Assembly: GCA_947306585.1 (NCBI GenBank)
Contig: CAMZGX010000004.1
Coordinates: 1 to 39,087, forward strand
Origin: an uncultured Candidatus Saccharibacteria bacterium
Lineage (GTDB): Bacteria; Patescibacteriota; Saccharimonadia; Saccharimonadales; Saccharimonadaceae
Direction of reading: 5' to 3'
Length of the DNA: 39,087 bases
Part shown: positions 1-39,087 of the stretch, in pieces
Layout of the letters: every line of letters begins with the position of its first letter
Numbering within the stretch: the first letter of the stretch is position 1
The notes under the pieces: model-generated
The model's database searches: none
What the model was told of the DNA's origin: nothing
Seen by the model: the letters and a program-made list of their open reading frames with translations, nothing else
Program-made: the position numbers and the translations under genes

Positions 1-48
1 ATTACACGCGTTCCAGGCGTGCTCCTTCAACCACTCGGACACACTTCC
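1..48 (-). tRNA. tRNA-Ser(GGA), truncated by window start
   Basis: Reverse complement GGAAGTGTGTCCGAGTGGTTGAAGGAGCACGCCTGGAACGCGTG: acceptor 5' strand, D-arm and anticodon stem CACGC/GCGTG with loop CTGGAAC (anticodon GGA). Confidence 0.85.
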
Positions 49-70
49 GTCTATTTGATAATTATAGCAT

Positions 71-98
71 AAAAAAATCTCCCTTTCGGGAGATTTTT
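71..98 (-). terminator. intrinsic terminator after rplU
   Basis: AAAAATCTCCC tttc GGGAGATTTTT hairpin with U-tract. Confidence 0.8.
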
Positions 99-102
99 AA
101 AG

Positions 103-411
103 TTATTTGATCGAAACGATTTCGATAACTGAATATTTCTGGCGATGTCCAGTTTCTTTGTGGACACGTTTCTTTGAGTGGTAGCGGATAACGCGGACTT
201 TGTCGCCTGCAACTTTTTCTTCAACTACCTTTGCTGAAACCTTAACGCCTTTTACTTCAGGGTTTCCGACAGTGGTTTTGTCACCATCGATAACAAGTAA
301 AGCACCAGTTTCGAGCGTCTTTGTTCCTGCCGGGAGGAGGTCCACACGGAGGGTCTCTTTCTCAGCGACGACATATTGTTTGCCACCGATGAGTACAACT
401 GCTTTCTTCAT
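103..411 (-). CDS. rplU: 50S ribosomal protein L21
   Basis: MKKAVVLIGGKQYVVAEKETLRVDLL... RVIRYHSKKRVHKETGHRQKYSVIEI, typical bL21; SD AAAGGAATTTTATG. Confidence 0.95.
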   Translation of the reverse strand: MKKAVVLIGGKQYVVAEKETLRVDLLPAGTKTLETGALLVIDGDKTTVGNPEVKGVKVSAKVVEEKVAGDKVRVIRYHSKKRVHKETGHRQKYSVIEIVSIK

Positions 412-447
412 AAAATTCCTTTTATTATTAGACTAGTAATTATTTTA

Positions 448-1725
448 TCACAACTTAGAGGAAATTGCAAGATAATAAGCCGTTGAAATCAGGGATTGCT
501 CAAGTGATCCGGAATCCTTGCCAATGAAGTTTCCATACCTTGAGATTTCATATTTCTCGACGTCGTTCATAAACATCTTTAGTCTCATTTTCTCGACTTC
601 AGTTAGATCCTTATTCTGAACTAACACATAAGCACTCGAAAGCTTTCTAAGAAGTGGCATATCCTTATATTCAAGATCAAAATTACAGATTTCCCTATCT
701 CTTTCAATCTTCTTTCTAAACATCATGATATCAGTATATTCACGCTTACCAGCCCTTGAGAGAGCTCCCATACGGTTCTTTACATAATCTCTGATTGCAT
801 CTGAAGCCCGATCCCCCTCCATAATTCGAGCTTTTTCACCAAGCCATTGCATAATCTTGGTTGGAACATGTACACCAGTAGCTTCTAAGAACCCATTCTG
901 CCATCCGCCGGCGATATTAGTTTCAAGAACAATAAATTTACCCGTTTCGTCATCACGAATTAAATCTACACCCGCATATTCTAGTCCAGATGCCGCAGCT
1001 GTACGTACAGCGAGATCATAAATCTCTTCTAATACTTCAGCATCAGTCTCTTTCCAGCGTTTTCTACCGCCAGATTTAGCCATAAAGTCACTCTCGTCGT
1101 CTTCATTACCAACTTTACGCATTGCGCCAAGTGCGGCACCGCCGAGCACAAAAACTCTCCAGTCATAAGTTGACTTCACATAAGGTTCAACTGAAAACGC
1201 AGCATAGTTACCATTAAATTGTTCAAGCTCGGTCTGATTATTGATCAATACGATACCTTCACCACGTGTACCAAAATCTGGTTTCAAAACGAATGGAAAA
1301 TCAATTAATTTTTGTTCAATTAAAGTCTCAACTTCAGCTTTTGAAATTGCTGGATACATTGGCAAAGTATGTTCCGCCACCACGTCGTCTGCCATAAAGC
1401 ATGCGTGCTGAAAATACTTGTCCGAAGTGCTTAATCTACCACCTTCTGGACGAGTGTTAATAGTAATTTTATTTGAATGATTCAACCAATAAATCGTGCG
1501 CTCGATCTCATATTGGCTTTTAAAACCAACTGGACCACGCCAAATTACGAAATCTGAAAATACTTCGTCAAGTTTATTTTGAGCTATTTTATCACTTGGA
1601 ATCGACTTTAAATGTCTAGTCTTCCAGCCCATTTTTTCTGCAGTGCGAATAAGCTCACGGGCCATAAATTGGTTCGGCTCGCGTCCTTCAACAAGTGTTA
1701 CTTCCCTGTTTATTTTCTCACCCAT
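448..1725 (-). CDS. ATP-grasp domain protein (RimK-like)
   Basis: FPFVLKPDFGTRGEGIVLI, VEPYVKSTYDWRVFVLG, YAGVDLIRD...FIVLETNIAGGWQNGFLEATG are ATP-grasp motifs; -10 TATAAT 8 nt before ATG. Confidence 0.8.
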   Translation of the reverse strand: MGEKINREVTLVEGREPNQFMARELIRTAEKMGWKTRHLKSIPSDKIAQNKLDEVFSDFVIWRGPVGFKSQYEIERTIYWLNHSNKITINTRPEGGRLSTSDKYFQHACFMADDVVAEHTLPMYPAISKAEVETLIEQKLIDFPFVLKPDFGTRGEGIVLINNQTELEQFNGNYAAFSVEPYVKSTYDWRVFVLGGAALGAMRKVGNEDDESDFMAKSGGRKRWKETDAEVLEEIYDLAVRTAAASGLEYAGVDLIRDDETGKFIVLETNIAGGWQNGFLEATGVHVPTKIMQWLGEKARIMEGDRASDAIRDYVKNRMGALSRAGKREYTDIMMFRKKIERDREICNFDLEYKDMPLLRKLSSAYVLVQNKDLTEVEKMRLKMFMNDVEKYEISRYGNFIGKDSGSLEQSLISTAYYLAISSKL

Positions 1726-1766
1726 ATAGCTAAATTATAGCATAAGCGCAATATTTTTAGAATACA

Positions 1767-1801
1767 AAAGGACAGGGACTTCCTGATCATCCCTGTCCTT
1801 T
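1767..1801 (-). terminator. intrinsic terminator, surface operon
   Basis: AAAGGACAGGGA cttcctgatca TCCCTGTCCTTT inverted repeat. Confidence 0.7.
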
Positions 1802-1832
1802 CGATGCGAAAGGAGTAATGTGCTACTAATTA

Positions 1833-3119
1833 TTATTTAGTTGAGTTTGTAAGCTTTTTGAGTTGCTTGCGTGATGCATAGTAATATGCGCCACCAATAC
1901 CAATTCCAGCTACAATGATTGTTGCGAGAACAATTTCGGTTGGACCGGTCTTTGGAAGTTCCTTTGGACCTTCACATTCACGATGAACGGTAATTTTTAC
2001 CTTATCGTAACCAGTACCATTAGCAGTTGCGATTGATGCATTATTATAGACTACTGTATCTCCACATGGGAAGATTGTTTTATCATCAGCAACTTCAACT
2101 TTATAAGTAAGGCTCATATTGTCGCCTGGCTTAAAGTCACCAAGATTGATACCACCATCAAAGAGTTTATCTGAAACGAAATTACCTGCTTCGTTAAAGT
2201 TTGCTTTAAAGAATGATGTACCACTGACATATGAAAGGCCATTAGGCATGTGGTCATAACCAATGATTGAGAGTTGGTTAATTGTACCAGTATTCTTATA
2301 ATCAATCTTGAAGTCGAGAACATCACCTGGTTTTACAGTAATTTCTTCGACATAGTTGTTATCATTTTCTTTTGAAACAGTCTTTGAGATATTAAAGCCT
2401 GCTTGATCGACTACAAAGTGATAAGTGACATAACCTGAGTATTCGTTACATCCAGGGACATAACCCCACATATCATTCCAATATCCAAGTTTTGCACCAT
2501 CGGTTCCGAACATTGCTTCTGATGAAAGGATTTCACCATTGATATTACCTAAGCTATGAATCGTAGCAGAGTTTGGAACGTAGCGAAGAAGTACAGTTGA
2601 TTCTGAGTATGCGTATGCAGTATCCCAGACTTCATTTGGGTTAGCATTTGTTGAAGAAATGATACCCTTAATAACTGCGCTTGTGCCGCCGTTTACTTTT
2701 TCTGGTTGTTCAACACGAAGACGTACGTTATCTGCAATGCCGACACCACCATTTTCACGTTTGTTAAGTTTTGACTTAGCGTTGTTGTGGAACCAAATCG
2801 AAACTTCGTATTCTTGACCCACCTCAAGTTGAACCTTGTCGACTAAATCGTCAGTCGTACCAGCTTTGCGGATACGGACAAAGTTTCTCTCATCACCAAT
2901 CTTTGGGTTGTTGGTGATTGAGTTAAATGTTACGTAGTCTGCAGGTTCTTCCCAAGTAAATGTTGGGCGATCCTTTGGACCCCACGCCTCTGTGGCTGCG
3001 TGTACATCGCCCGATACAAAGCCAAACGTTGCTCCGATCGATAGCACCGCAACCGGGAGGATTCGGCGTGCAGTTTTACGCATCTCCTCCCATGTTTTAG
3101 TTTTTGTTTTTGTTCTCAT
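1833..3119 (-). CDS. LPXTG-type cell-wall-anchored surface protein
   Basis: N-terminal signal/TM (RRILPVAVLSIGATFGFVSGDVHA); DUF11-like region (VKPGDVLDFKIDYKNTGT); C-terminal ELPKTGPTEIVLATIIVAGIGIGGAYYYASRKQLKKL = sortase signal + TM + basic tail. Confidence 0.9.
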   Translation of the reverse strand: MRTKTKTKTWEEMRKTARRILPVAVLSIGATFGFVSGDVHAATEAWGPKDRPTFTWEEPADYVTFNSITNNPKIGDERNFVRIRKAGTTDDLVDKVQLEVGQEYEVSIWFHNNAKSKLNKRENGGVGIADNVRLRVEQPEKVNGGTSAVIKGIISSTNANPNEVWDTAYAYSESTVLLRYVPNSATIHSLGNINGEILSSEAMFGTDGAKLGYWNDMWGYVPGCNEYSGYVTYHFVVDQAGFNISKTVSKENDNNYVEEITVKPGDVLDFKIDYKNTGTINQLSIIGYDHMPNGLSYVSGTSFFKANFNEAGNFVSDKLFDGGINLGDFKPGDNMSLTYKVEVADDKTIFPCGDTVVYNNASIATANGTGYDKVKITVHRECEGPKELPKTGPTEIVLATIIVAGIGIGGAYYYASRKQLKKLTNSTK

Positions 3120-3186
3120 TTTTAGGGCTCCTTTCTTCCCTTTTAAATGATACTGTTTTTATTTTTGCGGAAAGCTTACCGCGCTA

Positions 3187-6100
3187 TTAAAATCTGTCCA
3201 TCATTGCGTCATGATCTTCGCGAATTTGATCTTCTGATGCATTTTCGCCAGCAGACTCTTGGTTTGCTTGTGAATCATTGACTGCATTAACTTCTTCTGG
3301 AGTTGAAGGTTCTTGAATGTCCTGTGTACCAGGTTCCTCAGATTGTGTATCGCCCTTCCAACCAGATGTGTCTGAACCATCATAAGTTGCTTCGGTTTCT
3401 GGATTATTTGAACCACCACCATCGGCGTCCGTATTTCCGCCACCTTGGTCACCACCGTTTAGGAAGTCATCTTGTGCAACTTCAGACGATGATCCTGGAG
3501 TATTGTCGTTAACGTATCCATTGTCACCACCAGCTTCTGATACTGGGCCAGTTTCCTCTGGAGTTGGATGATCAATTACGGTCCATCCATCGCCTGGTTC
3601 ACCTGGAAGAATATCGGTTTTACCATCATACTCATCGCCAGTTCCTTCAGTACCAGTGCCTTCTGTGCCTGTACCCTCGGTGCCAGTACCTTCAGTACCA
3701 GTTCCTTCAGTACCTGTACCTTCCGTACCTGTACCCTCGGTGCCAGTACCTTCTGTACCAGTTCCTTCAGTACCAGTTCCTTCCGTACCTGTACCCTCGG
3801 TACCAGTACCTTCGTCACCAGTGCCCTCGTTTTCAGTACCTGTGCCTTCGTCACCAGTACCCTCGTTTTCAGTACCAGTGCCTTCGTCTCCAGTACCTTC
3901 GTTTTCAGTACCTGTGCCTTCATCACCAGTGTCTTCATTTTCAGTGCCAGTGCCTTCATCGCCAGTATCTTCTCTACCGGTACCCTCGTCACCAGTTCCT
4001 TCGGAACCAGTATCAGGTGTAATGTTTTCCCAGATAAGCTGACCACATTTGCCAGAGAAACCAATGATACGAATCTTTGACATTACATCCTGAGCTTCTT
4101 CATCGGTTGCATCAGCTGCAATAATACCGATAGCTTTGAGGAAGTTGTACTTGTATCCACCAATATCATTTTTATCAAGAATGTTTTGACCGTCTTCATC
4201 AACGAATTGAAGTGCGTCAAAGTCTTCGCGAGCAAGTACGCCATCTTTATCGATTGCATAGTTAATGTCTGAAGTACCATCCTCAAGCTGCATTTCATAT
4301 GCATAAAGTGAGCGGTGATGTGTTCCTTGCGCACGATGCTCAACTTGGAGATCGTAATTATCAACCATATCGCGATACATTTCTTTGTTGTATTCAGTGA
4401 GGGTTTCACGGAACTCATCATCTTGCTGTGCAAGATCAAGAACTTCGTTCATGTCTGCTAGTGAGGTAATACCACCTTCACGATCACCAATTACAACATC
4501 GGTACCGCCAAGTGCTGCGAACTGACCTTGTTCTACTGGATCATCGAGTACGTTAGCAAGACCTTCAGCGATTTGTTCAGCTTTCTGGACATCGGTAAGT
4601 TCTTCATTGCCCATGTCATAAAGCTCTTTAGTGAGGTTATGTTGGCCATGTTTTTCTTCGTAATCAAAGAATTCAGATGTGCCATCATAATCGCCAGCTG
4701 AGATATTGACTTCAATATCTTCTCCGTATGAAGTAGTGTTGACGAGATCACTTAACTCTTCACCTTTTTCAGCGTTTAGATCTACATTAAGGCTTAGATC
4801 TTCTGCAACTTCATTAAGATCAACTTCTGCATTGCCAGTGTCTTCTGCCTCAATTTTCGTTGGTTCCGGAGCTGTATTTCTATCAAAGAGACCAGCATTT
4901 TGCAATGCGCTACCAATCGACATAGTTGTGACAAGAGCAAGCAAAGCTGCATAGATAGTCTTCTTTAGAGTTTCTTTCTTACCTTCCTTAAGTGCTCTTT
5001 CAGCACCAGTCTTTGAACGTTTGTTACCCTTAAAGAAATTCTTTAATTTTGCAAACAAACCACGTTGTTCATCGTTTTCGAAATCATCATCATTGCCTTC
5101 GCCTTTTTCTGGTTTTCCATCATCTCCTTCAGGAGCTTTTGCTGCCTCTGCTGCTGCTTTTGCTGCCGCAGCCTTTTCAGCTGCCTCATTTTTCTTCTTA
5201 GCAACATAGAAATTACGAACTGCGATACGGCAAGATTCTTCATCAAAGACACCGTTACGGGTATAAACACCACGGACAGCTTCATCATTAAAGTAGTTGT
5301 CAAAGAATTCTTTCCATTCAGGATCATTATCTTTTTCACCTTTTGGATCGTCTTCTTCAGCGCCAGCTTTAGCACCTTCTGGTTTAGCTTCGCCAGCTCC
5401 TTTGCCATCTTCACCCTCTGCGGATTTAGCACCTTCTGGTTTAGCTTCGCCAGCTTCTGCACCTTCTGGTTTAGCTGTGCCAGCTTCTGCTGTACCAGCT
5501 GCAGCATTTTCAAGTGCTTTTATGCGTGCATCCATATCACGCATTGCTTTTTCTGAATCATGAATCTTAGCCAAGATTCTTTCATATGCAGCATTAGTTT
5601 CTTCATCAGTTTTACCTGATTTTTCAATTGCTTCCATCTCAGCACGAGCATCTTTATTAAGTTGCTCAGCAACTTTATAAGCTGCTCTTGCTTCTACTAA
5701 CTCTGGATCTTCGCCCTTTGGTTCTCCTTCTGGAGCATCAGCACTAGTAGCTTCAAATCTACTATTTTCGATAATTGCGTTTGATTCTTCAACAATTTTT
5801 TGTGAAGCTTCAATTTCATCGTTTAATTTCTTAACGCCGTTGTCGTATTCTTCTTTTGAAAGTTGACCATCAAGCATTTGAGTCTCAAGACTATCCAACG
5901 CTTTCTTAGCTTCAACAATACGAGTTTCAGCTGCCTTGCGATCGTTAACTGCTTTAGCAACTTCAGTTGAACCTTCAGCATTTTTAAGGTTTGCCTCAAC
6001 ATCAGCTTTAGCTGCTTGATATTCTTCTTCCGAAAGATCGCCATCAAGTTTACGGGTTTCGAGATCATCGAGTTTTGCTTTTGCTGCAGCTTGAACATCT

Positions 6101-6717
6101 TCTAATTTATCTGAAGTAAGAACTGCTTGTGATTCGCGAATTGCACGATCATTATCAGCAATTTCTTGATCTGCTGCTGCCTTAGCTGCTTGATATTCTT
6201 CTTCTGAAAGATCACCATCAAGTTTACGGGTTTCGAGATCATCAAGTTTTGCTTTTGCAGCTTCGTTTTTAGCGATTGCTTCATTGTATACAAGGCCTGC
6301 GTCTGCAGCTGCGAGCTTATCACCTTCGTTAACGAATTGGCTCTTGGTATCAGCTACTGCTTGGTCATATTCAGCTTCTGAATATTCACCATCAAGTTTA
6401 CGAATTTCATGATCTTCCAATTTATTTTCAAGTTCTTTATTTCTGCGAACTACATTATTGAAAGTTTCAACTGCTGACACAAATGTGCTGTTTGCAGCTT
6501 CAGCATCATTAATGTTTTCAGACTCGAGTAATTGGTTAAGTTCTTCGAGCTTGCGAGTTGCATTAGCCATATTCTTTTTAAGGTCTGGATGTTGCTCAAG
6601 ATATTCAAGTGCTTCAGGAACGTTTTCACGTACACGATCAGCAAAGGTTGGCATATCATTCATAGCTTCATCACCTACGATTGGTTGTCCAGCTTTAAAT
6701 TCATTACCACGTTCCAT
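3187..6717 (-). CDS. large repeat-rich single-TM surface protein
   Basis: 1176-aa ORF; helical repeats (KLDDLETRKLDGDLSEEEYQAAKA), Ala/Glu/Lys-rich region, one TM (KKTIYAALLALVTTMSIGSAL), C-terminal GTE/GTG repeat stalk; SD present. Confidence 0.85.
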   Translation of the reverse strand: MERGNEFKAGQPIVGDEAMNDMPTFADRVRENVPEALEYLEQHPDLKKNMANATRKLEELNQLLESENINDAEAANSTFVSAVETFNNVVRRNKELENKLEDHEIRKLDGEYSEAEYDQAVADTKSQFVNEGDKLAAADAGLVYNEAIAKNEAAKAKLDDLETRKLDGDLSEEEYQAAKAAADQEIADNDRAIRESQAVLTSDKLEDVQAAAKAKLDDLETRKLDGDLSEEEYQAAKADVEANLKNAEGSTEVAKAVNDRKAAETRIVEAKKALDSLETQMLDGQLSKEEYDNGVKKLNDEIEASQKIVEESNAIIENSRFEATSADAPEGEPKGEDPELVEARAAYKVAEQLNKDARAEMEAIEKSGKTDEETNAAYERILAKIHDSEKAMRDMDARIKALENAAAGTAEAGTAKPEGAEAGEAKPEGAKSAEGEDGKGAGEAKPEGAKAGAEEDDPKGEKDNDPEWKEFFDNYFNDEAVRGVYTRNGVFDEESCRIAVRNFYVAKKKNEAAEKAAAAKAAAEAAKAPEGDDGKPEKGEGNDDDFENDEQRGLFAKLKNFFKGNKRSKTGAERALKEGKKETLKKTIYAALLALVTTMSIGSALQNAGLFDRNTAPEPTKIEAEDTGNAEVDLNEVAEDLSLNVDLNAEKGEELSDLVNTTSYGEDIEVNISAGDYDGTSEFFDYEEKHGQHNLTKELYDMGNEELTDVQKAEQIAEGLANVLDDPVEQGQFAALGGTDVVIGDREGGITSLADMNEVLDLAQQDDEFRETLTEYNKEMYRDMVDNYDLQVEHRAQGTHHRSLYAYEMQLEDGTSDINYAIDKDGVLAREDFDALQFVDEDGQNILDKNDIGGYKYNFLKAIGIIAADATDEEAQDVMSKIRIIGFSGKCGQLIWENITPDTGSEGTGDEGTGREDTGDEGTGTENEDTGDEGTGTENEGTGDEGTGTENEGTGDEGTGTENEGTGDEGTGTEGTGTEGTGTEGTGTEGTGTEGTGTEGTGTEGTGTEGTGTEGTGTEGTGTEGTGDEYDGKTDILPGEPGDGWTVIDHPTPEETGPVSEAGGDNGYVNDNTPGSSSEVAQDDFLNGGDQGGGNTDADGGGSNNPETEATYDGSDTSGWKGDTQSEEPGTQDIQEPSTPEEVNAVNDSQANQESAGENASEDQIREDHDAMMDRF
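3640..4010 (-). repeat. in-gene minisatellite encoding (TEGTG)n and (TGDEGTGTENEG)n
   Basis: 15-bp units with a visible 60-bp higher-order register (ttccgtacctgtaccctcggt at 3721 and 3781), followed by about 36-bp units. Confidence 0.9.
5845..6432 (-). repeat. four diverged repeats of a helical 'KLDG.LSEEEY' module
   Basis: ALDSLETQMLDGQLSKEEY, KLDDLETRKLDGDLSEEEY (x2, nearly identical DNA), KLEDHEIRKLDGEYSEAEY. Confidence 0.85.
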
Positions 6718-6719
6718 AA

Positions 6720-7112
6720 TTATTTATCCTCCCCGTTAAGGTAGGCATTACGAAAGGCTGTCATTGTTTGTTCAGTAATCGTCTCCACATCGATTCCTGA
6801 TTCGTCGATGATTTTATTTACAGCTTCTTCATCTGCACCATTTTCAATTTCTTGGTTTAATTTAGTAACTAAATAATCTGGCATTGCGAGTACCATCTTC
6901 TTAGTAATTTCGTCTTGAAGTGCTTCACGAAGCTCAGCTCTGAGCTCATCAGTCGCCTCAACACCTTTATCAGCAATCATTTTCTCAACATAGATTGCAA
7001 TAATTTCTTCTTGAGTTAATTCATTCAAGAACTCTTCTGGAAGTTCTGCATCTTCCGGTAAATTTTGGACACGGTCCAAAAGCTCTTTGAGCCTTGTATC
7101 TTCTTGTGCCAT
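6720..7112 (-). CDS. small acidic helical protein (DUF5663-like?), first gene of surface operon
   Basis: 130-aa ORF, stop closely adjacent to the downstream gene; preceded by TTGACA-17-TAAAAT. Confidence 0.7.
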   Translation of the reverse strand: MAQEDTRLKELLDRVQNLPEDAELPEEFLNELTQEEIIAIYVEKMIADKGVEATDELRAELREALQDEITKKMVLAMPDYLVTKLNQEIENGADEEAVNKIIDESGIDVETITEQTMTAFRNAYLNGEDK

Positions 7113-7174
7113 AGCGTGGAGATAACCTTTCTTTTTTTATGTTTTTATATTGAAATATGACTTTTCTGACCACT

Positions 7175-7203
7175 ATTTTAAAGCTAATGCTTAGATTTGT
7201 CAA
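7175..7203 (-). promoter_or_regulatory. sigma70-type promoter of surface operon
   Basis: Minus strand TTGACA-17 nt-TAAAAT. Confidence 0.75.
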
Positions 7204-7213
7204 GAAAAAATGT

Positions 7214-7248
7214 ATCAAAAAACCCGAGACGTGCTCGGATCTTTTGAT
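7214..7248 (-). terminator. intrinsic terminator after 38-aa ORF
   Basis: ATCAAAA..CCGAG acgtg CTCGG..TTTTGAT with T-rich flank on minus strand. Confidence 0.65.
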
Positions 7249-7273
7249 AAAAAGGTTAAATTGTGCGTTTTAT

Positions 7274-7390
7274 TTAGCTAATTATCGTAGCGAGGTGACC
7301 TAATCTTTTTGCTATTTTAGCTTTAGCTTCGGGTGATATCTCACTCTTGGATATATAGCCAGCTTCATTCTCAAAGAATTCAAATGACAT
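7274..7390 (-). CDS. 38-aa small ORF, MSFEFFENEAGYISKSEISPEAKAKIAKRLGHLATIIS
   Basis: Not in ORF track (below size cutoff). Canonical SD (AGGAG-9-ATG), promoter upstream and terminator downstream on the same strand. Confidence 0.65.
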   Translation of the reverse strand: MSFEFFENEAGYISKSEISPEAKAKIAKRLGHLATIIS

Positions 7391-7778
7391 ATATATTTTT
7401 CTCCTGTTTATTTTTTTGATTTTAGTGTTTACATTTTTTATTTAGAGTGAATTATTTTGCATTTGTTTCGAACACATATTTTATAATTCTTCTCTATACT
7501 ATCTGTTATTTTAAGTTTGTATAATTTTATTATACAGTATTTTATTTATGAGTAAATATTTTTACATGGGTGTTTTCCTTTGTTTATTTTTTGTTTGGAT
7601 TTATGGCTCCCGCCTATCGTCTTATATTATTTCCTTTTGTTTAGTTTTATTGCTTGTTGATCTTTTCCTGCTGTTTTGTATATATATTTATTTTCCTAAT
7701 CGGATTGATTTCAGGTTTTTGATCTTTTTGTTTCGTTAGATTTGATTTTTGTGTTTATTTCTTTTCTAACTTGTCCTA

Positions 7779-7807
7779 AGTGTATCATACTTATGCTTAT
7801 TTGTCAA
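7779..7807 (-). promoter_or_regulatory. sigma70-type promoter
   Basis: Minus strand TTGACA-17 nt-TACACT with extended TG motif (TATGATACACT). Confidence 0.65.
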
Positions 7808-7932
7808 CACTATTTACACCACATTTTTCAAAAAAGTAAAATATAACAGGGGTAGATTCCCCTCCAGGAAGTTCATTAAGACAACAAAAAACAACCATTT
7901 TATAGCTACATCGCTATGATTAGCTAACAAAA

Positions 7933-8046
7933 AAAGATAATACTGTTTCCTAGGGGATTGCGGAGCTTGCTAGCGAGCTATAACGGCCGTAGCCCCGTAA
8001 AGACGGGCGCGAAGGACCGTGACCCTAGGAAATATGTATTATCTTT
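7933..8046. ncRNA. candidate structured RNA / elaborate inverted repeat after ileS
   Basis: AAAGATAATAC..TTTCCTAGGG (7933-7955) is the inverted repeat of CCCTAGGAAA..GTATTATCTTT (8023-8046); 67-nt GC-richer core with further hairpins. Confidence 0.5.
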
Positions 8047-8054
8047 ATTTGTTT

Positions 8055-11000
8055 TTAGGCTTTTTCTAATGAAATCGTAACATTATCCCCATCAACCTTT
8101 ACGATTTCGTCGTATGCATAGTTCCCTGCATCTACATCTGTATTAAATTCAGTTGCAAGTACTTCATTTGCAATCATCTCTTTATATGTATCAGATACAT
8201 AGCAAGATACTGAAAGCTTAATACGATCGTCAACATTGAGACCAGCTTTCTTGCGTCCAGCCTGGATGAAGCGGATCAATTCTCTTGCAAAACCTTCTTC
8301 CTTAAGTTCTGGAGTCAAAGTCTTATCAAGATTCATACTAGAACCGTTTGTAACGCGTTTTACGTTAACTTCATCAGCAATAATGGATTCGTAATAGTCC
8401 GAAAGCTTTTCGCCGTCATATACAAGCTCTGAGAGCGGCTGACGAACTTTGATTTGGTCCTCAGTCTCTGACTTTTGCATACGAAGAGCGAGACCTTCAG
8501 TAATGATATCGCGAGTACGCTTCATTTCTTCGAGAACTTTCTCGTCAATCTTACCAGCTTCTGGCCAATCGAGGAGATGAACTGAAGTATCTAAACCAGT
8601 CATCTTCTGGTAAAGTTCTTCTGAAAGGAATGGTACAAATGGTGCGATGATTTGTGCGAGATATACTAACACAAAGTAAAGGGTTGAGTATGCCTCAAGC
8701 TTATCAGCATCATCAGTTGCTTTCCAGAAACGACGACGGCTTCTACGGACAAACCAGTTTGAAAGATCGTCGACAAATGGCAAGATACCTTCAACAGCCT
8801 TTGGAATATTATATTCCTTCATGCCGTCAGTAATCTGATTGCGAACTTGGTAAACACGTGAAACAATCCATTTATCAAGTGGGTTCTCAAATTTAGTTGG
8901 ATCAATTGCATCGTCTGAATCAAACTTATCAACTTCTGCATACATAGTGAAGAAGTCATAAGTATTCCAAATCATTGAAAGCTTACGTGCAACGTCTGAA
9001 ACATCTTTATCAAGTAGAGCGAAGTCTTCACCAGCAAGCACTGGGCTTGAAAGTAACAAGAAGCGAAGTGAGTCTGCTGAATACTTATCCATGAGTTCGT
9101 TTGGATCAGTATAGTTACCAAGAGACTTTGACATCTTTCTACCATCGTTACCAGCGAGAGTACCGGTTGTAATCACGTTCTTATAAGCATTGTGACCAAA
9201 GAGTGCAGTGTTTACAGCATGGACATAATAGAACCATGCGCGAACCTGACCAACGTACTCAACGATGAAGTCTGCTGGATAGTTAGCTTCAAATTTCTCT
9301 TTGTTTTCAAATGGATAGTGAAGTTGTGCGAATGGCATTGAACCAGACTCAAACCAACAGTCAAGCACCTTCTCGATACGTTTGAAGTGTTTGATTTCAA
9401 CTGCAGCAGTTCCGCGTTCGCCAGTTCCCTTAACAGCCTGCCACTTATCGAAGGCTGACTTTGCTTTCTCATCACTAAGAGGTCTTACTGAAGTCATGCC
9501 GTTTGAAAGCATTACACAGTATGCATCAAATTCAATTTGATCAACCCATGGACGGTGATAATCTTCGAGTTCAACACCTGAGAATTCTTTCAATTCTTCA
9601 TATGACCCCATAACAACGACGTCACCATCTTCACTCTTCCATACTGGCATTGCAGTTGCCCAGAAGCGGTCACGTGAAAGGTTCCAGTCTGGTGCAGCTT
9701 CGATATTTTTCTCGAAACGACCATGCTTCAAATGTGCTGGGAACCAGTTAACGTTCTCATTCTCCTCGATCATAAGAGGCTTTGAACCTTGGATATCGAA
9801 GAACCAGCTTGGGAATGCACGATACATAATCCTTTGCTTCGAACGTGGGTTGAATGGGTATTCGTGCTTGATATATTCAATCTTATATACGATACCTTTT
9901 TCTTCAAGAATCTTAGCGATAAACTTGTTAGCAGCCCAGATTTCCATACCATTTTCATCAGTATCACGAACGCCAAGCTCGTGAAGCTTCTCACTCATAC
10001 CTGGGAGATAGTAACCGTTTTCATCAAGAACATCAATGAAGTCAACGTCTTCAGCTGTACCAAGAGCGTAGTCGTCCTCACCATAAGCTGGAGCGATGTG
10101 AACAATTCCTGTACCATCAGCATCAGACACGAATTCTGCGCCGTGTACTTTATAGGTACCACTCATTCTATCAGCTTTTTTGATCGTTTCAATTAATGGC
10201 TCATAAGGGGTTCCAACAAGTTCTGAACCTTTAATTTTCTTTTCCGGCTCTGCATCTTCACCGAACAATTTAGCGGCAAGTTTAGTTGCAACTACAACTT
10301 TCTTACCATCAACGTCATAAATTCCGTATTCAAGCTTTGGTGAAACTGCAAGTGCAAGGTTTGCTGGCAAAGTCCAAGGTGTAGTAGTCCAAGCAAGGAG
10401 ATAAAAATCTTTTGCCTTGAATAAAACGTATGCTGAAGGATCAGTTACGGTCTGGTATGCATCGTTATCCATAGTAACTTCAGCTTTTGAAACTGGAGTA
10501 CAGAACTTTGTATCATACATAAGAACCTTGCGGCCTTCATAGATTTTACCTTTTTCATAAAGGGTCTTGAATGCCCACCAGACTGATTCCATGAAGTTCT
10601 TATCCATGGTACGATAAGCACCTTTGAAGTTTACCCAACGACCAATACGTGCAATTGTTGATTCCCAAGTTTCTGAGTTTGCAACCATTGATTCACGAGC
10701 TTTGGTAATGTAGGTTTCAAGTGGCCATTTAGTACCAATCTCACGACGGTCAGTAATACCAAGTTGTTTCTCAACGAAGTTTTCTGCTGGAAGACCGTGA
10801 CAGTCCCAACCCCAACGGCGCTCAACGCGATAACCGTTCATGGTCCAGAAACGAGGTACAGCATCCTTTACGATTGAAGAAAGCAAAGTACCATGGTGTG
10901 GGTTACCAGTAATGAATGGAGGTCCATCATAGAAAACATAGCTGCGTTTTGCATCGCGATTATCAACTGATTTTTCAAATGTTTTATCTTTTTTCCAGAA

Positions 11001-11060
11001 ATCTAGTACGGCTTTTTCGTATTCTAAAGCCCTTCTTCTTTCACCTGATTTATATTTCAT
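8055..11060 (-). CDS. ileS: isoleucyl-tRNA synthetase (eukaryote-like, type 2)
   Basis: DGPPFITGNPHHGTLL, GWDCHGLPAENFVEKQLGI, CWFESGSMPFAQLHYPFEN, KMSKSLGNYTDPNELMDKY. Confidence 0.95.
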   Translation of the reverse strand: MKYKSGERRRALEYEKAVLDFWKKDKTFEKSVDNRDAKRSYVFYDGPPFITGNPHHGTLLSSIVKDAVPRFWTMNGYRVERRWGWDCHGLPAENFVEKQLGITDRREIGTKWPLETYITKARESMVANSETWESTIARIGRWVNFKGAYRTMDKNFMESVWWAFKTLYEKGKIYEGRKVLMYDTKFCTPVSKAEVTMDNDAYQTVTDPSAYVLFKAKDFYLLAWTTTPWTLPANLALAVSPKLEYGIYDVDGKKVVVATKLAAKLFGEDAEPEKKIKGSELVGTPYEPLIETIKKADRMSGTYKVHGAEFVSDADGTGIVHIAPAYGEDDYALGTAEDVDFIDVLDENGYYLPGMSEKLHELGVRDTDENGMEIWAANKFIAKILEEKGIVYKIEYIKHEYPFNPRSKQRIMYRAFPSWFFDIQGSKPLMIEENENVNWFPAHLKHGRFEKNIEAAPDWNLSRDRFWATAMPVWKSEDGDVVVMGSYEELKEFSGVELEDYHRPWVDQIEFDAYCVMLSNGMTSVRPLSDEKAKSAFDKWQAVKGTGERGTAAVEIKHFKRIEKVLDCWFESGSMPFAQLHYPFENKEKFEANYPADFIVEYVGQVRAWFYYVHAVNTALFGHNAYKNVITTGTLAGNDGRKMSKSLGNYTDPNELMDKYSADSLRFLLLSSPVLAGEDFALLDKDVSDVARKLSMIWNTYDFFTMYAEVDKFDSDDAIDPTKFENPLDKWIVSRVYQVRNQITDGMKEYNIPKAVEGILPFVDDLSNWFVRRSRRRFWKATDDADKLEAYSTLYFVLVYLAQIIAPFVPFLSEELYQKMTGLDTSVHLLDWPEAGKIDEKVLEEMKRTRDIITEGLALRMQKSETEDQIKVRQPLSELVYDGEKLSDYYESIIADEVNVKRVTNGSSMNLDKTLTPELKEEGFARELIRFIQAGRKKAGLNVDDRIKLSVSCYVSDTYKEMIANEVLATEFNTDVDAGNYAYDEIVKVDGDNVTISLEKA

Positions 11061-11106
11061 AATTCCTCTTTAAACTTTATCTTTCTTTCCGGGGTTCTGG
11101 CCTACA

Positions 11107-11772
11107 CTACTTGTATGCTTTTCGTGTAGGCTCCGTAATTGCCGTTTCTAGTATTTCGTCTTTAAATAGCTCGTAAACATTTCCGTGCATTTTGTCGTCG
11201 AAATAATCTTTTAACTCGTAAAGCTTTCTAAGTGCTGACGATGGATTCGAGACTGGGTGACGTGAAAGAATGTCACAGAAGCGATCATCAATTGTCATCA
11301 CACCTCTCCAGCTGGCCATATTATCTGCAAGCTGCACTAATTTGTCATAGTCATCATACTCGTTTTCCGATAACCATTTCTTTAAGAAAGCGTTATCTTC
11401 TGGTAAGAGTCTTGAATCGAAACCACCATCTAAAACTTCGTATACATTATAAAAAGTATGAGTAAGTGCACTGCGTGCTGCCTCTGGAAAACCTTTTTCC
11501 ATGAGCAACTGATACCCTTTAAATGGATGCGTCATTGATGGGACGGTTTCACCGTCTACTTCTACAGAGATTTCATTGTCGCGTTCGAGCGCCTTATAAA
11601 CATCATGAAGCAGACCCTTCGCATATGCGAGGTCTACATCCATTCCTGCTTTCTCTGCGACAGCTGCGCAAACTTTTGCCACATCTCTTGAGTGGTTTTG
11701 CCAGTCAACAGATGCGCGTGGTTGCTCAAGCGCCCAAGAAAACAGCTCGTCTGCTTTTTCCCTGTAATTCAC
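11107..11772 (-). CDS. HD-domain phosphohydrolase
   Basis: NHSRDVAKVCAAVAEKAGMDVDLAYAKGLLHDVYKAL; GTG start 7 nt after TATAAT. Confidence 0.75.
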   Translation of the reverse strand: MNYREKADELFSWALEQPRASVDWQNHSRDVAKVCAAVAEKAGMDVDLAYAKGLLHDVYKALERDNEISVEVDGETVPSMTHPFKGYQLLMEKGFPEAARSALTHTFYNVYEVLDGGFDSRLLPEDNAFLKKWLSENEYDDYDKLVQLADNMASWRGVMTIDDRFCDILSRHPVSNPSSALRKLYELKDYFDDKMHGNVYELFKDEILETAITEPTRKAYK

Positions 11773-11792
11773 GTAATATATTATAGCACAAA

Positions 11793-12056
11793 TTATGCGT
11801 CGCGCATAATATAAGTAACTTCCTCGAACTGTGGAAGTTTACCTGCCCACTTTGCAATTACTTTTGAACTTCCATCAGTTACACAAACTGTTGGATATTG
11901 CACAATATCGTGATGTGTTGCAAAGAGTTCACCATGAATTGTTTCTGGATCTTCGAGCTCAACATCATAACCAGTCTCTCGCTTAAATTCTGTCATCCAG
12001 TCAAAAGCTTCTCTGGTATAATCCGTGTTATCTCTACAAACCATTACCACCCTCAT
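11793..12056 (-). CDS. thioredoxin/glutaredoxin-fold-like small protein without CXXC
   Basis: MRVVMVCRDNTDYTREAFDWM...IVQYPTVCVTDGSSKVIAKWAGKLP: 'YPTV' cis-Pro-like motif; SD present. Confidence 0.6.
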   Translation of the reverse strand: MRVVMVCRDNTDYTREAFDWMTEFKRETGYDVELEDPETIHGELFATHHDIVQYPTVCVTDGSSKVIAKWAGKLPQFEEVTYIMRDA

Positions 12057-12067
12057 AGAATTCCTTT

Positions 12068-12523
12068 CTACTTATTATTTGATTCACGTTGCGAACGAAT
12101 GATATTCTCGAAGTCCTCAAGAGTTTTGAATTCCAAGAAGACTGATGCAAAGCGGACGTATGCAACTTCATTAATTTCAGCGAGTACGCTTAAAATTGCG
12201 TGTCCAATCTCTTTAGATGCAACTTCGTCGCGTCCGAGATCGTAAACTTTTTCTACAACTTTGTTAACAACATCTTCAACCTCAAGGTCGGAATTAAAGA
12301 ACTTTCCGACACTTCTTCTGACCGCGGTGAGGAGTTTATCGCGGTCAAATTGTTCTTTGTTGCCAGAGCTCTTTCTGACGACGAGTGCTGGCATTTCAAT
12401 ACGTTCATAAGTTGTGAAACGTTTACCGTCTGCGGTTACGCGACGACGACGAATCATAGTTCCATCAGGAGTCTCACGGCTTTCAAGAACTTTTGAATCC
12501 CCGATCTTAATTCCGTTAGCCAT
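12068..12523 (-). CDS. nrdR: NrdR-family ATP-cone regulator, degenerate zinc ribbon
   Basis: SKVLESRETPDGTMIRRRRVTADGKRFTTYERIE, FDRDKLLTAVRRSVGK, SKEIGHAILSVLAEINEVAYVRFASVFLEFKTLEDF. Confidence 0.9.
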   Translation of the reverse strand: MANGIKIGDSKVLESRETPDGTMIRRRRVTADGKRFTTYERIEMPALVVRKSSGNKEQFDRDKLLTAVRRSVGKFFNSDLEVEDVVNKVVEKVYDLGRDEVASKEIGHAILSVLAEINEVAYVRFASVFLEFKTLEDFENIIRSQRESNNK

Positions 12524-12547
12524 GTCTCCTCCTTAGTATTTTCTTAA

Positions 12548-13705
12548 TTATTTTTTGCCACGAAGTCTTGCGCGAAGTGAAGGTGGAATATCCAAATCAT
12601 CTTCCTCGGTCTTGTTGACCTTTTCCCAAGCACTAGTGTCAGTGGTTTCTTCAGCTGCAATAGTGCCAGCGTCTGCTGCAGGAACATCGTAAGCAGTATC
12701 TTGATATGCTGCTTCGCGATCTGCTGCGATCGCTTCTTCAGCACGTTTCTTGCGATAGTAATCTGAATCGAAACCAGTTGCGACAACTGTGATAACGATT
12801 TCTTCTTGAAGTTCTGGGCGGATTGATGCACCAAAGATGATGTTTGCATCTGGAGAAACTGCACCAGTAATTTCTTCTGCAGCTTCTTGGATTTCGCTCA
12901 TAGACATATCGTAACCACCAGCGACTGAGAAGAGGACACCTCTTGCACCATCGATCTTAACTTCAATAAGTGGTGATTCAATAGCTTGACGAGCAGCGAT
13001 CTTTGCACGGTTCTCACCTGATGCACGACCAATACCCATAAGAGCTGAACCTGCGTTCTTCATGATTGACTTAACATCAGCGAAGTCGAGGTTGATAAGT
13101 GCATGTTCAGTAATAAGTTCTGAAATACCTTGGACACCTTGGCGAAGTACATCGTCAGCAATCTTGAAGGTTTCAAGAAGTGGTGTTCTTGGATCGATAG
13201 TCTGGAGAAGACGATCGTTAGGAATGGTGATAAGTGCATCTACTTCGTTTGAAAGCTCAGCAATTGCGCGATCAGCATTCAATTTTCTCTGTTGACCTTC
13301 GAAGGTAAATGGTTTAGTAACCACACCAACAGTAAGAATATCACGATCTTTAGCTTCTTTTGCTACGAGTGGACCTGCACCAGAACCAGTACCACCACCG
13401 GCACCAAGTGTGATGAAGACCATGTCAGCGCCATCAAGGGCTTGACCAATATTCTCACGGCTTTCTTCAGCTGCTTCGCGACCTTTTTCAGGGTCACCAC
13501 CAGCACCAAGACCTTGGCCGATATGAACTTTAATATCAGCATCAGAATGATGTAAAGCTTGAGCATCTGTGTTGATTGCAACGAATTCAACTCCGTTGAG
13601 ACCAACTTCTTTCATACGGTTAATAGCAGAACCACCAGCTCCACCGACGCCCACAACTTTAATACTAGCTGTGCTCTCTACCTCAGTAGGTTTTATTTCA
13701 GGCAT
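12548..13705 (-). CDS. ftsZ: cell division protein FtsZ
   Basis: VVGVGGAGGSAINRM, GAGGGTGSGAGPLVA, NDRLL, NLDFADVKSIMKNAGSALMGIG. Confidence 0.98.
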   Translation of the reverse strand: MPEIKPTEVESTASIKVVGVGGAGGSAINRMKEVGLNGVEFVAINTDAQALHHSDADIKVHIGQGLGAGGDPEKGREAAEESRENIGQALDGADMVFITLGAGGGTGSGAGPLVAKEAKDRDILTVGVVTKPFTFEGQQRKLNADRAIAELSNEVDALITIPNDRLLQTIDPRTPLLETFKIADDVLRQGVQGISELITEHALINLDFADVKSIMKNAGSALMGIGRASGENRAKIAARQAIESPLIEVKIDGARGVLFSVAGGYDMSMSEIQEAAEEITGAVSPDANIIFGASIRPELQEEIVITVVATGFDSDYYRKKRAEEAIAADREAAYQDTAYDVPAADAGTIAAEETTDTSAWEKVNKTEEDDLDIPPSLRARLRGKK

Positions 13706-13775
13706 TTTTACTCCTCACTTTTTAAAACTATCTCTAGTTTAACACAGTTAAAAATTGTATTCAAGGGCTTCCCTA

Positions 13776-14987
13776 TTATTTTTTCTTTTTGAAGAGTCCA
13801 AATAGTGAAAATGCTTTGTGTTCTTTTTCGTCATCCACCCCAGAGAAGTTTCCATCGTCAGCCATCGAGAGCGCAAGGCCAACTGCGGTTGCCCATTCAG
13901 GCTTTTCAATTTCTTCAACAACACCCGAGAGGCCATTACCAGGAATGCCAACTCTTGTTGCCATTTTAAGATTTTCTTTAGCAAATCCAGCAATTCCCTT
14001 CATGTTTGAGCCAGCACCAGTGAGTACTGCGCCTTCAGGGAGTTTTTGAGCATAGCCAGCACGTTCAAGATGTTCGTAAACGTGGGCAAAGATATCTTCG
14101 AGACGATCTTTAACAATCTGATTGACTTCGTCTTTAAGGAAGGTTACGGTTTCACCATTATGGCGCATGGTAATTTCCTTACCAGTCTCAGTAAAATCAG
14201 CTGTTACATAGCGAAGTTTAATCTGTTCTGCAGCTTCAGTATTAAGTTCAAGTGAGATAGCTAAATCTTTGGTAATGTTGACCGCACCAGCTGGAACTAC
14301 GCCAACATACTGGAGATCACCCTCATCATAAACTGCAACTGAAGTGGTTGATGCACCGAAATCGATCACACAAACACCATTTTCCATCTGTTTTTCAGTC
14401 AAAACTGCTCTTGCAGCTGCTACTGAAGTTGGAATAAATTGCAAAACTCTAAGGGTTGCCTGGCCCATGGCACGACCAAGTGCATCTACACTAGGGGTAA
14501 GGCCAGAAATCACATTTGCTACGATCTCAATCTTATTTGCCATCATACCAAGTGGTTGACGAATGCCACTCTGGCCATCAAGCGTGTAATTCAAAGGAAT
14601 CACGTCAAGCACCTGACGATTGGTAGTGATTCTACCACTCATAGCTGTATCTTCAAGACGATTTAATTCATCTCTTGTAATTCCTTCATTTGAAGAAACC
14701 GCAATCATACCAGTTACCTGTTCTGATGAGATGTGTGCACCATTAATCGAGACATAAGCTGCGTCAACATTTACGCCGCCCATGCTTTCAACAGTTTTAA
14801 GAGCCCTATCAGTCGCTTCAGCTGGGCCCGAGAGATCAGTCACAATCCCTTTACGCATACCTTTTTCGTTTGGTGCTTCGCCATAAGCAATTACTTTGAC
14901 TCTCTCACCTGCGATTTCAAGAGCAACGGCACGAACATTTTCGGTACCAACATCAACTCCAAATGCATATTTAGATTGTTCTTCCAT
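13776..14987 (-). CDS. ftsA: cell division protein FtsA
   Basis: FGVDVGTENVRAVALEI, CVIDFGASTTSVAVYDEGDL, GAVLTGAGSNMKGI. Confidence 0.95.
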   Translation of the reverse strand: MEEQSKYAFGVDVGTENVRAVALEIAGERVKVIAYGEAPNEKGMRKGIVTDLSGPAEATDRALKTVESMGGVNVDAAYVSINGAHISSEQVTGMIAVSSNEGITRDELNRLEDTAMSGRITTNRQVLDVIPLNYTLDGQSGIRQPLGMMANKIEIVANVISGLTPSVDALGRAMGQATLRVLQFIPTSVAAARAVLTEKQMENGVCVIDFGASTTSVAVYDEGDLQYVGVVPAGAVNITKDLAISLELNTEAAEQIKLRYVTADFTETGKEITMRHNGETVTFLKDEVNQIVKDRLEDIFAHVYEHLERAGYAQKLPEGAVLTGAGSNMKGIAGFAKENLKMATRVGIPGNGLSGVVEEIEKPEWATAVGLALSMADDGNFSGVDDEKEHKAFSLFGLFKKKK

Positions 14988-14993
14988 GGCTTA

Positions 14994-15038
14994 AGTATAG
15001 CATAAACAGTTTCAAATGTGCAAGAAAAGTGGTAAAAT
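14994..15038. promoter_or_regulatory. overlapping divergent ftsA/map promoters
   Basis: Minus: TTGCAC (15018-15023)-18-TATACT (14994-14999). Plus: TTTCAA (15011-15016)-16-TAAAAT (15033-15038). Confidence 0.6.
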
Positions 15039-15045
15039 ATGGCCC

Positions 15046-15804
15046 ATGGATATGGAAAAAATTACCGCTATGCGAGAAGGCGGAAAAATCTTAGGTGAAA
15101 TCCTCGCAGAGCTTCGCGAATATGCCGATGTTGGCATGACCAAACGCGAACTCGATCAATGGACCAGAAAGAAGATTGAGTCTCGTGGCGCAACCTGTTC
15201 TTATGATGAGCTCGATGAACCTTTCCCTGGTTGTATTTGTATTTCTGTTAACGACGAATTAGTGCATGGTGCACCAGATTCAGATTACGTTCTCGAAGAT
15301 GGCGACAAAGTTAGCTTTGACCTCGTGATCAAGTATAAAGGTTACCACACTGATGCAGCCTTCACTAAGGTTGTCGGTAAAGGCAGCCCAGCTGTCAGGC
15401 AAATGGTTAAAACCACCGAAGAAGCTCTTTGGGCTGGTATTGATCAGGTTGGACCTGGCGTACATCTCGGTGATGTTGGCTTTGCCGTTGAACGTGTACT
15501 TCGCCGTGGTAAACTCGGCGTAATCGAAAATTACATCGGCCATGGTATTGGTAAAGAAATGCACATGGGACCAGAAGTTCCTAACTACGGTAAACGTGGC
15601 AAAGGCTACGTTCTAAAGCCTGGCGATTGTATTTGTATCGAGCCAATGAGCTCACTTGGAAAGCCGAACAACTATGTCGATAAAGACAGTGGTTGGAGCG
15701 TCGTTCTAGCTGATGGATCAGTTGGCTGTCACTGCGAACATACCATCCTAGTTACCGAAGACGGTCATGAAGTTTTGACCCTTCCTAACTGTCCAAGAAG
15801 CTAA
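15046..15804 (+). CDS. map: methionine aminopeptidase type I
   Basis: KITAMREGGKILGEIL, SVNDELVHGAP, FDLVIKYKGYHTDAAFT, GHGIGKEMHMGPEVPNYG, EPMSSLG, CEHTILVTEDG. Start revised from 15016 to MDMEK. Confidence 0.95.
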   Translation: MDMEKITAMREGGKILGEILAELREYADVGMTKRELDQWTRKKIESRGATCSYDELDEPFPGCICISVNDELVHGAPDSDYVLEDGDKVSFDLVIKYKGYHTDAAFTKVVGKGSPAVRQMVKTTEEALWAGIDQVGPGVHLGDVGFAVERVLRRGKLGVIENYIGHGIGKEMHMGPEVPNYGKRGKGYVLKPGDCICIEPMSSLGKPNNYVDKDSGWSVVLADGSVGCHCEHTILVTEDGHEVLTLPNCPRS

Positions 15805-15813
15805 TTACCTCTG

Positions 15814-16335
15814 TTATTTTTGAACAAATTTTTTATACAAAGCTAGCATACGTTCACTAACTTCTTCAATTGTGCCAGTACCATCAACATGGTAAACTGG
15901 CACATTTTTTGTTCGGAGTAAACTTTCATATTCTGGCATACGATCACGGAACATATCAAGTTTTTTATTCCAGTTTGCGAGTTCATCATCATCACGACCA
16001 CGAGAGCTAAGTCTTTTAATTGATTCTTCCCTTGGTACATCAATTACAATTACGCCATTCGTTGCGTCTGATAAAATTTCTGAGCCTTTACTATCCTTTG
16101 ACCATGGCTGACCATCCAAAATTACTGGATATCCAGCGTCTTCAGCTGTTTTTACCTCAGCCAAGACTGCAAGCGCCAACTCATCCTCTGGTACCATTGC
16201 AGCGGTCTTAGTATATTCATAGAACTTATCTCTACAGATTTGTCCGACTGATAAAGCTTTTCCAGAAATTTTCTCCGCCAAAATACCACCCTGAGTCGAT
16301 TTCCCAGAGCCAGCTGGCCCATAAATCATAATCAT
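15814..16335 (-). CDS. adenylate-kinase-like P-loop nucleotide kinase
   Basis: MIYGPAGSGKSTQGGILAEKI Walker A; DGQPWS; no obvious LID domain. Confidence 0.7.
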   Translation of the reverse strand: MIMIYGPAGSGKSTQGGILAEKISGKALSVGQICRDKFYEYTKTAAMVPEDELALAVLAEVKTAEDAGYPVILDGQPWSKDSKGSEILSDATNGVIVIDVPREESIKRLSSRGRDDDELANWNKKLDMFRDRMPEYESLLRTKNVPVYHVDGTGTIEEVSERMLALYKKFVQK

Positions 16336-16859
16336 TTCTTAATTACCTCTTGAATACCTTTAACAACACGTTGATAAACTTCGTCTTGAGTACCAACACC
16401 ATCAATAGTCAAAAGCTTTGCACCATTACCGATTAGATAAGCCAAGATTTCATTCTTGCTCTGCTCATACATTGCATAGCGTTCTTCAATAATATCCTTC
16501 GAGTCTTGATCGCGTCCACGCAGCACTAATCTCTGTTGAACTTCCTCAATTGGGACCTGCATCTCGACGATAATATCGATCTTTTCACCCCTGGTATACA
16601 TAATATCTGCTTGGTTAAAGGTTCTTGGGAATCCATCCAAGATTGCGTTTGGTTCAGTTGATAGTCTAGAAAGGACTAATCCTGACACCATCTCATCATC
16701 AAAAAGTTGTGCGGTTTTGAGTTTTTCAACTACCCAAGGCTCTTTGCTTTCTCTAAGAATTTCCCCCGAAGAAATCCATGGCCATTTAAGATCTGATGCT
16801 AATCTGTTTCCTACAGTCGATTTTCCGGAACCTGGTCCGCCAATAAATACAATTCTCAT
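16332..16859 (-). CDS. adk: adenylate kinase family protein
   Basis: MRIVFIGGPGSGKSTVGNRLA, ILDGFPRTFNQAD, LRGRDQDSKDIIEERYAMYEQ. Confidence 0.8.
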   Translation of the reverse strand: MRIVFIGGPGSGKSTVGNRLASDLKWPWISSGEILRESKEPWVVEKLKTAQLFDDEMVSGLVLSRLSTEPNAILDGFPRTFNQADIMYTRGEKIDIIVEMQVPIEEVQQRLVLRGRDQDSKDIIEERYAMYEQSKNEILAYLIGNGAKLLTIDGVGTQDEVYQRVVKGIQEVIKK

Positions 16860-16876
16860 ACAACCCTATTGTACCA

Positions 16877-16908
16877 CAAAAAAGATTCCGCTTATGCAGA
16901 ATCTTTTT
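16877..16908 (-). terminator. intrinsic terminator after rpsU
   Basis: AAAAAGATTCCGC ttat GCAGAATCTTTTT hairpin. Confidence 0.75.
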
Positions 16909-16911
16909 CTC

Positions 16912-17130
16912 TTACTTAAGTCCAAGCTTGATGCGTTCAGTTTTCTCAGCCTTACGAATCTCGCGAAGGATTGCCTTGCGGCGGCGTTCACGCTTCGAAA
17001 TTGGCTTGCTGAAGCGAAGCTGAGACTTAGCGAGTGGCATAACTCCACTCTGAAGAACCTTACGATTGAAACGACGAATGATGTTCTCGTTTGCCTCGTT
17101 CTGATCTTTTCTAGTTACTTTTATTGACAT
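16912..17130 (-). CDS. rpsU: 30S ribosomal protein S21
   Basis: NIIRRFNRKVLQSGVMPLAKSQLRFSKPISKRERRRKAILREI. Confidence 0.85.
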   Translation of the reverse strand: MSIKVTRKDQNEANENIIRRFNRKVLQSGVMPLAKSQLRFSKPISKRERRRKAILREIRKAEKTERIKLGLK

Positions 17131-17163
17131 ATACCGGCATTATATCAGATATTGGCAGAAATT

Positions 17164-18834
17164 TCAACCCTTGACGTGTAGTGCCCGGCCTTCGACATAA
17201 ACCCGGCCGTTCCATTCGTTTCGCATCAGCTCAACTACCACTGAAATTGTCTTTCCAACTGGGATTTTTAACCATTCTTCTGGCGCCGAGAATGCTACTA
17301 GTGTCATGCGGTTTCCATCCGCATCTGCCACCACCATTCTGAGATGTTTTCCCTCTTTGCCAACTGCTCTAACTTCAACCGTTTCAACATCTTTTAACTC
17401 AAAGATCGGCTCCTTGTTACCTTCACCGAACGGCTCAAGTTCCGCCATCTCATCCAGTAATTCTTCTGAGAAATCTGACAAATTATCTGCCTTAAATTCA
17501 GCTTCAACTTCCAAATATTTTTCTTGATCCTCAAGATGGAGCGAAGCATAATATTTGTTTACATCCGCAGCAAAATCTTCAATTTTATCTGGCAAGACCT
17601 TCACGCCACAAGCCGCCGAGTGTCCACCACCGCCATAAATCGAATCTGGACAATTTTTAATCGCTTCCGCTAAATTAAAATCACCAAAGCTTCTACCAGA
17701 CCCCTTATAAATATCCGTAAAACCATCACCATCCTCATCATGAGTTGCGGCTTTTGAAAGTACAAATGCTGGTTTGTGATATTTCTCAACTAATCTGCCC
17801 GCAATAATACCAAGTACACCTTCGTGCCATTCACCAGCTACTACGATCACAAGTCGTGAAAGCTCTTCCGTGTAGCGCTCAGAAATTTCTTTCATCGCTT
17901 CAATTTGTTCGTTTCTGCGATCCGAGTTTAAACCATCAAGCTCTTCAGCTAACCTCACCGCCTCAGCTTTTGAATCAGTCATCAGAAGTTTCAAAGAGAT
18001 TTCGGCTGATTCCATACGACCGCCGGCGTTCAATCTTGGGCCAATCTGAAAACCAATTGCTTCCGCCGAGATTCTCGAGGTTTTCGCTACTTTCATCAGC
18101 TCCTTCAACCCTGGTCTGCGAGTCTTTTCTAGCACCTTCTTACCATAAAAAGTTAGCTCACGGTTCAATTTTGAAATCGTCATTGAATCACAAAGTGTAC
18201 CTACCACTACGAGATCCAGCATCCATTTCTCTTGACCATCAGCGATTAGTCCTGCTTTTACTAGTCCTCTTGCCACCATGAATGCCACCCCTACGCCAGC
18301 AAGATCAACTAGCCCAGATTCATGAATTGCCTTTTGTTTAGTCTTAGGAATATCAGTTCGCTTTGGGTTTACTACCGCCAGTGCATCCTTCGGCACCTCT
18401 TTCATTACCTCATGGTGATCTGTTACCACCGTCTTAATCCCTGCCGCTTTGAGCTCGGAAATTACCTCGGAATTATTGCTGCCACAGTCTACCGTAATTA
18501 CCAATGAGACGCCCTCAGAGACCGCTCTCTCTACCGAGCGCTTACTCATACCATAACCATCAATAAAGCGGTCTGGCAGCATTGTAATCACCTCAGAGGC
18601 CCCTGCTAGCTTCAATGCATCCACCATTACTGTCGTCGCGGTTACACCATCCACGTCATAGTCGCCATAGACCATGATTTTTTGACCCGCTTTAATCGCA
18701 TTAGAAATCTCCTGAACCGCTTTATCTATATCTGGTAATTTCGCTTCGATATCACCATCAGAAAGATATTTCGGATGTAAAAATGCATCCGAAATCCCAC
18801 GTTTTTTCAAAATCTCAGAAAAAATCCGAGACAT
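17164..18834 (-). CDS. recJ: single-stranded-DNA exonuclease RecJ
   Basis: MVYGDYDVDGVTATTVM, VITVDCGSNN, VVTDHHE, GPRLNAGGRM, GGGGHSAACGV. Confidence 0.95.
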   Translation of the reverse strand: MSRIFSEILKKRGISDAFLHPKYLSDGDIEAKLPDIDKAVQEISNAIKAGQKIMVYGDYDVDGVTATTVMVDALKLAGASEVITMLPDRFIDGYGMSKRSVERAVSEGVSLVITVDCGSNNSEVISELKAAGIKTVVTDHHEVMKEVPKDALAVVNPKRTDIPKTKQKAIHESGLVDLAGVGVAFMVARGLVKAGLIADGQEKWMLDLVVVGTLCDSMTISKLNRELTFYGKKVLEKTRRPGLKELMKVAKTSRISAEAIGFQIGPRLNAGGRMESAEISLKLLMTDSKAEAVRLAEELDGLNSDRRNEQIEAMKEISERYTEELSRLVIVVAGEWHEGVLGIIAGRLVEKYHKPAFVLSKAATHDEDGDGFTDIYKGSGRSFGDFNLAEAIKNCPDSIYGGGGHSAACGVKVLPDKIEDFAADVNKYYASLHLEDQEKYLEVEAEFKADNLSDFSEELLDEMAELEPFGEGNKEPIFELKDVETVEVRAVGKEGKHLRMVVADADGNRMTLVAFSAPEEWLKIPVGKTISVVVELMRNEWNGRVYVEGRALHVKG

Positions 18835-18836
18835 TT

Positions 18837-19136
18837 TTATCCAATCGTTTTATTTGGCTTTGATTTGTTTGAAAGCTGCTGGCTCTTGATCACCATTGAC
18901 TGCAACTCTTTTAAGATTGGGAATTTTTTATTTGTTTGATAGATAGTGGTATTACCTTTTTTTGTTGCAATTAAAAACTCACCTTTTTCAAGACGATGAA
19001 GTTCCCTCTGAATATTTCCTGGGTCTTCCTTAATTAGCTTCGAGAGTGCACGCACGTGGGTCTTAAAATCTGGATATTTGGCGAAAACCACCAAAATTTT
19101 CCTACGGACTCTCGATGTAATAAACACATCTAACAT
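18837..19136 (-). CDS. winged-HTH (ArsR-like) regulator
   Basis: RRKILVVFAKYPDFKTHVRALSKLIKEDPGNIQRELHRLEKGEFLIATKKGNTTIYQTN. Confidence 0.7.
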   Translation of the reverse strand: MLDVFITSRVRRKILVVFAKYPDFKTHVRALSKLIKEDPGNIQRELHRLEKGEFLIATKKGNTTIYQTNKKFPILKELQSMVIKSQQLSNKSKPNKTIG

Positions 19137-19220
19137 ATTACCTCCAATTTCCTCTATTTTATCGCAAAAATGTATTTTTTACAACACGGTTTCTTCTCTA
19201 TTTTAAGGTATAATATAGCT

Positions 19221-21176
19221 ATGTATTACGAGGTTTTGCCAGCAAAGGTTTTTAAGAAATCCCCTCGCCTTGAGGATGGAATTCTCACCTATTCTTTCCC
19301 TGAAAACCTCAAGATCGGCACTCTCGTCGAAGTTCCGCTCGGTAAAAAGTCCACTGTCGGTATCGTTTATAAAAAAGTTAAACAGCCTGAAGGCGACTTT
19401 AAAATCAAGGAGATTTTAAGAACTCTCTACGACGAACCTCTGCCAAATCACCTCTTAAAAGCCATCCTCTGGTTATCTGAATATTATCTCGTTCCCCTTC
19501 CTCAGGTGGTTTCATTGTTCTTGCCAAATACTCTTGAGAAACGTCACAAAATCGCAGCCGAAAAAGACACTTTTAAAGATATCGACACCAAAAATATCCC
19601 ATTAAACTCCGCTCAAACCCGCGCTCTTAGCGAATTAGAGACGAAATCAGCGAACACAAAATTACTCCACGGCATTACTGGCTCTGGTAAAACCAACATC
19701 TACCTGACGCTTGCTAGCCGCGCCTACGGCCAAAATCAATCAACTATTTTGCTCGTTCCCGAAATCGCCCTCACTTCCCAACTTGTCCAAATCTTTCAAC
19801 AAACCTTTGGCGAAAGCGTAGTTTTAATCCACTCTAAACAAACCGACAAAACCCGCCGCGATACCTTCGAATCGCTCATGAATTCCAAATCACCAAAAAT
19901 TGTGATCGGACCTCGCTCCGCTCTTTTTGCACCCCTTAAAGATCTCGGCTTAATCATCATCGACGAAGCTCATGAATCAACTTATTTTCAAGATCAAACC
20001 CCAAAGTATTCTGCTCTTCGTTTAGCTAGCTTTATTGCAAAATCAAAGAATCTTTCTTGTATTCTTGGTACCGCCACCCCTAAAGTTGAGGATTATTACC
20101 TCGCTAAAACTCACAATTCCCTTGTCACCCTTAAAGAAAAAGCTAAAGATACCGCTATTAAGCCAGAAATCACTATCGTTGATTTCAAAAATCGTGACGA
20201 GTTCAGCGCTAACCGTTATTTTTCAAACGCTCTTCTTAAAAAAATCGAGGAAAACCTTAAAAATGGTTACCAAACCTTAATCTATCACAACCGTCGCGGT
20301 TCAGCCCCTCTTACTATCTGTGAATCCTGTGGTTGGCAGGCGCTCTGTCCAAACTGCTTCTTACCTCTTACCCTCCACACCGACTCCTATAAGCTACTCT
20401 GTCACACCTGTGGCTACAAAGAAAAAGTGCCAGTCTCCTGCCCAAACTGTAAACATGCTGAAATCATCCATAAAGGCTTCGGCACTAAATTGCTTGAAAC
20501 TGAGTTAAAACGCCTCTTTAAAACTGCCGAAATCGCGCGTTTTGATGGCGATAACGAGAAAGAAAATACTCTCGATTCCCTCTATTCCGACGTCAAATCC
20601 GGCAAGATCAACATTATCATTGGTACCCAAACTATTGCCAAAGGCCTCGATCTACCAAAACTTGCTACCGTCGGTATTGTTCAGGCTGATTCCGGCCTTA
20701 GTCTCCCGGATTTTTCATCTGAAGAACGCACCTATGACCTTATCAATCAGGTCCTAGGCCGTGTTGGCCGTGGTCACATCAAAGAAGCCAATGCCATCAT
20801 TCAGACTTTCCACCCCGAAAGCCCAGCCATCATCAACGCCATCAACTCCGACTACGAAGCTTTCTTCAATTACCTCATCAAAAAACGCCAGAAGTCTCAC
20901 CTTCCGCCGTTTTTCTATCTTGCAAAGGTTTCCGTCGTCTATAAAACTGAAAAAACTACCCTTTCTAAGATTAAAGAAGTTTATAAATCCCTCAAATCAA
21001 AAGACGGTATCTATCTCTCTGCGCCAATGCCAGCCTTTCATGAACGCACCCCAAGTGGTTTTTGCTGGCAAATTATCATCAAAGCCTCTAATCGCAAGTC
21101 TCTCACCGAGGCCATCAAATCTCTTGAGACCTTCCCTGGCATCCGTCTTTCGATCGATCCACCATCTCTTCTTTAA
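19221..21176 (+). CDS. priA: primosomal protein N' (PriA helicase)
   Basis: LLHGITGSGKTNIYL, IIIDEAHESTY, CESCGWQALCPNCF...CHTCGYKEKVPVSCPNC, GTQTIAKGLDLP. Start revised to MYYEVLPAKVF; TATAAT 6 nt upstream. Confidence 0.95.
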   Translation: MYYEVLPAKVFKKSPRLEDGILTYSFPENLKIGTLVEVPLGKKSTVGIVYKKVKQPEGDFKIKEILRTLYDEPLPNHLLKAILWLSEYYLVPLPQVVSLFLPNTLEKRHKIAAEKDTFKDIDTKNIPLNSAQTRALSELETKSANTKLLHGITGSGKTNIYLTLASRAYGQNQSTILLVPEIALTSQLVQIFQQTFGESVVLIHSKQTDKTRRDTFESLMNSKSPKIVIGPRSALFAPLKDLGLIIIDEAHESTYFQDQTPKYSALRLASFIAKSKNLSCILGTATPKVEDYYLAKTHNSLVTLKEKAKDTAIKPEITIVDFKNRDEFSANRYFSNALLKKIEENLKNGYQTLIYHNRRGSAPLTICESCGWQALCPNCFLPLTLHTDSYKLLCHTCGYKEKVPVSCPNCKHAEIIHKGFGTKLLETELKRLFKTAEIARFDGDNEKENTLDSLYSDVKSGKINIIIGTQTIAKGLDLPKLATVGIVQADSGLSLPDFSSEERTYDLINQVLGRVGRGHIKEANAIIQTFHPESPAIINAINSDYEAFFNYLIKKRQKSHLPPFFYLAKVSVVYKTEKTTLSKIKEVYKSLKSKDGIYLSAPMPAFHERTPSGFCWQIIIKASNRKSLTEAIKSLETFPGIRLSIDPPSLL

Positions 21177-21391
21177 AGAGATAGCTTTAGGCTCAAAAAC
21201 ATAAACAATAAGCAGAAGCAAAATGTACTTTCACGCTTTTGTCCTTTCTGCTATCTCTTATGCTCATTTAATTTCCGCTTGCAGTATATTTGTTTACTTT
21301 TAAAAAGAAGACCTTGCTCACCATTAAGCGCCACCACCATTCAAACCCCTTACGCTAGAATAAAGCTTATAATTGTGTTATAATAAAAAAT

Positions 21392-21964
21392 ATGGAAATT
21401 ATTACAACTCCTGATCCACGTCTTCGTGAGAAATCAACCAAAGTTAACAAGATTACCGACGAAACCAGAAAAATCGTCGACGATATGGTGAAGAATTCTC
21501 TCGAATGGGAAAAACAACATCCATACGAGCTTTCTGCTGCTATGGCTGCACCACAACTTGGTTATTTAAAGCGTATCATCATTGTCCGCGAAGATATGGA
21601 AGACAAGAAAAACAATTCCTTCTTAGCTCTCATTGACCCTGAAGTTATCAAAACTGAAGGTAAGATGATTAAAGATTACGAAGGCTGTCTTTCTGTACCA
21701 AATATTTATGGTCTCGTCCCTCGCCCTGCTAAGGCACGCATTAAAGCTAAATTAATCGATGGCACTGAAGTTCGTATTAAAGCTGAGGATTCCCTTGCTC
21801 GTACTCTTCTTCACGAAATCGATCACCTTGAAGGCGTTCTCTTTATTGACCATATCAAAGATCAAAAAGACGCTTGGTTTGAACTCGATGACAAGGGCGA
21901 AATCGTCCCTATTGATTACGAAACTCGCGTAAAAAATAACAAAGAGCTTTTCCCTGATGACTAA
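21392..21964 (+). CDS. def: peptide deformylase
   Basis: PDPRLREKSTKV, MAAPQLGY, EGCLSVP, LLHEIDHLEGVLFIDHI. Confidence 0.97.
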   Translation: MEIITTPDPRLREKSTKVNKITDETRKIVDDMVKNSLEWEKQHPYELSAAMAAPQLGYLKRIIIVREDMEDKKNNSFLALIDPEVIKTEGKMIKDYEGCLSVPNIYGLVPRPAKARIKAKLIDGTEVRIKAEDSLARTLLHEIDHLEGVLFIDHIKDQKDAWFELDDKGEIVPIDYETRVKNNKELFPDD

Positions 21965-22733
21965 GATTATTTTCTTTGGCAACGGACCACTCGCAGACTA
22001 TGCAAAAGCTGTGCTCGAAAAACATTTCGAAATCGTTTTTCATGCTCGCACCAAAGAAGATTTAGAGGAAGTTAAGCATCTTAAAGCTGAAGATCCAACG
22101 TTAAAGGGCGTTCTTGCTAGCTTTGGTGTCATGATTAAATCTGACGTGCTAGATATCTTCGAGCCAGAGGGCATTCTTAACATTCACCCTAGCGCTTTGC
22201 CAAAATATCGTGGTTCTTCCCCTATTGAAACCGCTATTTTAAACGGCGACAAAGACTTTACCTATTCAATCATGAAGCTCGTCAAAGCTATGGATGCTGG
22301 TCCAGTCTATCATCAAGAAACCATCACTTTCGAAGGCTACCCTGAAAAGGATGAGATTTATAAGACCCTTTCCGAAGCTGCTGCTAACTGGCTTGTAGTA
22401 AACATCGAAAACCTTCCTACTCCAACCGAGCAGAATCACGAAAAAGCTACCTTCACCGCTAAATTCGACAAGTCTATGTCACCATTAAAACCAGAGACCA
22501 AAACCGCTGACGAATTATTAAACGAAGTTCGTGCTTTTATCGGTTTTCCAAAATCAAAGTACACTTTCTTTAATCTCGATTGTATCGTCTTAAAGGCTCA
22601 CACCAGCGACACTGAAGAATCAAAACTTAGCCTCAAGTGTTCAGACGGACGTTACCTCGTCGTCGACCAAATCCAGCCAGCTGGTCGCAAGCCGATGGAT
22701 GCCAAATCATTCTTAAACGGATACGCAAAATAA
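21957..22733 (+). CDS. fmt: methionyl-tRNA formyltransferase (short form)
   Basis: GVMIKSDVLDIFEPEGILNIHPSALPKYRGSSPIETAILNGDKDFTYSIMKLVKAMDAGPVYHQE; overlaps the end of def. Confidence 0.95.
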   Translation: MTKIIFFGNGPLADYAKAVLEKHFEIVFHARTKEDLEEVKHLKAEDPTLKGVLASFGVMIKSDVLDIFEPEGILNIHPSALPKYRGSSPIETAILNGDKDFTYSIMKLVKAMDAGPVYHQETITFEGYPEKDEIYKTLSEAAANWLVVNIENLPTPTEQNHEKATFTAKFDKSMSPLKPETKTADELLNEVRAFIGFPKSKYTFFNLDCIVLKAHTSDTEESKLSLKCSDGRYLVVDQIQPAGRKPMDAKSFLNGYAK

Positions 22734-22761
22734 AAGAACTGCCAACCGGCAGTTCTTTTTT
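22732..22761. terminator. bidirectional intrinsic terminator
   Basis: AAAAGAACTGCC aac GGCAGTTCTTTTTTT. Confidence 0.85.
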
Positions 22762-24476
22762 TAGATCTCAGTTCCAAGATAAGTAATCTTTGCATAACCA
22801 TCAGCCATCTTTGCATAATCTGCCGTAGCCGCACTTGATGCCTTAGCATTAGAACCTGTACGGGTTGCATCGACATTTGAAACTGCACATGAATAACAGG
22901 TCATATGCTTAGTAATAGTACTACTTGAAAGTAAGTTACTTGATCCAATATAGCCTGATCCGCCGCCACCACGACAGAACCAACCACCACCAGCGCCACC
23001 ACGCCAGCTCGAGTCACTACATGATCCACCAAAGGTTTCAGCGGTCTGAGTACCACCCAAATAGTCTCCTCCTTCAGCGTAGTTTACATGTTTTTTGGTA
23101 TTGCCGATATAACCACCGCCATGTGCGCCTTGATAGTATCTCGTTCCACCCTGTTCTACACCGCCGGCAGCACCACCAGCCGCAACCATTAAGATCTTGC
23201 GTGAAATATAATATGTTTTATCTGCTGACAACTCACCTTTATAGGTTTCAAGATTTTTTAATACACCAGGCTTCAAGGCAAAATGAGTTGCACCACCACC
23301 AGTACCACCTACACCCCACTCCGTACGAGTATTAGTACCGCCACCATTATAGCCACCGGAACGGTTAGTACCAATCGCAGCCGTATTACTTCCGCCCTTG
23401 CCACCAACTGCCGTATAAAGAATTTGTGAAGCGTCCATTTTTATGACACCGACCGCGTAACCACCAAAACCACCAGTTACGGTTCTTGATTCATAGCTCA
23501 CAGTCCCACCTTGTGCACCCCAAGCTTCAATCTTATAATATCCAGCGTTTGCTAGAACAAAACAGTTATTTTTACCACTATATTCAACGTTTTTTACTTC
23601 CCCAACGCCAAGTTTCAAGGTTTCCGTCACCGTATTTCCAGCCGTTGTACAAGTTTCTAGATCCCACTTTGCCGTCATCTTAACCGTAGCATTATGGTTT
23701 CTGTTAATATCTACTGCAGCTTCAGATCCGCTAAAGTTTTCTGAACCATTACTCCAACCAGCAAAAACATAGCCATCACGCTCTGGTGTCAAATTACTTA
23801 ATTTTATCTTCGTATCATAATTATATATCGTAGGATATTCTGCCTCTTTACTTGGCGTACCACCATTTAAATCCCATTCGAGTCCATAAGAAAAACAAGC
23901 TGGCTTAGCTGTAATTGTATATAAAACATCAGCCGAATAAACGCCTGAAGGCATATCACTATCAACTTTTACGCCATAAGTTATCGTATATTCTTTGGCA
24001 GTTTTATTAGCTTCTGAAGTTTCAAAAAGGACGACTGGAGCCTGCTTTACGGGTACCTGGGAAAAGGCATTTTCATTATTATTTACTAAATAACCCCAGG
24101 TATTATCCGCAAGCTGGGTTCCAGTACTAATAGAAGGTATAGATTTTGTCAGGACGTCATCTCCTGCGCGAGTTAAATCATTGGAATCAGAATTAGTCGA
24201 AATCTTCACTGAAAAACCGGCTGGACAAGTATTTGTATAAGAAATTTTACCTTCACCGGTATAAACCTTTTGCTCCGGAGTTGGAGTGATTGGAATTGAA
24301 ATGTTATCGTCGACTGCCATTGAAACTGCATAATTTGAGTTAATCTCAAAAACAGTCTCCTCTGCATTACTTGCTCCAATTGGGTTCAAAAGCATTGCGG
24401 TCAAAAAAGCGAACGCAAAAAAGCTCAAGAATACTACGGCTTTTTCAAGCATCAAAAAACGGTTCTGCTTTCGCAT
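22761..24476 (-). CDS. secreted protein with InlB/List-Bact_rpt-like repeat and Gly-rich (ALK/LTK-like) domain
   Basis: N-terminal hydrophobic signal; WDLNGGTPSKEAEYPTIYNYDTKIKLSNLTPERDGYVFAGWS; NAGYYKIEAWGAQGG...GGFGGYAVGVIKMDASQILYTAVGGKGG, GGAGGGWFCRGGGGSGYIG. Confidence 0.8.
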   Translation of the reverse strand: MRKQNRFLMLEKAVVFLSFFAFAFLTAMLLNPIGASNAEETVFEINSNYAVSMAVDDNISIPITPTPEQKVYTGEGKISYTNTCPAGFSVKISTNSDSNDLTRAGDDVLTKSIPSISTGTQLADNTWGYLVNNNENAFSQVPVKQAPVVLFETSEANKTAKEYTITYGVKVDSDMPSGVYSADVLYTITAKPACFSYGLEWDLNGGTPSKEAEYPTIYNYDTKIKLSNLTPERDGYVFAGWSNGSENFSGSEAAVDINRNHNATVKMTAKWDLETCTTAGNTVTETLKLGVGEVKNVEYSGKNNCFVLANAGYYKIEAWGAQGGTVSYESRTVTGGFGGYAVGVIKMDASQILYTAVGGKGGSNTAAIGTNRSGGYNGGGTNTRTEWGVGGTGGGATHFALKPGVLKNLETYKGELSADKTYYISRKILMVAAGGAAGGVEQGGTRYYQGAHGGGYIGNTKKHVNYAEGGDYLGGTQTAETFGGSCSDSSWRGGAGGGWFCRGGGGSGYIGSSNLLSSSTITKHMTCYSCAVSNVDATRTGSNAKASSAATADYAKMADGYAKITYLGTEI

Positions 24477-24557
24477 TTTCTCCCTTTCATTTCATTAGCA
24501 TATGTGTTTAATTTTTAAACACTTTTTTTAACACCGTTATTTATAGTATCACGGCAC

Positions 24558-24589
24558 ACAAAAAAACACAAGCGTTTTGCTTGTGTTTT
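24558..24589 (-). terminator. intrinsic terminator
   Basis: AAAACACAAGC gtttt GCTTGTGTTTT. Confidence 0.8.
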
Positions 24590-24597
24590 CTCATTTT

Positions 24598-25020
24598 TTA
24601 AGCGTTTACACCGAGGATCATTGGGCGAGCTTCGATGATTTCATTCTTCAATTCTTCTGCTACGTTTGCAGTGATAGTTGCGTAATCTGGGCGATTAATC
24701 TGAATCCATTTTACTGAAAGATATTCACCGAGGATTTCAAGTGTTCCCTCTGTTACACCATGTTTCTGGAGGAGTTTTTGATAAAGATCATCCTTGCGAT
24801 AATCACCAATTTGAGACAAAACACGAATCATTGTGTTTCTGTCATTATTCATAATTCCATCAAATTCGCGAAGCTGATCAACTGTCATACCTTCACTCAT
24901 TTTTTCACCAACACGGTTCTCAAGCTCTTCCTGAGTCTGTGCGATAAAGTCAGCTTTTTGGTCAGCTGGCATAGAAGAAAGTCCCACTTCATCAAGGAAT
25001 TTCTCATCGATCTTGATCAT
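24598..25020 (-). CDS. small helical protein, DUF5663-like
   Basis: 140-aa ORF MIKIDEKFLDEVGLSSMPADQKADFIAQTQEELENRVGEKMSEGM; SD AGGAGGAAAAATG. Confidence 0.6.
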   Translation of the reverse strand: MIKIDEKFLDEVGLSSMPADQKADFIAQTQEELENRVGEKMSEGMTVDQLREFDGIMNNDRNTMIRVLSQIGDYRKDDLYQKLLQKHGVTEGTLEILGEYLSVKWIQINRPDYATITANVAEELKNEIIEARPMILGVNA

Positions 25021-25053
25021 TTTTCCTCCTAAATTATCTCTATTCTATCGAAC

Positions 25054-25443
25054 TTATGCTATTTTTTCAAGACTTTCCCAAGCTAATTTCGCACATTTCA
25101 CTCTTGCTGGCATCCGCGAAACGCACTGCATACACTTCGCCTTAGTGACTTTTTCGGAAACTTCCGCCCCGAGGATCATCTCATAAAAATCATCTCGGAT
25201 TTCTTTCGCTTCTTCAATAGTTTTCCCTTTTACCGCAGCGATAAAAACATCTGCTGATACCTGTGAGATTGCACATCCCACCCCAGAAAAACGGCCATCA
25301 ACAATCATGCCGTTTTTAGTTTTCAAAAAGATTTCAAGCTCATCACCACAGCTCGCATTCACCAGTTTAATTGGCGTAACTTTTTCAAGTTCACCCCTAA
25401 ATTCTGGGTGTAAATTTCGCTCTAATAGCTCTTGATCGTACAT
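25054..25443 (-). CDS. sufU: SufU/NifU-like Fe-S scaffold
   Basis: NASCGDELEIFLK, GVGCAISQVSADVF, RVKCAKLAWESL: three conserved Cys positions. Confidence 0.9.
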   Translation of the reverse strand: MYDQELLERNLHPEFRGELEKVTPIKLVNASCGDELEIFLKTKNGMIVDGRFSGVGCAISQVSADVFIAAVKGKTIEEAKEIRDDFYEMILGAEVSEKVTKAKCMQCVSRMPARVKCAKLAWESLEKIA

Positions 25444-26558
25444 TATTTTACCCCCATTTTCTGCTGGACTTTCTTCACTGCCTTAACTAGAGCGATTACA
25501 TCCGAAGGTTTACTATATTCTGAGAAACTTGCCCTCACTACTGGACCCCAGCCCTTAAATCTCAGATATGGCTCCGCGCAAAGCCATCCGGCCCTCACCA
25601 TCACACCTTCGTCCGCTAAAATCTGAGCAGTGTCATGTGGATGCACGCCATTAATCTGGAATGTCACGATTAGGCCATTTGCTGCCAATACCTTTACGCT
25701 AGAGATTTTCCTTAATTCATAAGCTGCAGTTTTTGCTAGTTTCTTAGCCTGGTCGCATCTCTTAAAATCAATCTCTTGAGCAGCCGCATTTAAGCCAAAA
25801 ATCGCTCCTGCTGGCAAGGTTCCAGCTTCTAATCTCTCTGGAATCTCTGCAAATGTTGGCTCACCTTCAAGAGATACCGCCTCTACCATTTCCCCGCCAA
25901 AATTGAGTGGTCTTAACTTTTCTGCCAGCTCTTTTTTAATAATCAAGCCACCAATGCCCATAGGAGCACCAAATTTATGCCCGGAAAAGGCCATATAATC
26001 CACTCCAAGGCGTTTTACGTCAATTTCCGAGTGTCCAACCATCTGCGCGCCATCCACGCCTAGAATCGCTTTAGGATAAGCATTACGGACCTTTTTAATG
26101 CGGCTAGAAAAGTCTTTTCCAGTCACATTCGAGACCCCAGTTAGTGCGATTACTTTCGCACCCTTTAGATCTTTTTCTAGATTATCTGAGATTACTACAT
26201 TCTTATAGTGCATCTTCCAAGGTAAGATGTTTGAATGATGACTTTCAATATCAACCACCACCTTATCCCCCCTAGAAACTACCCCAAAACCATCGTTTTC
26301 GCGAATCAATCCGTTCGCAACTAGGTTAATCGCCTCAGTTGTACCTCTAGAAAATATGACAGTGTACGATTTGTCGGCTTTTACCAAGTTTAAAACCGCC
26401 TGCCTTGCTGCATTTACCCCTGTTGTTGCCTGAACACTTTTTTTATACAGACCCCTTAGCGGGTTGGCATTAATCTTCTGGTAGAACCTAGCTTCCGCCT
26501 TCACTGCGCCTGCATGCTTCTTCATAGTTGCCGCATTATCAAGATAGACTTCACTCAT
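25443..26558 (-). CDS. sufS: cysteine desulfurase
   Basis: [76 protein letters not shown]. Confidence 0.92.
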
Positions 26559-26674
26559 GCTGTCCCCTCCATCTCCATCTTGATCAGATTATTCATCTCC
26601 ATTGCATACTCTACTGGCAATTCCTTAGAAACATTAGAGGTAAATCCTCTAACAATCAAGGCTCTCGCCTTCTC
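26555..26674 (-). pseudogene. in-frame continuation of sufB after internal TAA ([39 protein letters not shown])
   Basis: Same reading frame as sufB; matches the canonical SufB tail ('[11 protein letters not shown]...KELP.EYA.E.N.LI..EMEG'); ends at TGA overlapping the sufS ATG. Confidence 0.85.
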
Positions 26675-27880
26675 TTACGAGAGACCTCTCGACATCAAAT
26701 AGAACAAGGCTTCTTCTGAAATCTTGCCGACACTCGCCTCATGTGCCGCCTCAGCTTCCATACAAGCCACCTTTACTTCCGGAATTGCTTCCGCCTTTGC
26801 CCCCTCGTTCAAAATCAAGCTTTTACAGTCAATAAAAGCCTTAGCGTTCTTTGCGCCTGGCAAAATTTTAGCCAAGGTTCTGGAAATTGAAACGCCATCA
26901 TCCTTGCTGAGACTTTTTGTGTTAATCGTCGAACAAGTGTCTGGCGCTACATGAACAACTTTTGCACCATTATCGATAATTTGGCCCTTACCAGCGAAAG
27001 TTACCCCTGTATATTCGAATTTAGCACCGCGTCCATTTAGAATTGCCATCGGATAAAGCATGGTAATTTTTGATCCAAAACTGCCAGAAATCCACTCTAA
27101 TTCCCCGTCTTCTTCAACAATGGCTCTTTTTGTGTTCAAGTTATACATATTTTTTGACCAACTTTCGACAGTCGAGAATTTCATGTGCGCATTTTTCTTC
27201 ACAAAAATTTCAACTGACCCAGCATGGAGATTTGCCACGTTATATTTTGGTGCCGAGCAACCTTCAATAAAATGCAAACTTGCACCTTCATCTACAATAA
27301 TCAAAGTGTGCTCAAATTGACCAGCACCCGGAGCATTCAAACGATAATAGGACTGCAAAGGCACTTCCACATCAACATCTTTTGGTACATAGATAAATGA
27401 GCCACCACTCCAGACCGCTGCGTGTAAAGCTGCAAATTTATGATCGTTTGCTGGTACAATCTTCATAAAATATTCTCGAACCATCTTTGAATATTTACGA
27501 TCTTTTACCGCTTCTTCCATCGGCAAATAGACCACACCTTGTTTTTCAACCTCTGTTTTTAGGTTATGATAAACCGTTTCCGAGTCGTATTGTGCACCCA
27601 CGCCGGCAAGGCTAGCCTTTTCCGCCTCTGGAATTCCAAGTTCATCAAAAGTCTTTCTAATCTCTTCTGGTACTTCATCCCAGTTTTTAACCATCTCAAA
27701 ATCTGGCTTCACATAAGTCTCAATCTGTTCAAGATTAAGATCGGAAAGATCTGGTGCCCATTTTGGCATCACTAGCTCATTCCAAGCTTTTACCCCTAAG
27801 AGCCTAAGTTCAGTTACCCATTTTGGTTCATTTTTAAGCTTAGCAAGCTCTAAAACGAGTTCTTTAGTTAAACCTTTCAT
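26675..27880 (-). CDS. sufB: Fe-S assembly protein SufB (ORF ends at an in-frame TAA before the conserved C-terminus)
   Basis: GVGAQYDSETVYHN, VPKDVDVEVPLQSYYRLN, GSFGSKITMLYPMAILNG, SISRTLAKILPGAKNAKAFIDCKSLIL, LFYLMSRGLS*. Start revised to MKGLTK (SD GGAGGGGGAGAAATG). Confidence 0.92.
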   Translation of the reverse strand: MKGLTKELVLELAKLKNEPKWVTELRLLGVKAWNELVMPKWAPDLSDLNLEQIETYVKPDFEMVKNWDEVPEEIRKTFDELGIPEAEKASLAGVGAQYDSETVYHNLKTEVEKQGVVYLPMEEAVKDRKYSKMVREYFMKIVPANDHKFAALHAAVWSGGSFIYVPKDVDVEVPLQSYYRLNAPGAGQFEHTLIIVDEGASLHFIEGCSAPKYNVANLHAGSVEIFVKKNAHMKFSTVESWSKNMYNLNTKRAIVEEDGELEWISGSFGSKITMLYPMAILNGRGAKFEYTGVTFAGKGQIIDNGAKVVHVAPDTCSTINTKSLSKDDGVSISRTLAKILPGAKNAKAFIDCKSLILNEGAKAEAIPEVKVACMEAEAAHEASVGKISEEALFYLMSRGLS

Positions 27881-28641
27881 TTCTCCCCCTCCTGACAAAT
27901 TTCGCTTAAGATCGTCTTAAATCCTTGCTTCTCGACTCGTTTAACCAGTCCAACATCACCAACCGCTGTCACTTGCCCCTCATTTAGAAGAACCGCCTTA
28001 GAAGGCTTTAGGTGCTTTAAAACACGCATATTATGGGTGATGATTAGGTATGAACAACCGCTTTCCTTCTGGTAATCTGCCAATATCTTTGAAATTGTCG
28101 CACCAGCATCAACATCTAGACCAGAATCAATCTCATCCAAAATCACTAGCTTTGGCTTCAAGGTTAGCATTTGCAAAATCTCATTTTTCTTCTTTTCACC
28201 CCCTGAAAAACCAACATTTAATTCCCTTTCTGAGAACCAAATATTTTGTCCGAGTTTCTTTGCCTGAGTTGTGATTTCTTCACGTACTGAATCTAGTGGA
28301 ACAAATCCACCTTTCTTCTCTTCCATTACTGTGCGCAACATTTCGGTCGTCGTCACACCCGGTACTTCCACTGGATTTTGGAAGCTAGCAAAAATTCCAA
28401 GCATTGCTTTTTTATCAACTGAAAGTTTCGAGATGTCTTTATTTAAAAACTTAATCTCACCCGAAACTTTAAATTTTGGATTACCCATAATTGCCGCCGC
28501 CACCGTTGATTTTCCAGCACCGTTTGGGCCAAGTAAAACTACTGTTTCATTTTTATCAACCGAGAATTCGACCCCGCACAAAATCTTACGCCCAGAAACC
28601 GAGGCGGTAAGATTCGATAAAGATAGTAATTTTTGGGTCAA
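27877..28641 (-). CDS. sufC: Fe-S assembly ATPase SufC
   Basis: VVLLGPNGAGKSTVAAAIMGNP, NVGFSGGEKKKNEILQMLTLKPKLVILDEIDSGLDVDA. Confidence 0.95.
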   Translation of the reverse strand: MTQKLLSLSNLTASVSGRKILCGVEFSVDKNETVVLLGPNGAGKSTVAAAIMGNPKFKVSGEIKFLNKDISKLSVDKKAMLGIFASFQNPVEVPGVTTTEMLRTVMEEKKGGFVPLDSVREEITTQAKKLGQNIWFSERELNVGFSGGEKKKNEILQMLTLKPKLVILDEIDSGLDVDAGATISKILADYQKESGCSYLIITHNMRVLKHLKPSKAVLLNEGQVTAVGDVGLVKRVEKQGFKTILSEICQEGEK

Positions 28642-28691
28642 AAATCCTCCTCTTTTCTCTATTTTACCACCCCGTCCCCCTAGCTCAAAAC

Positions 28692-29657
28692 TTAAGCTTT
28701 ATCCCAGTCGAATCCGTTGCCAAAATGGCCGTATTCTGCGGTCTTAGCATAAATTGGACGGCGCAAATCGAGGTATTCGATAATGCCGTTTGGCGTCAAA
28801 TCATATCCTTCAATTTCTTCGGCTTTGCCGTCAATAATTACCGTCTTTTCAAGTGGCTCATTATAACCAATTGCATAAGCAAGTCTCACCAAAACTTCAT
28901 GCGCGTTGCGCTTCTTCAAATAATCAACCGCAATTCTACGTGCAATATAAGCAGCTGAACGGTCGACTTTTGTGGCGTCTTTACCAGAGAAACAGCCACC
29001 ACCAATTGCTACTCTTGGACCATAGTTATCAACGATTAGTTTTCTACCAGTCAGTCCAGTATCAGCATCGAATCCACCTTGGTTCCAGTCACCAGCTGGG
29101 TTGATATGAAGTTCAAGTTTTCCTTTCAAACCTCTTTCCTTCACAAATTCGAGCACCTTTTTCTCAAGGTCAGCTTTACTGACATTTTGGAAGCTTGCCA
29201 CAATCGATTCGACATTGCCCTTTGGATCCAAAGTCACCTGAGTCTTACCGTCATATGGATATTCCGCGTATATAAATTGATTCAATCTACGCGCCAAAAC
29301 TACCTCAAGCGGCAAAAGCTCTGGTGTTTCGTCTGTAGCGTAACCAATCATAATTCCCTGGTCACCAGCACCGCCAGTATCAACGCCCTGCGCAATTTCT
29401 GGTGATTGCTTCACGATCTTTGTGTGTACCTCAACTTCTGGTCCTGCAATTTCATGTACGATTGCTGGAATATCAACTTCGCCAGTTGATGTAATTTCAC
29501 CAGTCACAAATACTACGCCGTGTCCACCACAAGTTTCAGCAGCTACACGTGAATATTTATCCTGTTTTAAATATGCGTCCAAAATCGCATCCGAAATACG
29601 GTCACATAATTTATCTGGGTGTTTTGGAGAAACGCTCTCCGCGGTTCGATAGAACAT
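28692..29657 (-). CDS. metK: S-adenosylmethionine synthetase
   Basis: TAESVSPKHPDKLCDRISDAILDAYL, GAGDQGIMIGYATDETPELLPL, GGCFSGKDATKVDRSAAYIARR. Start revised to MFYRTAES (SD AAAGGAAAGATATG). Confidence 0.97.
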   Translation of the reverse strand: MFYRTAESVSPKHPDKLCDRISDAILDAYLKQDKYSRVAAETCGGHGVVFVTGEITSTGEVDIPAIVHEIAGPEVEVHTKIVKQSPEIAQGVDTGGAGDQGIMIGYATDETPELLPLEVVLARRLNQFIYAEYPYDGKTQVTLDPKGNVESIVASFQNVSKADLEKKVLEFVKERGLKGKLELHINPAGDWNQGGFDADTGLTGRKLIVDNYGPRVAIGGGCFSGKDATKVDRSAAYIARRIAVDYLKKRNAHEVLVRLAYAIGYNEPLEKTVIIDGKAEEIEGYDLTPNGIIEYLDLRRPIYAKTAEYGHFGNGFDWDKA

Positions 29658-29758
29658 ATCTTTCCTTTCTTTGGTCGGAATTACCACCTTGCAAGCTTAT
29701 CAGGGCATGTAGGTTGGTAGAGAGTCATCAGGCCGATCCCTCGTCTCTTTCTTGATAT
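29655..29758 (-). promoter_or_regulatory. SAM-I-family riboswitch upstream of metK
   Basis: Minus strand ATATCAAGAAAGAGACGAGGGATCGGCCTGATGA...AAGGTGGTAATTCC...GGAAAGATAT matches the SAM-I pattern ('AUCAAGAGAGG.GGAGGGACUGGCCCGAUGA...AAGGUGCUAAUUCC...GAAAGAU'). Confidence 0.87.
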
Positions 29759-29801
29759 TAAATTGTTAATGTATATTCATCTTATCATAGTTTTTAAATA
29801 T

Positions 29802-29831
29802 AAAAAAGCCCCCAAATTTGGGAGCTCTTTT
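29802..29831. terminator. intrinsic terminator
   Basis: AAAAAAGCCCCCAAATTTGGGAGCTCTTTT. Confidence 0.7.
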
Positions 29832-29833
29832 AT

Positions 29834-30769
29834 CTAGTATAGAATGCTTGTAATATTGACTTCTTCATTATTAACAATGAATTTGAACCATTTGAGATTC
29901 AGATACTCTAATGCGACCATGCGCGGTATCAAAACTGCTTTCGGCCATTCTTTCATGAACAACTGGACATTAAAGTTTTCTTTCGTGGTATATCTAAGCT
30001 CAGCACCTACGGGTACACCCTCTCCGCGATACATTTTGAAATTTCCAGGTTCACGATACATCCTGAACTCTGTTGCCGTAATTTTGGTTTGCTCTCTCGT
30101 CAAATCATCTAAAGCACGTTTAATACGTACGCCGGTTGTATCGAGTTTGTCTGCCAAAATTAAGACTGCATCAACCGCGGTTTTAGTATCCAATCCAGCC
30201 GAATGATTACTGATCGCATGATAGATTAAATAAATATCACCTGGATCAATATCGATGGTTCTGTCATTTAAATACTTACTTGCCATCTCTGCTGAATGTG
30301 CAGCATGATTAGATAATTGATCAGCTAAACCAATATCATGTAAATATGCTGCGATTTTAAATAACAGCTTTTCACGTTCAACTGATTCCGGCTTCACATA
30401 CCCAAAAGCCACAAACTGGTCCAAAAGACTTAAGCCGATACTTGTAACACGCCTTATGTGTCCAAAGCCATGATCAGCGCCAAATTTTGGATTCGGATGA
30501 TCCTCACACTTGTGCTCGATCTGATTAATAAAACTCTTCGGTCTTTTGGTAATTGCGCCAGATTGTATATAATCATACACTGTCTGCAGTCGCTTTAATA
30601 TGAACGGACAAAAGTCCGGTACATGATTACCATTACCAACCTCAGTTTCGCCATTTGTTACGTCTTGATGTCGACATACAAATTTCTTTTCATCATCACT
30701 CGATCGACGACAATACGGACATTCTTTACATTGTTCAATAGCTAAATTAATTTTTGCAATATTTTGCAT
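29834..30769 (-). CDS. HD-domain protein with N-terminal Cys cluster
   Basis: CKECPYCRRSS...FVCRHQD...FCPF; DHGFGHIRRVTSIGLSLL...IAAYLHDIGLADQLSNHAAHSAEMA. Start revised to MQNIAKI (SD GGAGGTGGGCAAATG). Confidence 0.75.
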   Translation of the reverse strand: MQNIAKINLAIEQCKECPYCRRSSDDEKKFVCRHQDVTNGETEVGNGNHVPDFCPFILKRLQTVYDYIQSGAITKRPKSFINQIEHKCEDHPNPKFGADHGFGHIRRVTSIGLSLLDQFVAFGYVKPESVEREKLLFKIAAYLHDIGLADQLSNHAAHSAEMASKYLNDRTIDIDPGDIYLIYHAISNHSAGLDTKTAVDAVLILADKLDTTGVRIKRALDDLTREQTKITATEFRMYREPGNFKMYRGEGVPVGAELRYTTKENFNVQLFMKEWPKAVLIPRMVALEYLNLKWFKFIVNNEEVNITSILY

Positions 30770-30915
30770 TTGCCCACCTCCTACTAAACTAGATTTTAAT
30801 GTGCGAATAAAAAAAGTGGCTTTACCACCATTTCTGATATTATACCATTTTCCCCTATTCATCTCAAGCATAAGCTCTTTCCTATATCTATTAGGTTTGC
30901 TATAATACCTTTAAT

Positions 30916-31392
30916 ATGTTTCTAAAATTCTTGATTGTATTTCTAGTTTCAATGGTGCCATTAATCGAACTTCGTGGCGCCGTTCCAATTGGTGTTGGCT
31001 TTGGTCTTCCAGAATGGGCCGTCATGATCGTTTCTATGATCGGCAACTTTATTCCCGTTCCTTTCATCTTCTTCTTTGCTCGTCGTTTCCTCGAATGGGG
31101 CACTACTTGGAAATGGAAGAAAGGCAAAAAGTTCTGCAAATGGTGCCTTAAAAAAGGCGAAAAAGGCGGCGAACAGCTCCTCAAAAAAACCGGCGACAGC
31201 ATTTACATCGCACTTGCACTTTTCGTTGGTATTCCAGTTCCTGGTACTGGCGCTTGGACCGGAACTTTAGCTGCTAGTATGCTTGATCTTGATCGCAAGA
31301 AAAGCTTCATCGCCGTAGCTGCCGGACTCATCCTAGCTTGTTTAATTATGACCGCTCTTTCGCTCGGCGTTCTAAAAATTATCGGCCTATAA
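30916..31392 (+). CDS. small multidrug export protein family (Sm_multidrug_ex) membrane protein
   Basis: MVPLIELRGAVPIGVGFGLPEWAVMIVSMIGNFIPVPFIFFFARRFLEW, GIPVPGTGAWTGTLAASMLDLDRKKSFIAVAAGLILA. Confidence 0.85.
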   Translation: MFLKFLIVFLVSMVPLIELRGAVPIGVGFGLPEWAVMIVSMIGNFIPVPFIFFFARRFLEWGTTWKWKKGKKFCKWCLKKGEKGGEQLLKKTGDSIYIALALFVGIPVPGTGAWTGTLAASMLDLDRKKSFIAVAAGLILACLIMTALSLGVLKIIGL

Positions 31393-31422
31393 AAAATACC
31401 CCCTTAAAAGGGGGCATTTTTT
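31391..31422. terminator. bidirectional intrinsic terminator
   Basis: AAAAAATACCCCCTT aaa AGGGGGCATTTTTTA. Confidence 0.85.
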
Positions 31423-32656
31423 ATTTCTTTAGTCCGAGTGATTTTAGTGAAATCTTTGCGACCGAGAAATTAATTGCGTTCTTTTGGAAGGCCTTCGATG
31501 CTACATAAGTTACTAGCATTGAGAAGATACCGATTTCAATAATGCCGAACACAAACTCATACCATGGTAAAAGACCAAAGGCATTTCTCAGCATCATTGC
31601 GATTGGCGCTGAAAGTGGGAAGTATGACAAGAAGTAAGTCATAAAGTTTGGTTCGCTAGACATCACTGCGCTGATGAACATTAATGGCAATACCATACCA
31701 ACCATCACAATACCGACATATTGCGATGCTTCGCGAGCAGTTGGGACCATTGCACCAACCATTGTACATGCACCTGTGAAAAGGAAGTATGAGAACACGA
31801 GCAATGCGAGGTTTGCCAAAATTGTTACTGGATTAAACTCAATGTTACTAAGTACACCCGAAATCATCGGATTATCTTTGTAGATAAATGCTGCAATCAA
31901 AACTGGAATTAAGAATACAATCATTTGCAAGAATCCAAGTAAAATCAAAGAAATAATTTTACCAATGATTAATTCTTTTGAGCTGACAGCTGTGAGAATC
32001 ATTTCCGAAATACGGTTCTCTTTTTCTTCTACTACTGCCATCAACATTCTGTTACCAAAGACACAGATCAAGATGTAGAAGACACCAAGAACCATGATTG
32101 GAATCACTGCTTTGCCGAGTAAGTTTGAGACTTCACCGCTCTCATCGAAAGTTGTCATATCAACGTTGACTGAGTTAGTTAAAATTACAATATCTTTTGC
32201 GTCAACACGAGTTGAAGCTGATGCCATTAAAACGTTTCTAAGGTTTGCTGATGAAGCTGAGAAAAGTGATGCATCATCAGTTTGCTTCAAATAGCCTTCA
32301 GCCTTTTTAGTCTCGACAAAGTCAGCTGGAATATAATAATATTCCCCAACTTCGCCTTTCTTGACTTTTTCGATTCCCTCATCTTTACTATCGACTTTAA
32401 TGATTGCTTCATTCAAAACTGCATCCGCCAAGACACCAGCTTCATCCGTAATTGCGATTACATTTTCACTAGTCTTTGCAAGCTGTTCTTCGGCACTTGA
32501 TTCAGCCATATAGCCAGATAGTGCTGAAAGGCCGATGATACCTACCATCAAGATTGGAATCAAAAGTAATGAAATCCAAAATGATGGTTTTTTAAGTTGA
32601 CGTACAACTTCAAATTTTACGACTGTTTTAATCTTATTCATTTGCATCCTCCCCAT
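31421..32656 (-). CDS. ABC-2 type permease (NatB-like)
   Basis: Multi-TM ORF with large extracytoplasmic loop; ENRISEMILTAVSSKELIIGKIISLILLGFLQ. Confidence 0.85.
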   Translation of the reverse strand: MGRMQMNKIKTVVKFEVVRQLKKPSFWISLLLIPILMVGIIGLSALSGYMAESSAEEQLAKTSENVIAITDEAGVLADAVLNEAIIKVDSKDEGIEKVKKGEVGEYYYIPADFVETKKAEGYLKQTDDASLFSASSANLRNVLMASASTRVDAKDIVILTNSVNVDMTTFDESGEVSNLLGKAVIPIMVLGVFYILICVFGNRMLMAVVEEKENRISEMILTAVSSKELIIGKIISLILLGFLQMIVFLIPVLIAAFIYKDNPMISGVLSNIEFNPVTILANLALLVFSYFLFTGACTMVGAMVPTAREASQYVGIVMVGMVLPLMFISAVMSSEPNFMTYFLSYFPLSAPIAMMLRNAFGLLPWYEFVFGIIEIGIFSMLVTYVASKAFQKNAINFSVAKISLKSLGLKK

Positions 32657-33365
32657 AAACTTTTACAAAAATTTGATCAAAACTCATGCCGTTAAATTGT
32701 TTCTTAATATCTTTTACCGAACCATAGGCATGGACTACGCCATTTTTAAGAAGCAAAGCTGAGTCGCAAAGACGTTCAACTTCATCCATATAATGCGTAA
32801 TCATAATAATGGTTGTGCCCTTTTGATGAAGCTCATCAATAATATCCATCAAAAGTTTGCGGTTTACTGGGTCAAAGCCTTTAGTTGGCTCATCAAGAAT
32901 CAAAAGTTCTGGATCACCCATAATGGTAATACCGAGCTGAACTTTTTGTTGCTGACCAGTCGAAAGTGTTTCGATTTTTTTGTCAGCTTTATCAGCAATA
33001 CCAACGCGCTTCAAATATTTCAGTGACCATTCTTTTGGATTTTTAAGTCCCTTAAGCTCACCAAAATAAACCATTGTATCGATGACTTTTTCCTTTTTAT
33101 AAAGTCCTCTTTCCTCTGGCAAATAGCCAACGGTTGCTTTTTCTGGAGTATATCTTTCACCATTAATTAAAAGTTCACCTGCAGTTGGTTCATACAAACC
33201 AAGCAAGGTTCTAATGGTGGTAGTTTTGCCGGATCCGTTTGATCCGAGCAAGCCAAAAATTTCACCACGTTTTACTTCGAAAGACATGTCTTTAATTACT
33301 GTCTTTTTATTAAACGCAATCTTGAAGTTCTTGACCGTAATTATATTCTTTGAAACCTCACTCAT
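32634..33365 (-). CDS. ABC transporter ATPase (NatA-like)
   Basis: GLLGSNGSGKTTTIRTLLGLYEPTAGE, ETLSTGQQQKVQLGITIMGDPELLILDEPTKGFDP. Start revised to MSEVSKN. Confidence 0.92.
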   Translation of the reverse strand: MSEVSKNIITVKNFKIAFNKKTVIKDMSFEVKRGEIFGLLGSNGSGKTTTIRTLLGLYEPTAGELLINGERYTPEKATVGYLPEERGLYKKEKVIDTMVYFGELKGLKNPKEWSLKYLKRVGIADKADKKIETLSTGQQQKVQLGITIMGDPELLILDEPTKGFDPVNRKLLMDIIDELHQKGTTIIMITHYMDEVERLCDSALLLKNGVVHAYGSVKDIKKQFNGMSFDQIFVKVYGEDANE

Positions 33366-33417
33366 AGTCCTTTTATTATAACATGAGCAAGATAAAATCT
33401 TAAAAGTCATAAAATAC

Positions 33418-33445
33418 TTGCATATATTTCACTTTATGGTATAAT
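33418..33445 (+). promoter_or_regulatory. sigma70-type promoter of 79-aa ORF
   Basis: TTGCAT-16-TATAAT. Confidence 0.6.
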
Positions 33446-33491
33446 AATAAAGTCCAATTAGGTCAAGTCTTATACATAAGGAGGTAGTGTT

Positions 33492-33731
33492 ATGGGAAGT
33501 AACAGAAGTTGGGACGGGACTTTTGATAGTTCCAAAGAGGCTGATCGCAGTGTTGAGGAGGCTCTCCTTGACATCATGGAAGGTAATGAAATCGGTAAAG
33601 CAACCGATGACGGTGGTCTAATTAAAGCAAACGCCGACGGAAGTTGGGAAATGTTTGGACCATCCGACGGACCTAAGGGTCATTACCATTTCGGCAGAGA
33701 CAAAGACGGAAATTATTTCGGACACGGCTGA
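33492..33731 (+). CDS. 79-aa orphan protein
   Basis: SD GGAGG, ATG ORF, strong terminator 14 nt downstream: complete monocistronic unit. Confidence 0.75.
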   Translation: MGSNRSWDGTFDSSKEADRSVEEALLDIMEGNEIGKATDDGGLIKANADGSWEMFGPSDGPKGHYHFGRDKDGNYFGHG

Positions 33732-33744
33732 TATTTAGCCGTCT

Positions 33745-33766
33745 GGGCGCTACGGCGCCCTTTTTT
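33745..33766 (+). terminator. intrinsic terminator
   Basis: GGGCGC tacg GCGCCC TTTTTT. Confidence 0.95.
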
Positions 33767-33784
33767 CATTTCTGTTTTTGACAT

Positions 33785-33808
33785 AAAAAAATTGGACTCT
33801 CGTCCAAA
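33785..33808 (-). terminator. intrinsic terminator after tRNA-Asn
   Basis: Minus: TTGGAC gaga GTCCAA TTTTTTT. Confidence 0.85.
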
Positions 33809-33809
33809 T

Positions 33810-33884
33810 TGGCTCCCGGGGCCGGGCTCGAACCGGCAACCTCGAAGTTAACAGCTTCTTGCTCCACCATTGAGCTACCCGGGA
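33810..33884 (-). tRNA. tRNA-Asn(GTT), CCA encoded
   Basis: TCCCGGGTAGCTCAATGGTGGAGCAAGAAGCTGTTAACTTCGAGGTTGCCGGTTCGAGCCCGGCCCCGGGAGCCA. Confidence 0.95.
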
Positions 33885-33905
33885 TTAACCTTTCCTATTA
33901 TATCG

Positions 33906-33935
33906 CAAAAAATCCTCTTTTTCAAGAGGATTTTT
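33906..33935. terminator. intrinsic terminator
   Basis: AAAAAATCCTCTT tttc AAGAGGATTTTT. Confidence 0.8.
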
Positions 33936-33938
33936 AAC

Positions 33939-34649
33939 TTAATCTTTACTCTGTATTGATTCGATAATTTGCTTAGCGATTTTTACAGCTTCCTTATAAT
34001 CTTCAGTCTGGTCACCAAGCACACAACCGTTACCATAATTAGTATTTACATAGTACTCGTAATCGGTAGTTTTTAGATAGCGCTTGATTCCCTCATAAAC
34101 CGCTGGACTCTTCTGCCAATCTTCGTGTGCGCCACTTGGATTCCATCTTTGGACTTCGCCGAGGAAGAATGGATATTGTTCGTAAGCATCCTTGCCGCCA
34201 CAGATATTTACGTCATAGACTTTACCGTCTTTTGCGATACCAGTAATATAAATTGCACCGTCAAAGACTTCACTGCTTTCGCCAAAGGCAATATCGGTTA
34301 CACCTTCAGGATATTCGAATTTAATTTCCCAACCTTTTGGTTCAAGATATTTTTTTGAATCAACGACCGTAGCGGTACCAGAATCTTCAGTTGCCAAACC
34401 TTGAGCATCAATTTCGATTGAACGTTTTGTGCCAGTTGCTTGAATAGTTTTCTTCTCAACCGCCGAGTTCTGTTCCTCATATTTAGCAAGGTCAGTTTTA
34501 AGACGAGAAAGCTCATCTTTTAACCCATTGTTTTGGGCAATTTGTACGATAAATAATACTAGGAATAATGCTGCTGCAGCTGATGCACCGATCAGTCCAA
34601 TCATTACCCCGTTAACTTTTTTTCTTATACCTAGGTCATTGTTTTCCAT
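33939..34649 (-). CDS. single-TM anchored extracytoplasmic protein, unknown function
   Basis: MENNDLGIRKKVNGVMIGLIGASAAAALFLVLFIVQIAQ, then coiled coil and soluble domain; SD AAGGATTTTTCTATG supports this start. Confidence 0.7.
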   Translation of the reverse strand: MENNDLGIRKKVNGVMIGLIGASAAAALFLVLFIVQIAQNNGLKDELSRLKTDLAKYEEQNSAVEKKTIQATGTKRSIEIDAQGLATEDSGTATVVDSKKYLEPKGWEIKFEYPEGVTDIAFGESSEVFDGAIYITGIAKDGKVYDVNICGGKDAYEQYPFFLGEVQRWNPSGAHEDWQKSPAVYEGIKRYLKTTDYEYYVNTNYGNGCVLGDQTEDYKEAVKIAKQIIESIQSKD

Positions 34650-34719
34650 AGAAAAATCCTTATGCTTTAATAGTAACACAAAAGATGATATAATTATAGG
34701 GTTAAAATAGAGGAAAAAT

Positions 34720-36183
34720 ATGAAAACATATATCACAACCGCCATCCCGTACGTCAACGGCGTTCCACACCTCGGTCATGCTGAGGATTATTTACTCGCC
34801 GATATTTATTCTCGTTACATGATGATGTGCGGCCACGATGTACGTTTTCAGGCTGGTACCGATGAACATGGTAACAAGATCGAGAAGAAAGCACTCGACC
34901 TTGGCATCGATGTCAAACAATATGTCGATGAAAACTCAAAGAAATTCCAAGAGTTCATCAAAAAACTCGGCGTAGAATATACTGACTTTATTCGTACGAC
35001 CGATGCTGATCACGAAAAACGTGTCCAAGCAATCTGGAAACAGCTCGAAGCTCACATCTATAAATCTAATTACGAAGGCTTCTATTGTGAAGGCTGTGAA
35101 CGTTTTGTTACTGAAACTGAATATAAGGACAACAACGGCATCTGTCCAGACCACCAAAAGCCGTACGAACATCTTTCTGAGTCAAACTACTACTATCGTG
35201 TTTCTGATTTCAAAGATGCTATCCGCGAAAAAATCGAATCAAATGAACTTAAGATTCTCCCAGAATTTAGGAAGAACGAAATCTTAAAGCTGCTCGATAG
35301 CACTCCAGATGTATCAATCTCACGTCCAACCGCTCACCTTAAATGGGGCGTAAAAGTCCCTGGCGACGACGAGCAAGTCATGTACGTTTGGATGGATGCT
35401 CTTTCAAACTACATCACCGTTCTTGGTTACCCAGACAAAGATATTTCTGACTTCTGGCCAGCAACCGTTCAGGTTGTCGGTAAAGACATCCTTCGTTTCC
35501 ATGCTATTCTTTGGCCAGCAATTCTCTTAGGCCTCGGTCTTCCCCTTCCAAAGACTTTACTTTGCCATGGCTTCATTCTTTCTAACGGTCAAAAGATGTC
35601 TAAATCAATCGGCAACGTCGTTGATCCAATCGAAGTCTTAGACAAGCACGGTCTCGATGCTTTCCGTTACTTCTTCTCCCGCCACGTCGACACCTTCACT
35701 GATGGTGATTTTACCTGGGATAAATTCGAAGACGCTTACAACAACGAGCTCGCAAACGATTACGGCAACCTCGTCCAACGTCTTTCAAACCTCTGTAAAA
35801 AGAACGAAATCACTCGTGAATTCCTCGAGAAACGTAAAGTCCTAGAAGATGGCAAGTTCCGCAACACTTGGGATTCTGATGATGCTGAATACAAGCGCTT
35901 GATGGATAATTTCGAATTCACTAAAGGCATCGAATATGCTTGGGGTAAAATCAGTGCCGTCAACAAACGCATTGAAGACACCAAGCCATGGTCAGTTGCT
36001 AAAGAGAATCCAGAAGAAGCAAAAATCTTGCTCGCTTCCCTCGTCGCAGACCTTTTGAATGCTAACGAAATGCTCAAGCCATTCCTTCCAATCGCTGAGA
36101 AAGTTTCTGAAATCTTTACCGCTAAAACTATTGTTCCACCAGAAACTCCACTCTTCCCAAAAGAGTTTAAGAAAGAAGCTTAA
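34720..36183 (+). CDS. metG: methionyl-tRNA synthetase
   Basis: TTAIPYVNGVPHLGHAEDYLLADIYSRY, CEGC...CPDH, KMSKSIGNVVDP. Confidence 0.97.
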   Translation: MKTYITTAIPYVNGVPHLGHAEDYLLADIYSRYMMMCGHDVRFQAGTDEHGNKIEKKALDLGIDVKQYVDENSKKFQEFIKKLGVEYTDFIRTTDADHEKRVQAIWKQLEAHIYKSNYEGFYCEGCERFVTETEYKDNNGICPDHQKPYEHLSESNYYYRVSDFKDAIREKIESNELKILPEFRKNEILKLLDSTPDVSISRPTAHLKWGVKVPGDDEQVMYVWMDALSNYITVLGYPDKDISDFWPATVQVVGKDILRFHAILWPAILLGLGLPLPKTLLCHGFILSNGQKMSKSIGNVVDPIEVLDKHGLDAFRYFFSRHVDTFTDGDFTWDKFEDAYNNELANDYGNLVQRLSNLCKKNEITREFLEKRKVLEDGKFRNTWDSDDAEYKRLMDNFEFTKGIEYAWGKISAVNKRIEDTKPWSVAKENPEEAKILLASLVADLLNANEMLKPFLPIAEKVSEIFTAKTIVPPETPLFPKEFKKEA

Positions 36184-36212
36184 AAAAGGCCACCCGCTGG
36201 GGTGGCTTTTTC
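36182..36212 (+). terminator. intrinsic terminator
   Basis: GGCCACCC gct GGGGTGGC TTTTT. Confidence 0.85.
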
Positions 36213-36226
36213 ATGTACTTTGGTGA

Positions 36227-37045
36227 TTATGGTTTGGCTGCTGGATCTGGCTGCGGTGGTATCGGAGCATCATATCTTTTATTTTCATTCTCGTAAGCTC
36301 TAATTCTCTCCATAGGTTCCGGATAATCTTCTTCATATGCGAGCAAAGCGCCAGTTTTTTCGTGACACTCGTCCCACATTTTTTCGTAGATTTCGTTCTC
36401 CTCATCAGTCATTACCGGATACATAGCTTCGTATAGAATAATTTTAGCTACCTGAAGCCTTTGTTCAGCGTAAAGGATATCAAACTCAAGATCAATATCA
36501 TCTAGGTCTTCACGCTTCAGTTCCTTAGCTACCGACGTACCGGTTTCCGTTGAACCCGTTGCCTTGGCAAATTCAGCCCTCTTTGTATTAAGAGTTATCG
36601 CCATACAAGCGTATTCCTCCCGCTCCTCTTCAGTAACTTCTGCCGTAGAATACTTCTCATAATACAGAGTCTTTGCGTTAAGTACATCAATTTCATGACG
36701 CAAAACTTCTATCTCACACTTCATGATCCGTTCGCTATCCTCAGATGTCTCAGGTACTGTTGATGTGTCCTCGGCCAGAGTATCTGTTCCGATTATAACG
36801 TATTCAATTGAAGCTTCTGATTTCGCCTCCTGAGGTTCAAACTGGTGTTCCGATTTTATTTTGACAAAATTATCATCGTTATACCACTTTGTAGCAACCC
36901 CAATTTCCTTAATGAGTACGACTACTGCAATAACTAAAAAGATTACAAAAGCATAGATTGTACCCCTTGACGGAGACTGGTTAGTCTTAGACTCCTCCTG
37001 ATCATCAAAATATGGCTTGATTTCTCTCTCTTTTTTCAAAAACAT
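36227..37045 (-). CDS. single-TM protein of unknown function with Pro-rich C-terminus
   Basis: TIYAFVIFLVIAVVVLIKEIGVATKWY TM; PIPPQPDPAAKP end; SD AAGGAGGGAAAAGTTTATG. Confidence 0.7.
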   Translation of the reverse strand: MFLKKEREIKPYFDDQEESKTNQSPSRGTIYAFVIFLVIAVVVLIKEIGVATKWYNDDNFVKIKSEHQFEPQEAKSEASIEYVIIGTDTLAEDTSTVPETSEDSERIMKCEIEVLRHEIDVLNAKTLYYEKYSTAEVTEEEREEYACMAITLNTKRAEFAKATGSTETGTSVAKELKREDLDDIDLEFDILYAEQRLQVAKIILYEAMYPVMTDEENEIYEKMWDECHEKTGALLAYEEDYPEPMERIRAYENENKRYDAPIPPQPDPAAKP

Positions 37046-37170
37046 AAACTTTTCCCTCCTTAAAAGTTGTGTTTAGGCGTTTAGCCTCTGTAAATGTGCA
37101 TTAACCTCACCAATTGGTTATTCCTATTATTATATCATAAAAAACCCAAAAAATCAATGGTTCTTATGGT

Positions 37171-37200
37171 AAAAATAGCCGCGATTTATGCTTCGCGGCC
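37171..37200 (-). terminator. intrinsic terminator
   Basis: Minus: GCCGCGAAGCATAAATCGCGGC TATTTTT. Confidence 0.75.
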
Positions 37201-37209
37201 TTGCGTTGA

Positions 37210-37503
37210 TTAGTGGGCGATTCCTCTGAAAATTAGTTCAATTTCCTCTTCCGTATACTCCGGATGAGCATCTGAATAAAGCTCAATGGCTTCTCTCATA
37301 ACAGCTTGTCTATCTATTGTACGAACCTTCTTTTCCGCATCTGATGCCGAAGATTCACTTGCATAAGCACAAGCTAGTATAATTACTATTGCTACAGTCC
37401 ACACAAGAACCTTCTTCAGAAAAGCTTTGATCCTAACTAAGCGAATTCCCCTTCGTTGCTCTGGGTCCATTTGGTAATCGTCATCATCGTGAATAAAGAA
37501 CAT
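37210..37503 (-). CDS. small single-TM protein, unknown function
   Basis: VLVWTVAIVIILACAYASES TM; SD AAAGGAGGGAAAAGGGTATG. Confidence 0.65.
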   Translation of the reverse strand: MFFIHDDDDYQMDPEQRRGIRLVRIKAFLKKVLVWTVAIVIILACAYASESSASDAEKKVRTIDRQAVMREAIELYSDAHPEYTEEEIELIFRGIAH

Positions 37504-37540
37504 ACCCTTTTCCCTCCTTTTTGAAAAGAATACGATACGA

Positions 37541-38227
37541 CTAGCAGATTATATCACATTTAACTCGATTTTTCCACTCTTCTTCAACTTGATACGAGTC
37601 GCGGATTTTTGATATCGCTTTTTTAAGTATCCAAGCTGGCAAATCGACGTTTTTCATAAATGAAAACGTTAGGTCCGGAAAGCGCACAAAGCACTTTTGG
37701 ATCAGCCATGCCGCTGCCATCTTAATATAATATTCTTCTCTGTTTTTGACCCTTAAAATCCGGTCGAAAACCACTTCGATGTAATCTGCATCAACGTAAA
37801 AATCTAGTAGCAGAACCAGACCCATTCGAACTTGGAATTCTGTTCCATTAAGCAGCTCATCAATCACCTCGAGCCATTGCTCACGGTTCTTCTTCACACA
37901 CTTCAAACTAGCACAGAAAAGATCGACCATTTCCCATGAGTCAAATCTCTGTACATGCTTGAACAATTCTTTTTCATCAAGACCCTTCTTTGAGATCTTC
38001 TTCGCTAAAAGAAATGACAAAAGATGAACCTCTTCCCTAGCTTTTGGTTTAAGTTCCACCAAAATCCGCTCAGTATCTTCGACACTTATCTCTTTTGCTA
38101 GTCTTCGAATTGCCGGTATCCTCACCCCCATTACTAGATATTCACTTGGCGCGCCCTTAGCCACAAAATCTCCGTACTCTGGTTCTGCCAAATTAATTAG
38201 CTTTTCCCTGATTTCGGAGATTTTCAT
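37541..38227 (-). CDS. AlkD-like DNA alkylation repair protein
   Basis: VRIPAIRRLAKEI, HLLSFLLAKKI, FDSWEMVDLFCASL, RMGLVLLLDFYVDADYIEVVFD, YYIKMAAAWLIQKCFVRFP. Confidence 0.85.
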   Translation of the reverse strand: MKISEIREKLINLAEPEYGDFVAKGAPSEYLVMGVRIPAIRRLAKEISVEDTERILVELKPKAREEVHLLSFLLAKKISKKGLDEKELFKHVQRFDSWEMVDLFCASLKCVKKNREQWLEVIDELLNGTEFQVRMGLVLLLDFYVDADYIEVVFDRILRVKNREEYYIKMAAAWLIQKCFVRFPDLTFSFMKNVDLPAWILKKAISKIRDSYQVEEEWKNRVKCDIIC

Positions 38228-38228
38228 A

Positions 38229-38753
38229 CTATTTAATCTTTTTATCGAAATAAATATCAGTGCCGCTCTTCTCGGCCTTCTTTATTGCCTCAAGAATCTT
38301 TTTGGTAGTAGTACCATTGGTAAATCCCTGGAAACTTTCGCCGCCAATAATTGTATATGGAACTGAGTTTACTTCGCCATCGCCTTGATAGTGTGCAAAC
38401 TTTGCCATAATGTTGCGGTTTTCGCTGTTGTTAAAGACTTCAAAGCCATAGATTGCGACTTTGCCCTCATATTCACTACGGATTTGATCAAGCCATTGCC
38501 ACTGGGCCTTACAATGTGGACAGCCGCTACCCCAGAACATGTAAATATTTACCACACCATCAATCTTTTTGATATCCGAAAGCGTTGCGTCTTTATTCAT
38601 ATAGACAGCTTCTTCACTGTCAGCCTTTACTACCACTTCTTCTTCTGGTTCAACCTCGGTCTGGTTTGAATTAATTGCAATTACCGTAACTGTCGTCACG
38701 ATTCCAACTAGTACTGCTACAATTGCACCAAATAATACTACCTTCTTTTTCAT
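38229..38753 (-). CDS. membrane-anchored thioredoxin-like protein
   Basis: N-terminal TM; NIYMFWGSGCPHCKAQWQWL; SVPYTIIGGESFQGF. Confidence 0.85.
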   Translation of the reverse strand: MKKKVVLFGAIVAVLVGIVTTVTVIAINSNQTEVEPEEEVVVKADSEEAVYMNKDATLSDIKKIDGVVNIYMFWGSGCPHCKAQWQWLDQIRSEYEGKVAIYGFEVFNNSENRNIMAKFAHYQGDGEVNSVPYTIIGGESFQGFTNGTTTKKILEAIKKAEKSGTDIYFDKKIK

Positions 38754-38769
38754 ACCTTAATTTTAGCAC

Positions 38770-38797
38770 AAAAAAGAGCCCCGAAGGGCTCTATTTT
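38770..38797 (-). terminator. intrinsic terminator after S1-domain gene
   Basis: AGAGCCC cgaa GGGCTCT. Confidence 0.75.
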
Positions 38798-38803
38798 GAA
38801 TCA

Positions 38804-39087
38804 TTAAGCGATTGTAAGGCTGATCTTGCGACCATCTTTGTCGATGTCGAGAACCTTGAAGTCTTTGCGCTCGTTAAGAGTGAAGACCTTCTCTGGATCT
38901 ACATCGTTACCTTCGCCGAGCTCAGAAACGTGAACGAGAGCTTCTACAGCTGGTGAGATCTGTACGAATGCACCAAATGGGGTGATACGAGTAACAGTAC
39001 CTTCAACCTTGTCGCCCTTCTTGAGTTTCTCAACTTCTGAAAGCCATGGGTCTTCAGTAAGTTGCTTCATAGAGAGGCTGAGGCGTT
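38804..39087 (-). CDS. S1 RNA-binding domain protein (ribosomal protein S1-like), 5' end outside window
   Basis: Frame stays open to the window end (..RLSLSMKQLTEDPWLSEVEKLKKGDKVEGTVTRITPFGAFVQISPAVEALVHVSEL). Confidence 0.85.
   Translation of the reverse strand, partial: RLSLSMKQLTEDPWLSEVEKLKKGDKVEGTVTRITPFGAFVQISPAVEALVHVSELGEGNDVDPEKVFTLNERKDFKVLDIDKDGRKISLTIA

Follow-up and report, generated by a model that had tools for sequence, protein, structure and literature searches.

A cysteine-less NrdR in the ftsA-ftsZ cluster of a Saccharibacteria family, a candidate zinc-free repressor of class III ribonucleotide reductase

The nrdR locus and its product

The window analysed here, a stretch of 39,087 nucleotides, belongs to G000 (709 kb, 81% complete), which like its closest named relatives is a genome of gut Saccharibacteria, most of them ruminant-derived. 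The genomes used in the analysis were mostly metagenome assemblies. The window has a conserved ftsA-ftsZ-nrdR cluster with a gene for a small conserved protein directly downstream (Table 1).

Table 1. Positions in the window of nrdR, its parts and its neighbouring genes
Feature	Position	Strand	Basis
ftsA, first gene of the conserved ftsA-ftsZ-nrdR cluster	13776..14987	-	ORF, synteny and sequence
ftsZ, directly upstream of nrdR	12548..13705	-	Pfam, synteny; 24 bp from nrdR
Shine-Dalgarno AGGAGG of nrdR	12528..12533	-	Sequence reading; 4 nt before ATG
nrdR, Cys-less NrdR (151 aa, P0001)	12068..12523	-	ORF, translation, Pfam/NCBIfam, PDB NrdR chains
Ribbon domain (residues 1-45), all four Zn ligands missing	12389..12523	-	Pfam PF22811 match 9-40, alignment, AlphaFold2 strands
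Residues 29-34 (VTADGK), former second CxxC knuckle	12422..12439	-	[TSA]x[DE]G; alignment
ATP-cone domain of NrdR	12125..12382	-	Pfam PF03477, 58.3 bits
Small conserved protein, 87 aa, directly downstream of nrdR	11793..12056	-	Synteny; 11 bp from nrdR

The nrdR product begins MANGIKIGDSKVLESRETPDGTMIRRRRVTADGKRFTTYERIEMP and has no cysteine at all. The initial annotation had described it as an NrdR homolog without any of the four zinc-ribbon cysteines, encoded directly downstream of ftsZ, and both statements hold: the translation is exact, Pfam recognises a zinc ribbon as well as an ATP-cone, and the preceding gene matches Pfam FtsZ. The in-frame codons 5′ of the ATG (...LRGKK*LRKY*GGD-M) contain two stops, which together with the AGGAGG ahead of the ATG indicate that the start codon is right. 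These stops also exclude an earlier start that could bring back a CxxC motif, a possibility which the annotation itself had raised.

The Zn_ribbon_NrdR domain (PF22811) scores 38.3 bits (cut-off 27.2), PF03477 is likewise above its cut-off, and all five PDB sequence matches are to NrdR. Pfam, AlphaFold2 and Foldseek agree in placing the ATP-cone after an N-terminal ribbon-like domain. The best NCBIfam family is TIGR00244 (NrdR) with 113.5 bits, below the equivalog cut-off of 124.65; this cut-off is missed by the NrdR proteins of most of the window's genus and exceeded by some Cys-less relatives (e.g., L216 and L217). The two CxxC motifs which bind one zinc in NrdR are absent, none of the four cysteines being present in this protein or in its clade. 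Elsewhere, the window encodes a 1176-aa protein (3187-6717, reverse strand) whose sequence includes a long tract of EGTGT/DEGTG repeats as well as repeats resembling a coiled coil.

Distribution and descent of the cysteine-less form

NrdR loci were read from the genus, family, order and phylum of the window, giving 213 proteins in total. Within their first 50 residues 141 of these have no cysteine and 72 have at least four, with none having one to three. The Cys-less proteins span 39 genera, all in the window's family, a distribution far beyond chance. All four cysteines are kept in about 18 further genera of this family, in all other families of the order from which NrdRs were read and in the remainder of the phylum sample, and no convergent loss was found among 28 readable low-scoring NrdRs elsewhere in the phylum. 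The initial annotation had held that relatives with intact cysteines would make the loss a local variant; such relatives do exist, but the loss is clade-wide, and a local variant or a pseudogene was rejected. By eye no general loss of zinc proteins was seen, as PriA (19170-21176), MetRS (34720-36183) and the C-terminal site of NrdD keep their sets of cysteines.

A tree was built from the ATP-cone columns only, those of the ribbon being excluded. Its outgroup row, used only there, is an E. coli NrdR sequence that agrees with the aligned PDB chain. In this tree the Cys-less proteins form one clade (SH-aLRT 94) nested within the Cys4 NrdRs of the window's own family, so that one change of state suffices; this nesting and the same place after ftsZ point to common descent with canonical NrdR, and on account of the nesting horizontal transfer from another lineage was rejected. 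A single loss followed by vertical inheritance is therefore favoured, although it is not proven, since many forks of the tree lack resolution.

The gene neighbourhood differs between the two forms. In other families, and in those Cys4 genera of the window's own family that branch off outside the others, ftsZ is usually followed by a gap, nrdR and then an RNR gene, the latter encoding a PF02867 protein of about 940 aa, and in several of these loci NrdR boxes lie in the ftsZ-nrdR gap. The Cys-less loci have a tight ftsZ-nrdR cluster with no adjacent RNR, ftsZ being linked to nrdR in 140 of 141 (compared with 50 of 72 Cys4 loci), and no convincing autoregulatory box pair was found at nrdR in the window's genus. 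As some Cys4 genera of the family have already lost the adjacent RNR, ftsZ-nrdR there being followed by the small gene of Table 1, relocation of the RNR gene probably preceded loss of the cysteines. The gene for the 87-aa protein is found downstream of nrdR in 139 of the 141 Cys-less loci. This protein has no Pfam match; by eye it appears thioredoxin-like, without a conserved CxxC, and its designation as a glutaredoxin was rejected as it has neither Pfam support nor that motif.

The ribbon domain and its candidate operators

Residue conservation was scored in 63 non-redundant Cys-less NrdRs, in which E14, R16, R25-28 (RRRR), R35 and E40 never vary. Their counterparts in the NrdRs of known structure are D15, R17, R26-29, R37 and E42. 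In Streptomyces coelicolor NrdR, D15 and R17 make base contacts while R26-29 and R37 contact the backbone (PMC9110341), and in E. coli the ribbon dimer involves R27, R29 and E42 (PMC12176259). The DNA-contact set D/E15, R17, RRRR26-29 and R37 is thus present throughout the window's NrdR clade. Mean column identity in the Cys-less proteins is 0.83 for the ribbon versus 0.70 for the cone (0.70 versus 0.60 in Cys4 NrdR). In place of the second knuckle there is always [TSAN]x[DE]G, the G and the D/E each being present in 141 of 141 sequences, and in the window's NrdR the gap from RRRR to RFTTYE is 6 residues instead of the normal 7. The first knuckle has given way to a shortened N-terminus, usually with [FYIL]-[RKN]-I at its end.

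Alignment and structure prediction had both been proposed as checks in the initial annotation. AlphaFold2, given only Cys-less relatives as input, predicts that the three-stranded ribbon sheet persists without the zinc ligands, with strands at 11-17, 23-29 and 35-41 and a pLDDT of about 91 for this block. Mean pLDDT is 90.4, versus 90.3 for a Cys4 control, and the first 10 residues have 75 versus 96 in the control. The top Foldseek matches of the model are NrdR structures (E-value 1e-13, TM 0.52-0.68, limited by domain orientation).

NrdR boxes upstream of nrd genes, which the annotation had also suggested looking for, were found. The RNR of the window's genus is of class III (NrdD) only, and in G000 the nrdD promoter (L133, ATG at 5484) has the boxes ACCCCACATTTAGTGG and ACACTAAATATAGTGG, 16 bp apart and overlapping TTGACA-17-TAAAAT. 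A pair of 16-bp boxes is present at 30 of 30 nrdD loci of the genus with a spacer of 16-17 bp, in keeping with known NrdR-box pairs at RNR promoters (about 15-16 bp, 24-27 in some). At all 30 the best-scoring pair of the whole 4.8-kb locus lies no more than 260 bp before nrdD, where about 5% would be expected per locus. The order of elements is -35, box 1, -10 in the spacer and box 2. In both boxes C4, A6, A8, T9, T11 and G13 never vary, and the conserved GC pairs are those on which S. coelicolor NrdR depends (PMC9110341).

A strict pattern for box pairs was run over 35 genomes of the genus with a reversed pattern as control. It gave 58 sites in 34 of the genomes (reversed control 0), of which 33 lie before nrdD, 22 before a gene for a detached NrdD glycyl-radical domain and 3 elsewhere; the only strict site of G000 (G000:C5:12364-12405) lies at nrdD. 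Of about 60 decoy palindromes, two reached the score of the real consensus, owing to the core positions they have in common with it. The Cys4 relatives G062, G065 and G119 also carry boxes of this kind at nrdD, so recognition seems to have been unchanged when the cysteines were lost. No second NrdR was found in genomes of the window's genus (one TIGR00244 match per genome), leaving the Cys-less protein as the only known candidate to read these boxes.

Several other Cys-less genera have a class I-like PF02867 RNR of about 805 aa located elsewhere in the genome. The promoter of this gene usually lacks the strict two-box pattern, and the operator argument is accordingly strongest for genera that carry nrdD. 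In G067, G072, G091, G097 and G110, strict box pairs lie 1.6-6 kb past the far end of the PF02867 RNR gene and perhaps control another gene of the cluster. Three tandem boxes precede nrdD in a further Cys-less genome (G099:C3:52006-52078), which also has several other box pairs.

Putative function, known counterparts and associated genes

NrdR turns down the synthesis of DNA building blocks. It is considered a zinc-ribbon repressor that is conserved throughout the bacteria, and it has been put forward as a target for antibiotics. A search of the open-access literature yielded no paper mentioning NrdR together with Saccharibacteria or Patescibacteria. The Cys-less protein is, with high probability, a vertically inherited zinc-free NrdR that would still repress class III RNR through unchanged NrdR boxes, and it probably works without metal. 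Both zinc knuckles would have been replaced together, one by a hydrophobic x-[KRN]-I pair at the short N-terminus and the other by [TSA]x[DE]G as a tight turn, and this turn and hydrophobic packing would most likely stabilise the arginine sheet in place of zinc. The sheet, which carries the DNA-binding arginines and would also form the ribbon-dimer interface, appears to be retained. The ATP-cone is expected to sense dATP/ATP, the (d)ATP-loaded protein forming a tetramer that would bridge both boxes and block the nrdD promoter; nrdD and, in many relatives, the gene for the detached glycyl-radical domain would thereby be placed under nucleotide control. Against this reading, added zinc raises the binding of E. 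coli NrdR to DNA, and the zinc-binding region has been reported as crucial for DNA binding in Streptomyces (PMC4898720). A zinc-free NrdR would thus need compensation, here put forward as a model.

Of the two readings offered in the initial annotation, the zinc-free DNA-binding fold is supported by the box pairs at the RNR promoters of the genus, which weigh most, by the invariant contact and ribbon-dimer residues and by the predicted ribbon. The other, a regulator repurposed as a nucleotide sensor (or here also as a protein partner) with DNA binding lost, could draw on the missing zinc ligands of the DNA-binding domain and on the fixed place of the gene in the ftsZ cluster and not beside RNR. 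It is nevertheless very unlikely, since operator and ribbon domain are both retained: in a genus that yielded no second NrdR the boxes are kept in 34 of 35 genomes, the contact arginines do not vary and the ribbon, more than the cone, is the most conserved part of the protein. Somewhat less remote, though still improbable, is a ribbon that holds its metal through other ligands such as conserved Asp/Glu (D9, D20, D32) or His. D20 and D32 are indeed conserved in at least 90% of Cys-less NrdRs, but the Asp residues sit in DG turns and not in clustered knuckles, and 69 of the 141 proteins have no His in their first 42 residues.

It could also be argued that a different, unrecognised regulator reads the boxes, with the Cys-less NrdR being a relic or having another role. 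Bioinformatics cannot show what occupies a box, and other Saccharibacteria do possess a second, Cys4 NrdR-like paralogue; however, this paralogue was not found in the window's genus, and conservation across 39 genera is unlike that of a relic, making this account less probable than even the loss of DNA binding. That a wrong start, a frameshift or an assembly error hides the cysteines has a negligible probability, no support for it having been found and the in-frame stops and the agreement of 141 sequences refuting it.

The Cys-less NrdR shares with known NrdR (TIGR00244; 7p37 of S. coelicolor, 9fvr/9fxk of E. coli) its domain order, the SR, RRRR and RFTTYE blocks, the ATP-cone and the predicted fold, along with box pairs at RNR promoters that are spaced by about three helix turns. 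It differs in having no zinc ligands, in an N-terminus one residue shorter (often with a shorter second knuckle too) and in a gene that lies in the ftsA-ftsZ cluster without boxes of its own. DksA2 of Pseudomonas aeruginosa, a zinc-independent paralogue of DksA, is likewise a transcription regulator that lost its zinc-finger site and kept its function (PMC9213440), as the NrdR described here is presumed to have done. However, DksA2 exists alongside the zinc form as a paralogue for zinc starvation and still has two cysteines (PMC9213440), whereas the Cys-less NrdR is the only copy, with no zinc form found in the genus. The AltRPs have similarly lost structural zinc sites while keeping the same job, as is supposed for this NrdR, but they are paralogues expressed under low zinc and not a single-copy replacement that would act as a DNA-binding repressor. 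Zinc-free versions of zinc proteins are thus already known.

In a broader scenario, to which we give slightly less than an even chance, the metal-free form replaced the zinc form in one step within a bacterial family with the operator unchanged, making RNR repression independent of zinc supply and of thiol oxidation, at about the time that RNR moved away from nrdR and changed type. In Mycobacterium smegmatis, NrdR is inactivated by oxidation of the ribbon cysteines under hypochlorite (PMC5430705), and by analogy freedom from zinc supply and from such oxidation is a possible benefit of the loss. A clade of 39 genera that dropped its zinc site at once while its operator stayed as it was would amount to a natural experiment, separating the role of zinc in the fold from that of the arginine sheet in DNA recognition, and offers a way to a metal-free zinc ribbon that can be tested.

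The second NrdR-like paralogue (L113-L132, L294-L302) has four cysteines, carries WRRR where NrdR has RRRR and matches the ATP-cone less well. It is present in most other Saccharibacteria families and in some genera of the window's family. In many genomes of the window's genus class III RNR appears to be split, with an NrdD of about 735 aa (L152-L163) lacking the glycyl-radical motif and a separate gene of about 150 aa with RITGYLVGTLDRWN (NRDD positions 532-562) and its own NrdR boxes; small glycyl-radical ORFs of the genus include L348, L356, L357, L359, L360, L364 and L374-L376. Other genomes of the genus have a full NrdD plus an extra glycyl-radical domain gene, an arrangement reminiscent of YfiD/GrcA, the spare part of pyruvate formate-lyase.
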